Notes under the pieces: generated by a model | The model's database searches: none | Told to the model about the DNA's origin: nothing | What the model saw: only the letters and a program-made list of their open reading frames with translations | Part shown: positions 1-64,000 of the stretch, piece by piece | Position numbering within the stretch: the first letter of the stretch is position 1 | Layout: each line of letters starts with the position of its first letter | DNA from: Clostridium sp. KNHs205 | Lineage (GTDB): Bacteria > Bacillota > Clostridia > Lachnospirales > Lachnospiraceae | Direction: 5' to 3' | Length of the DNA: 64,000 bases | NCBI RefSeq assembly: GCF_000702945.1 | Contig: NZ_JNLE01000003.1 | Span: 1,783,501 to 1,847,500, forward strand | Made by a program: the position numbers and the translations under genes

Positions 1-1
1 A

Positions 2-1696
2 CTTAGCATTCTGCTGTTACTTACCATGATTCCGGAGATTCCGGTATTAGCCGCTTATTCAATGACAGTAGATTGCGCAAATGTATTAAGGGGTGTGACA
101 CACTGTGCAAATGGTTCTCTTTATGGGGTTACGGAGAGCATACCGGCAGATGTTAACGGGCTTATAGCACCGTTAAGCCCTTATGTACTGAGGAATCCCG
201 CCAGAGGAAGTGCAGGAAACCAGCATGCTTTTGGGGATGCTATTCTTGTTTCTGCTAAATTAGCTTCGGTGCCAGGTGCGAAGGTATCCATTGATCTGGC
301 AGATATGCTGCCGGGATGGCCGTATAAATGGCCCGGTATGACGAGCTGGCTGAATCAGGTAAAATCTTTTATAGCTGATAAGAAAGCCTCCGGACGCGAT
401 AATTTCTATGGATATGAGATTTGGAACGAACCGGATGGTACCTGGAATTCTGCCAACGGAACCTTTCATGACATGTGGAAGCAGACCTATGATGTTATAC
501 GGGCCAATGATCCCGGAGCGAAAATAATTGGTCCCTGTGACAGCTTTTACAGTCGTACCAGATTGAGCAGTTTTTTAAGCTTTTGTAAGAGCAATAATTG
601 TATGCCTGATATTATGAGCTGGCATGAGCTTGGAGGCGGTGCAGAAGCGGTATCACCCCATTTAAGGGATTACAGAGCGTTGGAAGCTTCCCTTGGAATC
701 AGTGCACTGCCCATTAGTATCAATGAATACTGTGACCCGGATCATAGTCTGGAAGGGCAGCCCGGATCCTCGGCACGTTATATTGCAAAATTTGAACGAT
801 ATAAAGTAGAGAGCGCTTGTATTTCCTGGTGGTTCGTTCCTTCTCCCGGAAGGCTGGGCAGTCTTCTTGCAACCAATACACAAAAAGGAGCCGGTTGGTA
901 TTTCTATAAATGGTATGGTGATATGAGCGGAAATATGGTATCTGTTACACCGCCTAACGACGACAGTAATCTGGTAGACGGAGCAGCCTGCGTAGATTCC
1001 AGCGCCAGGTATATCAGCTTTATTTTTGGCGGACCAAATGACGGAACTATAAATACAACCATTAAGAATATCCCAGCCTTTATAGGTTCTACGGCGTCCG
1101 TTAAGATTGAAAAGATTGACTGGGTAAGTAAGGATACCGTATCAAACGGTACTACTACCATATCTAATTCCAATTATTCCGTGGTAAATGGACAGATATC
1201 AGTAAGCTTGTCAGGCTGTAACAACAGCTCGGGATACCGGATATATATAACGCCGGGAAGCGGAGGTATTCTATCGGGAGGAACCTATAAACTGATTAAC
1301 CGTAACAGCGGCAAGGCACTGGATGTGAAGGAAAGTTCGACAGCCAACGGAGCAGATGTTATCCAATGGAGTGCAGGCAGCGGAAATAATCAGAAATGGG
1401 TAATCACGAATATGGGTAACGGCTATAAGCTTATAAATGTCAACAGCCAAAAAGCGCTGGATGTTTATAACAACTCTACTGCGGAAGGTGCGGATGTAAT
1501 CCAATGGACAGATAGCGGGCAGAACAACCAGAGATGGAACCTGATTGATTTGGGAAATGGTTACTATAATGTAGTAAATGTAAACAGCGGTAAGCTGTTG
1601 GATGTAGACAGGGGGTCCCTGGCAGACGGAGGAAATGTATTACAATGGAGCAATAACGGGGGTTATAATCAGCAATGGCAGATTATTGCTCCTTGA
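2..1696 (+). CDS. Secreted clan GH-A glycoside hydrolase with C-terminal CBM13 (ricin-B) lectin domain, 5' end outside window
   Basis: The reading frame is open from base 2, and the residues before the first ATG (base 26) are hydrophobic (LSILLLLT), so the real start and most of the signal peptide lie upstream of the window. The mature part looks like a GH39/GH5-like TIM barrel: an IWNEPD motif supplies the probable acid/base Glu (codon 428-430) and an INEYCD motif the probable nucleophile Glu (codon 725-727). The last roughly 135 residues hold three ricin-type repeats ending in NNQKW, NNQRW and YNQQW, i.e. a CBM13 beta-trefoil that binds xylan or galactose-type sugars in known relatives. A secreted hemicellulase is likely given the GH30 xylanase 150 bp downstream; the exact GH family and substrate are not certain. 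Confidence 0.8.
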   Translation, partial: LSILLLLTMIPEIPVLAAYSMTVDCANVLRGVTHCANGSLYGVTESIPADVNGLIAPLSPYVLRNPARGSAGNQHAFGDAILVSAKLASVPGAKVSIDLADMLPGWPYKWPGMTSWLNQVKSFIADKKASGRDNFYGYEIWNEPDGTWNSANGTFHDMWKQTYDVIRANDPGAKIIGPCDSFYSRTRLSSFLSFCKSNNCMPDIMSWHELGGGAEAVSPHLRDYRALEASLGISALPISINEYCDPDHSLEGQPGSSARYIAKFERYKVESACISWWFVPSPGRLGSLLATNTQKGAGWYFYKWYGDMSGNMVSVTPPNDDSNLVDGAACVDSSARYISFIFGGPNDGTINTTIKNIPAFIGSTASVKIEKIDWVSKDTVSNGTTTISNSNYSVVNGQISVSLSGCNNSSGYRIYITPGSGGILSGGTYKLINRNSGKALDVKESSTANGADVIQWSAGSGNNQKWVITNMGNGYKLINVNSQKALDVYNNSTAEGADVIQWTDSGQNNQRWNLIDLGNGYYNVVNVNSGKLLDVDRGSLADGGNVLQWSNNGGYNQQWQIIAP

Positions 1697-1844
1697 TAGA
1701 AGTAGTGTATTTGACTGTATAACTGTTACAGCTCAGTAGCTTAACACGGGGAGTGAGTTGAAAGACTCAATTGTGTAAGTGTAAAGTGGCAGGGAATCTG
1801 AAAGCCCGAAACAGGGAGAATAAAATTAATAAGGAGATGGGAAA

Positions 1845-3518
1845 ATGAAGTTACCTATTAAAAAAATAATAAGTGGGATACTAATCGGTATAATGTTACT
1901 GTCATTGCTAATTACGGTACCGGAACCGACGAATGTATTGGCGGCAAGTGATGTAACAATTAATTTAGCCTCAGAAAAACAACTGATCCGGGGGTTTGGA
2001 GGAATCAACCATCCTGCCTGGATTGGAGATTTAACTGCTTCTCAAAGAGAAACTGCCTTTGGAAATGGAGATAACCAGCTGGGCTTTACTGTTTTGAGAA
2101 TCTATGTAGATGAAAATAAGAATAATTGGTCCAGAGAATTAGCAACAGCAAAGAAAGCTATCGAAAAAGGAGCAATCATATTTGCTTCACCCTGGAATCC
2201 ACCCAGTGATATGGTTGAGACCTTCACACGTAATGGTGTTGCCGGGCAAAAACGGCTCCGATATGATAAGTATGCTGCATATGCACAGCATCTGAATGAT
2301 TTTGTTACTTATATGAAGAATAACGGTGTGGAGCTGTATGCCATATCCGTTCAGAATGAGCCCGATTATGCACATACCTGGACCTGGTGGACACCGGATG
2401 AAATACTTAACTTCATGAAAAATTATGCCGGAGCAATCAATTGCCGGGTAATAGCACCGGAGTCCTTTTCCTATCTGAAGAATATGTCAGACCCTATTTT
2501 AAATGATTCACAGGCACTTGCCAATATGGATATACTGGGTGCTCATTTGTATGGTACACAGGTTAGTAATTTTGCCTATCCTCTGTTCAAGCAAAAGGGA
2601 GCAGGTAAAGAGCTTTGGATGACAGAAGTGTATTATCCGAACAGTAATGATAATTCAGCTGATTCCTGGCCTGAGGCATTGGAGGTTTCTTATCATATTC
2701 ACAATGCCATGGTAGAAGGAGATTTCCAGGCCTATGTCTGGTGGTATATCCGCAGGCAATACGGACCAATGAAAGAGGATGGTACAATCAGCAAACGAGG
2801 CTATAATATGGCTCATTTCTCAAAGTTTGTAAGACCCGGATATGTAAGGGTAGATGCAACCAAAAATCCTGATACCAATGTTTTTGTATCGGCCTATAAA
2901 GGTGATAATAAAGCTGTTATAGTTGCTATTAACAAGAGCACTTCTTCCGTAAATCAAAAATTTACACTCCAGAACGGAGCTGCAACCACAGTATCCTCCT
3001 GGATAACAGACGGAAGCAGAAACCTTTTGGCCGGTTCCGGCTATAATATGTCAGCCGGTTCCTTTACTGCCCAGCTTCCAGCACAGAGTGTTACAACCTT
3101 TGTAGTTGATTTAAACGGCAGCAGCAATACCGGAACTACTTATGAAGCGGAAACGGGTACTGCACTTACGAATGCCGTAACGGAAACTGTGAACTCAGGC
3201 TATACCGGAGCCGGTTATGTGAACTTTACTGCCAATAGCGATGCTTCCGTACAGTGGAGTAATATCTACTGCGCAACCTCGGGAACAAAGAATATCAAGT
3301 TTCGTTACGCACTAGCGTCCGGTACAAGGAACCTGGACATCTATGTGAACGGACAGAAGGTAATAAGCAATGCCGATTTTTCCGCAACCGGAAGCTGGAC
3401 CTCCTGGGGAGAGAAAACCATACAGGCTGCTATGAATAGTGGAACCAATATCTTAAAAGTGGTTACAACAGGAACAGAAGGACCCAATATTGATAATATA
3501 AATGTTACTGCCCAGTAA
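1845..3518 (+). CDS. Secreted GH30 (subfamily 8-like) glucuronoxylanase with CBM6
   Basis: This is a 557-residue exported endo-xylanase. An N-terminal signal peptide (about residues 1-34, cleavage near VLAAS) is followed by a GH30 barrel whose early WNPP, VQNEPD and WMTEVY motifs match XynC-type glucuronoxylanases; E172 is the expected acid/base and E261 the nucleophile. Known GH30_8 enzymes cut xylan next to methylglucuronic acid branches. Residues about 432-557 form a CBM6 beta-sandwich (YEAE start, IDNINV end). The start is supported by an AAGGAG site 8 bases upstream. The GH67 alpha-glucuronidase at 18773 could remove the same side group from the released oligosaccharides, so the two are probably parts of one pathway. 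Family is confident; subfamily is inferred from motifs. Confidence 0.9.
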   Translation: MKLPIKKIISGILIGIMLLSLLITVPEPTNVLAASDVTINLASEKQLIRGFGGINHPAWIGDLTASQRETAFGNGDNQLGFTVLRIYVDENKNNWSRELATAKKAIEKGAIIFASPWNPPSDMVETFTRNGVAGQKRLRYDKYAAYAQHLNDFVTYMKNNGVELYAISVQNEPDYAHTWTWWTPDEILNFMKNYAGAINCRVIAPESFSYLKNMSDPILNDSQALANMDILGAHLYGTQVSNFAYPLFKQKGAGKELWMTEVYYPNSNDNSADSWPEALEVSYHIHNAMVEGDFQAYVWWYIRRQYGPMKEDGTISKRGYNMAHFSKFVRPGYVRVDATKNPDTNVFVSAYKGDNKAVIVAINKSTSSVNQKFTLQNGAATTVSSWITDGSRNLLAGSGYNMSAGSFTAQLPAQSVTTFVVDLNGSSNTGTTYEAETGTALTNAVTETVNSGYTGAGYVNFTANSDASVQWSNIYCATSGTKNIKFRYALASGTRNLDIYVNGQKVISNADFSATGSWTSWGEKTIQAAMNSGTNILKVVTTGTEGPNIDNINVTAQ

Positions 3519-3595
3519 CCATCAATAGTAAAAGCATCGTAGGAATCACTGTAATTTACATCAAATAATTACCTATACATATCAGATAAACACTC

Positions 3596-3624
3596 TTGTT
3601 GCTGTTGTATCGTTGTTTTATAAT
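3596..3624 (+). promoter_or_regulatory. Sigma-A-type promoter for the GH27 gene
   Basis: TTGTTG at 3596-3601, a 17-bp spacer and TATAAT at 3619-3624. It lies 50 bp upstream of the GH27 start, which has its own AGGAGG site, so this gene can be transcribed separately from the two glycanases before it. Confidence 0.6.
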
Positions 3625-3673
3625 ATAAATATATTTATTATAACATATCAAATATTTTCTATAGGAGGCAACG

Positions 3674-4984
3674 ATGAACAAGAATCAATTTGCCGTAACT
3701 CCACCTATGGGGTGGAACAGTTATGATTATTACGATACAACAGTGAACGAAGAGCAGATAAAAGCCAATGCGGATTATATGGCAGCTAACCTGAAGAAAT
3801 ATGGCTGGGAATATATTGTGGTAGATATCCAGTGGTATGCATACGATGCCGGTTCTCAGAGAGACCGCCATCAGTATATCCCCTTTTGGAAAGTGGAGAT
3901 GGACGAGTATTCCAGATTGCTGCCCTGTCCAGACCGGTTTCCCTCCTCCAGAGACGGACAGGGATTTAAGCCTTTAGCCGATTATATTCATAGCCTTGGT
4001 TTAAAATTTGGTATTCATATTATGAGAGGTATTCCAAGAGCAGCCGCCCATAACCACACTAAGATTCTTGGTACTGAGCTTACTGCAAATGAAATAGCAG
4101 ACCCATCCTCCATCTGCTTCTGGAACCCGGATATGTATGGAGTGGTTACAAACCGGGAAGGCGGACAGGAATATTATAATTCCCTTTTTGAACTATATGC
4201 AGAGTGGGGAGTAGACTTTATAAAATGTGATGACATTGCACGCTATGATATGCCTTCTGCCAAAAAAGAAATTGAAATGCTCCATAATGCGATAGAGCAT
4301 TGTAACAGACCTATGGTACTGAGCCTGTCTCCCGGACCAGCATTGATTGATCAGGCCTGGTATTATGAAAAGTATGCCAATATGTGGCGTATTACCGATG
4401 ATTTCTGGGATAACTGGCCCCTTCTTGCCAATATGTTCGAGCGATGTGAATTGTGGCAGAACCACGTTTCGGAAGGCTGTTATCCGGATTGTGACATGTT
4501 ACCACTGGGGTATGTTGGAAAAGGCTTTGGAGGAGAAAGATATACCGGCTTTACAAAGGATGAGCAAATTACCATGATGACTTTATGGTGCATCTTCCGT
4601 TCACCGTTGATGCTGGGAGCAGAGCTTACAAAACTGGATGATTGGACCATAAGCCTTCTTACCAATGAAAAAGTATTGGGACTGCTGACAGAGTCAGCCG
4701 GAGCAAGGCAGATTTCCAGAAACAAAGAACAGGCTGTATGGCTTTCAAAAGATATCTCAGAAGAAGCTTGGTATCTTGCACTTTTCAATCTCAGTGATGA
4801 AGAAAAAAGCATTAAGGTAACCAAAGAAGATCTGCCCCAGTTCGCCTTACAGGGAATAAGACTTGAGGAACTTTGGAGCCAGGAGCTTATTGAGAATGCA
4901 GGAGCCAGCTTTGAGAGTAAGGTGGCACCTCACGGAGCAAAACTCTATAAAATAAGACCCACTAAAAGGATTAACCTTAGTTAG
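3674..4984 (+). CDS. Cytoplasmic GH27 alpha-galactosidase-like enzyme
   Basis: This 436-residue protein starts with the GH27 signature TPPMGWNSYD and has no signal peptide, so it acts inside the cell on imported oligosaccharides. The family motif KCDD places the probable nucleophile at D186, and RITDDFWDNW places the acid/base at D243. A C-terminal beta-sandwich (about 335-430) completes the usual architecture. GH27 covers alpha-galactosidases and beta-L-arabinopyranosidases; an arabinopyranosidase or an alpha-galactosidase acting on xylan or galactomannan side chains both fit the locus. The AGGAGG site at 3663-3668 fixes the start. The gene is followed at once by a strong terminator and then by oppositely oriented genes. 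Confidence 0.88.
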   Translation: MNKNQFAVTPPMGWNSYDYYDTTVNEEQIKANADYMAANLKKYGWEYIVVDIQWYAYDAGSQRDRHQYIPFWKVEMDEYSRLLPCPDRFPSSRDGQGFKPLADYIHSLGLKFGIHIMRGIPRAAAHNHTKILGTELTANEIADPSSICFWNPDMYGVVTNREGGQEYYNSLFELYAEWGVDFIKCDDIARYDMPSAKKEIEMLHNAIEHCNRPMVLSLSPGPALIDQAWYYEKYANMWRITDDFWDNWPLLANMFERCELWQNHVSEGCYPDCDMLPLGYVGKGFGGERYTGFTKDEQITMMTLWCIFRSPLMLGAELTKLDDWTISLLTNEKVLGLLTESAGARQISRNKEQAVWLSKDISEEAWYLALFNLSDEEKSIKVTKEDLPQFALQGIRLEELWSQELIENAGASFESKVAPHGAKLYKIRPTKRINLS

Positions 4985-5013
4985 TCCTTAGTAAAACAGT
5001 ATTTGAACAAAGT

Positions 5014-5045
5014 ATGGCGTAGCGTAAAAGCTACGCCATTTCTTC
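5014..5045 (+). terminator. Rho-independent terminator after GH27
   Basis: A perfect 10-bp stem (ATGGCGTAGC / GCTACGCCAT) with a 6-base loop is followed by TTTCTTC. The rest of the gap to 5240 shows no convincing gene. Confidence 0.85.
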
Positions 5046-5240
5046 ATATACCAGGTTATTTAGTTTCGGCAGAATCCCCATTAAATCATAGATGATGTGA
5101 ATATTCTGCCTGCGCAACCTGATTGCGCTTCAAGGTGGTTTTTTCAATCAGAGGTATGCCTGGCGTTCATTTTCTCACGAAAATAAATCTTAAACTATCG
5201 GCCGATATAGTAGAAAGTTACTATCAAATAAAGTGGAAGT

Positions 5241-5984
5241 CTATTCCCACTTGAAAAAATGGAGAGAAACAATAGTACATATTACTGCAATTACAATCAT
5301 GACAACCACGGGAATAAAAACACTATCTATTGGCAGACCAAGGGAAGCAGCTTTGAGAAGTTTTACTCCCTGCGTTAACGGCAATATGTCCGCGATTTTT
5401 TGAAGTGCAACGGGCATCACTTCGTAAGGCAGAGTAGCTCCCGAAAAAATAAGCATTGGAAAATACAGCAGGCTGGCAGCGGCACTTGCTATTTTAATAT
5501 TTGGCGCAATTCCTCCCACCAACAGTCCAATGCTGAACATTGACAGCATAACCAGTAAGTATGCTCCCAAGAATTGGAGCCATGAGCCGTATAACTGATA
5601 GCCGAAAAATATTGCCCCTGTTGCATAAACAAGGATAAGTGAAATAATCGAATAAAGTGCGTAAATGACAACCTGTACCGCCAAGATAAGCACAGGACTG
5701 GTAGGTGTGACTTTGAACCGCTTTAATATTTTTCTGTTTCGATAATCAGATACAACTAAGGGAAGCCCCATCACACCTCCGGCACAGATGGCAATGGTTG
5801 ATACCGCACCGAAAGACTGTTCCAAAAAGGTATATTCCGCACCAACGAAAGCAGGCCTGTTTCCAAACACCGCTCCCAAGATAATAACGACAATAACAGG
5901 CATACAGATAGCAAAAATAAACATGTCCATCCCACGTAGGGATAATCTGATTTCTGCTTTTAGTAAAGTTCTAAATGTTTTCAT
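5241..5984 (-). CDS. ABC-2 type exporter permease
   Basis: This 247-residue integral membrane protein has about six hydrophobic segments and the ABC-2 family layout seen in DrrB-type drug or antibiotic exporters: a charged N-terminus, a VSDYRNRKILKRFKVTP loop after the second helix, and the late PLTQGVKLLKA motif. It is encoded 3' of, and overlaps by 14 bases, the ATP-binding subunit gene, so the two are translated together and form one exporter. A strong GAGGAGGTAGGG site precedes the ATG. The tandem-HTH MerR regulator upstream suggests drug-responsive control. The substrate cannot be read from the sequence. Confidence 0.88.
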   Translation of the reverse strand: MKTFRTLLKAEIRLSLRGMDMFIFAICMPVIVVIILGAVFGNRPAFVGAEYTFLEQSFGAVSTIAICAGGVMGLPLVVSDYRNRKILKRFKVTPTSPVLILAVQVVIYALYSIISLILVYATGAIFFGYQLYGSWLQFLGAYLLVMLSMFSIGLLVGGIAPNIKIASAAASLLYFPMLIFSGATLPYEVMPVALQKIADILPLTQGVKLLKAASLGLPIDSVFIPVVVMIVIAVICTIVSLHFFKWE

Positions 5985-6702
5985 TCCCTACCTCCTCGTC
6001 TGTGTACCAAAGATATGCGTCCTCAAATTTTTCATAAGGACTCATAGCGATTGCTTCTTTTACTGTTCCGCAAAAAACGTTTTCTCCATTTTTCAAAATC
6101 ATAATTTTATCACAGAGTGCTTCTATCTCGTCCATAAAATGAGAGGTTAATAGAATTGTTATTCCTTTCGCTTTTAATTCAGAAAGGCTTTTCCATACAT
6201 CTCGTCGTGCCTTAGCGTCCAAGCCGGTGGTTAACTCGTCCAAGAATATAACTTCGGGATTTGGGATTAGTGCCAATACAATAAAAAGTCGCTGTTTCTG
6301 ACCTCCCGAAAGCTCGCTGACCAAGCTTTTCAGCTTGTCAGAAAGTCCGAATTGTTTTAGAAGAGCGCCATAATCCAGAGAGGTTTTGTAAAGCGAAGCC
6401 GTGACCTCACAAAGTTCACCCACCTTGATTTTGTCCTGATAGTTCGCTTCCTGAAATTGAACACCAACTTTCTCAAATAGTTTTTTTCGCTCTTTTTGCG
6501 GATTCATTTCCAAAATAGATATGGTTCCGTTATCTTGCTTTTTTGTTCCCAAAACACATTCAATTGTGGTACTCTTACCCGCACCATTTGCGCCCAGCAG
6601 GCCAAATACTTCACCACGGCAAACAGAGATATTGATATTCTCCACTGCTTTGATATGACCGTAAGACTTGCATAGATTTTTTACTTCAATTGTTGTTTTC
6701 AT
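5971..6702 (-). CDS. ABC exporter ATP-binding subunit
   Basis: This 243-residue ATPase has all the expected motifs: Walker A GANGAGKST, signature LSGGQKQRL, Walker B VIFLDE followed by a TTGLD D-loop, and the switch histidine in LTSHFMDE. The ATG at 6702 is chosen because AAGGAGGG lies 8 bases upstream of it and because the family N-terminus begins at TTIEVKNL; an upstream in-frame ATG at 6744 would overlap the dyad at 6740-6763. It energises the permease encoded by the next gene. A 24-bp inverted repeat identical in its core to one in front of the merR gene sits just upstream, so induction by that regulator is likely. Confidence 0.92.
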   Translation of the reverse strand: MKTTIEVKNLCKSYGHIKAVENINISVCRGEVFGLLGANGAGKSTTIECVLGTKKQDNGTISILEMNPQKERKKLFEKVGVQFQEANYQDKIKVGELCEVTASLYKTSLDYGALLKQFGLSDKLKSLVSELSGGQKQRLFIVLALIPNPEVIFLDELTTGLDAKARRDVWKSLSELKAKGITILLTSHFMDEIEALCDKIMILKNGENVFCGTVKEAIAMSPYEKFEDAYLWYTDEEVGNENI

Positions 6703-6739
6703 GCGATTAATTCCCTCCTTTTCTTTGTTTAAAAAGAAT

Positions 6740-6763
6740 AACACCAGAACAAAGTCTGGTGTT
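6740..6763. promoter_or_regulatory. 24-bp dyad, probable MerR-regulator operator in front of the ABC exporter genes
   Basis: A perfect inverted repeat AACACCAGA - 6 bases - TCTGGTGTT lies between merR and the ATPase gene and overlaps the merR stop codon by two bases. The same sequence, with two changed arm bases, recurs at 7554-7577 upstream of merR. On the minus strand it is followed by ATTCTTTTT, so it could also act as a weak terminator of merR; the duplication at both promoters favours an operator. Confidence 0.6.
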
Positions 6764-7523
6764 AAAGTGTAGGGTTTTCTTGAAATTGTTTTTTCATTTT
6801 TTCAAGATGAGAAAGCATACCTTTTGCATTCTGTTCCGCATAGTGTAATGATGTTAGCAGCTTATCACACACAGAAATAATATCATCATTTTCCTTTGGG
6901 GTATCAATTACTTGCCGAATGTCAGCTTCGGGGTTTTGAGATAGGGTATTCAGCATACGCAAAATAGACGAAAGAGAGTAATTGGCACAACGTAAAGAGC
7001 GTATGATTTTCAACCGTCGGACATCTTCATCAGTATAAACACGATAACCATTTTGTTTTCGCTTTACTGTTAGCAAGCCATTCATTTCCCAATTTCTTAA
7101 GATGTCTATTGATATTTGCAGATATTTGGCCGCTTCTTTTCTGATTAAAAACGTAGTGCCTGTTTCCTGATTGCCACCTGATAAAAGCTTTTTGGTAATC
7201 GCTATAGCTTCTTCGGCATTTTTTTGTTCATTTCTAATCTGTTTTAGATAGTATTCTGTCAGGCAAATTGCATTGCTAAAATTCCCAAGCGCGGAGGTCT
7301 TAATAATATCAATTGCTTGCTTTCTCAGGCCATTTTGCAGAACTTCAACCTTTAATGCAATTCTCACAAGTTTGATCTGCTCCATATGAAAATCGGTAAA
7401 GATACGATAACCGTTTTCCTTACGCTCCGGTTTGGGAATTAATTCAAGCTCTTCATAAAGCCGCACGGTATTGGGATGGATTCCAATACTATGTGCAATT
7501 TCGGATGTCTTGTAAGTATTCAT
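6762..7523 (-). CDS. MerR-family regulator with two MerR HTH domains
   Basis: This 253-residue protein contains two separate MerR-type winged helices. The first (about residues 4-70) starts TSEIAHSIGIHPNTVRLYEE; the second (about 125-195) starts IRKEAAKYLQISIDILRNWE and keeps the GYRVYTDEDVRRL wing. A coiled-coil-like tail follows. Ordinary MerR proteins have one HTH and dimerise, so two in one chain is unusual but known in clostridial exporter regulators. It is encoded directly upstream of, and in the same direction as, an ABC-2 exporter, the standard arrangement for a drug-sensing activator. Dyads upstream and downstream of the gene suggest it controls both itself and the exporter. The ligand is unknown. 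Confidence 0.85.
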   Translation of the reverse strand: MNTYKTSEIAHSIGIHPNTVRLYEELELIPKPERKENGYRIFTDFHMEQIKLVRIALKVEVLQNGLRKQAIDIIKTSALGNFSNAICLTEYYLKQIRNEQKNAEEAIAITKKLLSGGNQETGTTFLIRKEAAKYLQISIDILRNWEMNGLLTVKRKQNGYRVYTDEDVRRLKIIRSLRCANYSLSSILRMLNTLSQNPEADIRQVIDTPKENDDIISVCDKLLTSLHYAEQNAKGMLSHLEKMKKQFQENPTL

Positions 7524-7553
7524 TTTTTCACCACCATTCTATTCCATCATAAT

Positions 7554-7577
7554 AACACCAAATCAAAGTCTGGTGTT
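7554..7577. promoter_or_regulatory. 24-bp dyad upstream of merR, probable autoregulatory operator
   Basis: The inverted repeat AACACCA - 10 bases - TGGTGTT repeats the dyad at 6740-6763, with the same CAAAGTCTGGTGTT right half. It lies 31 bp upstream of the merR ATG. On the minus strand TTGATT within the dyad is 19 bp from TAGAAT, the long spacer typical of MerR-activated promoters, but that -10 would leave almost no leader, so the promoter assignment is tentative. Confidence 0.55.
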
Positions 7578-7654
7578 ATAGTGGAGAGTTTTAATTGTAA
7601 CGCATGAAAATGAAAAGTGCAAGCATGTGAAAACTATGAGTTACCCTATAAAGT

Positions 7655-7697
7655 AACAACAAGCGTATCGTCCATTTGGAACGATACGCTTGTTGTT
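7655..7697 (-). terminator. Long hairpin, likely terminator of the LysM-GH18 gene
   Basis: A perfect 17-bp stem (AACAACAAGCGTATCGT and its complement) with a 9-base loop lies about 110 bp past the stop of the minus-strand LysM gene. It lacks a long U-run on either side, so termination is plausible but not certain. Confidence 0.5.
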
Positions 7698-7805
7698 AGA
7701 TATCTTACTTGGCAGTGCCCATAAACAGTTTATACTGTCTTATACAGGACTACATTTTAGTGAATCTTCTTTAGAGCTATAAGGCGGGATAATTTGGTGG
7801 ACAGC

Positions 7806-9110
7806 TTAATAGTCCTGCAGTATGTCTTTCATTCGTTTAATAATCTGGTATTGAGAATTTATGATAAGCCAAAGCTGATCATAAAAAATCATTATATTCC
7901 AGATACCGATTCCCAATAAACCATAACCTGCTATTAAATTCATAAGACCGTTCGTTGTCCTTGCATCTATGAATCGAACGATGTGCTGCAGGGATTCCGT
8001 AATGCGGTATTCTTCGTAGAAGAAATAAGGTGTCTGTGAAATCTCATCGTATTGTATTGTTGCACCGGCATCGCTGGCAATGGTTAAGGCAGCATTGATC
8101 GTCAGGGAATTTGCCTCTGTCTCTCCCTCCTGATAAGGAAGTTCCCAACTGTAGCCGATAACTGGAAGACCTAAAGAAATCTCACTGGCAGGAATGGTGG
8201 TGAGAACATATTCTACAAACTGCTGCAGTGTGCCTATGGAGATTACCGGTATCGGCGGTCCTTTATTCGTTCCCCAGATAAGCCTTAAAAAGGTAATGGA
8301 ATCACAGTACTGGCTGATATATGAATAATCAATATCTTCCTGATAAAGTCCGCTTTTTTCAATAATGGGATTTATAGTGATTAACAGCAGATAGCCCTCC
8401 TGTTTTAAAATTCTATATAATTTTTCAGTAAACCTATCATAGGATTCCTTATTGTCAGCAGTCATATAACTATAGAAGATATTAATACCGTATAGTCCCT
8501 TTTCTTTCAGAATTCTAATCATAGCAGCAAAAAAAGTAGTCTGATATTCTTCGTTATTTAGTATTTGATAAGCAATCTCGGGATTCGGTGTACCCTGTGT
8601 AGTCAAGGTAGTCAACAGCATCAGAGGAATGGTACCGTATGCTTTTGCAAGTGCAATAATTTCCGAATCGTCATAATAACTGCTGATATTTCCTTCTGCT
8701 GTTGCCACATAATTATAAATGGACAAATAAGTGAGAAAAGGCAGGGTTTTCTTCAAAGTATCAAGATTAATATATTGATAGGCAAAACCATTGGTTGTAA
8801 CTTCACGTCCCACTTCATAACTGATTATAAGAGTTTCTCCCGCATACAGAGTATCACTGTCTGAGAGAAAAGGATTATTTCTAAAGAGCTGCAGTGGAGT
8901 GATATTATAAGCAGCAGCAATACTTAATAGAGTTTCACCTTCTGCAACAGTATGAACCATAGAAGGTGTAGCAATCACTATAGTCTGCCCTGGTACCAGA
9001 GAAAATGGATTTACCAGTCCGTTGCTTCTTATTAAGCTGGTAATCGTTACGCCGTAAAGGGCAGCAATGGAATCTATTGTTTCTGACGGTTGTACAACAT
9101 GTATATACAC
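7806..9110 (-). CDS. LysM-LysM-GH18 (SleL/YaaH-like) spore cell-wall protein, catalytic residues lost
   Basis: Two N-terminal LysM domains (about residues 2-47 and 52-96) bind peptidoglycan and are followed by a GH18 barrel (about 105-425) of the YaaH/SleL type, which in Bacillus acts on cortex fragments during germination. The protein has no signal peptide, as is usual for spore-coat-associated members. The GH18 catalytic segment, normally ending in D-x-E within VNIDFEY, reads INIFYSY here, so the aspartate is F212 and the catalytic glutamate is S214. This predicts a binding protein or pseudoenzyme rather than a glucosaminidase. The start is GTG at 9110 with a weak GGGGAT site. A TATAAT box about 35 bp upstream on the minus strand may be its -10. 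Confidence 0.82.
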   Translation of the reverse strand: MYIHVVQPSETIDSIAALYGVTITSLIRSNGLVNPFSLVPGQTIVIATPSMVHTVAEGETLLSIAAAYNITPLQLFRNNPFLSDSDTLYAGETLIISYEVGREVTTNGFAYQYINLDTLKKTLPFLTYLSIYNYVATAEGNISSYYDDSEIIALAKAYGTIPLMLLTTLTTQGTPNPEIAYQILNNEEYQTTFFAAMIRILKEKGLYGINIFYSYMTADNKESYDRFTEKLYRILKQEGYLLLITINPIIEKSGLYQEDIDYSYISQYCDSITFLRLIWGTNKGPPIPVISIGTLQQFVEYVLTTIPASEISLGLPVIGYSWELPYQEGETEANSLTINAALTIASDAGATIQYDEISQTPYFFYEEYRITESLQHIVRFIDARTTNGLMNLIAGYGLLGIGIWNIMIFYDQLWLIINSQYQIIKRMKDILQDY

Positions 9111-9192
9111 AAGATCCCCAAAATTTTTTATTGTTACATTATATTAGAGAATCCTGGAATTATAATTAATTCAGCAAAATATGATGATTAAA

Positions 9193-10080
9193 TTATTCTT
9201 TATCCCTGGCAGTTGCTTTGACACCTGTAAATACCTGGTGCTGGCGTCTGTAATCTTCCGGTGTAATATGAAATACCTTTTTGTATACCTTGGTAAAATA
9301 ATTTCCATTTGAGAATCCGCATTCTTCCGCAACCTTACTGATTGGCAGCTCACTGTTTATAAGGAGCTGCATGGCATGCTCAAGACGTATTCCCGTAAGG
9401 TACTGAATTAAAGTAACTCCTTTCTCTTTATGGAACTGTCTGCTTAAATGGGATAAGGAGACACCGATTTCTCTGCTCATTTCCTCAAGACTCAGAGGTT
9501 TCGCATACTGTGTCTGCAGCCAATCCATAGCAGCAGATACATGAGAGTTGGTATTTCTGCCAGAGGGCAATTCAATATTTCTAAGTAATGCAGCAAGAAA
9601 ACGGTAGAGCCATTCACTGTCTTCGTAGGGTTCAAGCTTTCTTTTGCATTGCAGAGAATGGAATATATCAAAGAACAGGCGTACTGCAGCGCTTTCCATA
9701 TCCAGAGACATTACCGGTCCAGTTATATCTCTGATTCGTCTGAAGAAGGGTTCAACAGCAGGACCGTAAAAGTGTATAAAGAAATAAGTCCAGTTATCCT
9801 CCCTGGTCTTTGCGGGAGGAAGATAATAACTGCCTTCATCAGGGAAGGAGAGAAGAAAAGCTTTGCCCTTTGTGAGCCGATACTGGTTATCACTTGTTTC
9901 ATAAATGCCGCAGCCTTCTAAGGTATACTGAAACAGATAACCGGGATAATCTCGATTCTTGTTGTTATAGTAATAATTTTCATTCTGCCGCTTTTCCAAT
10001 CCCAGGTCTTGAATACAAAGGGATTCCGTTCCTATATTTCCTATATGGACAAAGCCGTAAAAACCTGTATCAAATTGCAT
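9193..10080 (-). CDS. AraC-family transcriptional regulator
   Basis: This 295-residue regulator has an N-terminal cupin-like sensor half (about residues 15-150, with YLFQYTLEGCGIYE and the LLSFPDEGSYY strand) and a C-terminal pair of AraC helix-turn-helices (about 185-285). The second HTH shows the usual ISKVAEECGFSNGNYFTKVYKK pattern ending in TPEDYRR. Regulators of this layout commonly sense sugars and activate glycoside hydrolase genes. It lies among xylan-degradation genes on both sides but is divergent from the ABC-DUF1854 operon, so its targets remain open. AAAGGATGG precedes the ATG, and a good promoter is seen at 10143-10171. Confidence 0.9.
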   Translation of the reverse strand: MQFDTGFYGFVHIGNIGTESLCIQDLGLEKRQNENYYYNNKNRDYPGYLFQYTLEGCGIYETSDNQYRLTKGKAFLLSFPDEGSYYLPPAKTREDNWTYFFIHFYGPAVEPFFRRIRDITGPVMSLDMESAAVRLFFDIFHSLQCKRKLEPYEDSEWLYRFLAALLRNIELPSGRNTNSHVSAAMDWLQTQYAKPLSLEEMSREIGVSLSHLSRQFHKEKGVTLIQYLTGIRLEHAMQLLINSELPISKVAEECGFSNGNYFTKVYKKVFHITPEDYRRQHQVFTGVKATARDKE

Positions 10081-10142
10081 TGTATATTTTCACCATCCTT
10101 TACCAGCAGGTTATATTTACAATACCACTATACTTTGATATT

Positions 10143-10171
10143 ATAATAGTAGCATTCCAATAAAAAGTCAA
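10143..10171 (-). promoter_or_regulatory. Promoter of the AraC-family gene
   Basis: On the minus strand TTGACT, a 17-bp spacer and TATTAT lie about 60-90 bp upstream of the AraC start codon. Confidence 0.6.
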
Positions 10172-10508
10172 TTCACCGGTAGTTTTGGGATTGAAATTTA
10201 GAAGGAATCTTTTTTACATATTTGTAAATTCATTATTCTGTTCCGGCTCTTACGCTGTAGTGTTTTTAAGCATATCCCAGTCGATATTACAAGGATAAGT
10301 CAAGTTTATGCAATTGTATTAAACTAGTGGTTGAATCAAATTTTTTGATATACTAATAAAAACAAAACATAAGTTCGAGAAAATGCCTGTTATAAAGCAT
10401 TCCTACAAAGAAGGAAGTATAAGTCACAAAATAAAAAAGATGTTTTTTGCAAGGGAATTTAATGAGGAAAATTATAACAATATGTCAATTTTATCACATT
10501 ATAAATCA

Positions 10509-10537
10509 TTGTCAGTGTAAAAGATATGAACTATTAT
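10509..10537 (+). promoter_or_regulatory. Candidate promoter of the ABC-DUF1854-ABC operon
   Basis: TTGTCA at 10509-10514, 17 bp, TATTAT at 10532-10537, about 130 bp before the first ABC gene. The remainder of the 584-bp gap (10081-10664) is AT-rich; I found no ORF with a ribosome site and no strong hairpin in it. Confidence 0.5.
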
Positions 10538-10664
10538 AGTCTAGACCCTAAAACTGGGTAATAAGCTGTGCAAATAAATCATCAAATCAGCTTGAAATTT
10601 ATATTATTTGTATAATAGATACAAAGTGACAGAGCTTTTCTGATGGAAGCAAAGAGGTGATAGC

Positions 10665-13322
10665 GTGGAGAGGATAAAAGAATTTCGGAGGGATATCCTT
10701 AAATGTCTGAAGGAAAACTCGGTTGAGGAAGAAATCCTTGCATATACCCAGACGGATATGACTTTAACAGGGGAATTTGCCAGAGGTTTTGTAATACTTA
10801 CAAAGTCAGAATTAGTCTGTATTCTTACAGAACGGACAGAAAAGGAAATATTTCATTTCAAAGGCTCCGGTTTGAAAAGTGAAAGGTTCTTTCGCAGTGA
10901 GGATAAATATACACTGGAAAAGCTGCCGCTTAAGGATATTGAAAATCTTCAGGTTCTTCGAAATGTCAGCGGAGGGATTCTCTGTACCGGCAATCAGAAG
11001 GAACAGAAAAAGGAAGCATCAAGGAGCGACAAGAGTAAAGCATCAAAGATTACAGAAATAAATGTAGGAATTAACACAGGAAACATAGAAGTAAACACAG
11101 GAAACATAGAAGTAAACACAGGAGACATAGAAGCAAACACAGAAAACATAGAAATAAACGCAGGAAACATAGAAGTAAACACAGGAGACATAGAAGTAAA
11201 CACAGAAAACATAGAAATAAACGCAGAAAACATAGAAATAAACACAGAAAAAGTAGAAAGAAGCACAGAAAACGCAGAAAGAAGCACAGAAAAAAACGCA
11301 GGTGGAAACACGGCACAGAATAAACCTGAAATGAACAGGGAGCTTAAAATTGCTGCCTTTACCAATTTAAGAATGGCTGAGGTAATGCATTTCGTTAAGC
11401 TTTTTTCTGTGTTTAAGGAAAAGGGTGAACTGTCAGAAGAAGACCTGAAGCTGGAGGCGAAGGAAGAGTACTGTCCGAAATGCGGCAGGATGTATCCTGA
11501 CAGTGAGAGGAAAATATGTCCCGGCTGCATGGATAAGCATTCAGTGTTTATCCGTTCCCTTGTGTATTTTAAGCCATATATACTTCCAATGATATTTATG
11601 ATTTTCTGTTATATCATAACCGCCGGACTGAATCTGGTCTGGCCTTATTTAAGCGGAACAATTCTTTATGATAAGGTACTGGCAAGAGACAGCACCTTTC
11701 TTCAGTTTCTTGGGCATCCGGCTATGAAATATACAACCGCACTGATACTGGTAGCCCTTGTCATGCTGCTGACTAAGATTACCTTACAGGCAGTGGGAAT
11801 CCTGCAAGGTGTCCTTACTGCAAAAATCGTACCTCAGGTAGTAAAAGGAATGAAGACCCAGGTATTTGATTCTATGGGAAAGCTGTCGGTGAGTTTTTAT
11901 AACAGCAGACAAACGGGAAGCCTTATGACACGGGTGCTTAGTGATGCGGAAAGGGTAACAGGCTTTTATATCGACGGGCTTCCCTATCTGTTTGTTAATA
12001 TTTTGACTTTGATTGCCACAGCGGTTGTTATGTTCTGTCTGAATTGGAAACTGGCCATAACGGCCTTAATCTTTGTTCCGGTTATCTTTACCATAAGCTT
12101 TCGTCTGCTTCCAAGGCTCTGGCAGTTCTACGGGAAACGGCACCGGGCGGAAAGAAGTATGAATGCCTGTCTGAACGATAATCTTACCGGTGCAAGGGTG
12201 GTTAAGGCCTTTGGGCAACAGCAAAGTGAAATTACAAGGTTTGAGAAGAGTAACGGGAAAGTCCGCAATGCGGAATTGTCCCTGGTCGGGTTTGATAATA
12301 AGTTCTTTGCATTATATTGTACTTTTGAAAATATTGCATCCCTGCTGGTATGGGGGCTTGGTTCCTATCTGCTGATTAAGGAACCCAATCTGCATTTTGG
12401 TCTGCTGGTAACCTTTGCAGGTTATGTTCAGCAGTTAAATGGACCTCTGGATTTTATGTCCTATGCATTCCGGTGGTTTACGGAAAGTATGAACAGTGCC
12501 CAGCGTATGTTTGAGATTATCGATGCGGTGCCTGATATTACGGAAAAGGCAGACCCGGTAGCACTTGTTGATACCAAGGGGGATATCGAACTCAGGAATG
12601 TGACTTTTGGTTATGAACCCAATAAGCCTGTTCTCAAAAACATAAATCTAAAAATAGAATCAGGTAAGATGCTGGGAATTGTAGGCAGGTCCGGTGCAGG
12701 CAAATCCACACTGGTAAATCTTATCTCGAGGCTGTATGACCCTATAGAAGGGGAAATCTTTCTGGATGGCATTAATATAAAGGATATAGCTTTTAAGGAT
12801 CTCAGACAGAATGTAGCCATGGTATCACAGGAAACTTACATCTTTATGGGCAGTGTGGCTGAAAATATCGCTTACGGAAATGCTTCCGCTTCCGTAGAAG
12901 ACATCATTAATGCGGCAGTACTGGCAAGTGCCCATGACTTTATCTGCAAGATGCCGGACGGCTATGATACCATTATCGGCTCTTCGGGAAGAGAGCTTTC
13001 AGGCGGGGAAAGACAGAGAATTTCCATAGCAAGAGCGATACTTACCAATCCCAAGATACTAATTCTGGATGAAGCAACCGCCTCTGTGGATACGGAAACG
13101 GAGAAAGCCATCCAGGCGTCTATTCAATATCTTGTATTGGGCAGAACCACAATATCCATAGCGCATAGGCTTTCGACTTTAAGGGATGCAGACCATCTGG
13201 TGGTTATTGATAACGGAGAGGTAACGGAAGAAGGTACTCATACAGAACTTGTTGCGAAAAAGGGTACCTATTATAAATTAAAGGAGCTGCAGACCAAAGC
13301 TCTGGCTTTAAAGGGAGTATAG
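10665..13322 (+). CDS. ABC half-transporter with N-terminal PH-like domain, heptad-repeat insertion and zinc ribbon
   Basis: This 885-residue type I exporter subunit starts at GTG after AGAGGTGAT. In order: a PH-like domain (about 1-125), a low-complexity insertion of heptads (137-210), the rest of the PH-like domain (about 225-262), a zinc ribbon (C270, C273, C285, C288), six transmembrane helices (about 300-610) and an ABC ATPase with Walker A GRSGAGKST at about 674, signature LSGGERQRIS and Walker B ILILDEA. It resembles the 733-residue protein encoded two genes downstream, with which it probably forms a heterodimer. The DUF1854 gene between them is a recurrent partner of such transporters. 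The substrate is unknown; the cytosolic N-terminal module suggests handling of a large or protein-bound substrate. Confidence 0.88.
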   Translation: MERIKEFRRDILKCLKENSVEEEILAYTQTDMTLTGEFARGFVILTKSELVCILTERTEKEIFHFKGSGLKSERFFRSEDKYTLEKLPLKDIENLQVLRNVSGGILCTGNQKEQKKEASRSDKSKASKITEINVGINTGNIEVNTGNIEVNTGDIEANTENIEINAGNIEVNTGDIEVNTENIEINAENIEINTEKVERSTENAERSTEKNAGGNTAQNKPEMNRELKIAAFTNLRMAEVMHFVKLFSVFKEKGELSEEDLKLEAKEEYCPKCGRMYPDSERKICPGCMDKHSVFIRSLVYFKPYILPMIFMIFCYIITAGLNLVWPYLSGTILYDKVLARDSTFLQFLGHPAMKYTTALILVALVMLLTKITLQAVGILQGVLTAKIVPQVVKGMKTQVFDSMGKLSVSFYNSRQTGSLMTRVLSDAERVTGFYIDGLPYLFVNILTLIATAVVMFCLNWKLAITALIFVPVIFTISFRLLPRLWQFYGKRHRAERSMNACLNDNLTGARVVKAFGQQQSEITRFEKSNGKVRNAELSLVGFDNKFFALYCTFENIASLLVWGLGSYLLIKEPNLHFGLLVTFAGYVQQLNGPLDFMSYAFRWFTESMNSAQRMFEIIDAVPDITEKADPVALVDTKGDIELRNVTFGYEPNKPVLKNINLKIESGKMLGIVGRSGAGKSTLVNLISRLYDPIEGEIFLDGINIKDIAFKDLRQNVAMVSQETYIFMGSVAENIAYGNASASVEDIINAAVLASAHDFICKMPDGYDTIIGSSGRELSGGERQRISIARAILTNPKILILDEATASVDTETEKAIQASIQYLVLGRTTISIAHRLSTLRDADHLVVIDNGEVTEEGTHTELVAKKGTYYKLKELQTKALALKGV
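11073..11293 (+). repeat. In-frame 21-bp minisatellite inside the first ABC gene
   Basis: About ten and a half copies of a 21-bp unit of the type AACACAGGAAACATAGAAG plus two bases encode heptads such as NTGNIEV, NTGDIEV and NTENIEI, decaying to STENAER at the 3' end. The unit is a multiple of three, so the frame is kept. The sense strand is strongly purine-rich. Confidence 0.95.
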
Positions 13323-13364
13323 AAATTAATTCAGGCAGAGGTAAGAGGCAGGAGGTAATTTTTT

Positions 13365-13943
13365 GTGAAGGAACAGAATGAAAACATAAATAACGATATA
13401 TCGGATGAATTTGATCTGGAGGTTATGGAGAAGGAAGCAGAAGCTATGATGAAGCTGCGCTTTATCACGGAGGAGAATGCAGAATTTGCACCGACAGAGG
13501 GAGGCTTTGTTTCTTTAAGGATGGGAGAAGAATTTTATCATAGAATACAGGTATACTATACCTTTCCATTAACACATAACACCAGCTACATTTCTATCAG
13601 AGAACCCGATGAAAAGGCAAAGGAAATCGGTATTATAAAGGATTTGAGTAAAGATGTGTCCCAGCGGACCAGAGAGCTGCTTATGAGTCAGCTGCGTCTG
13701 CGGTATTTTACTCCCTTGATAGAGAAAATCAACAATATCAGGGATGAATACGGCTTTGCATATTTTGATGTTGTTACCAATCAGGGACATTGCCGCTTTA
13801 CCATACATATGGGAGGTGGTTCTGTAGTTCATCTGACGGATACCAGATTGATAATAACGGATCTCGACGGTAACCGTTTCGAAATACCGGATACAGGAAG
13901 ACTGTCTGCGAAGGAGTTAAAGAAACTGGATCTGTTTTTATAA
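13365..13943 (+). CDS. DUF1854-family protein of ABC transporter operon
   Basis: This 192-residue soluble protein has no signal peptide or membrane segment. Its GTG start lies 9 bases after GGAGG. The C-terminal half (about 75-190) shows the DUF1854 pattern: paired charged strands, a conserved GRFTIHMGGGSVVHL-like segment (here CRFTIHMGGGSVVHL), and a terminal NRFEIPD followed by LKKLDLFL. DUF1854 proteins are repeatedly encoded with pairs of ABC exporters, and in some proteobacteria with cyanophycin genes, but a biochemical role has not been established to my knowledge. The gene sits 42 bp after one ABC gene and 25 bp before the other, so all three are one transcript and probably one complex. 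Confidence 0.8.
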   Translation: MKEQNENINNDISDEFDLEVMEKEAEAMMKLRFITEENAEFAPTEGGFVSLRMGEEFYHRIQVYYTFPLTHNTSYISIREPDEKAKEIGIIKDLSKDVSQRTRELLMSQLRLRYFTPLIEKINNIRDEYGFAYFDVVTNQGHCRFTIHMGGGSVVHLTDTRLIITDLDGNRFEIPDTGRLSAKELKKLDLFL

Positions 13944-13968
13944 GGCAGGCAGAAATGAGGTAAAACTT

Positions 13969-16170
13969 ATGGAGTTAAATTTTCGGTTAGCCGGGAAAGT
14001 AAAGGATGTTTTACAACTAAAGACCGGTGAAGATATTAAATATAGTGTACCCTATGACATTGATGAGGAGGGAAGACTGACAGAGGACGGGTATATCATT
14101 GTAACAAATCTGAGACTTTTCGTTACCAAAGGAACAGAGATAACCTACCAGAATAAGCTTTCAGCTCTTGAGAAAATCAAATGTGAGCCTATGGTAAACA
14201 ACGGACTGCTGATAGTCAAGGAATATGCACAGGATTATGAGAAATATCTTGCCCGCTTTACCATGCATCATATGGTCAGAATATCCCTGGCAGCTAAAGG
14301 AATTGAGCGGTTACTGGAGCATAATGAGAAAGAAATAAGAAGTAATGAAAGGGAGAAAACCTGTCTGAAGTGCGGAAGAGCCTTACCCGGTACCAGAATA
14401 TGCCCTAACTGTGACGGTAAACAGGTTACGGCAGGAAAGTTCTGGGGATTGATTAAGTATTACAAGCTCCAGCTGGCTTTCATGGCATTGGTTGCAATCC
14501 TGTCTTCTGCCTTGAGCTTATACATACCGCAATTTCAGAAACCTTTCATTGATAATATATTGGTTACCAAAAATGGAACCTCGAAAGATATCCTATCCTT
14601 CTTTTCAATCATGCTTTTCTTTACAGTGGTTCAGATATTGGTTCAGGTCGTAAAGAACTGGTGGTTTGTATATCTGGGGGCCAGAATCAGTATGGATATC
14701 AGGGCAAGAATGTATGAGAAGATACAGGAGCTGACCCTTTCCTTTATTCTGGATAAAAGACCAGGAGAATTAATGAACCGGGTAGCACAGGATACCAGAA
14801 AGATACAGCGCTTTATGCAGGAGTGCTTTGGCCATATGTTTTCCTGTCTGATAACCATGACGGGAGCCATTGGCATCATGTTGGCACTGGACGTGAAGAT
14901 GACTTTTGTTTCGGTTGTCTTTCTGCCCCTTGTCTGTTTTATATCAGGAGCTTTTCGAAAGAATATACACAGAAGATTCCACCTCCAGTGGGTGAAGAGT
15001 GATAAACTTAATAGCTCCCTTCAGGATGTAATATCCGGAATCCGCGTGGTGAAATCCTTCGGAAAGGAAAAGGAGGAATCTGAGAAATTTAATCATCTGA
15101 CAGAGGAATATGCAGCAGTTCAGAGCAGAAATGAAGTGTTTTGGGCGAGCCTTTACCCGGTACTGACATTTATTATGAGCATGGGAATTTATTTTGTGCT
15201 GTATTTTGGAGGGATAAAGGTATTAGAGGGTAACATGACAGTGGGAACCCTGATGCAGTTTAATGCCTATGCCTGGATACTATACGGTCCCTTAGGCTGG
15301 ATGACCCATCTTCCAAGAATGATTACGGAAATGGTTACCAGTCTTGAACGAATTTATGATGTACTGGATGAAGAACCGCTGATTCTTAACAAAGCAGATG
15401 CAGTTCAGCATAGTATATCCGGTGAGATAGAATTTAAAAATGTCAGCTTTGGCTATAAATCCTATGAACCGGTACTTAAAAATATAGACCTCCGTATTAA
15501 GAAAGGAGAATATATTGGCCTGGTAGGTGCCTCTGGCACTGGTAAGTCCACTTTGATAAACCTGATTATGCACCTTTATGAAGCGGATGACGGAGATATC
15601 CTGATAGACGGCCGTAACATCAAGGAATTAGATCTGGAGCATTACCATTCCCAGCTTGGAGTTGTTCTGCAGGAGACCTTTCTCTTCTCAGGCTCTATTC
15701 TGAATAATATACGCTTTGCCAAGCCGGAGGCATCCATGGAAGAGATCATACAAGCGGCCAAGGCTGCCAATGCCCATGATTTTATCTGCAAGACACCTGA
15801 CGGCTATAATACCTATGTAGGGGAACATGGATACAACCTGTCCGGCGGTGAACGGCAGAGGATTGCAATTGCAAGAGCAATCTTAAACAATCCGGGTATC
15901 CTGATACTGGATGAAGCAACCTCCAGCCTTGATACGGAAAGCGAATACCTGATACAGAAAGCCTTGGAAAATCTGTCAGCAGGACGAACAACCCTGGCAA
16001 TCGCCCATCGTCTGTCAACCCTGAGAAGGGCGGACAGACTGATAGTCATAGACGGACACCATATAGCAGAGACAGGAAGTCATAATGAATTAATGGAAAG
16101 ACGAGGGATTTATTACAACCTGGTAACAGCGCAGCTGCAAATGCAGAGGCTTAAGGAGCAAAAAGCATAG
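13969..16170 (+). CDS. Second ABC half-transporter with N-terminal PH-like domain and zinc ribbon
   Basis: This 733-residue partner has the same order as the first ABC protein without the repeat insertion: PH-like domain (about 1-125, with EDGYIIVTNLRLFV), zinc ribbon (C132, C135, C145, C148), six transmembrane helices (about 160-450) and an ATPase with Walker A GASGTGKST, signature LSGGERQRIA and Walker B ILILDEATSSLD. Both ATPase sites of the presumed heterodimer appear intact. It begins with ATG after a GAGG site and ends the operon, as a terminator follows 14 bp later. The clear similarity of the two N-terminal modules indicates descent from one duplicated gene. Confidence 0.9.
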   Translation: MELNFRLAGKVKDVLQLKTGEDIKYSVPYDIDEEGRLTEDGYIIVTNLRLFVTKGTEITYQNKLSALEKIKCEPMVNNGLLIVKEYAQDYEKYLARFTMHHMVRISLAAKGIERLLEHNEKEIRSNEREKTCLKCGRALPGTRICPNCDGKQVTAGKFWGLIKYYKLQLAFMALVAILSSALSLYIPQFQKPFIDNILVTKNGTSKDILSFFSIMLFFTVVQILVQVVKNWWFVYLGARISMDIRARMYEKIQELTLSFILDKRPGELMNRVAQDTRKIQRFMQECFGHMFSCLITMTGAIGIMLALDVKMTFVSVVFLPLVCFISGAFRKNIHRRFHLQWVKSDKLNSSLQDVISGIRVVKSFGKEKEESEKFNHLTEEYAAVQSRNEVFWASLYPVLTFIMSMGIYFVLYFGGIKVLEGNMTVGTLMQFNAYAWILYGPLGWMTHLPRMITEMVTSLERIYDVLDEEPLILNKADAVQHSISGEIEFKNVSFGYKSYEPVLKNIDLRIKKGEYIGLVGASGTGKSTLINLIMHLYEADDGDILIDGRNIKELDLEHYHSQLGVVLQETFLFSGSILNNIRFAKPEASMEEIIQAAKAANAHDFICKTPDGYNTYVGEHGYNLSGGERQRIAIARAILNNPGILILDEATSSLDTESEYLIQKALENLSAGRTTLAIAHRLSTLRRADRLIVIDGHHIAETGSHNELMERRGIYYNLVTAQLQMQRLKEQKA

Positions 16171-16183
16171 AATTGACATACTT

Positions 16184-16220
16184 AAACCGCAGAAGACATA
16201 GTGTTTCTGCGGTTTTTCTT
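16184..16220 (+). terminator. Terminator of the ABC-DUF1854 operon
   Basis: An 11-bp stem based on AACCGCAGAA / TTCTGCGGTT is followed by TTTCTT. Confidence 0.85.
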
Positions 16221-16444
16221 ACCCTTTGACATAAGAAGCCTATAAATAAATTGCTGCTTAAAACAAAAGGTAATAATTATAACTCTTCTGACTTTTGAAA
16301 TGCATTTAACAATTAAAATAACGCAATAAATGCTTGGTATTTCGCAATATATAATAAGCGGGAATGCATACAGATAATTATAATTGTACTATACCATAGG
16401 GTATCCATGCATCAAAGAAATCATAATTGAATAAAGAATCTTAA

Positions 16445-16509
16445 GGTGTGTCTGAATGGTGCTTGTACTGTACTCAGTGACTGAGAGGTACATTTCATTC
16501 AGATATACC
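16445..16509 (+). promoter_or_regulatory. Leader hairpin upstream of GH3
   Basis: GGTGTGTCTGAATG (16445-16458) pairs with CATTCAGATATACC (16496-16509) over 14 positions if two G-U pairs are allowed, and a smaller GTAC/CTCA...TGAG/GTAC structure lies inside. The RNA-type pairing suggests a 5' leader structure ending about 30 bases before the GH3 start. The rest of the 368-bp gap from 16171 contains the operon terminator and AT-rich sequence without a gene. Confidence 0.5.
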
Positions 16510-16538
16510 CTTGCATCATGTGCGGAAACGGAGGAAGT

Positions 16539-18692
16539 ATGAAAGTAAGTAAGAACAGAGAAAAAACAGAAGAATATAGAAAAAGGGCAAAAGAACTTGT
16601 AAGCAGGATGACCTTGGAGGAGAAGGTATTTCAAATGCTGCATTCTGCTCCTGCCATTGAAAGACTTAATGTAAAGGCTTACAACTGGTGGAATGAAGGG
16701 CTCCACGGTGTTGCAAGAGCCGGTGTAGCAACAGTTTTTCCCCAGGCAATCGGCCTTGCAGCAACCTTTGATGAAGAGCTGCTTGAAGAGATAGCGGATG
16801 CTGTATCCACGGAAGCCAGAGGGAAATTTGCCATGCAGCAGGAGTTTCAGGATACGGATATTTATAAAGGACTGACTTTTTGGTCACCGAATGTTAATAT
16901 ATTCCGTGATCCCAGATGGGGCAGAGGTCATGAGACTTTTGGAGAAGACCCCTATCTTACCTCAAGACTTGGCGTTCGATTTATAAACGGACTTCAGGGG
17001 GAGGATGAAAATTTCCTAAAGACTGCTGCCTGTGCCAAACATTTTGCGGTACATTCAGGTCCTGAGTCTTTAAGACATGAATTTAATGCAACAGTTTCTG
17101 AGAAGGATATGTACGAGACCTACCTGCCTGCTTTTGAAGCCTGCGTGAAGGAAGCAGGAGTGGAAGCGGTTATGGGGGCTTATAACCGGACCAATGGAGA
17201 ACCCTGCTGCGGCAGTGAATATTTGTTAAAGAAAATATTAAGAGAGAAATGGGGCTTTGAAGGCCATGTGGTCTCTGACTGCTGGGCAATCAAAGATTTC
17301 CATGAGAATCATAGAGTCACTTCCGGACCGGTAGAATCTGTAGCACTGGCCGTAAGACAGGGGTGTGATTTAAATTGCGGTAATATGTTCGTACACCTGC
17401 TTCAGGCAGTGGAGAAAGGGCTGGTAAGTGAGGAGGAGATCGATCAGGCGGTTACCAGACTGTTTACTACCAGAATAAAACTGGGATTATTTGAAGAAAA
17501 GGATAAAATGCCCTATGCGGATATTACCTATCAACAGGTGGACTCTGCAGAGATGAAGGCGCTCAATGAGAAGGCAGCGAAGGAATGTCTTGTTCTGCTT
17601 AAGAACGAGAATCATATACTTCCCCTTAAGAAGGCTGATATCAAATCCATCGGTGTCATTGGACCCAATGCAGACAGCCGCAAAGCACTGGTAGGAAATT
17701 ATGAAGGAACTGCCTCCAGATATATTACAGTATTGGAGGGCTTGCAGGATTATCTGAAAGATGAGGTAAGAGTATACTATTCAGAGGGCTGCCATCTTTA
17801 TGAGGACAGAAAGAGTAAGCTTGGAATGGCGAATGACAGACTTGCGGAGGTTAAGGGCGTATGCAGGGAAAGTGATGTGGTGATTGCCTGCCTTGGACTT
17901 GATGCGGATCTGGAGGGAGAAGAAGGCGATACCGGAAATCAGTTTGCCAGCGGTGATAAGCCTGATTTGAATCTTCCGGGATTACAGCAGGAAATTCTTG
18001 AAACCATCTACAATAGCGGTAAACCGGTAATTCTTGTCCTGCTAAGTGGAAGTGCCCTGGCTGTAACCTGGGCAGATGAACATGCTGCTGCGGTTCTTCA
18101 AGGCTGGTATCCTGGTGCCAGGGGAGGAAAAGCAATAGCAGAAGCAATTTTTGGTGAGTATTCACCGGAAGGAAAGCTCCCTGTTACCTTCTACAAAACT
18201 TCAGAGGAACTTCCGGAATTTACGGATTATGCAATGAATAACCGGACCTATAGATATATGAAGCAGGAGGCCTTATATCCCTTTGGCTACGGACTCTCCT
18301 ACACGAAGTTCTCTATTGATGCTGTGGTGACAGATACCTTAAACATTACAGATAAAGGTGTAAAAGTATCTGTGAACATAACCAATACGGGAGAGTACTA
18401 TGGCGGTGAAACAGTACAGCTATACATAAAGGCAGAGAGAGCAGATACCCCGAATCCCCAGTTGAAAGCCTTTCAGAAGGTACATCTAAACTCCGGTGAA
18501 AAAGCAGAGCTGCAGTTTGAATTAGCTGCCGAAGCTTTTGCATTATATGATGAGAAGGGAGTTAAGCGGCTGGAACCCGGAAAGTATACAGTTTACATAG
18601 GGACCTCTCAGCCGGATACACGAAGCATCGCTTTGACCGGAACAAGTCCTAAAGCTGTAAGCCTGGAAGCAGTGAAGGAAATAATCTGGTAA
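16539..18692 (+). CDS. Cytoplasmic GH3 beta-xylosidase/beta-glucosidase
   Basis: This 717-residue enzyme lacks a signal peptide. It has the GH3 N-terminal barrel (about 15-300) with KHFAVHSGPE and VVSDCWAI, the latter giving nucleophile D247, the C-terminal alpha/beta sandwich domain (about 350-580) and a fibronectin III-like tail (about 600-690). The EGLHG and FSPNVN-like (here WSPNVNIFRDPRWGRG) motifs are typical of the beta-xylosidase-like branch. Start: the ATG at 16539 has GGAGG upstream, whereas the earlier in-frame ATG at 16518 does not. It is the first gene of a three-gene run with GH67 and an acetylesterase, consistent with removing xylose units from imported xylo-oligosaccharides. 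Beta-glucosidase activity cannot be excluded. Confidence 0.9.
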   Translation: MKVSKNREKTEEYRKRAKELVSRMTLEEKVFQMLHSAPAIERLNVKAYNWWNEGLHGVARAGVATVFPQAIGLAATFDEELLEEIADAVSTEARGKFAMQQEFQDTDIYKGLTFWSPNVNIFRDPRWGRGHETFGEDPYLTSRLGVRFINGLQGEDENFLKTAACAKHFAVHSGPESLRHEFNATVSEKDMYETYLPAFEACVKEAGVEAVMGAYNRTNGEPCCGSEYLLKKILREKWGFEGHVVSDCWAIKDFHENHRVTSGPVESVALAVRQGCDLNCGNMFVHLLQAVEKGLVSEEEIDQAVTRLFTTRIKLGLFEEKDKMPYADITYQQVDSAEMKALNEKAAKECLVLLKNENHILPLKKADIKSIGVIGPNADSRKALVGNYEGTASRYITVLEGLQDYLKDEVRVYYSEGCHLYEDRKSKLGMANDRLAEVKGVCRESDVVIACLGLDADLEGEEGDTGNQFASGDKPDLNLPGLQQEILETIYNSGKPVILVLLSGSALAVTWADEHAAAVLQGWYPGARGGKAIAEAIFGEYSPEGKLPVTFYKTSEELPEFTDYAMNNRTYRYMKQEALYPFGYGLSYTKFSIDAVVTDTLNITDKGVKVSVNITNTGEYYGGETVQLYIKAERADTPNPQLKAFQKVHLNSGEKAELQFELAAEAFALYDEKGVKRLEPGKYTVYIGTSQPDTRSIALTGTSPKAVSLEAVKEIIW

Positions 18693-18772
18693 GAGCAGCC
18701 TGTCAGTCAGTTTTCAGAGAAAAATTAAGAAGCAGGGAAGAAACCAAGTTGGTAAAGGGAAGGAGCATTACA

Positions 18773-20767
18773 ATGAATTACGAAATGGGCTGGCTTAGCT
18801 ACCATAGCTGTAAGGCAGAGGAATTACCAAAGTATATGGGGCAGCTTTATTACACCGAAGAGGATACAGTTCTTTTAAGTGCAATAGAGGAGTTGAAAGT
18901 GGCGGCAAAAGGCATGTTTGACTGTGTGCTTGAAGAAATTCAAGTAAAGGAGAATTCCTTTTCCGTTAAAAATGGTATCTTTCTTAAGGTGGAGAAAGGG
19001 ACGAAAATCTCCGGGGAAGGATATCGTATAACCGGAACAGACAGCTTCGTACTCATTGAAGGAAGTACTTCAAGAGGTGTATTGTACGGTACCTATGCTT
19101 TCCTGAGAAGATTAAATAGGAGCCTGGACCTTTCAGGTTATACAGAAGAAAAAAGCCCTGATAATCCCCTTCGTATGTTAAACCATTGGGATAATATGGA
19201 CGGCAGTATAGAAAGAGGTTATTCGGGAGAGTCCTTCTTTTTTCAGAATAATGAAATTCTGATTGACAGCCGTACAAAAGACTATGCAAGGTTAGCTGCT
19301 TCTGTCGGAATTAACGGAGTAGTAATAAATAATGTAAATGTCAAGGGAGCAGCAACCTGGCTGATAACTGACCGTTATTTTGATAAGTTGAAAAGTATGC
19401 AGGATATTTTTAAGAGCTATGGTATTAAATTATTCCTTAGTCTGAACTTTGCAGCACCAATGGAACTGGGAGAATTAAATACTGCGGATCCTTTATCCGA
19501 AGAAGTTAAGGACTGGTGGCAGGACAGAATACAGAAGGTCTATGACAGATTACCGGACCTTGGAGGTTTTCTGATAAAAGCGGATTCAGAAGGCAGACCC
19601 GGACCCTTTACCTATAAGCGAACCCACAGTGAGGGAGCAAATATGCTGGCAGCAGCTATTAAGCCTTATGGCGGGCTTATAATCTGGCGGTGTTTTGTCT
19701 ATAACTGCATGCAGGACTGGCGGGATAAAAAGACCGACAGGGCCAGAGCCGGTTATGATAATTTTAAGCCACTGGACGGAAGCTTCAGTGAGAATGTAAT
19801 TCTTCAGATTAAGAACGGACCGATGGATTTTCAGGTAAGAGAACCTGTAAATTCATTGTTTGGTGCAATGGAACAGACCAATCAGATGCTGGAGGTTCAA
19901 ATAGCGCAAGAGTATACAGGTCAGCAGAGGCATGTATGTTATCTGATACCAGCTTTTAAGGAAATCCTGGAGTTTCATACCGGTTATGGTGATAAAGATA
20001 CTGTAGGAGAGATCATTAGCGGAACAGCTTCGGGCAGCAGAAATTGTGGCATTACAGCCGTTGTAAATACCGGTAATGACAGTAACTGGACAGGACATGA
20101 CCTTGCAGCTGCCAATTTTTATGGTTTTGGAAGACTTGCTTTCGACAGGAAGCTGTCTGCAAAGGAGATTGGAGAAGAATGGATACGTGCCACCTTTGGT
20201 GGGGAGAAGAAAGTGGTGGATACCATTTTGGAAATATTGATGATGTCCTGGCCGGCCTATGAAAAATATACCTCTCCCCTTGGTATTGGCTGGATGGTCA
20301 ATCCAAACCATCACTTTGGACCGAATGTTGACGGTTACGAGTATGACCGCTGGGGAACCTATCACAGAGCAGACCGGTTTGGCCTGGGAGTTGACAGGAG
20401 CAGTAAAGGAACCGGCTATGCAACGACCTACAGCGAGTCCAATGCTTTATTATATGAAACTGCAGAAACCTGCCCCGAAGAACTGCTGCTGTTCTTTCAT
20501 TATATTGAATACAACTACTGTCTGAAAAGCGGAAAAACCCTGATACAGCATATTTATGATACGCACTTTGAGGGGGCCAAAGAGGCAGAGCAAATGGCAG
20601 CTATGTGGGAAGAATTAACAGATTATGTTCCGGAGGAAATATATAAAAGGGTTAAGGAACGTCTGGAATTTCAAAAGAATCATGCCCTGGAATGGAGAGA
20701 TGTTATCTGTTCTTATTTTTACCGTAAGTCGGGTATTCCGGATATAATGGAACGTGAGATTTATTAA
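18773..20767 (+). CDS. GH67 alpha-glucuronidase
   Basis: This 664-residue intracellular enzyme removes (4-O-methyl)glucuronic acid from the non-reducing end of aldouronic acids made by GH10 or GH30 xylanases. GH67 hallmarks are present: FLIKADSEGRPGP followed by RTHSEGANML, then YDNFKPLDG with D329, and a QVREP segment with E357; by family analogy D329 and E357 assist the base step and E273 is a candidate acid. Length is close to the family norm of about 680. Start: ATG 18773 lies 9 bases after GGAAGGAG; the in-frame site at 18749 has no such signal. It is 80 bp downstream of GH3 and 13 bp upstream of the acetylesterase, so one operon is likely. Confidence 0.93.
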   Translation: MNYEMGWLSYHSCKAEELPKYMGQLYYTEEDTVLLSAIEELKVAAKGMFDCVLEEIQVKENSFSVKNGIFLKVEKGTKISGEGYRITGTDSFVLIEGSTSRGVLYGTYAFLRRLNRSLDLSGYTEEKSPDNPLRMLNHWDNMDGSIERGYSGESFFFQNNEILIDSRTKDYARLAASVGINGVVINNVNVKGAATWLITDRYFDKLKSMQDIFKSYGIKLFLSLNFAAPMELGELNTADPLSEEVKDWWQDRIQKVYDRLPDLGGFLIKADSEGRPGPFTYKRTHSEGANMLAAAIKPYGGLIIWRCFVYNCMQDWRDKKTDRARAGYDNFKPLDGSFSENVILQIKNGPMDFQVREPVNSLFGAMEQTNQMLEVQIAQEYTGQQRHVCYLIPAFKEILEFHTGYGDKDTVGEIISGTASGSRNCGITAVVNTGNDSNWTGHDLAAANFYGFGRLAFDRKLSAKEIGEEWIRATFGGEKKVVDTILEILMMSWPAYEKYTSPLGIGWMVNPNHHFGPNVDGYEYDRWGTYHRADRFGLGVDRSSKGTGYATTYSESNALLYETAETCPEELLLFFHYIEYNYCLKSGKTLIQHIYDTHFEGAKEAEQMAAMWEELTDYVPEEIYKRVKERLEFQKNHALEWRDVICSYFYRKSGIPDIMEREIY

Positions 20768-20780
20768 AGGAGGAAGAGCT

Positions 20781-22934
20781 GTGAATCAGATCAGAGAACT
20801 TAGACTGCCAAGGCTTATCAGTGATGGCATGGTACTTAACCGTAATGGCATAGCGAATATCTGGGGGTATGCAATACCCGGAGATACCATCTGCATTCAT
20901 TTTCTGGAAAAGGTAAGCGAAACCAAGGCCAGTGAAGACGGCAAATGGAAAGTATCTTTTCTGAATCTTCCGCCTGGGGGCCCTCATACCATGAAGATAT
21001 CCGCAAAAACCAGCGGAGAAATCGAATTGAAGGATATCCTCATAGGAGATGTATTCTTAAGTTCCGGACAGTCAAATATGGAAGTGCCAATGGAACGGGT
21101 AAAGGATTTATATCCCGAGGAAATGATAAATTGCAGGAATAATAATCTGAGGCTTTTTAAGGTGAAAGAAAAATACCATTTTCCTTATCCCTTACAAGAC
21201 TTGGAATCCGGTACCTGGAAGAGTGCTGCTCCCTCTGATATTGCAGAATTCTCAGCTGTATCTTATTTCTTTGAGAAGTTTCTCTATGAAAGTACTTCAG
21301 TACCGGTAGGAGTAATCAATGCAAGCCTTGGCGGCTCTCCCATACAGGCCTGGCTGGGGGAAGAAGAGCTGAGTGAGTACCCTGCCTATATGGAGGAATT
21401 GAATGCCTACAAAGACGATCAGTTGATTGAAGCAGAGCTTGCAAGGAATATAAAGCAGTCAGAGGAATGGTATCAGGCACTGGAGAAAGCAGATAAAGGC
21501 TTAAATGAAAATATCCCTTGGTATGCGGAAGTTGTCAGGGCGGATGGCTGGAGTGAAATTGAACTGCCAGGCTTCTTTCAGGAGGCTGGAATTTTGGACT
21601 TTACCGGAAGTATCTGGTTCCGAAAAACAATAACACTTTCAGAGACCATGGCAGGAAGAAGTGCCTCCCTGTGGCTTGGTACGATTGTTGACAGTGACAC
21701 GGTCTATGTTAACGGTGTTTATATAGGAGGAACTCCCTACCAGTATCCGCCAAGGAAGTATCAGATTCCGGAAGGAGTTTTAAAAGCAGGCGATAATGTA
21801 ATTGCGGTACGTGTAATCTGCGATAATGGTAAAGGCAGATTTACCCCCGGTAAGATCTACAGGCTTTTTCCGGAGAAGGAATACACTATTACAGAGAAAA
21901 AAAGCAGATTGGAAGAAAGCATCAAGTTAAAGAAATACATCAATTTAGAGAAAAGAAGCAGAACGGAAGAAAACATCAATATTGAGAGAAGCACCTTTCT
22001 AAAGGAAAGTAATTGTCTAGAGGAAAGCAATAAGATTGGGGAAAGCAATAGTTTAGAGAAAAGCAGCAGGATAGGGGAAAGCAACTGTTTAGGGGAAAAC
22101 ATCAGCTTAGAAGGAAGCATAATCCGGGAGGAAAGCATCAGCTTAGAAGGAAACTGGTATTATAAAATTGGAGCAAAGTGCGCCAATAAGCCGGCTGCCA
22201 ATTTTATCAGCTGGAAACCCGCCGGTTTATACAATGGTATGATAAATCCCTGTCATGAATACTCCTTATCAGGTGTATTGTGGTATCAGGGGGAATCAAA
22301 TACCGGTAACCCTTCCGGTTATTCAGAGCTATCTCAGAAACTTATTACCTCCTGGAGAAGAAAATGGCAGCAGGAGAACCTGCCTTTCCTATATGTACAG
22401 CTTCCCAATTTTGAAATTGATATAGCAGAAGGTGACGAAGGCTGGCCGGCTTTAAGAGAGGAACAACGGAGTGTACTTTCTCTTCCGGGAACGGCTATGG
22501 TTGTTGCCATTGACTTAGGAGAAGCTAACGATCTCCATCCCCTTCGCAAAAAGGACATTGGATACCGTCTGTCACTGGCAGCCAGATTTCTTGTTTTAAA
22601 GGAGCAGCTTGAGTATTCGGGACCAATCCTTAAAACAGCGGAAACAGTAATTGATACAGAGGATAATAAAATAATTCTAACCTTTTCCCATACCGGAGAA
22701 GGACTTGTTTCAGGGGATGGCAGTAAACATCCCGGGAATTTTCAGATTGTGGATGAAGATGGCTGCATTACAAGAGCTGAGGCAGTAATACAGGAAGAGT
22801 CAGTAATTCTTTCATATAATGCTTCGGTAAACCCCCAATATATAAGGTATGCATATACCAATAGTCCCAAAGAAGAGCTGCTTTATAATTTGCATAATTT
22901 ACCGGCTTCTCCCTTTGTGATATGTTTGAATTAA
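20781..22934 (+). CDS. Sialate O-acetylesterase-family carbohydrate esterase with repeat insertion
   Basis: This 717-residue cytoplasmic esterase of the SIAE/SASA (SGNH-like) family probably removes acetyl groups from xylo-oligosaccharides, given the GH3-GH67 context. Motifs: GDVFLSSGQSNMEVPM with the nucleophile Ser (about residue 105), SGVLWYQGESN, and a late DLHPLRKKDIG with the Asp and His of the catalytic set. A jelly-roll insertion domain (about 270-370) follows the first half of the esterase domain. Unusually, about 85 residues of low-complexity repeats (373-456) separate KIYRLFPE from SLEGNWYYKIGA, which in relatives are nearly adjacent. GTG at 20781 is the start because AAGGAGGA precedes it; the gene ends without a clear terminator, only a weak ACCC/GGGT hairpin. 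Confidence 0.85.
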   Translation: MNQIRELRLPRLISDGMVLNRNGIANIWGYAIPGDTICIHFLEKVSETKASEDGKWKVSFLNLPPGGPHTMKISAKTSGEIELKDILIGDVFLSSGQSNMEVPMERVKDLYPEEMINCRNNNLRLFKVKEKYHFPYPLQDLESGTWKSAAPSDIAEFSAVSYFFEKFLYESTSVPVGVINASLGGSPIQAWLGEEELSEYPAYMEELNAYKDDQLIEAELARNIKQSEEWYQALEKADKGLNENIPWYAEVVRADGWSEIELPGFFQEAGILDFTGSIWFRKTITLSETMAGRSASLWLGTIVDSDTVYVNGVYIGGTPYQYPPRKYQIPEGVLKAGDNVIAVRVICDNGKGRFTPGKIYRLFPEKEYTITEKKSRLEESIKLKKYINLEKRSRTEENINIERSTFLKESNCLEESNKIGESNSLEKSSRIGESNCLGENISLEGSIIREESISLEGNWYYKIGAKCANKPAANFISWKPAGLYNGMINPCHEYSLSGVLWYQGESNTGNPSGYSELSQKLITSWRRKWQQENLPFLYVQLPNFEIDIAEGDEGWPALREEQRSVLSLPGTAMVVAIDLGEANDLHPLRKKDIGYRLSLAARFLVLKEQLEYSGPILKTAETVIDTEDNKIILTFSHTGEGLVSGDGSKHPGNFQIVDEDGCITRAEAVIQEESVILSYNASVNPQYIRYAYTNSPKEELLYNLHNLPASPFVICLN
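21896..22153 (+). repeat. In-frame degenerate repeat array inside the esterase gene
   Basis: About a dozen imperfect units built around GAAAGCAACAGTTTAGAG encode variants of ESNSLEE, ESNKIGE, NISLEGS and ESISLEG. Unit length varies, mostly as multiples of 6, and always keeps the frame. The flanking conserved segment ISLEGNWYY resembles the unit itself, suggesting local expansion. Confidence 0.85.
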
Positions 22935-23013
22935 GTGGACTTGTCACCCATAAATCGGGTTTAAATGATTCCATCTATAAAAATTCCCTCTATAGAACTT
23001 AACTTCAATATAT

Positions 23014-23209
23014 GCAAAAAACAGAAGAACGAATGCGCCTATGGAAAGGTATTAGAAGTCCTTTTTTCTGAATATTTTATGCTATCTTATCAAACAGATT
23101 GTTTGAGTGAAGCGAGTTATCTGTTTGATAAGATGTCCAGCATAAAATATTCAGAAAATTAGGAATTCTTATACCTTGGAATGAAGCATGAGTGCTTCTG
23201 TTTTTTTGC
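23014..23209 (+). repeat. 196-bp near-palindromic element, copy A
   Basis: Ends are GCAAAAAACAGAAG and CTTCTGTTTTTTTGC. The core is two stacked perfect 16-bp stems: CTGAATATTTTATGCT (23068-23083) with 23139-23154, and ATCTTATCAAACAGAT (23084-23099) with 23119-23134, around the loop TGTTTGAGTGAAGCGAGTT. Outer arms around GAAGTCCT/AGGAATTC pair imperfectly. A related element lies at 34344-34553. No ORF lies in the element; the gap 22935-23503 holds this element, a promoter and a leader hairpin. Confidence 0.85.
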
Positions 23210-23360
23210 AATTTTCCGTCCGTATGATGAGAAAAGAGAACTTTTGACTCTCCAGTATAATACTAAAAGGATCTGTGGGACTAAGTGCCTATGTATTTTT
23301 TTTATAAACTTTTTTGCGGGAAAAGAGAAAATTAATTTCAGCAAATAACCTTGAAAGTGT

Positions 23361-23391
23361 TTGACATAATCCTGTCCAACCTGTATATAAT
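23361..23391 (+). promoter_or_regulatory. Promoter of the SpoIID-domain gene
   Basis: TTGACA at 23361-23366 with TATATA at 23384 (17-bp spacer) overlapping TATAAT at 23386-23391. It is 110 bp upstream of the ATG at 23504. Confidence 0.75.
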
Positions 23392-23408
23392 GTAATACAA
23401 GCTTGTTA

Positions 23409-23462
23409 GGGTGTGTCGGAAGTTCTTGCACCGTTCCGAACGCTTTCGTAAGCGGCATATCC
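23409..23462 (+). promoter_or_regulatory. 5' leader hairpin of the SpoIID-domain gene
   Basis: GGGTGTGTC (23409-23417) pairs with GGCATATCC (23454-23462) if three G-U pairs are allowed. Inside are TCGGAA/TTCCGA and CGCTT/AAGCG hairpins. The outer stem resembles the leader hairpin before GH3 at 16445. Confidence 0.45.
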
Positions 23463-23503
23463 GCGCCAAATCCAAGACAAGCAGGACAGGAAAAGGGGCA
23501 AAC

Positions 23504-25930
23504 ATGAAAAAGAAACTGTGGCTGTTGGGCATCTGTATAGCTGCCATATTAATTATATTTGTAGGAAATGTTATCAGACAGTTAAAGGAAAGCAATGACA
23601 CAGAGAAAGTTAATACACCTGCAAGAGCCGGAGAAATTATAAAAACAGCAGAAGCTCAAAGACTGCTGGCTTCTCTGGGCGTAAAGACAGAAGAGGCTGA
23701 TACAGACCAGGAGAATGAGCTGACCTTCAAAGAAGCACGCAGTTACCTGGCACTGATTACGGAAACCCTTAACCTTACCGAAAAGGACATAACGGATAAA
23801 TTAACTTACTCCCTCTCAGACCTTCAGGATGGGAAAAAGATGAGAGTTTCGGAATTCCTTGGTTTCTATCAGGCAGTACTGGATAGTATAGAAGCAGAGG
23901 AGCTTCCGGTAACAGAAAAAGAAGTATACATATTAGGCAGCAGGGAAGAAAATGATTCGGAAGTTATTATTACTGACGCAGGAGAATTTAATCTAAAAAA
24001 TGCAGTTAGCTATGAAGAATATTATAAAGCCGGTAAATTAACAGACGTTGAGGATACTATAACCGGGGGCAGTGAAGGGGAAACCGGACATAAGCTGCCG
24101 GCAACAAAAACGGTAAGAGCTTCAGACTATACGGATATGGCAGTAACTGTACTTATTAAGGGAAAGGATATTATCTATATTAAAGAAACTTCTGATAAAG
24201 AATGGGTTCTCTCCAATCTCTGGATCATAAGCGGTAAAGACAATAAAATAAGTACCTATGTAAACGGCTTTACGAAAGATTTTCTGACAGAATATCCGCT
24301 ATCGGAGGAAATCGAAAACACGATCAGTAATGTTACCGTAAAAAATAAAAAGATTATCAGAATAACCATGAAACCTGATACCATCAAAGGAAAAGTGCTT
24401 TCTGCGGGTAAAAACAGCATTGAGATCCAGGGATATGGCAAAGTTCCTTTAGAAGATGGCTATAAGATATATAAAATCTATGGAGATCTATCCATGGAGG
24501 TTACAAACAGTATTCTGGTGGGATACAGCACCACAGATTTTGTTGTGGCGGATGGAAAAATAGCAGCAGCCCTCATTACAGAACCAATCAGGGCTGAAAA
24601 TATACGTGTTCTTATTAAGACGGATAATTTTAACGGTATATTCCATGACCAGGTGGTGCTTACAGCCAACAAAGATTTCACCGTAACGGCGGGCAAGACA
24701 GTAAAGAAACACAAAGCAGGGGATAAAGTAACTATTAAGACTACAAATAAACTTTTTAACGAAGGCAGGCTGCTCATAGAGACCCAGGGAGAAAACGGAA
24801 AGATAACTATCCTTTCTGTAAACAGATCCGGTGGGAATCCCAAATACAGAGGGAATATTGAGGTGGCAAAAGAAACGGACGGACTAACCATTGTAAATGA
24901 ACTATCCATGGAAGAGTACCTTTATGCTGTAATACCCAGTGAAATGCCTACTTCCTACAATATGGAGGCACTAAAGGCTCAGGCAGTCTGTGCCAGAAGT
25001 TATGCCTATAATCAGCTGATGGCAGGGGCTTTAAGTGAATACGGGGCCCAGGTGGATGACAGTGTCAGCTATCAGGTATACAATAACCTTCCGGAAAATG
25101 AACAGTCCATTCTGGCAGTGAAGGATACCTACGGTAAGGTTATAAAATATGATGCTAAAGTAATAGATGCTTATTATTTCTCTACCTCCTGGGGACATAC
25201 AGCTTCGTTAAAGGAAGTATGGGGCAGTGATGTAGCGGCACCTTATTTAACAGGAAAAGCCCAGGCAGTTTATGACCTGGTAGATCAAAAGACGGTATAT
25301 GCAGCTTCATTCCATCCGGAGGATATTGACTACTCGGATGAAACTGCATTTCGAAGCTTCCTGGAAAAGCCTGAATATGATACCTATGACAGTGAATTTC
25401 CCTGGTATCGCTGGAAGGTAACCATGACCAAAGACGAACTGACAAAGACCATTAATCAGAGCCTTAGCAGCCGTTACAAAGCTAATCCCGGATATATTCT
25501 GACTCTGACCGGAGGTACCCTGTCAGGGAATCCGATTTTTGAAAGCAGGGATATCAGCACCATCGGGGAGCTTACAGATATAAAAATAGCCGCCAGAGAA
25601 ACCAGCGGCGTAGTATCAAAAATATACCTGGTAGGAACCAAAGCAACGGTTTCCGTTCAGAGCGAATATAATATAAGAAGCCTTTTATCGCCTATCACCT
25701 CTAAGATAATCAGGGCAGACGATAGTTCTGTCAGCGCCTTGAAGCTGCTGCCCAGTGCCTATATCTGCTTTAACAAAGGAGAGGATAAGATCACCATAAA
25801 AGGCGGTGGTTACGGACATGGAGTAGGAATGAGTCAGAATGGTGCGAAGGCAATGGCCGATTCCGGCAAGACCTTTGACCTTATTCTAAAGCACTTTTAT
25901 ACCGGTACAGAGATTGGATTTATTTATTGA
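23504..25930 (+). CDS. Membrane-anchored SpoIID/LytB-domain protein
   Basis: This 808-residue protein has one N-terminal transmembrane segment (about residues 5-25) and a long extracytoplasmic region. The C-terminal about 340 residues are a SpoIID domain: VIPSEMP with the expected catalytic Glu at E480, then LKAQAVCARSYA, YFSTSWGHTASLKEVW and the final GGGYGHGVGMSQNGA. SpoIID in Bacillus is a lytic transglycosylase acting on denuded glycan during engulfment; longer relatives also act in vegetative wall turnover. The middle region (about 150-470) is beta-rich and not recognised. ATG 23504 fits a GGGG-containing ribosome site and the start of the membrane segment; the frame is open upstream to 23411 but that part is arginine-rich leader sequence. 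The stop abuts the convergent brkB-like gene. Confidence 0.87.
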   Translation: MKKKLWLLGICIAAILIIFVGNVIRQLKESNDTEKVNTPARAGEIIKTAEAQRLLASLGVKTEEADTDQENELTFKEARSYLALITETLNLTEKDITDKLTYSLSDLQDGKKMRVSEFLGFYQAVLDSIEAEELPVTEKEVYILGSREENDSEVIITDAGEFNLKNAVSYEEYYKAGKLTDVEDTITGGSEGETGHKLPATKTVRASDYTDMAVTVLIKGKDIIYIKETSDKEWVLSNLWIISGKDNKISTYVNGFTKDFLTEYPLSEEIENTISNVTVKNKKIIRITMKPDTIKGKVLSAGKNSIEIQGYGKVPLEDGYKIYKIYGDLSMEVTNSILVGYSTTDFVVADGKIAAALITEPIRAENIRVLIKTDNFNGIFHDQVVLTANKDFTVTAGKTVKKHKAGDKVTIKTTNKLFNEGRLLIETQGENGKITILSVNRSGGNPKYRGNIEVAKETDGLTIVNELSMEEYLYAVIPSEMPTSYNMEALKAQAVCARSYAYNQLMAGALSEYGAQVDDSVSYQVYNNLPENEQSILAVKDTYGKVIKYDAKVIDAYYFSTSWGHTASLKEVWGSDVAAPYLTGKAQAVYDLVDQKTVYAASFHPEDIDYSDETAFRSFLEKPEYDTYDSEFPWYRWKVTMTKDELTKTINQSLSSRYKANPGYILTLTGGTLSGNPIFESRDISTIGELTDIKIAARETSGVVSKIYLVGTKATVSVQSEYNIRSLLSPITSKIIRADDSSVSALKLLPSAYICFNKGEDKITIKGGGYGHGVGMSQNGAKAMADSGKTFDLILKHFYTGTEIGFIY

Positions 25931-26890
25931 TTATTTGCTTGGAATCCCATCATTGCTGTCCTCTTCTTCCTCTCCCTGTTCCTGGATATAAAGCTTATCA
26001 ATGGCTTTCCTGTCCTTTGCTTTTAAGGTTTTCCTGTGCTTAAAGAGGTATTTCATATAAAATACCAGGTCACCGGAGGACAGTACCACATTGATCTCGC
26101 CGCCGATAAAGAGGATATGCATGATGAAATAGAACCATAGCATAAACAGCACGATAGCAGTAAGGCTACCGTAGGTACGGGAATAGTTACTCATGTTATC
26201 GATATAATAGGAATACAGGTAAGAAAAGCCCATCCAGCCGGCAGCGGCGATAAGTGCTCCTGGAAATTCACGGTATAATTTGGTAGTCCGGTTGGGTATG
26301 GCTATATAGACCATGAGAAAGAAACAGGTAAGAATAAGCAGGCCTGCAATGGTACGGATGCTTATAATAACCAGCGCTAAATGGGTGAGCACAGGTATTT
26401 TTTGTATAATCCAGTCATAAAGCTGATTACCGAATACCAAAATAAAAATAGTAACAATTAAAATTATCGTAAAAACCAGAGTATAGAAGGCAGATATAAG
26501 CCGCAGTTTAAAATTATTGCGGCTTTCTCTTATTCCATAAACTGCGTTCAGACCTTTCACAATACCAAGAATTCCTCTGGAAGCAGCCCAGAGAGCAGAA
26601 ATAGCGGCCGTAACGGAAATTAATGTACCGGAATCATTGTGGTAGATTTCTTTTATAACGCCGATAACCATTTCGTCTATACTGTCAGGAAAGAACTGAT
26701 CAATTACTGTAAGAAGTACCTTCTGGTCAATGGACAGATATTGAATCAAAGTCAGAAACAGCATAAAAAAAGGGAAAAAAGAGATAATTACAAAAAAAGC
26801 TGCCTGAGCAGAGAAAGCTGCAATGTTATCTTCTTTCACTTTACGCCCGAAAGCACGTATTATTTTATATATGGATATCAGTATATTCAT
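25931..26890 (-). CDS. YihY/BrkB-family membrane protein
   Basis: This 319-residue inner membrane protein has about six hydrophobic helices and the family pattern: an N-terminal AAFSAQAAFFVIISFFPF segment, central ALWAASRGILGIVKGLNAVYG, and late SRTYGSLTAIVLFMLWFYF followed by LFIGGEIN. The function of the family is not settled; early naming as a ribonuclease is not supported. The charged C-terminal tail ends in EEEEDSNDG. The ATG at 26890 is preferred because GAGGT lies 5 bases upstream; the frame is open to 26959. The gene converges with the SpoIID gene with no bases between the stop codons. Confidence 0.88.
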   Translation of the reverse strand: MNILISIYKIIRAFGRKVKEDNIAAFSAQAAFFVIISFFPFFMLFLTLIQYLSIDQKVLLTVIDQFFPDSIDEMVIGVIKEIYHNDSGTLISVTAAISALWAASRGILGIVKGLNAVYGIRESRNNFKLRLISAFYTLVFTIILIVTIFILVFGNQLYDWIIQKIPVLTHLALVIISIRTIAGLLILTCFFLMVYIAIPNRTTKLYREFPGALIAAAGWMGFSYLYSYYIDNMSNYSRTYGSLTAIVLFMLWFYFIMHILFIGGEINVVLSSGDLVFYMKYLFKHRKTLKAKDRKAIDKLYIQEQGEEEEDSNDGIPSK

Positions 26891-27191
26891 CAGTGACCTC
26901 ATTTCAAACACTGTAAAGAAAGTGTTGTATGTACATTTTATTATATGCCTATTCATCACAATTTATATTTGAATCAGATGGATTTCTAATAATTGCATTG
27001 CGTGACATAAAAATGCAAGCATTTCTTATCAGTGAAAGACAAATTATGAACAAGCCTGCAGCAGCCTGGGTTGACGGGCTGCTGTTAATATAGATGTATA
27101 TTATAACATGACAAGTACAGGATGAAAAGCCAGAGAATGGAAGTTTTATCATAGACGGATTATTTTATGAAAATTACGTATATGAATTTTA

Positions 27192-27920
27192 TTAATTATC
27201 AATACCTACTTTATTATAAGCTACAATGAAAACTACACTTGTAACGACAATCCAGATAAAAATCGTTACAAAGGGCAGAATTTCCTGAGAGGAGAGACTC
27301 AATCCGTAAAAAATCTTATTAAAGATAAGTGTCATATTGTAATTGGGTGTAAATACAGCGATTTTTCTGATATTTTCATTAAAGTCGGCCATCATTGGTA
27401 TAAGGAGCAGTATTAACATAATCGGCATGCCGATAACGCTGGTAGACATTTGATTTTTTGAAAACATACCGATTAAGGCACCTATTATAATCATACTGAT
27501 GATAACTAAAGTAGAGATTAGCAGAAACCAGGCTAAATACTTGACTTCCATACCGGAAATAAAAAATATGATAATGTTAGTAATTGTAGACAATATCAGA
27601 GTCAGGACAACTTTTCCAAAGAGGAACTCAAGAGCGGATACGCCTGAGAGTAATAAAGTTCTTAAGGTGTTCTTCTCTTTCTCTTCTGCAATCAGCATGG
27701 CGATCGTAAAACTGGAGCACATAATCAGGTTCATATTCAGGCAGAGCAGCATAACCATGAGTTTTGGCATACCATTCACATGGTCACTGCCATAGATGTA
27801 AGAATAGATAATACTGAACAAAATAGGCAGCATACACATTAACAGTACGTTTGTATTCTTTGTAAAGCTCTTAAATTCCTTTTTGGTTAGAGCCTTTATT
27901 CTTCTTAATGATAGTGTCAT
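27192..27920 (-). CDS. ABC-2 type permease of LytTR-linked ABC system
   Basis: This 242-residue membrane protein has about six helices in the ABC-2/CcmB-like arrangement, with an EEKEKNTLRTLLLSGVSALEFL loop after the second helix, typical of the NatB/YhfP-like export permeases. It overlaps the preceding ATPase gene by one base (TAATG), so translational coupling is expected. Together with the ATPase and the LytTR-ABC regulator it forms a three-gene minus-strand operon. The substrate is unknown; lantibiotic immunity, sodium export or peptide export are all seen among relatives. Confidence 0.85.
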   Translation of the reverse strand: MTLSLRRIKALTKKEFKSFTKNTNVLLMCMLPILFSIIYSYIYGSDHVNGMPKLMVMLLCLNMNLIMCSSFTIAMLIAEEKEKNTLRTLLLSGVSALEFLFGKVVLTLILSTITNIIIFFISGMEVKYLAWFLLISTLVIISMIIIGALIGMFSKNQMSTSVIGMPIMLILLLIPMMADFNENIRKIAVFTPNYNMTLIFNKIFYGLSLSSQEILPFVTIFIWIVVTSVVFIVAYNKVGIDN

Positions 27921-28765
27921 TATAATTCCCTCCCTGTGAGCATAAGAAATATTTGTTCTAAAGCAGGTTCTGTTGAATGGATGGAAACCAGTTTGTTATC
28001 ATTCATCCATTCCATGATTTTCCTGCCTGTATCCGGTGTGTTCTTAAGAAGGAGTTTTTCAGAGCTTCCTTTTAAGATTACCTTAATTTCATCTGTTATA
28101 TATTTAAGTTTCAACTCGGAAGGATTTCCAAGTTCAACGATTTCGCCATTGTTTAAGAAGGCAACTCTGTCGCACAGTTTATCAGCCTCTTCCATATTAT
28201 GAGTGGTTAGGAAGATTGTAGTTCCTTCTTTGTTTAATAGTCTTAAGAGTTTATGAATTTCAAGTGCAGTTCCAGGGTCCAGAGCCGATGTAGGTTCATC
28301 CAGGAAGAGGAGCTTTGGTTTATGGATAACGGAACGAGCCAGCATTAATCTCTGCTTCATACCTTTTGAGAGTTTTCTGGCTTCTAATTTACTGCTTTCA
28401 GCGAGGCCAACCTTTTCAAGTATTTCATCAATATTCTTTTCGGGTATTCCATAGATATCCGTATAGAGTGCCAGATTATCCCATACGGTTAATCTTTCAT
28501 ATATCCCGCTGTTATCACTTAGGACACCGGTTTTATCAAAGATATGCTGTTTATTTGCATAAACCTCTTTTCCGAATACTTTAACACTTCCTGCGGAAGG
28601 AATGAGCTGAGAGGTAAGTAACTTTATAGTAGTAGTTTTTCCGGAACCGCTTGGTCCTAAGAAACCGAATATCTCTCCTTCCTTAACTTTAACATTTAAT
28701 CCTGCTAAAGCTGTTTTCTCTTTAAAGTTTTTTCTGACATTTTCCATGTCGATGATGTAGTTCAT
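27920..28765 (-). CDS. ABC transporter ATP-binding protein
   Basis: This 281-residue ATPase carries Walker A GPSGSGKTT, signature LSKGMKQRL, Walker B LLFLDEPTSALDP and the switch His in TTHNMEE, followed by a C-terminal domain of about 60 residues seen in NatA/CcmA-type exporters. The ATG at 28765 has AAGGAG 9 bases upstream; the frame extends to 28828 but runs back into the putative operator region. It lies between the LytTR-ABC regulator gene and the permease gene. A 12-bp direct repeat with 21-bp spacing lies about 70-100 bp upstream of the start, where an activator could bind. Confidence 0.92.
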   Translation of the reverse strand: MNYIIDMENVRKNFKEKTALAGLNVKVKEGEIFGFLGPSGSGKTTTIKLLTSQLIPSAGSVKVFGKEVYANKQHIFDKTGVLSDNSGIYERLTVWDNLALYTDIYGIPEKNIDEILEKVGLAESSKLEARKLSKGMKQRLMLARSVIHKPKLLFLDEPTSALDPGTALEIHKLLRLLNKEGTTIFLTTHNMEEADKLCDRVAFLNNGEIVELGNPSELKLKYITDEIKVILKGSSEKLLLKNTPDTGRKIMEWMNDNKLVSIHSTEPALEQIFLMLTGREL

Positions 28766-28836
28766 ACGTTTGTTGCTCCTTTCGTTGATCATGGCTGTAT
28801 TATGCGGCAGATTTAAGGTTACTGCCACATATTTGG

Positions 28837-28869
28837 CCTGAAAGGAGCTGAAAAATCCCTGAAAGGAGC
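28837..28869. promoter_or_regulatory. Direct repeat with 21-bp period, candidate LytTR operator
   Basis: CCTGAAAGGAGC occurs at 28837-28848 and again at 28858-28869, exactly two helical turns apart. It lies between the LytTR-ABC regulator gene and the ABC ATPase gene. LytTR proteins such as AgrA bind paired direct repeats with this spacing, which is the basis of the call. Confidence 0.55.
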
Positions 28870-28915
28870 ATATTTTAGAATGAAACCTGCATATTTTTCT
28901 CCCAGTGGAGCAGAT

Positions 28916-29929
28916 TTAGAGCTTTAAAATACTCTTTAATTCCTCCAGCCTTCCTTTGGAGAGGGGGATGGAGCTCTTAAGTTTATCGTCCAGATTCAAG
29001 CTGAAGCTGTTTCTGGTCCAGGTAACCACTTCTCTGACTCTTTGGAGATTGACAAGATAGGAGCGGTGACTTCGAAAGAAACCGAAATATTTGAGTCTCT
29101 CTTCCAGCTCAGTTAAGGATAGGCCGCAGGGAAATTTTTCACCTCGTATATACAGGTAGCAGGAACCCTCTCCGCTTTCAACATAATCAATTTCCATTGG
29201 ATCAAAGAGAAGAATCTTATCTTCGATTTTAGCTGGAATTTTTTCGATGGTATATGTATTTTTAACATCTTCTTGAATGATTTTGCTTTGAACGGAAACT
29301 TCATTGTTGTTAATTTCAGTACAGCCTTCCTCCTCAAGACGGTAGGCTTTATCCCCTACAAGTATAGCATCTTTTAAATGTACGGAAGTCAGAAGAAGGG
29401 CAGTATTATTGTCACAAAGTTTTCGGATATTTTCAATTATCAGACTGGCACCCTCATTATCCAGATTTAATATTGGTTCCTGAATGAGGAGAAGGGCAGG
29501 TTTTTTCAGCATTTCTCTTGCAAGGCTGACTCTTCTCTTTTGAGAATAGCTTAATTTCTTAATAACTTCTTTGCCGATATCTAGAATCGCCAGTTTTAAC
29601 ATAACAGCTTTATAATCTCCATTGTTTCTGTAAACTTCTGTGAAGAATTTCAGGTAACTTTCGATGGTCATCCCCTCATACAAAGCATCTTCTTTTAATA
29701 TGACACCAACAGAGTTGGGATTCTTACGTATATAGTCCTGATAAGGCATATCCCCCAGTAAAATTTCACCTCTGGAGGGAAGTTCTTTGCCTAAGATCAA
29801 CTGAAATAATAAATCACTTATTTCACTATTGCATTCCAGGCTTACGGAACTGCCAGGGTTTACTGTTATATTAAGCCCTTTGATGGATTGACTTTTATTT
29901 TCCTTATATAAATCTCTGATAAGCAGCAT
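28916..29929 (-). CDS. LytTR DNA-binding protein fused to a degenerate ABC ATPase domain
   Basis: This 337-residue protein has an ABC-ATPase-like N-terminal two thirds (about 1-215) and a C-terminal LytTR DNA-binding domain (about 240-335, with DYVESGEGSCYLYIRG and FFRSHRSYLVNL). The ATPase part keeps a recognisable signature (LSYSQKRRVSLAREML) and Walker B-like ALLLIQEP, but the Walker A loop reads ECNSEISDL without GKS/T, so ATP hydrolysis is unlikely. Such proteins occur beside ABC exporters in Firmicutes and probably regulate them by contacting the genuine subunits. The ATG at 29929 follows AAGGA by 8 bases. A TATAAT box about 50 bp upstream is the likely -10. Confidence 0.85.
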   Translation of the reverse strand: MLLIRDLYKENKSQSIKGLNITVNPGSSVSLECNSEISDLLFQLILGKELPSRGEILLGDMPYQDYIRKNPNSVGVILKEDALYEGMTIESYLKFFTEVYRNNGDYKAVMLKLAILDIGKEVIKKLSYSQKRRVSLAREMLKKPALLLIQEPILNLDNEGASLIIENIRKLCDNNTALLLTSVHLKDAILVGDKAYRLEEEGCTEINNNEVSVQSKIIQEDVKNTYTIEKIPAKIEDKILLFDPMEIDYVESGEGSCYLYIRGEKFPCGLSLTELEERLKYFGFFRSHRSYLVNLQRVREVVTWTRNSFSLNLDDKLKSSIPLSKGRLEELKSILKL

Positions 29930-30111
29930 ATTTAATTCCTTTCTGACTGACATATGTACTTTTTTATGTCTGGGATATTATAACATAAATCTATGGCATA
30001 AAAAAGTCTGTCGGCAGTCAAAGCTTTAGCAAACAGCAGAAAATATATACAAATAAAAAAGTTGGCTGATTTTCAGCAGAAGATTTAACCTCTTTTTCAA
30101 CGGTATCAGCC

Positions 30112-30139
30112 TTGACAAGAGAAAATATTGTGCTAAAAT
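30112..30139 (+). promoter_or_regulatory. Promoter of the pheST T-box transcript
   Basis: TTGACA at 30112-30117, 16 bp, TAAAAT at 30134-30139, giving a start just before the T-box leader. Confidence 0.75.
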
Positions 30140-30145
30140 GGTATA

Positions 30146-30469
30146 CATATGTAAAAGGCAATGAAGGTGACAGGAGTATATCTCCTTACCGGATAATTGT
30201 TTTCTGTCAGAGAGAGGAAGTCACCGGCTGAAAGCTTCCTTCAGTTCAGATAATTATTTACTTTCACACCGGAGCTGTGTCCCAGAAGCTAAGTAGGGGA
30301 TGACGTTGTAAGCACGTTACGCTTAGACTTGAGTGCCTGATGAGAGAATATAACCGTGAGTTATAATTTATCAGAAGGAATTAGGGTGGTACCGCGGAAT
30401 GGTTCCAGTTTTAAGAAATGTCTTAGAATGTTGATACAGCTCCGTCCCTTTTGGGACGGAGCTTTTTTG
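30146..30469 (+). ncRNA. T-box riboswitch for tRNA-Phe
   Basis: The leader has the standard T-box parts. A stem I region (about 30160-30245) contains the AGAGAG bulge and a TTC specifier next to CTGAAAGC; the conserved T-box AGGGTGGTACCGCGG lies at 30383-30397; and a terminator hairpin AGCTCCGTCCC / GGGACGGAGCT with six T follows at 30438-30469. Uncharged tRNA-Phe would pair with the UGGU bulge and stabilise the antiterminator so that pheS and pheT are transcribed. The Phe assignment rests on the TTC specifier and on the downstream genes agreeing with it. The gap from 29930 to 30632 holds this leader and nothing else evident. Confidence 0.93.
30438..30469 (+). terminator. Regulated terminator of the T-box
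   Basis: An 11-bp perfect stem with a TTTT loop, followed by TTTTTT; it competes with the T-box antiterminator. Confidence 0.9.
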
Positions 30470-30632
30470 TTGCGTAAGAGTAGTAATAATCATACTGGCT
30501 CCCATTGCAGGCTGTATCTGTTACAGATGTGGCACTGCCGCAGATCATGGTGTGAATGATGCATTTTGATAATTCACATAAACACCATGCATACCGCAGC
30601 TTAATAAGCTTTATTGATGGAAAGGAGAAAAA

Positions 30633-31655
30633 ATGATGCAGGAAAAATTAAAAGCAATTGTAAATGACGCCCTTGAGAAAATGAAAGCAGCAGACCAGCT
30701 TGACACTCTGAATGATATAAAAGTAGCATATCTGGGTAAAAAAGGCGAACTGACAGAAATTCTAAAATCTATGAAGGAGGTATCTCCCGAAGACAGACCC
30801 AAAGTAGGTCAGCTGGTAAATGAAGCCAGAACCGTTCTGGAGGAGAAATTAGAGGAGGCGAAAAAGGGCTTTCTTGGTAAGATAAAAGAGGAACAGATCA
30901 AGAAGGAAACCATCGACGTTACTCTTCCTGCTAAAAGACCTCATATGGGACACCGCCATCCTAACAACATAGCTTTGGAAGAAGTAGAAAGAATTTTTGT
31001 AGGTATGGGTTATGAAGTGGTGGAAGGCCCGGAAGTTGAGTATGATTACTACAACTTCGAAGCACTTAATATTCCTGCCAACCATCCTGCCAAGGATGAG
31101 CAGGATACCTTCTATGTTAACAGCAATATTCTGTTAAGAACCCAGACTTCACCGGTTCAGGTAAGGGTTATGGAAGAGGGAAAGCTCCCTATTCGTATGA
31201 TTGCACCGGGAAGAGTATTCCGTTCCGATGAAGTGGATGCCACTCATTCACCTTGCTTTAATCAGATTGAAGGACTTGTAATAGATAAGAATATCACTTT
31301 CGCAGATTTAAAGGGTACACTGGCTGAATTTGCAAAACAGCTTTTCGGTGAAGGCACAAAAGTTAAGTTCAGACCCCATCACTTTCCCTTTACTGAACCC
31401 AGTGCAGAGGTTGATGTAACCTGTTTTAAATGCGGCGGAGACGGCTGTCGTTTCTGTAAAGGCACCGGCTGGATTGAAATTCTTGGCTGTGGTATGGTTC
31501 ATCCCAACGTACTTAAGATGAGCGGTATCGATCCGGAGGAATACACTGGTTTTGCTTTCGGTGTTGGCCTTGAGCGTATTACACTTCTAAAATATGAAAT
31601 TGATGATATGAGACTCTTATACGAGAATGATATCCGATTTCTGAAGCAATTCTAG
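30633..31655 (+). CDS. pheS: Phenylalanyl-tRNA synthetase alpha subunit
   Basis: This 340-residue class II synthetase subunit charges tRNA-Phe as an alpha2-beta2 tetramer with PheT. The N-terminal coiled coil (about 1-85) is followed by the catalytic core: GHRHP, motif 2 around [30 protein letters not shown], and motif 3 in [16 protein letters not shown] zinc-like cluster [17 protein letters not shown], common in clostridial PheS, is present at about 266-282. The start has AAGGAG 6-9 bases upstream; two consecutive ATG codons (30633, 30636) could both serve. It is controlled by the T-box upstream. Confidence 0.97.
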
Positions 31656-31744
31656 ATGACTTAATATAAAGGCACTGCCAGGAAGGCAGTTGTTATAACA
31701 GGATAGAATTACTGGTAAGAGAATGGGATAGCAATTTTAACAGA

Positions 31745-31827
31745 ATTAAGTCTATAAATTTCTATCAGATAGAAAGAACCTTTACATGATAAATAAAGAC
31801 TTTATGTTTATGCAGAATAGACTTAAT
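31745..31827 (+). repeat. Inverted repeat in the pheS-pheT gap
   Basis: ATTAAGTCTA (31745-31754) and its exact complement (31818-31827) bracket 63 bases; two partly similar TCTAT-AGAAAGAA segments also occur. The 213-bp gap is long for a pheST operon. No promoter is evident, so mRNA processing or stabilisation is one possibility. Confidence 0.4.
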
Positions 31828-31868
31828 CCATTCTATATAGAAAGAAACAGATTAATAGGAGGAGACAC

Positions 31869-34307
31869 ATGAATACGCCATTGTCATGGATTAAAGCATA
31901 TGTGCCGGGGCTTAACGTTACCCCTCAGGAATATACCGATAAAATGACCTTAAGCGGTAGTAAGGTTGAAGGATTTGAAGCCCTTGACAGGGATCTTGAG
32001 AAAATAGTAGTAGGTAAGATATTAAAGATAGAAAGACATCCGGATGCAGATAAACTGATTATCTGCCAGGTTCAGATTACAGAGGAAGGAGAAACTGTAC
32101 AGATTGTAACAGGTGCTCCCAATGTATCCGAAGGAGATGTTATTCCGGTTGTATTAGAAGGCGGAAGAGTTGCCGGAGGACACGACGGAAATAAAACAGC
32201 AGGTGGAATCAAGATTAAGAAGGGTAAGCTTCGGGGAGTGGAATCCTTTGGTATGATGTGTTCCATTGAAGAACTGGGTTCCAGTAAAGAAATGTATCCC
32301 GATGCTCCCGATAACGGAATTTATATCTTCAGCCATAACGAAGCCTACAAGGACTTAAAAATCGGCTCCAGTGCAGTAGAAGCTCTGGGACTTAACGATG
32401 TAGTATTCGAGTATGAGATTACCTCAAACCGCGTGGATTGTTTTGGCGTAATCGGTCTTGCCAGAGAAGCGGCAGCAACCTTTCAGCAGGAATTTGTACC
32501 GCCTGTTGTAAAAGAAACCGGAAACAGTGAAAAGGCTTCAGATTATATCAAGGTTTCCATTGAAGACAGTGATCTTTGCTCCAGATATGTAGCAAGAGTA
32601 GTTAAGAACATAAAGATAGCACCTTCACCTCAATGGATGCAGAGAAGACTTGCAGCTTGCGGTATCAGACCTATTAATAATATTGTAGATATCACGAATT
32701 ATGTAATGGAAGAATATGCCCAGCCTATGCATGCCTATGACCTTGACCTGATAGCAGGCAAAGAGATCATTGTACGCAGAGGAAAAGACGGAGAAGAGTT
32801 TACTACCCTTGACGGTCAGGTAAGAAAGATTGATTCCTCCATCCTTATGATCTGTGATGGTGAAAAGCCAGTTGGTATCGCCGGAATCATGGGCGGTGAG
32901 AATTCAAAGATTACAGAGGAAGCAACAACTCTGCTCTTTGAAGCAGCTTGCTTTGACGGCACAAATATCCGTCTCTCCGGTAAGAAACTTGGACTTAGAA
33001 CCGATGCGGCAGCTAAGTTTGAAAAAGGACTGGACCCCAATACCGCACTGGAAGCAATTAACAGAGCCTGCCAGCTGATCGAAGAACTGGGAGCCGGTGA
33101 AGTTGTGGGCGGCGCAGCAGATGTATACCCTGTAATCCGTAAGAAAAAGAGAGTTCCTTTTGATCATAACAGAACCAATAAGGTACTTGGTACTGACCTT
33201 TCCAAAGAGACCATGCTTTCCTACTTTAAGAAAATCGATCTGAGTTATGATGAAGCAACCGGCGAAGTGATTGTACCAAGCTGGAGACAGGATGTTAATC
33301 TACAGGCAGATTTAGATGAAGAAGTAGCACGTTTCTTTGGTTATGACAACATACCCACTACCCTTCCTACAGGAGAAGCCACAACCGGAAGCCTTCCTTT
33401 TAAGCTTCGCATTGAAAATGTAGCAAGAAACGTAGCAGAGCAATGCGGTTTTTCAGAGGCAATGAGCTACTCCTTTGAGAGTCCCAAGGTATTTGACAGA
33501 CTGCTTCTTCCGGCAGAGGATAAGAAACGCCAGGCAGTTGTTATTTCAAACCCTCTTGGTGAAGATTATAGTATCATGAGAACTCTTCCTCTTAATGGAA
33601 TGTTCCTGTCATTGTCCACTAATTATAACCGCAGAAACAAGAATGTACGCCTTTATGAATTATGTAATACCTATCAGCCGAAAGCGCTTCCTCTGACAGA
33701 GCTTCCCGAGGAAAGAGTGCAGTTAGTACTCGCTTTCTACGGTGACGGAGATTTCTTTGAACTAAAGGGTGTACTGGAAGAGATTCTTATGAAAGTAGGC
33801 TTAAAGGACAGAGTAAGCTATGAACCCGGAACCTTAAAACCTTATCTCCATCCGGGAAGACAGGCTGAAATGACATATGACGGCACAATTATCGGTTATT
33901 TGGGAGAAATCCATCCTGATGTACTGGAGGGCTATGACATCGGAGACAAGGCTTATGTCGGAGTACTGGATATGCCTGAAATCGTAGCAAGAGCTTCCTT
34001 TGATATAAAATATCAGGGAATAGCAAAATATCCTGCAGTTACCAGAGATTTAAGCATGCTGGTTAAGAAGGAGATAACAGCCGGCCAGGTTGAGGAAGTT
34101 ATTCGTAAGAGCTCCGGCAGCATACTTGAGAACTGTGAACTCTTTGATATCTATGAGGGAACACAGATTAAGCCAGGATTTAAATCCATGGCATATTCCC
34201 TTTCTTTCCGTGCAAAGGACAGAACTTTGGAGGAGAAGGATATTACAGAGGTTATGAACAGAATCCTCAAGAATCTTGGTAATATGGGAATTGAATTAAG
34301 ACAATAG
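31869..34307 (+). CDS. pheT: Phenylalanyl-tRNA synthetase beta subunit
   Basis: This 812-residue subunit has the full bacterial domain order: an OB-fold tRNA-binding domain (about 40-150, with ERHPDADKLIICQV), B3/B4 editing domain (about 210-390, containing ENSKITEEATTLLFEAACFD), B5 (about 405-475), the catalytic-like core (about 480-690, with EDYSIMRTLPLNGM) and the C-terminal FDX-ACB anticodon-binding domain (about 720-810). It forms the tetramer with PheS and hydrolyses mischarged Tyr-tRNA. The start follows AGGAGGAGA by a few bases. A small GGGG/CCCC hairpin 5 bp after the stop and then the palindromic element at 34344 end the transcript region. Confidence 0.97.
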   Translation: MNTPLSWIKAYVPGLNVTPQEYTDKMTLSGSKVEGFEALDRDLEKIVVGKILKIERHPDADKLIICQVQITEEGETVQIVTGAPNVSEGDVIPVVLEGGRVAGGHDGNKTAGGIKIKKGKLRGVESFGMMCSIEELGSSKEMYPDAPDNGIYIFSHNEAYKDLKIGSSAVEALGLNDVVFEYEITSNRVDCFGVIGLAREAAATFQQEFVPPVVKETGNSEKASDYIKVSIEDSDLCSRYVARVVKNIKIAPSPQWMQRRLAACGIRPINNIVDITNYVMEEYAQPMHAYDLDLIAGKEIIVRRGKDGEEFTTLDGQVRKIDSSILMICDGEKPVGIAGIMGGENSKITEEATTLLFEAACFDGTNIRLSGKKLGLRTDAAAKFEKGLDPNTALEAINRACQLIEELGAGEVVGGAADVYPVIRKKKRVPFDHNRTNKVLGTDLSKETMLSYFKKIDLSYDEATGEVIVPSWRQDVNLQADLDEEVARFFGYDNIPTTLPTGEATTGSLPFKLRIENVARNVAEQCGFSEAMSYSFESPKVFDRLLLPAEDKKRQAVVISNPLGEDYSIMRTLPLNGMFLSLSTNYNRRNKNVRLYELCNTYQPKALPLTELPEERVQLVLAFYGDGDFFELKGVLEEILMKVGLKDRVSYEPGTLKPYLHPGRQAEMTYDGTIIGYLGEIHPDVLEGYDIGDKAYVGVLDMPEIVARASFDIKYQGIAKYPAVTRDLSMLVKKEITAGQVEEVIRKSSGSILENCELFDIYEGTQIKPGFKSMAYSLSFRAKDRTLEEKDITEVMNRILKNLGNMGIELRQ

Positions 34308-34343
34308 CAACAAACCGGGGAAACCCCGTTTCATATGTATACA

Positions 34344-34553
34344 GGAAATTTGCGCAAAACAGAAAGAAGAATGCGCTGTGAAAATATATTGGAAGTCCTT
34401 TTCTTTTTAGATTTTGTGCTATATCCTTAAAGGGATTGTATAAGTGAAGTTAAGTTTCTCTTTGAGGATCTGTCAGGCACAAAATCTTTGAGAATCAGGA
34501 CTTCTTTTACATTGTAATGAAAGCATGAAGCCTTCTGTTCTGAGCAAATTTTC
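34344..34553 (+). repeat. 210-bp near-palindromic element, copy B
   Basis: Ends GGAAATTTGCGCAAAACAG and the matching CTGTTCTGAGCAAATTTTC pair with few mismatches. Inner stems are GAAGTCCT/AGGACTTC, AGATTTTGTGC/GCACAAAATCT and ATCCTTAAAGGGA with TCTCTTTGAGGAT, closing a loop that shares AGTGAAG with copy A at 23014. Stem sequences differ from copy A while pairing is kept. It starts 37 bp after pheT and ends 55 bp before the next promoter; the gap 34308-34676 holds no gene. Confidence 0.85.
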
Positions 34554-34607
34554 ATCTCATTGATAAAAACCGGCGTTTGACGTCCGTGACACTTTTCTGA
34601 CAAGGTT

Positions 34608-34637
34608 TTGACAAATTAAGCCATTATGATGTACAAT
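34608..34637 (+). promoter_or_regulatory. Promoter of the Ig-like surface protein gene
   Basis: TTGACA at 34608-34613, 18 bp, TACAAT at 34632-34637, 40 bp before the ATG at 34677. Confidence 0.7.
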
Positions 34638-34676
34638 AACAATAGTCAGATAAATAAACAACAGAGGAGGTTCAAT

Positions 34677-37235
34677 ATGAAAAAAGGAATGAGAAAAGCA
34701 CTGGCAGTTCTTATGATTACTGCACTGATATTGCCGTTGCTTACCTCAATAGGTTCTATCACTGCCAAAGCGGCAGCAGCACCGGCTCTTTCCACGAAGA
34801 CAAGAACTCTGGTAGGAGTTGGTTCAACTTTTACCTTAAGTGTAAAGAATCTGGATAAAACAAAAGTGAAATCCGCTAAGTGGACTTCATCCAATAAGAA
34901 GATTGCAACAGTCGGCGCTACCACCGGTTATGTTACGGCGAAAGGAAAAGGAAGCGCAACCATTAAATTAAAGATTACATATACAAATAAGAAGACAACG
35001 ACTTTAAGTTGTAAGGTAACTGTTAAGATACCTGCAACTAAAATTGCAATCAACAACGCAACAGATACTGCAGATAACAATGGCAGGCATTTGCTGGAGG
35101 TTGGTGAAAAGTATGATTTCAATGTAACTTTAACTCCCTCCAATGCCAATGATGTAGTAACCTACAGCATTAACAGACCAGAGTTTGCAACCGTTGATAA
35201 AGATGGTGTTGTTACCGGAATCAAACCTGGATTTGTAATTCTTACGGCAACTGCTTCCATGACAGCAGCCGGAGCCTCTAAGAGCAGTGTTTTCAGCAGC
35301 ATAAATATTGAAGTGGCAGGTAAGACAGCAAGAGTTAAGTCAGCAGTTATTACTGATAACTCCACGCTGACGGTTACTTTCGACCGTGCAGTGGACGCAG
35401 CCACAATTTTTGATAAGAATAAGAATCTGCTAAATGTTGTTGAGATTACTCCTAAAGCAGATGATAAAGGGAATCTGGCAGCTGGAGTAGGTACCTTATC
35501 CGGAACTTTATCCTCCGATGCGAAAGTATTAACTATTAATACAACAAAGATTTTCAGCGGTAAATATAATATACATGTATCATCTGCTATTCTTTCAACA
35601 GAAGGCATAGCGATGCAGAACTATTATACTGATTTGACCTATGTTGATACTACACCGCCGTACTATACAGGCTTTACAGTAGATGATTCCGGTTATAAGG
35701 CATCCATTAACTTCTCGGAAAGTATGGATTTCTCAGGTTTGACTATCCTTGATGCCAGATTGAATACGACTTCAACAGCAACCCAGGCCTTACCGGCAAC
35801 TCTTGCTCTGCTTAAGAGCAAGACCAACTATAAGCCAAGTGCTGATGGTAAGTCCTTGATCATAGATATGTCAAGCATTTCCAGCTATGATAAAGACAAA
35901 CAGTTCACAGTGGTTTTATCAGGTGTGAAAGATCTTGCAGGAAACTATCCTACAACATACAATATTTCTGTTATCGTTGGAACAGATACCTCCTATAAAC
36001 CTCAGGCGAATATTGTTAAGATCGAGAGAACCGGCTACAATACCATAACAGCTACCTTTAACAGAAATATCCGTGTTCCCGGTGTACTTCAGTTAAGTAA
36101 CGGTGAGTATATTACCAATGGTACAGTAGATGCAACAGATGCTAAGAAGGTTAACTACACAATTTCTTCCACGGGAGCTCTGCTTACCGGCGTACAGAAG
36201 GTATTTATCGGTATGTGGGACAGCTATAATGTTAATCCTTCCGATACAACCGGCAGAACCTTCCTGACCTATACCGTTGACTTTACGATTACTACCAATA
36301 TACCTAGTATAAGTAAGTTTGAACTGAGGACAGAAAGTGTAAACGGAGTAGATACTTATCTGTTAACATTGACTTATAATAAAGATGTAACGCTTATGTC
36401 ACAGACCGGTAACCTTACAGCTACCAGAGTTGTTACCTCAAATAACGACATCTATAGCAACAGAACCATATCTTATATGGCTTCTGCCAGCGGAAATATA
36501 GTTACCTTAATATTGAATGCTTCACAATTCAGTGATGCAGGCCAGTACACCATAGTCGTACCTTCCGGATTAGTGAAGGATCAGTATTATAATACAAATG
36601 CGGCAGAAACCATACAGCTTTCAAAGACAGCGACTGCATCATCAATATTACCAGGTCCGAGGTCAGTAACCCAGTCACCGGTTACGCCAAGCCAGATATT
36701 TGTAACCTTTGCAGATAAAGTTGATGAAGTAACCGCACAGACGATTTCTAATTACTATATACCGGGTGTAAGCATTATTAAGGCTGAGCTTACCTCAAAT
36801 ACAAGTACAGGAGCAACCATAACCCTGACTGTAGCAGCAGGTTCCATATCCTATACAACCTTGTACCCGATTACCATAACGAATATCAAGGGTTACAACA
36901 ATACGTATACAGCTATGAATCCTTTTAACAGCACCATTGCATTAACTGAAAATTCAGGACCTTATTTGACCGGAGCAACTTACTCCTATCCTAATATTGT
37001 CACTCTGACTTTCAGTGAAAATGTAAAAGGAAACCCCAGCTTTGAAGCTTTACAGAATAATGTCAATATGGCTTACAGCTGCTCTTTTGCAGATAATAAA
37101 GTCATGATTCTGTTAAATAATACACCTGTTAAGGGTGTACCGATTACAATTAAGGCTACGGTAAGTAACTCTGTAACAGATACCAGTGGTAATGCAGCAA
37201 CCTTTACAGAAGTAACAGTAGTTCCTAATTATTAA
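34677..37235 (+). CDS. Exported multi-domain Ig-like (BIG2/SbsA-like) surface protein
   Basis: This 852-residue exported protein has a signal peptide (about 1-33, cleavage near TAKAA). BIG2-like bacterial Ig domains follow (about 38-115 with SSNKKIATVGATTGYVTAKG, and 115-215 with the VDKDGVVTGIKPG core). Several SbsA-type Ig-like repeats of about 90-100 residues fill the rest, each with a TFSE/TFNR/TYNKDV-like strand pair and a VxDxxGN turn. There is no LPXTG, SLH or transmembrane anchor, so how it is held at the surface is unclear. ATG 34677 is fixed by GAGGAGG at 34664-34670; the in-frame ATG at 34626 lies upstream of the predicted transcription start. A structural or adhesive cell-surface role is inferred. 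Confidence 0.85.
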   Translation: MKKGMRKALAVLMITALILPLLTSIGSITAKAAAAPALSTKTRTLVGVGSTFTLSVKNLDKTKVKSAKWTSSNKKIATVGATTGYVTAKGKGSATIKLKITYTNKKTTTLSCKVTVKIPATKIAINNATDTADNNGRHLLEVGEKYDFNVTLTPSNANDVVTYSINRPEFATVDKDGVVTGIKPGFVILTATASMTAAGASKSSVFSSINIEVAGKTARVKSAVITDNSTLTVTFDRAVDAATIFDKNKNLLNVVEITPKADDKGNLAAGVGTLSGTLSSDAKVLTINTTKIFSGKYNIHVSSAILSTEGIAMQNYYTDLTYVDTTPPYYTGFTVDDSGYKASINFSESMDFSGLTILDARLNTTSTATQALPATLALLKSKTNYKPSADGKSLIIDMSSISSYDKDKQFTVVLSGVKDLAGNYPTTYNISVIVGTDTSYKPQANIVKIERTGYNTITATFNRNIRVPGVLQLSNGEYITNGTVDATDAKKVNYTISSTGALLTGVQKVFIGMWDSYNVNPSDTTGRTFLTYTVDFTITTNIPSISKFELRTESVNGVDTYLLTLTYNKDVTLMSQTGNLTATRVVTSNNDIYSNRTISYMASASGNIVTLILNASQFSDAGQYTIVVPSGLVKDQYYNTNAAETIQLSKTATASSILPGPRSVTQSPVTPSQIFVTFADKVDEVTAQTISNYYIPGVSIIKAELTSNTSTGATITLTVAAGSISYTTLYPITITNIKGYNNTYTAMNPFNSTIALTENSGPYLTGATYSYPNIVTLTFSENVKGNPSFEALQNNVNMAYSCSFADNKVMILLNNTPVKGVPITIKATVSNSVTDTSGNAATFTEVTVVPNY

Positions 37236-37288
37236 TTTGTATTTCATGAAAGATATACTCGGTTTATAAAGCTATAGAATTAAAAGGA

Positions 37289-37330
37289 AGAGCTTCCGCG
37301 GCATAGACAGCGGAGGCTCTTTTCTTCTTA
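37289..37330 (+). terminator. Terminator of the Ig-like protein gene
   Basis: An interrupted 11-bp stem (AGAGCTTCCGC / GCGGAGGCTCT) is followed by TTTCTTCTT. Confidence 0.8.
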
Positions 37331-37331
37331 C

Positions 37332-37490
37332 TTTTAGTTTTCAACTTATGCTCCACCGGTGCTTTAGCATGTATATAATAAAGAAAGTTGAAAACATCTT
37401 TTAGTTTTCAACTTATGCCCACCAGTGCTTTAGCACATATATAATAAAGAAAGTTGAAAACATCTTTTAGTTTTCAACTTATGCCCCCTT
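37332..37490 (+). repeat. Tandem 66-67 bp repeat, two full copies plus a partial third
   Basis: Copies begin with TTTTAGTTTTCAACTTATGC at 37332, 37399 and 37465. Each full copy contains AGTTTTCAACTT near its start and AAGTTGAAAAC near its end, so each unit can fold into a hairpin with a small inner GTGCTTTAGCAC hairpin. The partial third copy runs into the -35 of the next promoter. Confidence 0.9.
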
Positions 37491-37517
37491 TACGTCCTTA
37501 TGGTTTTGTTTTATAAT
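37489..37517 (+). promoter_or_regulatory. Promoter of the VanZ-family gene
   Basis: TTTACG at 37489-37494, 17 bp, TATAAT at 37512-37517. The in-frame ATG at 37520 lies too close to the -10 to be translated, which supports the GTG start at 37556. Confidence 0.55.
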
Positions 37518-37555
37518 AGTTGAGATATAAAAACCTGCAGTGGAGGACTTTGTCA

Positions 37556-38026
37556 GTGAAAAACCTCAGTAACAAACTAATAATGTCTGTCAGCCGCTTA
37601 CTGTTTGTGTTATATCTTATTTTATTGGCATATTTTTTGTTTTTTAGTGAACATTACGGAAGAACAATTAGTTCTGGTGAATATAGATATAATTTAACGT
37701 TATTTAAAGAAGTAAAGCGATTTATAGAGTACAGAGATGTCATCGGACCGGAGGCTTTTATCGTTAATATATTCGGAAACGTTCTGGCATTCGCACCTTT
37801 TGGATTTGTATTACCCATCATTAGTCCGGACAACAGAAAACTATTGAATATTACTCTTTTGAGCCTGGAGTTCAGTCTTACCATTGAACTGCTGCAATTA
37901 ATTTTTAAAGTGGGAATTTTTGATGTTGATGACCTTCTGATGAATACCATAGGAGGCTTTATAGGAGGTCTATGCTTTTTCCTGGCAAGGAAGCTGCTAA
38001 GATCATTCCGAAGAAAATATAAATAA
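37556..38026 (+). CDS. VanZ-family membrane protein
   Basis: This 156-residue protein has four hydrophobic segments and the VanZ pattern: a short charged N-terminus, FSEHYGR after the first helix, VNIFGNVLAFAPFGFVLP, a glutamate in the third helix (SLTIELLQL) and the DVDDLLMNTIGGFIG motif before the last helix. VanZ proteins give low-level resistance to teicoplanin or lipoglycopeptides in some species; the housekeeping role is unknown. GTG 37556 has GGAGG 9 bases upstream. The stop codon is followed by a long array of degenerate A-rich repeats. Confidence 0.85.
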   Translation: MKNLSNKLIMSVSRLLFVLYLILLAYFLFFSEHYGRTISSGEYRYNLTLFKEVKRFIEYRDVIGPEAFIVNIFGNVLAFAPFGFVLPIISPDNRKLLNITLLSLEFSLTIELLQLIFKVGIFDVDDLLMNTIGGFIGGLCFFLARKLLRSFRRKYK

Positions 38027-38107
38027 CGAATATAAAAATAATGAATATATGATAAAAGAAAGCAGAATAGATGATATAAAATAAACGAATACGAAAATAA
38101 CGATTAT

Positions 38108-38315
38108 AAGAACGGATAGAAAATCGACGAGTTAAGAACGAATACAAAATCGACGAGTTAAGAACGAATACAAAATAGATGAGTTAAGAACGATTAGAAA
38201 ATCGACGAGTATAAGAACGAATACAAAATAGATGAGTTTAAAAACGAATATAAAATAGACGAATTTAAAACGAGTATAAATTGACAAGTATAAAAACGAA
38301 TATAAAATATAAGTT
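38108..38315 (+). repeat. Tandem array of a 26-bp unit downstream of VanZ
   Basis: About eight copies of AAGAACGAATACAAAATCGA plus CGAGTT, with single-base indels increasing toward the 3' end. It begins about 80 bp after the VanZ stop; the intervening segment has looser copies of CGAATATAAAAATAA that resemble the sequence around the stop codon itself. The unit is not a multiple of three and no ORF with a ribosome site lies in it. The gap 38027-38345 consists almost wholly of this material. Confidence 0.9.
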
Positions 38316-38345
38316 CAATTTAGATATAGTTTTAAGGGGTGGTAT

Positions 38346-38672
38346 ATGTTTAAAACAAGAAAAGACAGTTATAAGTTTACAGGGAAAAGTCATTCTGTAA
38401 AAGGGATGGTGTCAACAGTCATAGGCGGTGTCAGTATTGCCGGACTTTTGGCACTGTTTATAGTGTCAGGAATATACAAAGGGAACGGCTCCATTATTTT
38501 CGGAATCGCAGGAATGATATTATTTATTTTATGTTTTATAGGTTTTGTTGTGGGTGTGAGAGCTTGTATGGAAAAAGAAATCTATTATACTGCACCGATA
38601 ACGGGTATGTCTATAAACGGTATTCTTACTATCACTTTATTTATATTATATGTGATGGGAATCTTTATGTAA
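38346..38672 (+). CDS. Small membrane protein (DUF6142-like)
   Basis: This 108-residue protein has three hydrophobic segments (about 22-45, 50-72 and 85-107) after a polar N-terminus KTRKDSYKFTGKSHSVKG, the layout of the DUF6142 family found in Clostridia. Its function is unknown. A GGGGTGG site lies just upstream of the ATG. It is flanked by repeat arrays on both sides: the 26-bp array before it and the stop-codon array after it. It could share a transcript with VanZ. Confidence 0.7.
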   Translation: MFKTRKDSYKFTGKSHSVKGMVSTVIGGVSIAGLLALFIVSGIYKGNGSIIFGIAGMILFILCFIGFVVGVRACMEKEIYYTAPITGMSINGILTITLFILYVMGIFM

Positions 38673-38835
38673 CAGGAATCTTTATATAACAGAAATCTTA
38701 TGTAACAGGAATCTTAAGTAACAGGAACATTATGTAACAGGAATCTTTAAGTAACAGGAATTTTAAGTAACAGGAATCTTAAGTAACAGGAATTTTTATG
38801 TAACAATTAATTTTATGTAAGGAATCATTATGTAA
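38657..38835 (+). repeat. Tandem array repeating the 3' end of the small membrane protein gene
   Basis: The last codons and stop, GGAATCTTTATGTAAC, are followed by about nine more copies of the type AGGAATCTTAAGTAAC (16-18 bp). The gene's own stop codon lies in the first unit, so the array appears to have grown from it. No ORF is formed. The 262-bp gap 38673-38934 is mostly this array. Confidence 0.9.
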
Positions 38836-38934
38836 AAATTTATTTAGCAGGCATCTGTAACATAAAAAAATAGTATTAAAGGTACTTGTATCGTAACAGA
38901 AAAAATAAACTGAAGTATAAAGGAGGTTTCTTAT

Positions 38935-41013
38935 TTGAACTACCAGGAACTTATGAAAGAGCAGAATGATAGTATCCGTGAAAGGTACGAGCTTGCTGTT
39001 TGGCGTGTAAATGAGATAAAAAAAGAAGATAGCGTGAAAGAACCCTACAGAGATTATTTTTTAAAAGTAGCTGCATTTATTGAAAAAGCAGTGGGTTTTT
39101 CAGCACTGACTGAACAAAATAAACTGAAAGCTCTGTCTTTAAAGGAGTTACAAGAGCTTAATAAAAGCCTGTATGAAGATATTCTGCCTGAGAATTATGA
39201 AAGCTCTTATGCTAATCCTGCTTATGCAGCTGAGAGGCTGGGGAAGAAATATGGTAAAATCTTAAGTTATCTTTATGCCGAAGTCAGAGGAATGATTGTA
39301 TATGCGGCAGAAGCCAGACTTTATTTTATGACCATTTATATGGAATTACTGATTGAGATATACAATTATTTTGAAGAAGAAGATGAATATACCTATAAGG
39401 ATATTAAGCGAGCAGTCTGTGATTTCAACATGGACAATTGCAATGATATTATGGAGTACCGTACCAGAGAACTGTTGGATGAGGAACTCTCCTTTGCTGC
39501 GGATATCATTGAGAGCTGGGAGCTGTCGGATTTAAGATATCTGTATCAGTTCGGTGAATATATCGGAGAGAATGAGATAAAAACAGCAGAGTTTCTTAAT
39601 AAGCTGCCGGAGGAAGAAGTAAAAGCAATGGCTTTTACCTATACGGACGGATATAGAAGAGGTTTCCAGGCAGGCGGGATTGATTTAAGCAAAAAGAAAA
39701 CAGTATGCATCCGCTACAACATTGGTTTTGAGAGAATGGTGAAGTATGCAATAGAGTATTTTGCAGAAATGGGCTTAAAACCTATTATGTATCGTACTGC
39801 AACTGCCAGTATGGATAAGAAGCAGCAGTTAAGAATTGGCTATCATTCAACAGGGCCGAACTACCAATATGACTATGATCACCGTTTTGATATTGGATTA
39901 TATATGGACAAAGCCTTTCATGAACGCAGACTGCAGGCTTATAAGGCTTCTTTTGAAAAGTATAAGGACAAAGCAGCAGGTTTTGCAGGACCTGCTCTTA
40001 TACAGGTCTTCGGTGAGAAAAACTTTGCACCTAAAGCGAAAGAAGAGGTTATTAAGCTGGATAAAAGGCAGCAGAAGTTATCTGTGGCTTATCAACGTGA
40101 TTCCAATATGGTATTTTATCAATATATCAAGGGAGATGAAACCAGCTTTACAATAATTGCATATCCGATTACTGAAATAGGAGAAAAGTTTGAGGAAATC
40201 TTCCGTGAGACTGTGAAGGTAAACAACCTGGATAATGATATCTACAAAGGTATTCAGCAGAAAATAATTGACTGCCTGGATACCGGTGAATATGTCAGAA
40301 TAAAAGGTACTGGAAATAATCGTACGGATTTAAAGGTCATGCTTTATGAAATGGAAGATCCTGCTACGGAAACTATTTTTGAGAACTGCACCGCCGATGT
40401 TAATATCCCTGTAGGTGAAGTGTTTACTTCACCAAAACTTACAGGTACGGAGGGAGTCTTAAATGTATCCAGGATATTCTTAAATGGACTGGAATACACG
40501 GACCTTTCCATAACCTTTAAAGATGGTATGATAACAGAGTATAACTGCGGTAATTTCACCAATCCGGAAGAGAATAAACGATATATGAAGGAAAATATCC
40601 TTTATAATCAGGATACCCTCCCTATGGGAGAATTTGCCATAGGCACCAATACCACCGCCTATGTAATGGCCGGCAAATATGGGATTTGGGATAAGCTTCC
40701 CATTCTCATCGCGGAGAAGACAGGACCTCATTTTGCAGTTGGTGACACCTGCTATAAGATGAGTGAAGAGCTTACGCTCCGTAATCCTGATGGTAAGAAA
40801 ATTGTTGCCAAAGACAATGAAGTATCCATTCTGCGGCTAACTGAGATTGAAAAGGCTTATTTTAACTGTCATACGGATATCACCATTCCATATGATGAGC
40901 TGGAGGAAATTACGGTAGTAAACAAGAACGGTAAAGAAACCGCTATTATTAAGAACGGAAGATTTGTACTGGCAGGTACTGAAAGCTTAAATGAGGCTTT
41001 TCAAAATAACTAA
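38935..41013 (+). CDS. M29-family aminopeptidase with long N-terminal extension
   Basis: This 692-residue protein starts at TTG, 8 bases after AAGGAGG. The C-terminal part (about residues 245-690) matches thermophilic M29 metallo-aminopeptidases (AmpS/PepS type): VPVGEVFTSP-like NIPVGEVFTSP with the first metal Glu, LPMGEFAIGTN with another, and EKTGPHFAVGDT supplying His and Asp ligands. Typical M29 enzymes are about 370-415 residues, so roughly 245 residues at the N-terminus are additional: alpha-helical, acidic, without signal peptide or recognised domain. It is a cytoplasmic peptidase by family; the extension may alter assembly or substrate choice. Confidence 0.85.
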   Translation: MNYQELMKEQNDSIRERYELAVWRVNEIKKEDSVKEPYRDYFLKVAAFIEKAVGFSALTEQNKLKALSLKELQELNKSLYEDILPENYESSYANPAYAAERLGKKYGKILSYLYAEVRGMIVYAAEARLYFMTIYMELLIEIYNYFEEEDEYTYKDIKRAVCDFNMDNCNDIMEYRTRELLDEELSFAADIIESWELSDLRYLYQFGEYIGENEIKTAEFLNKLPEEEVKAMAFTYTDGYRRGFQAGGIDLSKKKTVCIRYNIGFERMVKYAIEYFAEMGLKPIMYRTATASMDKKQQLRIGYHSTGPNYQYDYDHRFDIGLYMDKAFHERRLQAYKASFEKYKDKAAGFAGPALIQVFGEKNFAPKAKEEVIKLDKRQQKLSVAYQRDSNMVFYQYIKGDETSFTIIAYPITEIGEKFEEIFRETVKVNNLDNDIYKGIQQKIIDCLDTGEYVRIKGTGNNRTDLKVMLYEMEDPATETIFENCTADVNIPVGEVFTSPKLTGTEGVLNVSRIFLNGLEYTDLSITFKDGMITEYNCGNFTNPEENKRYMKENILYNQDTLPMGEFAIGTNTTAYVMAGKYGIWDKLPILIAEKTGPHFAVGDTCYKMSEELTLRNPDGKKIVAKDNEVSILRLTEIEKAYFNCHTDITIPYDELEEITVVNKNGKETAIIKNGRFVLAGTESLNEAFQNN

Positions 41014-41039
41014 ATTATAATAATCAAAACAAGATAAAG

Positions 41040-41108
41040 GGCAATTATGATACCTGACATATCGGAAATGATTCTGATATAAGAGGGAAATCATGATTGC
41101 CTTTTCTT
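41040..41108 (+). terminator. Terminator after the M29 gene
   Basis: GGCAATTATGAT (41040-41051) pairs with ATCATGATTGCC (41090-41101), one G-T allowed, with a small inner ATATC/GATAT stem, and is followed by TTTTCTTT. Confidence 0.7.
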
Positions 41109-41297
41109 TAAGGATTTATATGATTTCCTTCATAATAAAGCCTTTTTATTAATTGTGTTAATAAATACAATAAGAAATTAATAACAGGAAATCATAAGAC
41201 AAAAGCAGGCAGCTATGATAAAATGGAAGCATCAAATATAGATATTACTTTTACACTGGTTTATAATAATGAACTGATAAGAAAGAGAGGATTTAAT

Positions 41298-41813
41298 ATG
41301 GCAGCTAAAGTTGGAATAGTTATGGGAAGTGATTCAGATCTGGAAATCATGAGCAAAGCAGCAGAGGTGCTTGAAGTACTTAAAGTGGAATATGACATTA
41401 CAGTAATCTCTGCTCACAGAATGCCCGATGTATTTTATGATTATGCAAAATCAGCAGAAGAAAAAGGTTATAAAGTCATTATTGCAGGTGCTGGCGGCGC
41501 AGCTCATTTACCCGGTATGACAGCAGCAATATTCTCACTTCCGGTTATTGGTGTGCCTATTATGACAAAATCACTGGGGGGTGTAGATTCTCTCTATTCC
41601 ATCGTTCAGATGCCCGCAGGTATCCCTGTTGCAACAGTAGCAATTAACGGGGCTCAGAATGCCGGAATTCTGGCAGCTAAAATCCTGGCAGCTTCTGATA
41701 ATGAATTACTGGGACGTATAAAAGATTATGCGCAGAACTTAAAGGATACCGTGGCAGCAAAATCAGAAAAGCTGGCAAAAGTCGGCTATAAGGAATATCT
41801 GAAAGAGAAATAA
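41298..41813 (+). CDS. purE: N5-carboxyaminoimidazole ribonucleotide mutase
   Basis: This 171-residue class I PurE converts N5-CAIR to CAIR in de novo purine synthesis. It has the GSDSDLEIM motif near the N-terminus, the SAHRMPD loop and the GAGGAAHLPGM segment that form the active site of the octamer. ATG 41298 is chosen because GAGAGGA precedes it and because the family starts right before the KVGIVMGSDSD strand; the frame is open 75 bases further upstream without support. purM, purN and purD follow in the same direction, but purC, purF, purL and purH are not in the window. No purK is seen nearby. Confidence 0.95.
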   Translation: MAAKVGIVMGSDSDLEIMSKAAEVLEVLKVEYDITVISAHRMPDVFYDYAKSAEEKGYKVIIAGAGGAAHLPGMTAAIFSLPVIGVPIMTKSLGGVDSLYSIVQMPAGIPVATVAINGAQNAGILAAKILAASDNELLGRIKDYAQNLKDTVAAKSEKLAKVGYKEYLKEK

Positions 41814-41886
41814 TTTCACATCAAATAAAAGATAAATACAGAGCAAAGGAAAGAGACGTGCTAAAACACGCAGATGGGAGTCAAAT

Positions 41887-42912
41887 ATGGATTATAAGAA
41901 TGCCGGAGTGGATATTGAAGCTGGTTATAAAGCGGTAGAACTGATGAAAGAGCATATCGATAAGACCATGAGGAAGGAAGTACTGTCCGGTATAGGTGGA
42001 TTTTCCGGAGCCTTTTCCTTAAAGAGTTTTATGAATATGGAGGAGCCTACTTTAGTATCAGGTACCGATGGAGTAGGAACCAAATTAAAGCTTGCATTTC
42101 TATTGGACAAACATGATACCATTGGTATTGACTGCGTTGCCATGTGCGTGAATGATATTGCCTGTGCCGGCGGTGAACCTTTATTTTTCCTGGATTATGT
42201 TGCCTGTGGTAAGAATGACCCTGAGAAGATTGCTGCTATCGTAAGCGGTGTGGCAAAAGGCTGTCAGGAAGCCGGAGCCGCCTTAATAGGAGGAGAAACA
42301 GCAGAAATGCCAGGCTTTTATCCGGTGGAGGAATATGACCTGGCGGGATTTGCTGTAGGTATTGTTGACCGTAAGAATATGATTGACGGCAAAGAGCTGA
42401 AAGCAGGAGATGTATTGATTGGATTGGCCTCCTCCGGAATTCACAGCAATGGATATTCTCTTGTACGCAAGGTATTTGATATGAATACAGAGTCATTGAA
42501 TACTTACTATGAGTCTCTGGGAACTACCTTAGGTGAAGCCCTTTTAACACCGACACGTATTTATGTAAAAGCTCTGTCTGCCTTAAAGGATGGAAAGATT
42601 AAAGTGAAAGCCTGCTCTCATATAACCGGAGGTGGTTTCTATGAGAACATACCCAGAATGTTAAGGGATGGTGTCCATGCTTATATTAAGAAAGACAGCT
42701 ATCCTATTCCGCCTATTTTTTCAATGCTTGTAAAGAACGGATCTATTGAAGAGAAGGTTATGTATAATACCTATAATATGGGAATCGGTATGCTTATAGC
42801 AGTGGCTGCCGAGGAGGCTGATACAGCTGTTGCCCTTTTAAAAGAAGCAGGAGAAAGCCCATACATTGTTGGTGATATCAAAGCAGGGGATAAAGGAGTA
42901 ACCTTATGCTAG
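41887..42912 (+). CDS. purM: Phosphoribosylformylglycinamidine cyclo-ligase (AIR synthetase)
   Basis: This 341-residue enzyme makes AIR from FGAM with ATP. The PurM/ThiL-fold pattern is complete: [16 protein letters not shown] at the N-terminus, [49 protein letters not shown] and late [20 protein letters not shown] lies just upstream of the ATG. The last seven bases overlap purN, a coupling common in clostridial pur operons. Length matches the family. Confidence 0.97.
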
Positions 42913-43532
42913 GCTTAGGAATACTGGTCTCTGGCAGTGGTACCAATCTCCAGGCAATTATTGATAATATCAATAAAGGTAAGATAAGCAATGCAAAGAT
43001 AAATGTAGTAATAAGTAATAAGGACGGTGTTTATTCCCTTGTCCGTGCTAAAGAGAATAATATTCCGGCTGAAGTGATTGCTCCAAAGAATTTCCCGGAT
43101 AGGGACGCTTTTCATAAAGAGCTGCTTCAGAAGCTGAAGGAATATAAAGTGGATCTGCTGGTGCTTGCAGGATATCTTGTGGTAATACCGGAAGATATCA
43201 TTAATTCCTATAGAAATAGGATTATAAATATTCATCCGTCACTTATTCCCTCCTTTTGCGGAAACGGTTATTACGGGCTCAAGGTACATGAAGCAGTACT
43301 GGAGCGCGGGGTCAAGGTTACAGGTGCAACGGTTCATTTTGTAGATGAAGGAACGGATACCGGACCAATCATACTTCAGAAAGCAGTAGAGATTCAGGAA
43401 GGAGATACTCCTGAAATACTGCAAGAACGTGTAATGGAGGAAGCTGAGTGGGAGCTTTTGCCTGAAGCCATAAACTTAATAGCAAATAACCGGGTCTTGA
43501 TAGAGAATAATAAAGTACGTATTCTTTCTTAG
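42906..43532 (+). CDS. purN: Phosphoribosylglycinamide formyltransferase
   Basis: This 208-residue enzyme transfers a formyl group from 10-formyl-THF to GAR. It has the phosphate loop [11 protein letters not shown], the catalytic [10 protein letters not shown] segment with the conserved Asn and His, and [13 protein letters not shown] with the catalytic Asp. One small variation is [16 protein letters not shown] where many enzymes have F-x-G-x-x-A/M; the same form is frequent in Lachnospiraceae. Its ATG overlaps the end of purM. An A-T rich gap of about 110 bp with an ACCGTTTCA/TGAAACGGT hairpin (43560-43593) separates it from purD. Confidence 0.95.
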
Positions 43533-43648
43533 ATCAGGTATGAAAATTGCTTATAATGAACCGTTTCAAAGGTGCTCTTCTAGATGAAACGGTAATGTGA
43601 CTAAAGAAGGAACGGATAGGCAGATGAATAGAAAGGTGAGGTTTGGGT

Positions 43649-44920
43649 ATGAAAGTACTGATTATCGGTGGCGGCGGAAGGGAACATGCCATAGCTTATA
43701 AGATTGCACAAAGTAAGAAAGTAACGGAAATGTTCTGTGCTCCCGGAAATGCAGGGATTAGAGAATATGCAGTCTGTGTACCTATTGGTGTAATGGAATT
43801 TGAAAAGCTTGCAGACTTTGCCGAAAAAGAGAGCATTGATTTAACTGTAGTCGGACCTGATGATCCACTGGTTGGGGGAATCGTAGATGTTTTCAAACAA
43901 AGGGGTCTTCGTGTCTTTGGCCCTGATAAAGCAGCGGCTATTATCGAAGGCTCCAAGGCGTTTTCCAAAGATCTTATGAAGAAATATAACATTCCCACAG
44001 CAGGTTATGAGACCTTTACCGAAGCCTCAAAGGCTTATGATTATCTGAATACCTGTACTTATCCCGTTGTGTTAAAGGCAGACGGACTTGCCCTTGGTAA
44101 AGGTGTGCTTATATGTAATACCAGGCAGGAAGCCTGTGAGGGTGTTAAGCTTATAATGGAGGATAAACAATTTGGTTCCTCCGGAGATACCATGGTAATT
44201 GAGGAATTTATGACCGGCAGGGAGGTTTCTGTGCTTGCATTCTGCGACGGCACGGATATTGCAGTCATGACCAGTGCCCAGGATCATAAAAGAGCAGAGG
44301 ATAATGACCAGGGTCTCAACACCGGCGGTATGGGAACTTTCTCTCCCAGTCCTTTTTACACCAAAGATATAGATGCTTACTGTATGGAGCATATCTACAA
44401 ACCCACTATGGCTGCCATGAAGAAAGAAGGCAGAAGTTTTACTGGCATTCTTTTTTTTGGTTTGATGTTAACGGACAAGGGACCTATAGTAATTGAGTAT
44501 AATGCCAGATTTGGTGACCCTGAGACACAGGTTGTATTGCCAAGGCTTAAGAATGATATAATAGAAATTTTTGAAGCATGTGTGGAGGAAAGGCTTTCAG
44601 AGATCAGGCTGGATTTTGAGGATAATGCGGCTGTATGTGTTGTGCTGGCTTCCAAGGGTTATCCGCTTTCTTATGAGAAAGGTTTTCCAATTGAAGGACT
44701 TGATAAATTTAAGGATAATGACAGTGTTTTTATCTTTCATGCCGGAACAGCCAATGACCAGGAAAGGATAGTGACGGCTGGCGGGCGTGTCTTAGGAGTC
44801 ACAGCTACGGGAAGTACTCTGAAAGAAGCCAGGGAAAATGCATATAAAGCAGCGGAGGCTGTAACTTTTACCAATAAATATGCCAGAAGTGATATCGGTA
44901 AAGCAATTGATGAAGCTTAA
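43649..44920 (+). CDS. purD: Phosphoribosylamine-glycine ligase
   Basis: This 423-residue ATP-grasp enzyme joins phosphoribosylamine and glycine. Motifs are GGGGREHAIA at the N-terminus, GPDDPLVGGI, FSKDLMKKYNIPTA, VVLKADGLALGKGV, the metal-binding EYNARFGDPETQ and a C-terminal PurD_C domain. ATG 43649 has AAAGGTGAGG about 8 bases upstream; a TTG two codons earlier is less well placed. It ends the purE-M-N-D run and is followed by a terminator. Confidence 0.96.
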   Translation: MKVLIIGGGGREHAIAYKIAQSKKVTEMFCAPGNAGIREYAVCVPIGVMEFEKLADFAEKESIDLTVVGPDDPLVGGIVDVFKQRGLRVFGPDKAAAIIEGSKAFSKDLMKKYNIPTAGYETFTEASKAYDYLNTCTYPVVLKADGLALGKGVLICNTRQEACEGVKLIMEDKQFGSSGDTMVIEEFMTGREVSVLAFCDGTDIAVMTSAQDHKRAEDNDQGLNTGGMGTFSPSPFYTKDIDAYCMEHIYKPTMAAMKKEGRSFTGILFFGLMLTDKGPIVIEYNARFGDPETQVVLPRLKNDIIEIFEACVEERLSEIRLDFEDNAAVCVVLASKGYPLSYEKGFPIEGLDKFKDNDSVFIFHAGTANDQERIVTAGGRVLGVTATGSTLKEARENAYKAAEAVTFTNKYARSDIGKAIDEA

Positions 44921-44948
44921 GTTAATATAAAGTAAATTAAATAGAAGA

Positions 44949-44984
44949 GGATGAATATTTTGACATTCATTCTTTTCTTTTTTT
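44949..44984 (+). terminator. Terminator after purD
   Basis: GGATGAAT / ATTCATTC stem with an 8-base loop, followed by TTTTCTTTTTTT. Confidence 0.8.
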
Positions 44985-45152
44985 ATGTCGATATAAATTA
45001 TTAAGTAATCTGACGGCAATGTCACAGAAGTGCCATATGTATTTTGTAGAATATTGAAGTACAAGGAATAATATGGAATTTATAGAAAATTCCTATTACA
45101 TAAGAAGAACCGGACACGAGAAAAACAGTTTTATAGAAAGAGGAAGGGATTT

Positions 45153-47828
45153 ATGGAAAAAAGAACTAATTATCACAGAATAATAGTACTCATGTTATGC
45201 TTAAGTTTATTTGCATTGCAGATATTACCTACATATACAATACAAGTCCAGGCTGAAAGTCAAGGAACGGTTACAGCCACCAGTCTTAATGTTCGTTCCG
45301 GTCCCGGGACAAACTATGCCATTGTTACAGTCAAAGGCAGTAATGCCTTTTTGAAAAAAGGTGAAAAGGTAACCCTGGTTAAAAAAGAAGGTGATTGGTA
45401 TAAGATATCCTTTACCTTCAGCGGAGTTAAATCAGAAGGTTATATTTTAGGAACCTATATAAGTAAAAGTACCAGCACTACGAAACCGACTACTACACCG
45501 AAACCCACAGCTACACCGACACCGACAGCGACACCTACTCCAACGTCCACTGATAAGACTTCAACAGGTACAACAACAGTCCCTTTGAAAATCAGCGCCG
45601 TAGTAACAGCCACCAATGTTAATGTAAGAAGTTCAGCAGGCACTACGGCAAAAAAGGTTGCTACTGCCGGTAAGAATCAAAAAGTTACAATTACTGATGA
45701 AGTTATAAAAAATTCTCAAAAATGGTATGGCATATCCTATACCCTGAATAAGAAAACAATTAAAGGGTATGTTATCAGTGACTATGTCAAATTGTCGATT
45801 ACCTCGGCGGTTAACGGAACCGTAACTGCAGCAGTTAAGATAAGAAAACTGGCCTCAGACAGCTCTGTCTATATCAAGGACAGCAAAGGAAATAATATAA
45901 CAGTAGCAAAAAAAGCTGCTGTTACTGTAGCCTCCGAAAGTACAGATAAAAACGGAAAGAAATGGTATAAAATAACCTATAAGAAAGGCAGTGTGAAATA
46001 TACGGGTTATATTGCTGCCAATCAGATTCTATTTACGAGAAAGACTGTAACCACAACACCTACTCCGACGGCAACACCAACACCGACAGCGACACCTGAA
46101 CCGACCACAACACCCACCTCAACACCCAAACCAACAACAACACCCAAACCCACCGCAACACCTTCCGTAACTCCAAAGCCTACTGTTACCCCGACGCCCG
46201 GTGCAACTGACGGGTATGTACAGTATAATGGTTCCGTTTATGTGTATGTAAATATTAAAGGAACACAGGATTTCCTGCTCACAACCTCATACGTACCGGT
46301 AACTTTAGCGATTAATGAGAAAGTTTCCATATTGAACACAGTGACAGAGAGTTCCGTTCAATGGTATTATGTAAGCTTTACCAAAGGTGGAAAAGAAGCA
46401 AAAGGTTATGTTCAGGCAGCTTTTATTGGTAACGGAACCGGCAGCTATGTGGATGGAACGGTTATGGATTTCTTAAACTATGGAAATCCTACTACTACTG
46501 TAACACCTACGGTAACGCCAGCAACTGGAATGACTAATACAGAATTTGAAAATTATCTAACCGCACAGGGATTTCCGGAGAGCTACAAAGCAGGTCTTCG
46601 TGCATTGCATCAAGCTCATCCGACCTGGGTATTCAATGCGTTTCATACAGGAATTGATTGGGAAACAGCCATAGCAAAAGAAAGTGTTCTTGGTGTTAAT
46701 CTTATAACCAATGGAAAAAGTATTGAATGGAAATCCCTGGCTGCAGGTGCTTATAAATGGGAAACGGATACCTTTGTACCCTTTGACGGCTCCACCTGGG
46801 TTACGCCGTCAACAGAAGGCCTTAGATATTATATGGACCCAAGAAATTTCCTTACGGAAAAAGGAATCTTTCAATTTGAGACCCTGGCATTTAACAGCCA
46901 GTACCAGAATGCGGTAGGCGTGGAAAGCATCCTGTATAATACTCCTTTATATAATAAGAATTACTCCTTTATAAATGATTCCGGAGCAACTGTAACGAAA
47001 TCTTACTCCGAAAGCTTTATGGATGCAGCGGTTTATTCCGGCGTAAGTCCTTACCATCTTGCCAGCCGTTCCAAACAGGAGGTTGTTACAGGAGTGACTA
47101 CCTTAAGCGATAGTGTATCCGGAACCTTTTCCGGTTATCAGGGATTTTATAATTTCTTTAACATAGGTGCATATCACAGTACTGCTGCAGGTGGTGCAAT
47201 AGCAAATGCCCTGAAATATGCAAAGAACGGAACAACAAGCAGCAGCTTGAACACACAGTATCTGATTCCCTGGGACAACCCTTATGATGCCATAGTAGGC
47301 GGTTCTTATATTATCGGAAGTACATATATAAAAAGAGGACAGGATACAATATATCTGCAGAAATTCAATATGACGGCTGCTTCAACCTTTTCACATCAGT
47401 ATATGGCTAATATTGAAGCACCTAATGCTGAGGCAGCAAAAACCTATGCAGCTTACAGCAATATGAGTACAATGCCCTTGGTATTCTCAGTGCCGGTATA
47501 CCTAAACATGCCGGAGACTGTGAGTCAGGTACCTGTTAAAGCCTATAATCCGAACAACTGGCTTAAGACCCTGGCAGTAGATGGTTACAGCTTATCACCT
47601 ACTTTTGATTTGAAAGCTGACCAGCAGTATTCCCTCATTGTTCCTAACAGTACAGCTTCTATTAAAGTGTCTGCCAGTGCTGTTAGCACCAAAGCAAACG
47701 TACAGGGAACAGGAAACATAATTTTAAACACAGGAAACAATATTGTTACCATAACTGTAACAGCAGAAAATGGCAATACCAGAAATTATATCATCAATGT
47801 TTTCAGGGAAGCGGCTGCTACCCCTTAA
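45153..47828 (+). CDS. Exported SH3b-repeat N-acetylglucosaminidase with Thr-Pro linkers and cadherin-like domain
   Basis: This 891-residue exported protein begins with a signal peptide (about 1-32). Bacterial SH3 domains lie at about 36-107, 150-212, 215-292 and 355-425, separated by two Thr/Pro-rich linkers of the TPTPTATP type. A LytG-like glucosaminidase domain follows (about 465-770), with the YMDPRNFLTEKGIFQFE segment, SPYHLASRSKQEV and FNIGAYHS. Residues about 795-885 form a cadherin-like beta-sandwich with the NTGNNIVTITVTAENG-type pattern. The expected role is hydrolysis of peptidoglycan glycan chains during growth or separation, with SH3b domains binding the wall. It lies 20 bp before a second gene that also carries a cadherin-like domain. 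Confidence 0.87.
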   Translation: MEKRTNYHRIIVLMLCLSLFALQILPTYTIQVQAESQGTVTATSLNVRSGPGTNYAIVTVKGSNAFLKKGEKVTLVKKEGDWYKISFTFSGVKSEGYILGTYISKSTSTTKPTTTPKPTATPTPTATPTPTSTDKTSTGTTTVPLKISAVVTATNVNVRSSAGTTAKKVATAGKNQKVTITDEVIKNSQKWYGISYTLNKKTIKGYVISDYVKLSITSAVNGTVTAAVKIRKLASDSSVYIKDSKGNNITVAKKAAVTVASESTDKNGKKWYKITYKKGSVKYTGYIAANQILFTRKTVTTTPTPTATPTPTATPEPTTTPTSTPKPTTTPKPTATPSVTPKPTVTPTPGATDGYVQYNGSVYVYVNIKGTQDFLLTTSYVPVTLAINEKVSILNTVTESSVQWYYVSFTKGGKEAKGYVQAAFIGNGTGSYVDGTVMDFLNYGNPTTTVTPTVTPATGMTNTEFENYLTAQGFPESYKAGLRALHQAHPTWVFNAFHTGIDWETAIAKESVLGVNLITNGKSIEWKSLAAGAYKWETDTFVPFDGSTWVTPSTEGLRYYMDPRNFLTEKGIFQFETLAFNSQYQNAVGVESILYNTPLYNKNYSFINDSGATVTKSYSESFMDAAVYSGVSPYHLASRSKQEVVTGVTTLSDSVSGTFSGYQGFYNFFNIGAYHSTAAGGAIANALKYAKNGTTSSSLNTQYLIPWDNPYDAIVGGSYIIGSTYIKRGQDTIYLQKFNMTAASTFSHQYMANIEAPNAEAAKTYAAYSNMSTMPLVFSVPVYLNMPETVSQVPVKAYNPNNWLKTLAVDGYSLSPTFDLKADQQYSLIVPNSTASIKVSASAVSTKANVQGTGNIILNTGNNIVTITVTAENGNTRNYIINVFREAAATP

Positions 47829-47848
47829 ACGGAAGAGAGGTAATCCTT

Positions 47849-49075
47849 ATGAAAAACAGACATAAAATAGTGATCGGATTATTTTTATTTGCATTAATAT
47901 TGATTTTCCCTGCCAAAGTATGTATGGCAGCCGGGGTAAGTGTTAATATTAAGGCAGATAACAACTATATCAAAAAAGGTGATTCGGTAATTGTTAGTAT
48001 TAATCTTTCGTCGGATGAACTCATAGGAGATTTTGAAGGGTATCTGTCATATAATGCTGATATATTGGAATTTCAAAGTGATGGTGGTGTTGCAGCAGGC
48101 GGAGAAGGCCTCATTAAAATAACGGATATGGGAGTGCAGGCAGGAGATTCCAGCAGAAAATATGCTTTGAAGTTCAAGGCTGTAGGAATTGGTAAATCAA
48201 CCTTTACCCTGAATGAAGAGACCGGGATATACACCTTTGAATCTGCTGATAAAATGTCAGCTTCCAGCAATCAGCTAGTAGTTGAAGTTGCAGCAGAGGA
48301 TAAAGCCTCAGATAATGCGAATCTGAAGGAACTCAAAGTTAATCCTGGAACTCTCACAGGTAATTTTGACCCAAAGGAGAACAATTACGCCATAACCATT
48401 GATCGGGATACGAACCAGCTTGTAATCAGTGCATTACCGGAAGATAGTAATGCTACTGTAACAATAACCGGTAATAAAGATTTTAAACCTGGGCATAATT
48501 CTGTTGAAATTAATGTAAAAGCTGCTTCCGGCAAGGTTAATATCTATAAATTGGATGTTGTAAAAGAAGAGACAGCAGCTGTTACGGAGGAAGACAATAA
48601 CGAGGCAGAGAACAGTAATGAGGCTGAGGCAGGCAAGATAACGCTTGAGAAGACAGGAGAAGAGACTTACCTTACAGGAGGATTCTATCTGCATCTATTG
48701 ACTCCTGAAGAAAAAGTTGTAATACCCGCTGGTTATACAAAGACATCTCTCATTATAAATGGTGAATCAGTAGCTGTATATACCAATACAGAGGATATAG
48801 ACGGCGACTTTCTCTTATTGTATGGAGAGAATATACATGGGCTGAAGGGTTTCTATCAGTATGACAGAAGAGAGAATACGATACAGAGGTTCAATCCCGT
48901 CAGTATCAAAGAGGGTGAAAAGTTAGTTATAAATAAAGAAACAAGAGATACGCAGCATTATCAGAACCAGATTATGATTCTTGGTATCGCAGCAGCTGTA
49001 TTGACTGGAATCTGCAGTGCTCTTGCTATTGGTATAATTAAGCTTATGCTCAAAAATAAAGGTTCCGAAGATTAA
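47849..49075 (+). CDS. Exported cohesin-like/cadherin-like protein with C-terminal membrane anchor
   Basis: This 408-residue protein has a signal peptide (about 1-28), a cohesin-like beta-sandwich (about 30-148, starting VSVNIKADNNYIKKGDSVIV), a cadherin-like domain (about 150-235, with NANLKELKVNPGTL and FDPKENNYAI), an acidic linker (EEDNNEAENSNEAEAG), a further beta-rich region and one transmembrane helix (about 375-400) with a short cytoplasmic tail. It is probably co-transcribed with the glucosaminidase 20 bp upstream and may hold or position it at the membrane. A cellulosome role is unlikely, since the glycanases in this window have no dockerin. AGAGAGG precedes the ATG. Confidence 0.8.
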   Translation: MKNRHKIVIGLFLFALILIFPAKVCMAAGVSVNIKADNNYIKKGDSVIVSINLSSDELIGDFEGYLSYNADILEFQSDGGVAAGGEGLIKITDMGVQAGDSSRKYALKFKAVGIGKSTFTLNEETGIYTFESADKMSASSNQLVVEVAAEDKASDNANLKELKVNPGTLTGNFDPKENNYAITIDRDTNQLVISALPEDSNATVTITGNKDFKPGHNSVEINVKAASGKVNIYKLDVVKEETAAVTEEDNNEAENSNEAEAGKITLEKTGEETYLTGGFYLHLLTPEEKVVIPAGYTKTSLIINGESVAVYTNTEDIDGDFLLLYGENIHGLKGFYQYDRRENTIQRFNPVSIKEGEKLVINKETRDTQHYQNQIMILGIAAAVLTGICSALAIGIIKLMLKNKGSED

Positions 49076-49086
49076 GTTGTTGCTAC

Positions 49087-49127
49087 TTGACATTTAGAAT
49101 ATATTTGTTATACTGACAGTATAACAA
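49087..49127 (+). promoter_or_regulatory. Promoter with overlapping perfect dyad upstream of the GntR-mcsA-mcsB run
   Basis: TTGACA (49087-49092), 16 bp, TATACT (49109-49114). A perfect 23-bp dyad TTGTTATACT-GAC-AGTATAACAA (49105-49127) covers the -10, as expected for a repressor operator acting on its own operon. Confidence 0.75.
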
Positions 49128-49157
49128 ATATAACGAATGTTGCGGGAGGTGGTTAAT

Positions 49158-49553
49158 TTGATAGTGACTATTGATTTTAATAGTGATGAAGCTTTTTACA
49201 TCCAGCTATGTAATCAGATTATATTTGGTATAGCCAACGCTGAGTTCAGAGACGGTGATAATCTCCCCTCTGTGCGTGATCTGGCAGATGATATTGGTAT
49301 TAACATGCACACTGTGAATAAAGCATATACTATTTTAAGACAGCAGGGATATGTTAAACTGGATCGCAGAAAAGGGGCAGTTATAGCTGTAAGTGTCGAT
49401 AAATTTAAAGCAATGGAAGAATTGGCGCTTGAAATGCGAGTACTGCTTGCCAAAGCTGCCTGCAAGAACATCAGCTGTGATGAAGTTCACGAAATAGTGG
49501 ATCAAATATTTGGTGATTTCAGTTCCGACCCCAAAGAGAAAGGAAAGCCGTAA
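49158..49553 (+). CDS. GntR-family (YtrA-like) transcriptional regulator
   Basis: This short regulator (131 residues from TTG 49158) has the YtrA-subfamily layout: a winged helix (about 5-70, with YIQLCNQIIFGIANAEFRDG, LPSVRDLADDIGINMHTVNKAY and GYVKLDRRKGAVI) and a small helical dimerisation tail instead of a ligand-binding domain. TTG 49158 has GGGAGGTGG 5-7 bases upstream; an ATG at 49137 would sit upstream of that site. It is the first gene before mcsA, mcsB and clpC, a place held by ctsR in many Firmicutes. The perfect dyad over its promoter suggests autorepression, possibly extending to the stress genes. Confidence 0.85.
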   Translation: MIVTIDFNSDEAFYIQLCNQIIFGIANAEFRDGDNLPSVRDLADDIGINMHTVNKAYTILRQQGYVKLDRRKGAVIAVSVDKFKAMEELALEMRVLLAKAACKNISCDEVHEIVDQIFGDFSSDPKEKGKP

Positions 49554-49585
49554 CCGAAATCACATCCGGACAGGAGGATGTAGCT

Positions 49586-50134
49586 ATGTTATGCGATAAG
49601 TGTAAAAAAAACGAAGCAAAACTTTATTATACCGAAATCATTAACGGCGAGAAAAAAGAACAACATCTCTGCGAAGAATGTGCTTTGGAATACACCTCTT
49701 TTTCCATGGGTTCAGGAATGTTCAATAAGGAAATAACACTTGGTAACCTGTTGTCCTCCATACTTGGTAATTATCAGGCCCCCGGAAACCTCCATGGAAC
49801 GGAGCAAGGGGAAAAGGAGCCCAGTTGCAAGAACTGCGGAATGACTTATTCAGAGTTTTTGAAAGAAAGTCGTTTCGGGTGTGCTGAGTGTTATGAGAGC
49901 TTTCAGAAGGTACTTGAAAAGAGCCTTAAGAGCATTCAGGGTGCTGATACCCATAACGGCAAGAGACCAAAAGGCTTTGAAACAAAGACAGAAAAGCTGG
50001 TGAAAGAACTGTCAGAAATAGATAAACTATCAATAAAGCTTCAGGATGCCGTGGAAAAGGAAGAATTTGAGGAGGCAGCCAGAATAAGAGATCGAATCCG
50101 TCAGTTAAAGAAGGAGGAGATGAACAATGCCTAA
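49586..50134 (+). CDS. mcsA: McsA-like zinc-binding activator of protein arginine kinase
   Basis: This 182-residue protein has McsA hallmarks: N-terminal cysteine pairs LCDKCKKNEA and CEECA, a second set CKNCG and CAEC, and a C-terminal UVR motif (about 140-178, EKEEFEEAARIRDRIRQLK). McsA activates the McsB kinase and links it to ClpC. The start follows GGACAGGAGG. The gene overlaps mcsB by eight bases, indicating coupled translation. The cysteine clusters bind zinc or other metals in the Bacillus protein and sense thiol stress. Confidence 0.92.
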   Translation: MLCDKCKKNEAKLYYTEIINGEKKEQHLCEECALEYTSFSMGSGMFNKEITLGNLLSSILGNYQAPGNLHGTEQGEKEPSCKNCGMTYSEFLKESRFGCAECYESFQKVLEKSLKSIQGADTHNGKRPKGFETKTEKLVKELSEIDKLSIKLQDAVEKEEFEEAARIRDRIRQLKKEEMNNA

Positions 50135-51161
50135 GTGGTATAAGGAAAACGGAAAGAACAGTGATGTGGTAATTTCAAGCCGTATACGGCTGGCAAGAAA
50201 TCTAAAGTCTTTTCCATTCTCAGCTAAGCTTACAGATAACCAGGCAATAGAACTGGTAGAAAAGTTAAAGGAAGCAACAGCTGTCCTGGAGGCGAAAGAA
50301 ACCAAGAAATATTACAGCTGTAATGTGGATTTATTATCCGATTCGGAAAAGACAGCTATGGTAGAGAGGCATATAATAAGTCCTCTTTTGTTAGACAGAG
50401 AACAGAGCACAGGCCTTATCCTGTCAGAAGATGAAAGAATCAGTATTATGTTAAACGAAGAAGACCATATAAGAATACAGTCCATTACCGGAGGTATGAA
50501 TATAATGGGTGCTTTTGCGGAGGCCAATGCTGCTGATGACATCGCAAGTGAATTATTCGATTATGCCTACCATGAAAAATATGGCTATCTCACCTCTTGT
50601 CCCACTAATGTAGGAACAGGACTTCGTGCATCCTATATGATGTTTCTTCCCGCTTTGACTGTAACCGGCAAGATTGCAAAACTTGCGGAAGAACTGTCCC
50701 AGTATGGAATCGCTCTAAGAGGAACCTATGGTGAGGCATCTAAAAGTGTAGGCAATCTTTATCAAATATCCAATCAGAAGACTTTAGGCAGTACGGAGAG
50801 AGAAATCATAGACAGTCTTAACCGTATTGTAGAACAGGTAATGAAACAGGAACGCAGGTACAGAGAATATATCCTGACGCATAACTATGATGAATTTGAA
50901 GATAAGGTTCATCGTTCCTTTGGTGTACTAAAATATGCAAAGCAGCTCTCTTCTGTGGATGCAATGACACTATTGTCACAGGTGAAGTTAGGTGTCGATC
51001 TGGAATTGATTGCTTTAAAGGAAGAGTGTAATGTCCATGAGTTGATGATGGAAATACAGCCTGGGAATTTACAGTGTATCCTGGATAAAACAATCGGAAG
51101 CGTAAGAAGAGACACTTTCAGAGCAGATTATGTAAGAGAGAAGCTTCCGGATATGGCTTAA
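50127..51161 (+). CDS. mcsB: Protein arginine kinase
   Basis: This 344-residue kinase phosphorylates arginine residues and marks proteins for ClpC-ClpP. It belongs to the phosphagen kinase fold: VVISSRIRLARNL near the N-terminus, TSCPTNVGTGLRAS with the conserved Cys, and GEASKSVGNLYQISNQ in the ATP site. A GGAGGAG site within mcsA precedes the ATG. The C-terminal part carries the phospho-arginine binding groove region in relatives. A terminator 14 bp after the stop separates it from clpC, so clpC can also be expressed on its own. Confidence 0.95.
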   Translation: MPKWYKENGKNSDVVISSRIRLARNLKSFPFSAKLTDNQAIELVEKLKEATAVLEAKETKKYYSCNVDLLSDSEKTAMVERHIISPLLLDREQSTGLILSEDERISIMLNEEDHIRIQSITGGMNIMGAFAEANAADDIASELFDYAYHEKYGYLTSCPTNVGTGLRASYMMFLPALTVTGKIAKLAEELSQYGIALRGTYGEASKSVGNLYQISNQKTLGSTEREIIDSLNRIVEQVMKQERRYREYILTHNYDEFEDKVHRSFGVLKYAKQLSSVDAMTLLSQVKLGVDLELIALKEECNVHELMMEIQPGNLQCILDKTIGSVRRDTFRADYVREKLPDMA

Positions 51162-51174
51162 CCATAAAGATAAA

Positions 51175-51219
51175 GCCTTCCGGCAGAGAAATCCGGGGCT
51201 ATCCGGAAGGCATTTCTTA
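51175..51219 (+). terminator. Terminator after mcsB
   Basis: GCCTTCCGG (51175-51183) pairs with CCGGAAGGC (51203-51211) and is followed by ATTTCTT. It makes clpC at least partly independent of the mcsA-mcsB transcript. Confidence 0.75.
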
Positions 51220-51259
51220 AAAGAATAAGAAGGAAGAAGGAACATATAAACTGAGTAAA

Positions 51260-51326
51260 GTTTTTTCTTTTTCAAAGCATAAAATAATTATTAGTGCAGC
51301 ATTTTACACTTTGAAAAGGAAAAAAC
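51260..51326 (+). promoter_or_regulatory. Large hairpin in the mcsB-clpC gap
   Basis: GTTTTTTCTTTTTCAAAG (51260-51277) pairs with CTTTGAAAAGGAAAAAAC (51309-51326) over 18 positions with one G-T, and a small AAAAT/ATTTT stem lies in the loop. A second, weaker GCCACTG/CCAGTGGC hairpin lies at about 51391-51434, just before the clpC start. A leader or operator role for clpC is possible. I saw no clean sigma-A promoter in this 288-bp gap. Confidence 0.5.
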
Positions 51327-51449
51327 TAATATTCAACTTATATAGTACCTTTAACCGTAAAATGGGTAAAAGAAAATTGAAAAGAAAGGATGCCACTGAC
51401 AGATTCTTTTACTCCACTGATTTTACCAGTGGCGCAACAGGTGTAAACT

Positions 51450-53894
51450 ATGAATGAGAGATATACCGAAGAAGCAAAACGTGCTATTAATAATGCCACA
51501 GAAGTTGCTTATAAATTATCCCACAACTATGTAGGTACAGAACACCTTCTCATTGGTTTGTTACAATCCGATGGTGTGGCAGCAAGAGTTCTGGAGAAAA
51601 ACGGAGTGGAAGTAAATAAGGTATTGGAGCTGGTAAATCAGCTGATTGCTCCCAGTTCTACCATGGAAGCAGTTGAAGTTGACGGCTTTACCCCAAGATC
51701 AAAGAGGATACTTGATCAGAGCTTTAAAGAAGCAGTAAGGTTAAAGAGCCAGTCCGTAGGAACTGAACATATACTGATCGCACTTATCAAAGAATCGGAT
51801 TGTATCGCGGTAAGATTATTAAATACGCTTGGTATAAATCTGCAGAAATTATATGTGGATCTGTTAACCGCTATCGGAGCAGATATGAATACTGCCAAGA
51901 ATGAATACTCTGCTAATAAAAGCAAAGCGAAAGCAAAATCCAATACCCCTACCCTGGATCAGTACAGCAGGGATTTAACGGAATATGCAAGAGAAGGCAA
52001 ATTAGACCCTGTAATCGGAAGAGAATCTGAAATCCAGAGAGTTATCCAGATATTGAGCAGACGTACCAAGAATAATCCCTGCCTGGTAGGTGAACCCGGT
52101 GTTGGTAAGACCGCCATTGCAGAAGGACTTGCCAGAAAAATCGTTGAAGGTAATATACCGGAGGTGATTAAGGATAAGCGGGTACTTACCCTGGATCTGT
52201 CCGGAATGGTTGCAGGCTCTAAATACAGAGGTGAATTCGAGGAAAGAATCAAAAAGGTTATCAGTGAAGTAATGGGTGACGGCAATGTACTGCTGTTTAT
52301 CGATGAGATTCATACAATAATCGGAGCAGGCGGAGCAGAAGGTGCAATTGATGCCTCTAATATATTAAAGCCTTCACTGGCAAGAGGTGAGCTGCAATTA
52401 ATCGGTGCTACCACCAGAGAAGAGTACCGTAAATACATCGAGAAAGATGCCGCCTTGGAGAGAAGATTCCAGCCCGTTGTAGTAGAAGAGCCTTCGGAAG
52501 AGGAAGCTATCCTTATATTAAAGGGCTTAAGAGACAGCTACGAAGCACATCATAAGGTTAAGATTACCGATGAAGCATTGGAAGCGGCTGTTAAGATGTC
52601 CAGCCGATATATCAATGACCGCTATTTACCTGATAAGGCCATTGATTTAATGGATGAAGCAGCCTCCAAAGTAAGACTCAGCACTTATATTACTTCCCCT
52701 GAGGTAAAAGAGCTGGAAACGCAGATTCAGACACTGGAAGAACAGAAAGAACAGGCAATCAAAAATGAAGAATATGAGAAAGCCGGAGATCTAAAGAGAC
52801 AGCAGGAAGAGATAACACTTAATCTGAATGCCTTACAGGTGAAAACCGAAAAGGAAAAGCAGGATAATCTCTTGATCGTTGGTGAAAATGAAATAGCAGA
52901 TATTATCTCAAGCTGGACCAAAATTCCTGTTAGAAAGCTTGCGGAAGAAGAATCCGAACGTTTAAGGAATTTAGAGAAAATCCTTCATGAAAGAGTTATC
53001 GGGCAGGAAGATGCAGTGTCGGCTGTATCCAAGGCAATCCGAAGAGGCAGAGTAGGCTTAAAGGATCCGGGAAGACCTATTGGTTCCTTCTTATTCCTCG
53101 GACCTACCGGTGTAGGTAAGACTGAGCTTTCAAAAGCCCTGGCAGAAGCTATGTTCGGCAGTGAAAATTCCATGATAAGAGTAGATATGTCGGAATACAT
53201 GGAGAAGCATAGTGTCTCTAAGCTTATCGGTTCTCCTCCGGGATATGTTGGCTACGATGAAGGCGGTCAGTTAAGTGAAAAGGTAAGGCAGAATCCTTAT
53301 TCCGTTATTCTTTTTGATGAGGTGGAAAAAGCCCATCCCGATGTATTTAATATCCTTTTGCAGGTATTGGATGACGGTCATATAACCGATGCCCAGGGAA
53401 GAAAAGTAAGTTTTAAGAATACTATTATCATAATGACCTCCAATGCAGGCGCCCAGAATATTATTTCTCCCAAAAAACTTGGTTTCGCCTCTGTCAGTGA
53501 TGAAAAGGAAGATTACAAAAAAATGCGTGAAGGGGTACTGGAGGAAGTTAAACGTATCTTCAAGCCGGAATTCATAAATAGAATTGATGAGATGATCGTA
53601 TTCCACTCCCTTTCCAAAGATGATATCAAGAGTATTGTAGGTATCATGCTTGCCACCATTACAAAGAGAGCAAAACAGCAGATGAGCATTAACCTGGAAA
53701 TAGGAGAAGAGGTGACCACTCATATTGCTGAAACAGGCTTTGATCAGAATTATGGTGCAAGACCTTTAAGAAGAGCTATCCAGACGAATATTGAAGATAA
53801 GCTTGCAGAAGAAATATTGGAAGGTAAGATTAAGAGCGGAGATACAGCTTCTGTTGAATTAATCGACAAAGAAATCAAAATTTCCAAAAAATAA
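51450..53894 (+). CDS. clpC: ClpC AAA+ unfoldase
   Basis: This 814-residue chaperone feeds substrates to ClpP. It has two Clp N-terminal repeats (about 1-145), AAA domain 1 with Walker [10 protein letters not shown] (about 205) and Walker [10 protein letters not shown], a coiled-coil middle domain (about 410-455) that identifies ClpC and contains a UVR-like [16 protein letters not shown] segment, and AAA domain 2 with Walker [10 protein letters not shown] and [11 protein letters not shown]. The ClpP-contact loop region lies in AAA2. The ribosome site is weak (CAGGTG), and the leader contains two hairpins. It is downstream of mcsA-mcsB as in other Firmicutes. Confidence 0.96.
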
Positions 53895-53977
53895 TTCAAA
53901 ACTTGTGAATAATCCTGTAGAAATTGACACGAAAATATAGTATAATATGAGCTATAATCATAAAGCGTAACATTAAG

Positions 53978-54008
53978 TGGAGAAGGAGGGCAGACACCCC
54001 CTTCTCCA
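53978..54008 (+). terminator. GC-rich hairpin after clpC
   Basis: TGGAGAAGG pairs with CCTTCTCCA with an AGGG/CCC continuation. It lacks a T-run. TATAAT-like sequences (53941-53946, 53953-53958) lie just upstream, so this could instead be the 5' leader hairpin of the next gene. Confidence 0.45.
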
Positions 54009-54069
54009 GATGATTAGTATATATGACTAAAGGAAAAAGCAAGCATTTATCTATTGGGAGGATTTTTAC

Positions 54070-54486
54070 ATGTCAATTGTAAAAGAGTTAATTCGTAAAG
54101 AAAGCAATGGGACAATAAGTTTCGGAAATTATGAATTAAGCGAGAAATCCAAGGTCAATGATTTTGAACATAATGGCGATTTGTATAAAGTTAAGACCTT
54201 TAAGGAAATTACAAAATTAGAGAAGAATGGTATGATCGTATACGAATCAGTACCTGGAACTTCAGTAAATGAGCTAAACATAACCGAAAGAGAAATCAGT
54301 TTTGCAGTAGAAGGATATGAGGATTCCCAGATAACCCTTGAACTGGAAGCAGAGAAGGAATATAAGATCTATATTGATGATACCAACTTAGGTAAGATGA
54401 AGACTAATCTTGGCGGTAAGCTGAATTTCAGCGTGGAGCTTGGTACCAATAGTGGTAAAGCTGAAGTAAAAATAGTAAAGAGTTAA
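54070..54486 (+). CDS. Hypothetical small beta-rich protein
   Basis: I do not recognise this 138-residue protein with confidence. It has no signal peptide and no membrane segment. It starts SIVKELIRKESNGTISFGNY, is rich in Glu and Lys, and its second half reads as alternating beta strands (ITLELEAEKEYKIYIDD, LNFSVELGTNSGKAEVKIV). Similar short proteins are common in Lachnospiraceae and are sometimes labelled endosialidase without evidence; nothing here resembles a sialidase Asp-box or catalytic site. A GGGAGGA site lies 8 bases before the ATG, and a clear terminator follows, so it is a real, independently transcribed gene. Confidence 0.8.
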   Translation: MSIVKELIRKESNGTISFGNYELSEKSKVNDFEHNGDLYKVKTFKEITKLEKNGMIVYESVPGTSVNELNITEREISFAVEGYEDSQITLELEAEKEYKIYIDDTNLGKMKTNLGGKLNFSVELGTNSGKAEVKIVKS

Positions 54487-54519
54487 TTAAAAATGTAATA
54501 CCAATAGCAAGAACATTAT

Positions 54520-54550
54520 AAAGGAGAGGATAATACCTCTCCTTTGTTAC
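54520..54550 (+). terminator. Terminator of the small beta-rich protein gene
   Basis: Perfect 10-bp stem AAAGGAGAGG / CCTCTCCTTT, 6-base loop, followed by GTTAC. A strong stem but a short U-tract. Confidence 0.65.
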
Positions 54551-54654
54551 AATTATAGATGTAAAATAAAGGCAATTGAGTAAGGAATATCCTTAATTTC
54601 ACACAGAATTTACAATCAGTATGAAAGTGTATGTAATCGCAATGGGAGGATTGT

Positions 54655-56022
54655 ATGGCAAAGTTAAAGAATGTGTTCTTCTGTACAGAATGCGGATATG
54701 AAAGTTCAAAATGGATGGGACAGTGCCCTGCCTGCAAGACCTGGGATACTTTTGCAGAAGAACCGCCATTAAAGAAAGGTGAAAAAAGCAGAAGTACTGG
54801 TATTCTTCCGGAACCTCAGCTGTTATCCGCTGTCAGTGCAACTGAAAGTAACAGGGTTACAACGGGACTTCAGGAAATGGACAGGGTTTTAGGCGGGGGT
54901 ATCGTAGTCGGCTCTTTGGTGCTGGTAGGAGGCGATCCCGGTATAGGAAAATCTACCCTGTTACTTCAGATTTGTAAAGAATTAACCGATAAACAGCATA
55001 GAGTTTTGTATATATCAGGTGAGGAGTCCCTTCATCAGATTAAGATGAGGGCAGATCGGCTTGGTATATTTAAAGGAGAATTACTTCTCTTAAGCGAGAC
55101 GAATCTTGACAATATTGAAGTAATCATAAATAAAAATAAACCTGAGATTGTAATAATCGATTCTATCCAGACCATGTATAAAGAAGAGATTGGTGCGGCA
55201 CCGGGCAGTGTAAGCCAGGTAAGAGAAACCACAAGTGTGCTGATGCATATGGCGAAAGGCCTTAATATTTCAATATTTATTGTAGGACATGTAACCAAGG
55301 AAGGGGTTGTAGCCGGTCCCAGAGTATTAGAACATATGGTGGATACTGTACTGTATTTCGAAGGAGAGAATAAGGCTTCCTACAGAATTCTCCGTGGCGT
55401 AAAGAATCGATTTGGTTCAACAAATGAAATTGGCGTCTTTGAGATGATGGATCAGGGACTTAGAGAGGTAACAAATCCTTCAGAATATATGCTTCAAGGA
55501 AAACCTGAGGATGAACCAGGCTCTGTGGTTGCAGCGTCCATGGAGGGGACAAGGCCTATCCTGGTAGAAGTTCAGGCGTTAGTCTGCCAGACGAATTTTA
55601 ATATGCCAAGACGAACGGCGGCAGGAACGGATTACAACAGGGTAAACCTCCTGATGGCAGTGCTTGAGAAAAGGATAGGACTTCAGATGGCATCCATGGA
55701 TGCTTATGTCAATGTTGCCGGTGGAATGAGGATCAATGAACCTGCGCTGGATTTGGGGATAGTTCTTGCCATTTTATCAAGTTACCGTAATCTTGCTTTG
55801 GACAGCCGTACCATATGCTTTGGTGAGATTGGTCTTACCGGCGAGGTAAGAGGTGTCAGTATGGCGGATCAAAGAGTGGCGGAAGCAGAGAAAATGGGTT
55901 TTAAGGTCTGTATCCTTCCTAAGACAAATGCAGACACCATAAAGAAAACAGGCATGAAGCTGATTGGCGTAAAAAATATCAGAGAATTGAACAGGTTATT
56001 TTCACAGGGAAGCTCCTTATAA
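54655..56022 (+). CDS. radA: DNA repair protein RadA (Sms)
   Basis: This 455-residue hexameric helicase promotes branch migration in recombination. It has a C4 zinc finger at the N-terminus (FFCTECGYESSKWMGQCPAC), a RecA-like ATPase with Walker A GGDPGIGKST (about 93) and the RadA-specific KNRFGSTNE motif (about 250), and a C-terminal Lon-protease-like domain (about 290-450) lacking the protease active site. ATG 54655 has GGGAGGA 6 bases upstream. The clpC to radA neighbourhood is conserved in many Firmicutes. Confidence 0.97.
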   Translation: MAKLKNVFFCTECGYESSKWMGQCPACKTWDTFAEEPPLKKGEKSRSTGILPEPQLLSAVSATESNRVTTGLQEMDRVLGGGIVVGSLVLVGGDPGIGKSTLLLQICKELTDKQHRVLYISGEESLHQIKMRADRLGIFKGELLLLSETNLDNIEVIINKNKPEIVIIDSIQTMYKEEIGAAPGSVSQVRETTSVLMHMAKGLNISIFIVGHVTKEGVVAGPRVLEHMVDTVLYFEGENKASYRILRGVKNRFGSTNEIGVFEMMDQGLREVTNPSEYMLQGKPEDEPGSVVAASMEGTRPILVEVQALVCQTNFNMPRRTAAGTDYNRVNLLMAVLEKRIGLQMASMDAYVNVAGGMRINEPALDLGIVLAILSSYRNLALDSRTICFGEIGLTGEVRGVSMADQRVAEAEKMGFKVCILPKTNADTIKKTGMKLIGVKNIRELNRLFSQGSSL

Positions 56023-56113
56023 ACTGGGTAATTGTGTGATGCAATGACATTACACATGCAAAATAGTGCCTGCGGCTCCTGGATGCAGGTTGTGAGAAAG
56101 GTTGGTTATTGAT

Positions 56114-56821
56114 ATGGATTGTATGAAAGACTGCGCAGAAATTGACAGATTATTGGCGAAGCAAGATGAGTTTATTAAGAGTATAGGTGAAATAGTAAAA
56201 AATCTTGATACTTCCCAATTAAAAGTTGAAAAAAATGCATTTGATGCAATTAACAGCTCAGATACATCCCTGAACCTTGTAAAAGATGGTATTACCTGTG
56301 TAGATGACTTACTGGATAGAATTAAGTCGTTGAATGAAGTAGTGGAGAACTCTTCCCAAAATATGAATCAAATGAAGAATCTGTCAAACATGATAGTAGG
56401 ATTTGCAGAAGTAATCGGTGGTATATCCAATAAAACTAATATGTTATCCTTAAATGCATCCATTGAAGCAGCCAGAGCAGGTGAGCAGGGAAAAGGATTT
56501 GCAGTTGTAGCCGGTGAGGTCAGAAATTTAGCCTCACAGTCAGCGAAATCTTCGAAAGAAATCTCAGAAACCATTGCATCCATACAATCCTTTGTTACAG
56601 AGACCGTTAAAGCCATGGATAATATCTATGATATCGTAAAGAAGCAAAATGATATGGTAAGTGATGTTAAGAAAGTATTTCAAAAGATTCTGGAAGCAGC
56701 CTATATATCCAATGATGTATCCAGAAATGTGGAACATGAAATAGCTTATCAGAGAGATATCACTGACAATGCAAAAGATACTTTGCAGATGCTTATAGAT
56801 TTAAAAGAACAAATGAACTGA
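56114..56821 (+). CDS. Soluble methyl-accepting chemotaxis-like signalling protein
   Basis: This 235-residue cytoplasmic protein has only a short N-terminal region with cysteines (MDCMKDC) and then an MCP signalling coiled coil. The highly conserved hairpin tip reads [20 protein letters not shown] and then [13 protein letters not shown], i.e. the CheA/CheW contact region is intact. There is no transmembrane segment, HAMP or obvious sensor domain, and the signalling part is shorter than in full MCPs. ATG 56114 is preferred over a TTG at 56102, whose ribosome site spacing is too short. The N-terminal cysteines could hold a cofactor, but that is speculation. The stop codon lies in the first unit of a 14-bp repeat array. 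Confidence 0.88.
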
Positions 56822-57045
56822 AGCAAATGAATTGAAACATAAGAACTGAAACAAAAGATGAAACAAATGAATTGAAACAAATGAACTGAAGTAAATGAAC
56901 TGAAGCAAAAGAACTGAAACAAAAGAATTGAAACAAATGAACTGAAGCAAAAGAACTAGAACAAAAAGAACTGAAATAAATGAATTGAAGTAAATGAACA
57001 AAAGAACATGAATCAACTAAAACAAAAGAACTGAAATAAATGTTT
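56807..57045 (+). repeat. Tandem array repeating the 3' end of the MCP-like gene
   Basis: The gene ends GAACAAATGAACTGA, and about 15 further copies of the 14-15 bp unit AAACAAATGAACTGA, AAGCAAAAGAACTGA and variants follow without a break. Each unit carries a TGA. The array ends shortly before the small minus-strand ORF at 57091. Confidence 0.92.
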
Positions 57046-57075
57046 AATAAATGTTGGAAATAAATCACAAAATAA

Positions 57076-57107
57076 AAGGAGAAAGAGCTGCTATGCTCTT
57101 TCTCCTT
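57076..57107 (-). terminator. Terminator of the 50-residue ORF
   Basis: AAGGAGAAAGAGC / GCTCTTTCTCCTT is a perfect 13-bp stem. The minus-strand 3' side continues TTATTTTG, so it fits the small ORF; it would also block read-through from the repeat array side. Confidence 0.7.
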
Positions 57108-57243
57108 CTGCTACGATCTGCTCAAGAACCTGTATTAAATCCTGTATGTTATTCAATGTAACATTTCTTTTCAAAATCGAATCTTTTAATTCAATGGGCA
57201 GGGATTCAAACCTGTCCTTAATTGCTGGTGCAACATATGACAT
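57091..57243 (-). CDS. Hypothetical 50-residue protein
   Basis: An ORF of 50 codons reads MSYVAPAIKDRFESLPIELK and ends EQIVAEGERA. A good GAGGT site (AAAAGAGGTCATT) lies 6 bases before the ATG at 57243. A 13-bp hairpin with T-rich 3' sequence on the minus strand overlaps the stop codon. The predicted product is a soluble amphipathic helical protein with a SLPIELKDSILKRNV segment and no cysteines. I do not recognise the family. Confidence comes from start signal, terminator and normal-looking composition; the length is too short for statistics. Confidence 0.65.
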   Translation of the reverse strand: MSYVAPAIKDRFESLPIELKDSILKRNVTLNNIQDLIQVLEQIVAEGERA

Positions 57244-57405
57244 AATGACCTCTTTTCCGGATTAGCTCCATTTCATTTCCAAAAACATTATCTCCAGATT
57301 TATAAAAAAATATGCATTGAATAATTGATAAAAATTATCCAGTCACATATTTGCATTGTAAACTACATATTATTTAGTAATATACCGGAGAAAGAAGGAA
57401 TAACA

Positions 57406-57945
57406 ATGGATTTTACACAAAGCAGAACATATATGAACTTGCAGCGTGCTTTTGAGGGTGAGCTTATGAGTAGTACAAGATATCGGATAGATGGAATTAA
57501 AGCAAGACAGGATGGCTATATTCAAATCGGTAATGTATTTGATATAATTGCTGGATTTGAACGAGAGCACGCTACCATCTGGCTTCAATTAATCAATGAG
57601 GGAACAATGCCAAGTACTCTGGAAAATCTAAGACTGGCAGCGGCAACAGAAGAAGCGAAAGGAAATGATACCTATAGACAATATGCAGAAATAGCCAGGG
57701 AAGAAGGATATGCCCAGATAGAAGCACTTTTTAATGGTGTGGCTAATATTGAGCTTAATCATGAAGTGATTTTTGAGAACTTCGCCAACGATATTGAGAA
57801 CAATGAGGTATTCTGTAAAAAAAGTCAGGTATTGTGGATCTGTATAAACTGTGGAAATATCCTGGGTGGTATCTGTGCGCCGGCTGTATGCCCAATCTGT
57901 GGTTTCCCTCAAGGCTATTATCAGGTATATGATACCAATTTATAA
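57406..57945 (+). CDS. Rubrerythrin-family protein
   Basis: This 179-residue protein combines a ferritin-like diiron domain (about 1-135, with the RAFEGELMSSTRY, EREHATIWLQLINEG and ELNHEVIFENF helices providing Glu/His ligands) and a C-terminal rubredoxin-like domain with two CxxC pairs (ICINCG and VCPICGFP). Rubrerythrins reduce hydrogen peroxide in anaerobes, taking electrons through the rubredoxin domain. ATG 57406 follows AGAAGGAA and starts the family N-terminus; the frame upstream is AT-rich leader. It is followed by about 280 bp of A-rich sequence before the next gene. Confidence 0.92.
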   Translation: MDFTQSRTYMNLQRAFEGELMSSTRYRIDGIKARQDGYIQIGNVFDIIAGFEREHATIWLQLINEGTMPSTLENLRLAAATEEAKGNDTYRQYAEIAREEGYAQIEALFNGVANIELNHEVIFENFANDIENNEVFCKKSQVLWICINCGNILGGICAPAVCPICGFPQGYYQVYDTNL

Positions 57946-58141
57946 AGAAATACAGAGTAACTGCTTCATTGGCATAAGTATTCATAAGAAACTAAATTGT
58001 TAGGGATGACAAGAAACTAAAAAAGGTAAATAAAAACATATGGTAAATATGCAACAATAAAATAAGGGATAATTTAGAAAATTTATAAGAAAATATATAA
58101 GAAAACACAAAAGAAGTATATCTATTGGTAAATGAAATCAA

Positions 58142-58170
58142 TTTACATATGTGTCCTCCTAAGCTATAAT
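58142..58170 (+). promoter_or_regulatory. Promoter of the MFS transporter gene
   Basis: TTTACA at 58142-58147, 17 bp, TATAAT at 58165-58170, about 55 bp before the ATG at 58226. Confidence 0.7.
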
Positions 58171-58225
58171 TGTGTTCTGTTACTACTAATCAGAAAAACA
58201 ATGGGCTTTGGAGGGCTTCATCTTA

Positions 58226-59665
58226 ATGTCTTATAATATAAAATTTTTTAATCAATATCTGCTCGCAAAGCTGCGCAGGATATACTTCATGGCACTTCCG
58301 GAAAATAAGGAAGACTACAAAAAAAGCAGAGTTGATTTTACTATCGGAGATAGTGCTGCCCAGACAATTGTCCAATTAGCCGGGGGGACCTTTATCGCTA
58401 CCTTAATGACCTATTGTAATATTTCTGATGCCAATATTGGTATTATTACATCATTAGCAAGTTTGGCTGCCCTAGCACAGATCTTTTTGATCCAGTATAT
58501 GGGACGGATCAAGAAATATAAATTTCTTGTATGTTTTACCTCATTTTTTAGGATTTTATTTTCTGTTATATATTTTGTACCGTTTTTGCCAATAAGTGAT
58601 GATCTAAAGGCACTATTAATTGTCCTGTTCTATTTTCTGGCGCAGATATTTGTTCAAATAGGTACACCTGCTTCCCAGGACTGGATTGCCAGTCTGGTAC
58701 CAAGCAGGCTGAGGGGAAAATATTTTTCCATTAAAGACTCGGTAGCTGTATTTGCAGTGTCTGGTACAATGCTTATTGCAGGTGTTATCTTTGACTTTTT
58801 TAAATCAAACAGTATCCGTACGGGATTTCTGGTTTTAGGAATTATCATTTTAGTGCTGGTTATTATCAATGTTATAGCGATGTCTAAAATGAAGGAACCC
58901 CGTGTATCCTATCTGAATACCGAAGGTAAGGAGATGCACGGCAGGCTTGTCAAAAGAGCAACGGAAGCTAACCCGGTAAAGCATAAGACAGAGAAAGGGA
59001 AACTCATATCTGAGCTTGCGGAAGCCTTTAAGGACAAGAAGTTTCGTAAGGCATTAATACTCCAGAGCCTCTATATAACAGGCTTTTATATATCTATTCC
59101 GTTTATAGCCAGTTACCAGGTAAATGTCTTAAAGCTTCCCTATACCTTTATGATGCTGGTGGGATTTTTCTGTAATCTGTACCGCATCTATATTACACCT
59201 AAGATCGGCAGAATGGCGGACAAATACGGCATGGCAAAAATGCTGCGCTACAGCCTGGCAATACTGGGTTTAAACCTCTTAGCGATAGCTTTTACAGTAC
59301 CGGCAAATGCCTATCCCTTTCATATCCTGGGTGCCCTGTTATCCTCAACGGCCTGGGCTTTTGTAGGTATTGGTTTATTCGGAGTACAGTTGGACTTCTT
59401 TAAGAATGAAAAGAGAATGATATGGTTATCCTTAGTATCCTCTTTGTCCGGCGTATTGGGATTCTTTGTCTCGGTAGTTGGCGGAAGGCTGCTAAATTTC
59501 CTTGAGGGACATTCGGTTACAATCAACGGCATTTATATATATCCCCAGCAGATACTAAATGTGTTAGGCTTTCTTATACTGATTGGCTGCTCCATTTATA
59601 TCAAGTTTCAGATTGAAACAGAGAAAATCGATACGAACAGACAGGATGGGAGGGTTTCCGTTTAA
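58226..59665 (+). CDS. Major facilitator superfamily transporter
   Basis: This 479-residue membrane protein has about 12 hydrophobic helices with a polar central loop (about 205-250, KEMHGRLVKRATEANPVKHK). The loop between helices 2 and 3 and the GRMADKYGMAKMLRYS segment after helix 8 are the recognisable MFS motif A regions. An SRLRGKYFSIKD segment follows helix 4. Substrate is not readable; relatives in Clostridia are annotated as uncharacterised MFS proteins. ATG 58226 is used because TGGAGGG lies 11 bases upstream, while a TTG at 58208 overlaps that site. A long hairpin terminator follows. Confidence 0.87.
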   Translation: MSYNIKFFNQYLLAKLRRIYFMALPENKEDYKKSRVDFTIGDSAAQTIVQLAGGTFIATLMTYCNISDANIGIITSLASLAALAQIFLIQYMGRIKKYKFLVCFTSFFRILFSVIYFVPFLPISDDLKALLIVLFYFLAQIFVQIGTPASQDWIASLVPSRLRGKYFSIKDSVAVFAVSGTMLIAGVIFDFFKSNSIRTGFLVLGIIILVLVIINVIAMSKMKEPRVSYLNTEGKEMHGRLVKRATEANPVKHKTEKGKLISELAEAFKDKKFRKALILQSLYITGFYISIPFIASYQVNVLKLPYTFMMLVGFFCNLYRIYITPKIGRMADKYGMAKMLRYSLAILGLNLLAIAFTVPANAYPFHILGALLSSTAWAFVGIGLFGVQLDFFKNEKRMIWLSLVSSLSGVLGFFVSVVGGRLLNFLEGHSVTINGIYIYPQQILNVLGFLILIGCSIYIKFQIETEKIDTNRQDGRVSV

Positions 59666-59801
59666 GGATTTGCGAAGGATTCAATATGAAGCATTCATTA
59701 CACAGGAAAATGAAGCACTAATTAAATGAATAACAGATATCAATTATTGAATAACAAAAAATAAGTAAATATGACAGAAGAATTGAATATAATAGTAGAA
59801 G

Positions 59802-59850
59802 AACTGCTATTGAATAGTTTAGAAACAGGCTGTTCGATAGCAGTTTCTTA
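59802..59850 (+). terminator. Terminator of the MFS gene
   Basis: AACTGCTAT / ATAGCAGTT with a 26-base loop containing a GAAACAGGCTGTTC substructure, followed by TCTTATTAT. The rest of the gap 59666-60031 has an imperfect duplicated AGTTTGAGGAGTAT...TATATA segment (59881-59930) and no ORF. Confidence 0.65.
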
Positions 59851-60031
59851 TTATCATAGCTGTATTGAAAACGATATTTTAAGTTTGAGGGAGTATTATA
59901 TATAAAGTTTGAGGAGTATGTATATATACAACAGGTAAGTATATATGCAAAAGTATATTATGGTCTTTAGACATGATATTGCTGACCGGCATCAAGCTTA
60001 AAATATGTTTAGCCCAGGAACGGAGAGAAGT

Positions 60032-60346
60032 ATGGAATTCTTAAATCAATATGTAGTATTGATTATTGTTGGTATCTGTTACTGCCTTGGGTATATCATT
60101 AAACACAGCATAACTGTAGTTCCCAATAAATTTATACCTTTAATTATGGGTGTAATAGGTATTTTACTAAACATGTGGATGAATAAATGGATGTTCTCTC
60201 CGGAAATCTTATTGGGAGGACTGGCAAGTGGTCTTGCCAGCACCGGAGCTTTTGAACTCCTTCGAAATATAAAGAACAATAGTGATTGTTCAGATAAAAA
60301 GGTTATTAGAAAGAGCACAAGTAAGAGGACACCCCGTAAAAAGGAA
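60032..60346 (+). CDS. Holin-like small membrane protein
   Basis: This 105-residue protein has three hydrophobic segments (about 5-25, 30-50 and 58-78) and a highly basic tail (STSKRTPRKKE), as in phage-type holins of the Clostridia. The central PNKFIPLIMGVIGILLNMW stretch and GGLASGLASTGAFELLR are typical of that group. No endolysin or other phage gene is beside it, so it is more likely a domesticated holin or a remnant than part of a prophage. The start at 60032 is supported by GGAGAG 4 bases upstream of the ATG, which is rather close; 60005 is the alternative. A strong terminator follows. Confidence 0.75.
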
Positions 60347-60375
60347 TAAAAGAATAAAGTTTAAATTACAGCCGG

Positions 60376-60413
60376 AAGAAGCCCTCTGTTACGAATAACA
60401 AAGGGCTTCTTTA
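60376..60413 (+). terminator. Terminator of the holin-like gene
   Basis: AAGAAGCCCT / AGGGCTTCTT with an inner GTTA/TAAC pairing, followed by TTAG; a second GCTCC/GGAGC hairpin lies just after. It separates this gene from the convergent minus-strand gene. Confidence 0.7.
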
Positions 60414-60473
60414 GCAAAAGCTCCCCCCGATTGAGGGTGGAGCCCAATATATTGGAATTTATTTGTTTTTTTA

Positions 60474-61337
60474 TTATTCACTGTTTTCTTCAACAAATGC
60501 CAAATATAATTTGTAAACATCATCAATCTTCAAATTAATTAAATGAGCAAAATTATATTTCTTAATAAGATGATGAACAAATTTCGTTCCAAGGTAATAA
60601 CCTACATCTCCATATTCCTGATAATTTACCCAGTCTCCAAAATATCTCTGGTTTAATTTGTCCATAATCGGCAAATCATTATAGAAATCCATTACTATTT
60701 GTTGAAAATGATCATCGCACCATTTTTTCCATTCCTTCACATCTTGGTGATAATAATTAAGGTCATTAACCAGCATCTGTTCAAAATACATGGCAGTACC
60801 TTCTGTGAATAATTTCCATACGAAGTACTGTTTATTGTCATCACAATGTTGGTTTAAAATACCATGTTGTTTTTGATATACATGGCCTAATTCATGATAA
60901 ATAAGACCATACATTGATTCTATATCCTGCCAATTCAGTTCGATTATCTTTTCTACGCCTAACAAAACAGTATCTTTTCCATTGATATTAGTTACCCATC
61001 CAGCTGCATTGCAAAGACCAAGGTATAATACAATTTCAACCTCAAACTCATTACCAAAGCATTCAATAATCCTCGCATTTAAATTTTTTGTCGCCTTAGT
61101 AAAAGAGTTATGTAATCGTTCTAAGGAAGGGTTTTTATTAACAGCATTAATTATTGGAAAAATATCGCTTTCGTAAGTATATGTTCCGTTATCAAGATAT
61201 TCTTTTATGTCATCTTTGAAAATATGAGCAGAATTATCAAAAATCGAATTTATATATATTTCCCACTTATCGAAACTGAAATTTTCATTTTCAAATAATG
61301 AATTGATTTGCGAATAAGTATCAATAATTTTAACCAT
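60474..61337 (-). CDS. HExxH-type putative metalloprotease
   Basis: This 287-residue protein has a classic zinc site: YHELGHVYQ (HELGH) at about residue 163 and a downstream TEGTAMYFE with a Glu suited as third ligand, the gluzincin/DUF2268-like pattern. It has no signal peptide or membrane segment, so it acts in the cytosol or is released by lysis. The sequence is unusually rich in Asn, Tyr, Phe, Ile and Asp, and the gene looks more AT-rich than its neighbours. ATG 61337 follows a perfect GGAGGTGTGT site. The gene lies directly downstream of tRNA-Trp on the same strand, a place where acquired genes often sit. The substrate is unknown. Confidence 0.72.
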   Translation of the reverse strand: MVKIIDTYSQINSLFENENFSFDKWEIYINSIFDNSAHIFKDDIKEYLDNGTYTYESDIFPIINAVNKNPSLERLHNSFTKATKNLNARIIECFGNEFEVEIVLYLGLCNAAGWVTNINGKDTVLLGVEKIIELNWQDIESMYGLIYHELGHVYQKQHGILNQHCDDNKQYFVWKLFTEGTAMYFEQMLVNDLNYYHQDVKEWKKWCDDHFQQIVMDFYNDLPIMDKLNQRYFGDWVNYQEYGDVGYYLGTKFVHHLIKKYNFAHLINLKIDDVYKLYLAFVEENSE

Positions 61338-61353
61338 ACACACCTCCACAAAT

Positions 61354-61388
61354 ACAAAAAAAAACACTACCAGAATCTGATAGTGTTT
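61354..61388 (-). terminator. Terminator of tRNA-Trp
   Basis: On the minus strand AAACACTA-type stem (61362-61369 with 61381-61388), followed by TTTTTTTT. It begins right after the tRNA 3' end. Confidence 0.88.
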
Positions 61389-61389
61389 A

Positions 61390-61460
61390 CAGGGGATGAG
61401 AGAATCGAACTCCCGCTAAAGGTTTTGGAGACCCTTGTCATACCATTTGACCAATCCCCT
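61390..61460 (-). tRNA. tRNA-Trp (CCA anticodon)
   Basis: On the minus strand the acceptor arms AGGGGAT and ATCCCCT pair perfectly. A D arm GGTCAAATGGTATGAC, an anticodon stem AGGGT/ACCTT closing the 7-base loop CTCCAAA (anticodon CCA) and a T arm GGGAG-TTCGATT-CTCTC are all present. Discriminator G; the CCA end is not encoded. It is a single-copy-type gene with its own promoter and terminator. Confidence 0.96.
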
Positions 61461-61492
61461 AAAGCTCAGCCGCTTGTCGCGACTGCTAATAT

Positions 61493-61521
61493 AGAATACA
61501 ATAAATTGTGTCAATTGTCAA
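61493..61521 (-). promoter_or_regulatory. Promoter of tRNA-Trp
   Basis: On the minus strand TTGACA (61516-61521), 17 bp, TATTCT (61493-61498), about 33 bp upstream of the mature tRNA. Confidence 0.75.
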
Positions 61522-61531
61522 GAATTTTTTA

Positions 61532-64000
61532 TTAAATATTACTTATTGGACAAGGAGTCAGAGTTTCAAATAAAATATGTGGCAAAAGAGGCTTGCTGTA
61601 AATATATCCCTGAATAATATCACATTTATTTTTCTTTAAAGCCTCTAATTGTTCTGCCTTCTCAACACCTTCTGCGATAACCTCAAGCTTCATGCTGTGA
61701 GCCAGATGGATGATTCCGGAAGCTATCTGTGCATCTTTTTCATTGCTGCTGATGTTGTTCACAAAGGACTTGTCCATTTTAAGAGTATTAATTGGTATAT
61801 TCGTCAGATAATTCAAGGAGGAATAGCCTGTACCGAAATCATCCAGTGATATACGGATACCCAAGTCCTGCAGGGAGGTTAATTGCACAGAGGCCTTTGT
61901 AAGAGAAGATACCAAAGTACTTTCTGTTACCTCCAGTTCCAGGTTGCAGGCAGGAAGACCGGTTTCCGCTAAAATATTACGAACCACATCGATAAAATTC
62001 GCCTTACTTAATTGAACACTGGAGATATTGACAGAGACAATAAGTGATGGAAATCCATGATCTATAAGGGTTTTATTAAATATACATGCTTCTTTTAGAA
62101 TCCACTCACCAAGTTCTGTAATCATGCCGCTTTCTTCTGCTATCGGTATAAATTCCACAGGATTCAGTTCACCCAGTTTCTGGTTGCGGATACGCATAAG
62201 TGCCTCAAAGCCTGTCATCTTTTCTTTGCGGATATTGTATTGAGGCTGATATACCACATAGATTTCTTCGTTGGCAATGGCATGGCGTAAAACCTCGGTA
62301 ATAAGGGAACTGCGGTTTAACTCTTCCTCCATGGTCACGTCAAAAAGTGTATATTTGTTTTTACCGGTATCTTTTGATTTGTACATGGCAATATCGGCAT
62401 TTTTAATCAGTGTTGTATGAGTAAGCCCATTCTTTGGATACAAAGCAATTCCGATGCTCATGGATACATAGATGGACTCATTGTTTATATGAAAAGGAGT
62501 TTTTAGCGATTCAATAACAGAGGCCGCAAAATCCAGGGCTTCTTTCTCGCTGTCCAGATTCTCGCGAAAAAGAAGGAATTCATCCCCTCCGGCTCTGGCC
62601 AGAATATCGTCTCCGGAGGTAAGGGAGAGCAGATGGGCAGCTGTTTGTGACAACAGATTATCCCCGTATTCATGACCCAAGGTATCATTAACTGTCTTAA
62701 AATCATCCAGATCCACAAAATAAACGGCATGCAGCTTATTAGACCCCGGTGAGGAAGCAATAGTCTGATTAACTCTTTCAATAAAGGACATCTTGTTAGG
62801 AAGGTTCGTTAAAACATCGTGATAGGCGAGATATTCAATGTGATTATAATTAAGCCTCAATTGTTCTTCTTTGGTTATAAGCTCTTCGTGCATGGCAGAA
62901 AGTTCGTTGTAGCTGCTTCTGACAATATGCAGCATTTTATTTAGATTCCTGGAGAGCTCACCGAATTCATTCCTGGATTTTATATTACTTTGTGCTTTTA
63001 GGTTACCCTCGGAAGCAACCCGCAGCGTATTTTTGATTTCAATAATGGGTTCTGTGTAAATATCAGCTATACGATTGCCGGCGAGATATATAACCAGAGA
63101 ACAGCCGATAATTCCAATGAGGAAAATATATAAGATAATTCTTGCAAGACCGGTCACACTTCCTACATCCTGTTTCATGATAATGACCCAGCCGGTATTT
63201 TTTAAGATGCTGTAGCCGTAGATGGTATCTGTTGCTTCAAAGACATATTGAAAATTTCCGGAGGCATTAGCCTTACCACTATAGAAATCAGTTACAAGCC
63301 TGCCCAGCTGATCGTCCTTTATATTGGTACCGATGTACCTGCTGTCAGGATGATAGATATAATTACCGTATTTATCCAGACAAAAGGCATAGTCCTTTTT
63401 ACCGGAGGATAAAGTACTCATATAGTCATTGAGACTTTGGAGATTCAAGGTACTAACCAGATAACCCAGAGTTATCTTACTATTCGAACGGCTCTTAATG
63501 GGAGAACCGATTTCAATGAAATACTGACTGGAGCCATTCTCCTGCTTTTTCTTAATAATACCGCTGACGCCGCAGGCTGGATTGCCCGTGGCCTTCATAT
63601 AGGATAACGTAAGGTTGTCGGATAATTTTGTATTGATGCGTTGTTTTTCTGTACTTAGGATAACGGTATTATTTGTATTAAATATTTGAATGTTCTGATA
63701 ATAGGGCATAGTATTGCTCTGACGGATTAATAAATCCATAGCATTGTTATAGAGAATTTTTTCATCGTTTTTTCCTGTGGAATCAGAGGACAGGGCAAAG
63801 GCATAATCGTAAATATCACTTTCTGTAGCAAGAAGGCTGGTTTCTGACTGTTTACCGCTAAGAAATATCTGAAGTCCCTGCTGTCCTGTTACAGCTCGTT
63901 GCTCAAGGTTTGTTTTTTCGGTCCTGATCAGCTTTCCGGTCATCAGATGATAGGAAAGTACAGAAAGGAGGATAATAGGAAGGATAGATAATATAAATAA
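61532..64000 (-). CDS. Membrane Cache-HAMP-GGDEF-EAL protein, 5' end outside window
   Basis: The frame remains open to the last base, and the residues before the ATG at 63943 read as a transmembrane helix (LFILSILPIILLSVLSYHLM), so the true start is beyond the window. The visible part has an extracytoplasmic Cache-like sensor (to about the second transmembrane helix encoded near 63060-63130), a HAMP-like linker, a GGDEF domain with intact ARAGGDEF, and an EAL domain with intact FEALMR, SVNIS, ELEVTES, LDDFGTGYSS, MDKSF and AEGVE motifs. Both cyclase and phosphodiesterase activities are possible. The usual RxxD inhibitory site before GGDEF reads TSGD, so product inhibition is probably absent. 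It controls cyclic di-GMP in response to an external ligand not identifiable here. Confidence 0.92.
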   Translation of the reverse strand, partial: LFILSILPIILLSVLSYHLMTGKLIRTEKTNLEQRAVTGQQGLQIFLSGKQSETSLLATESDIYDYAFALSSDSTGKNDEKILYNNAMDLLIRQSNTMPYYQNIQIFNTNNTVILSTEKQRINTKLSDNLTLSYMKATGNPACGVSGIIKKKQENGSSQYFIEIGSPIKSRSNSKITLGYLVSTLNLQSLNDYMSTLSSGKKDYAFCLDKYGNYIYHPDSRYIGTNIKDDQLGRLVTDFYSGKANASGNFQYVFEATDTIYGYSILKNTGWVIIMKQDVGSVTGLARIILYIFLIGIIGCSLVIYLAGNRIADIYTEPIIEIKNTLRVASEGNLKAQSNIKSRNEFGELSRNLNKMLHIVRSSYNELSAMHEELITKEEQLRLNYNHIEYLAYHDVLTNLPNKMSFIERVNQTIASSPGSNKLHAVYFVDLDDFKTVNDTLGHEYGDNLLSQTAAHLLSLTSGDDILARAGGDEFLLFRENLDSEKEALDFAASVIESLKTPFHINNESIYVSMSIGIALYPKNGLTHTTLIKNADIAMYKSKDTGKNKYTLFDVTMEEELNRSSLITEVLRHAIANEEIYVVYQPQYNIRKEKMTGFEALMRIRNQKLGELNPVEFIPIAEESGMITELGEWILKEACIFNKTLIDHGFPSLIVSVNISSVQLSKANFIDVVRNILAETGLPACNLELEVTESTLVSSLTKASVQLTSLQDLGIRISLDDFGTGYSSLNYLTNIPINTLKMDKSFVNNISSNEKDAQIASGIIHLAHSMKLEVIAEGVEKAEQLEALKKNKCDIIQGYIYSKPLLPHILFETLTPCPISNI

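Follow-up and report, generated by a model that had tools for sequence, protein, structure and literature searches.

Prokaryotic MITEs such as QMITE2 of Coxiella are described as short, AT-rich, intergenic sequences with inverted repeats and direct repeats of 7-9 bp, with a transcript predicted to form a stable stem-loop and with truncated derivatives (PMC10969869). The Bcr1, ERIC and YPAL repeats are intergenic as well, measure about 115-168 bp, occur in tens to hundreds of copies and are predicted to share a common fold (PMC2267715). REPINs, which are associated with RAYT transposases, represent non-autonomous mobile DNA with hairpins predicted in single-stranded DNA or mRNA (PMC3116915). 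Concerning the hairpins themselves, GCGAAGC is known as an extraordinarily stable DNA mini-hairpin (PMC10527192), and template switching can both make and mend hairpins, a switch that stable loops may promote, in particular loops that are stable in DNA, as has been proposed (PMC8794818).

The two elements studied here, named A and B, are located in a window of 64 kb (the whole stretch of DNA that was analysed) in the 6.36-Mb genome of an Anaerocolumna-type bacterium (G000) and resemble all of these systems. They differ from QMITE2 as described (PMC10969869) in that nearly the whole body is one hairpin, in that the arms covary, and in that the tip is common to unrelated elements of other genera. 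The hosts are other than those of Bcr1, ERIC and YPAL, for which the parts of the source considered describe neither a cross-genus tip nor a concerted change of the arms (PMC2267715). A REPIN consists of two short REP sequences (PMC3116915), whereas the present elements have inverted repeats, 8-bp duplications and a body of 290 bp. The mini-hairpin, known as a motif of chemistry (PMC10527192), here caps a natural family of mobile hairpins; their tip contains GCGNAGC, in which N is free and A almost invariant. In our view, the palindromes are probably copies of a MITE of about 290 bp that is moved in trans, with a single long hairpin as its body, a tip that is conserved, and two arms that change in concert. 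This MITE family was not met in the sources searched, and among the literature matches listed no title was relevant to such repeats in Lachnospiraceae or Anaerocolumna. It is of an ordinary kind, but unusual in the covariation of its arms (in strength and in the pattern of steps between orthologs) and in its cross-genus tip.

Elements A and B

Two homologous near-palindromes had been noticed in a sequence-only reading of the window, and both were present in the same orientation at the positions given in Table 1. The ends, the segment GAAGTCCT and AGTGAAG, which had been described as shared, occur in A as well as in B. The inner stem of A is a perfect stem of 16 bp and that of B makes use of G-U pairs, as had been claimed. 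For neither hairpin did any of 200 shuffled sequences fold as well as the original. One profile derived from other copies picked up both A and B and gave no third match in the window, and it showed that the element extends beyond the hairpin first described. Element A has lost its left inverted repeat. According to the ORF list of the window, no ORF of at least 100 aa lies inside A or B.

With respect to the neighbouring genes, a distance of 35-80 bp from the preceding stop codon had been noted, which agrees with the ORF ends at 22934 (about 80 bp before A) and 34307 (37 bp before B). The accompanying statement that each element ends before a promoter applied to B, which is followed by TTGACA-18-TACAAT at 34608-34637; after A, the scan gave none. 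The short CGGGGAAACCCCG hairpin near B is still paired in the ortholog of the sister species G014, with its letters changed.

Table 1. Positions of elements A and B and of their parts in the 64-kb window.
Feature	Positions	Strand	Basis
Element A, family copy, left end lost, right end intact	23010..23255	+	Profile match 23010-23231, right inverted repeat, empty sites
Long hairpin of A as first described	23014..23209	+	Fold -90.1 kcal/mol, z -12.7
Hairpin tip in A, TTGTTTGAGTGAAGCGAGTT, which is TTGTYTGAGCGNAGCGAGTT with one change	23099..23118	+	Sequence, tip survey
Right terminal inverted repeat of A, GAACTTTTGACTCTCCAG	23238..23255	-	End-repeat match G000:C3:1806738-1806752
Element B, older decaying copy	34329..34570	+	Profile match, ortholog alignment
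Long hairpin of B as first described	34344..34553	+	Fold -74.0 kcal/mol, z -6.2
Hairpin tip in B, degenerate, TTGTATAAGTGAAGTTAAGT	34436..34455	+	Sequence
Short terminator-like hairpin CGGGGAAACCCCG between the PheT gene and hairpin B, distinct from the latter	34316..34328		Terminator scan, sequence

Copy number, ends and insertion history of the family

A search for further copies in the host genome had been proposed, and many were found. A pattern of 31 letters, searched with up to 3 mismatches in 15 genomes of the genus, matched 80 times in G000, 71 and 61 times in the sister species G012 and G014, three times in G010 and once in G004. There were no matches in the other 10 genomes, and a reversed control pattern gave no match in any of the 15. 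A and B are members of a family of about 80 copies in this genome, which are evenly distributed over the two orientations (40 vs 40). A longer query revealed degraded traces also in G009. When a 251-base copy was used as query against 397 genomes of the bacterial family (two candidates scored per genome), six gave matches, namely G000, G009 and four genomes of other genera. Neither plasmids nor phages contained a match for A, phages gave none for the L270 or L292 hairpin, and plasmids none for the L258 hairpin. Of 79 copies, 7 overlap an ORF of 90 aa or more.

Alignment of the flanks showed that the full element has a length of about 290 bp, with inverted repeats outside the 200-bp hairpin. 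In subfamily 1 the ends are CTRGAGAGTCAAAAGTTC and the inverted pairs span 175-305 bp; subfamily 2 is older, with ends of about GATTCAAGTGTCAAAAG and degenerate target duplications. Inspection of the flanks for target-site duplications, as had been proposed, covered 15 sites of subfamily 1, after removal of one ortholog, and revealed direct repeats of 7-8 bp immediately outside the ends at 8 of them, with a slack of one base permitted. Direct repeats of at least 6 bp were present at 10 of these 15 sites, compared to 6 of 238 mismatched flank combinations, and five sites had no duplication of this length. Shorter derivatives were also found: L051 and L052 are devoid of the apical part of the hairpin, and L055 of nearly everything between the ends.

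For element A, an empty site was identified in the same intergenic gap of both G012 and G014. Another copy, L003, which is flanked by the duplication TAAAGGAA, has an empty site in G014 and other sequence at this place in G012. Element B is present in G000, in G014 and, with its left part lost, in G012, and has an empty site in G010. Since A is absent from the two sister species and B is common to all three genomes, A is, by this comparison, a young copy and B an old, decaying one. A has three siblings that are 96-98% identical; the tip of B is decayed, and its apical part is duplicated in G014.

The elements are short and without a transposase gene, and they combine terminal inverted repeats and a target duplication with a high copy number and empty sites. 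Because of copy number, inverted repeats, target duplications and empty sites, the family is, on the sequence evidence, a MITE-type non-autonomous transposon, which favours the first of the options that the sequence-only reading had offered, a MITE-like mobile element. The copies would then be moved by a transposase supplied in trans. Movement in trans is what we infer, because no transposase with these ends was found at the end-repeat matches inspected, which were part of all matches, or in viral contigs. IS66 transposases occur in 7 of 10 genomes searched, and the eight loci examined were without these ends. An IS66 copy in genome G327 was rejected as a partner: its ends (GTTACTGTTCAGGGGG) have no more than their shape in common with the GTAACAGTTCA ends found on the G389 hairpins described below. 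Contig C2, which has the repeat at both ends, is self-palindromic and probably an assembly artefact rather than an autonomous partner.

Paired change of the two arms

Covariation in the stems, which had been recommended as a check, was analysed in 69 copies, comprising 67 of the 74 reference copies of G000 as well as A and B. In this set, 54 of 79 pairs were changed on both sides and 97.9% of the cells were paired, compared to 87.2% after shuffling. The number of cells changed on both sides was 488 vs 97 in shuffled sequences, none of 500 shuffles being as high, and slid structures paired only 38-46% of the cells. In 150 of 183 matches from several genomes, 10027 cells were Watson-Crick pairs, 203 G-U, 76 A-C, 159 other and 35 gapped. 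None of the outcomes that the sequence-only reading had named as speaking against it (no further copies, no covariation, random differences in the stems) was borne out, many copies and covariation being found instead. The covariation is beyond chance, as expected of a structured RNA; copying between arms at the DNA level gives the same signal.

Orthologous copies were recognised by their flanks, which yielded 93 raw and 50 usable pairs, 49 after a duplicate had been dropped, and 37 with each copy used once. The flanks of orthologous copies had diverged by 10.5%. Within the 2511 base pairs of the 37 independent ortholog pairs, 122 double changes were observed, 102 of them between Watson-Crick pairs, compared to 14 (one rate) or 28 (column-specific rates) expected under independence. 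Transversions, which a G-U intermediate cannot bridge, accounted for 54 of the 102, a share slightly above the 42% of the flanks (p 0.03). The ratio of double to single changes was 34:16 in the apical stem, 49:40 in the terminal stem and 39:78 in the middle stem. Because double changes are in excess and half of those between Watson-Crick pairs are transversions, arm-to-arm template switching at the DNA level is likely, and an excess of double changes, above all near the tip, is as such copying predicts. The middle stem, in which single changes outnumber double ones, counts against this model. The conserved internal loops are not homogenised between the arms; therefore template switching is not the sole force. 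Paired changes of this kind have been described in rRNA genes, with 61% transition types, in a study whose authors call their own evidence for the maintenance of short stems circumstantial (PMC8794818).

One-sided changes in the 37 ortholog pairs consisted of 68 G-U, 17 A-C and 49 transversion mismatches (G-U vs A-C, p 2e-8). Among 146 copies, G-U exceeded A-C at 44 pairs and the reverse held at 6; changes of either type, A>G (110) as well as C>U (88), added to the G-U excess. The bias was weak in other genera (34 G-U vs 27 A-C). If mending at the DNA level treats the strands alike, as suggested by the even occurrence of copies in both orientations, the G-U excess indicates that selection acts on the plus strand in its folded form, be it RNA or a single strand of DNA. 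A skew among the pairs could likewise arise from strand-biased switching (PMC8794818). The argument of the sequence-only reading that stem-preserving change reflects selection appears half right: the strand-specific G-U bias speaks for it, but arm copying at the DNA level is indicated as well, by the pattern of double changes.

The strand bias also speaks for the alternative that the element is a functional structured RNA, e.g., a 3' UTR stabiliser, an RNase III site or an ncRNA, whose paired changes result from compensatory evolution without arm copying. We regard this as possible, but not as the probable explanation. It agrees with the preference for G-U over A-C on one strand (68:17), with the more stable folding of the plus strand in 106 of the 154 copies showing a difference, with the conservation of internal loops and tip, and with the downstream gene, whose direction of reading is towards the element at 52 of 79 copies (p 0.007, calculated without a measured background). 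This last bias may reflect a transcript-linked role and counts against the MITE model, which does not explain it. Against compensatory evolution stand the 54 Watson-Crick double changes that are transversions without a wobble intermediate, the surplus of double changes in the apical stem (34 vs 16), and the upstream gene of the 79 copies, which has no strand preference (+ 41, - 37, unknown 1). Moreover, Rfam at the gathering threshold recognised only a tRNA (61390-61460) in the window and nothing in the elements, and there were 0 matches in 16 related loci. Sub-threshold matches comprised six miRNA precursors and Phe_leader, and the former may be what any long hairpin could give. The undescribed structured RNA that had been listed as an option is partly supported, having the strand-specific G-U bias in its favour and no Rfam match at threshold.

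Gene conversion between dispersed copies, by which both arms would be swapped at once to give double changes, is improbable, even though 80 copies per genome provide many donors and apical variants recur among copies. Differences in the apical 8 bp mostly concerned separate pairs and not blocks: in 49 ortholog comparisons, they involved one position per arm in 9, two in 6 and three in 2, with none in 22 and other outcomes in 10. Furthermore, conversion leaves the origin of 36 distinct, perfectly paired 8-mers unexplained (120 of 146 copies were perfectly paired). The large bidirectional terminator, another option of the initial reading and here taken as spread for regulatory use, is very improbable: a separate terminator-like hairpin precedes element B and makes terminator duty unnecessary there, the consensus hairpin is not followed by a U-run, and convergent gaps were not significantly enriched (30 of 78 vs 12 of 44 background gaps, Fisher p 0.24). 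In its favour are the long hairpins near gene ends and a terminator-like site in the right arm of A (23183-23198); the intrinsic-terminator scan called this one site in A and none from the hairpin of B.

For a MITE with arms that change together, the following course is proposed. When the element becomes single-stranded during replication, folding would start at the tip GA-GCGNAGC-GA, from the ultra-stable mini-hairpin d(GCGNAGC) inside it. Through intrastrand template switching, the second arm would then take over a mutation of the first, so that the stems drift yet stay paired. Mismatches other than G-U would be removed by selection on the plus strand in its folded form, which is probably RNA within read-through transcripts. 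No kind of evidence for a functional RNA is rated higher than covariation, and here covariation is very strong in a mobile DNA hairpin compared over dozens of orthologs, with about half of the steps beyond the reach of RNA wobble. Should mending between the arms take place in the DNA, tests of covariation would wrongly call such repeats functional RNAs. With its dated insertions and about 80 parallel copies in each genome, the family could serve as a test bed.

The tip of the hairpin

The tip TTGTYTGAGCGNAGCGAGTT contains the mini-hairpin GCGNAGC. According to the GNA rule, mini-hairpin stability extends to GCGNAGC, and sheared G-A pairs flank the motif. Of 175 Anaerocolumna copies, 140 tips were parsed, with GCGNAGC in 106 and GCGNNAGC in 24. 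When two bases of the tip pattern were left free, the second was A in 99 of 100 matches at loci fetched by the pattern, a few of these matches being Anaerocolumna copies and many of the viral ones near-duplicates.

The motif TTGTYTGAGCGNNGCGAGTT was detected in 13 of 397 genomes of the bacterial family and in 7 of 299 genomes of the phylum, G000 being counted in both. It was also present in 55 viral stretches, which reduce to 11 distinct flanks; the two control patterns were present in 9 and 0. Some of the viral tip matches (L269 type) are located in sequence without a hairpin. Taking at least 11 of 15 paired positions around the tip as a capped stem, the tip caps a stem at 15 of the 17 distinct loci from Lachnospiraceae of other genera, at 2 of 8 loci of other Bacillota and at 3 of 11 viral loci; nine control loci scored 5 to 8. 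Among the capped Lachnospiraceae loci, the stem of L239 resembles the Anaerocolumna stem and the others look unrelated. The tip was absent from the literature searched in three 15-letter variants or complements, and its 12-letter forms gave matches that were unrelated judging by title, among the matches listed.

We tentatively consider, as a rather doubtful extension, that TTGTYTGAGCGNAGCGAGTT is the mark of a class of hairpin elements, so far unrecognised, that extends over Lachnospiraceae and outside this family, and in which a natural DNA mini-hairpin would prime self-templated copying of the arms. The stems might then be replaced wholesale, even between copies, while always remaining palindromic, and only the tip and the transposon ends would need conservation. 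A tip common to unrelated hairpins would be a handle for finding this wider class. In genome G389, hairpins with the tip are about 290 bp long and have the ends GTAACAG..CTGTTAC or a variant thereof, as judged by eye. Three of the four copies examined in this way are flanked by the 8-bp duplications TTTGCCGC, AGTCAAAA and TTTCAATA, and the fourth has, again by eye, a middle stem that is different yet paired.

Arrangement of element copies and their neighbouring genes

The transposon-like element, whose body is one long hairpin, was examined in 79 copies of the source genome with respect to the gene on its right side. In 52 of them this gene is directed towards the element, and the median distance between the two is about 30 bp. 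An element pair with opposite orientation and a spacing of about 1 kb is present in both the source genome (locus L011) and G014, another genome of the genus (L032). At the apex of some copies, additional or duplicated hairpin segments are found at the tip, the conserved hairpin cap (L033 in the congeneric genome G010; L339 in G014).

The small hairpin downstream of PheT

The terminator-like small hairpin located 3' of the PheT gene (window positions 34316-34328) is also paired in the orthologous G014 locus L339, with changed letters: the stem reads CGGGG/CCCCG in the window vs CAGGG/CCCTG in G014.

The tip in other genera and in viral sequence

In G045, which belongs to another genus, a tip-bearing hairpin (L241, contig C45) is perhaps a young copy; its arms are very long and match at 183 positions within a stretch of about 220 nt. 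The copies L246, L253, L259 and L264 of the genome G327 have similar inner hairpins; their terminal stems differ yet remain paired. Short tip-capped hairpins that end in a T-run and resemble terminators occur in G471, a member of another Bacillota family (L368, L371, L372). In a recurrent viral context (L269, L273, L279 and similar loci), the tip sequence is present without any hairpin.

A self-palindromic contig of the source genome

Contig C2 of the source genome (L175; 6405 bases) is over its entire length an inverted repeat of itself, with arms of 1969 and 741 nt showing 100% identity. Such a contig probably arose as an artefact of the assembly or the library and is less likely to be a plasmid.
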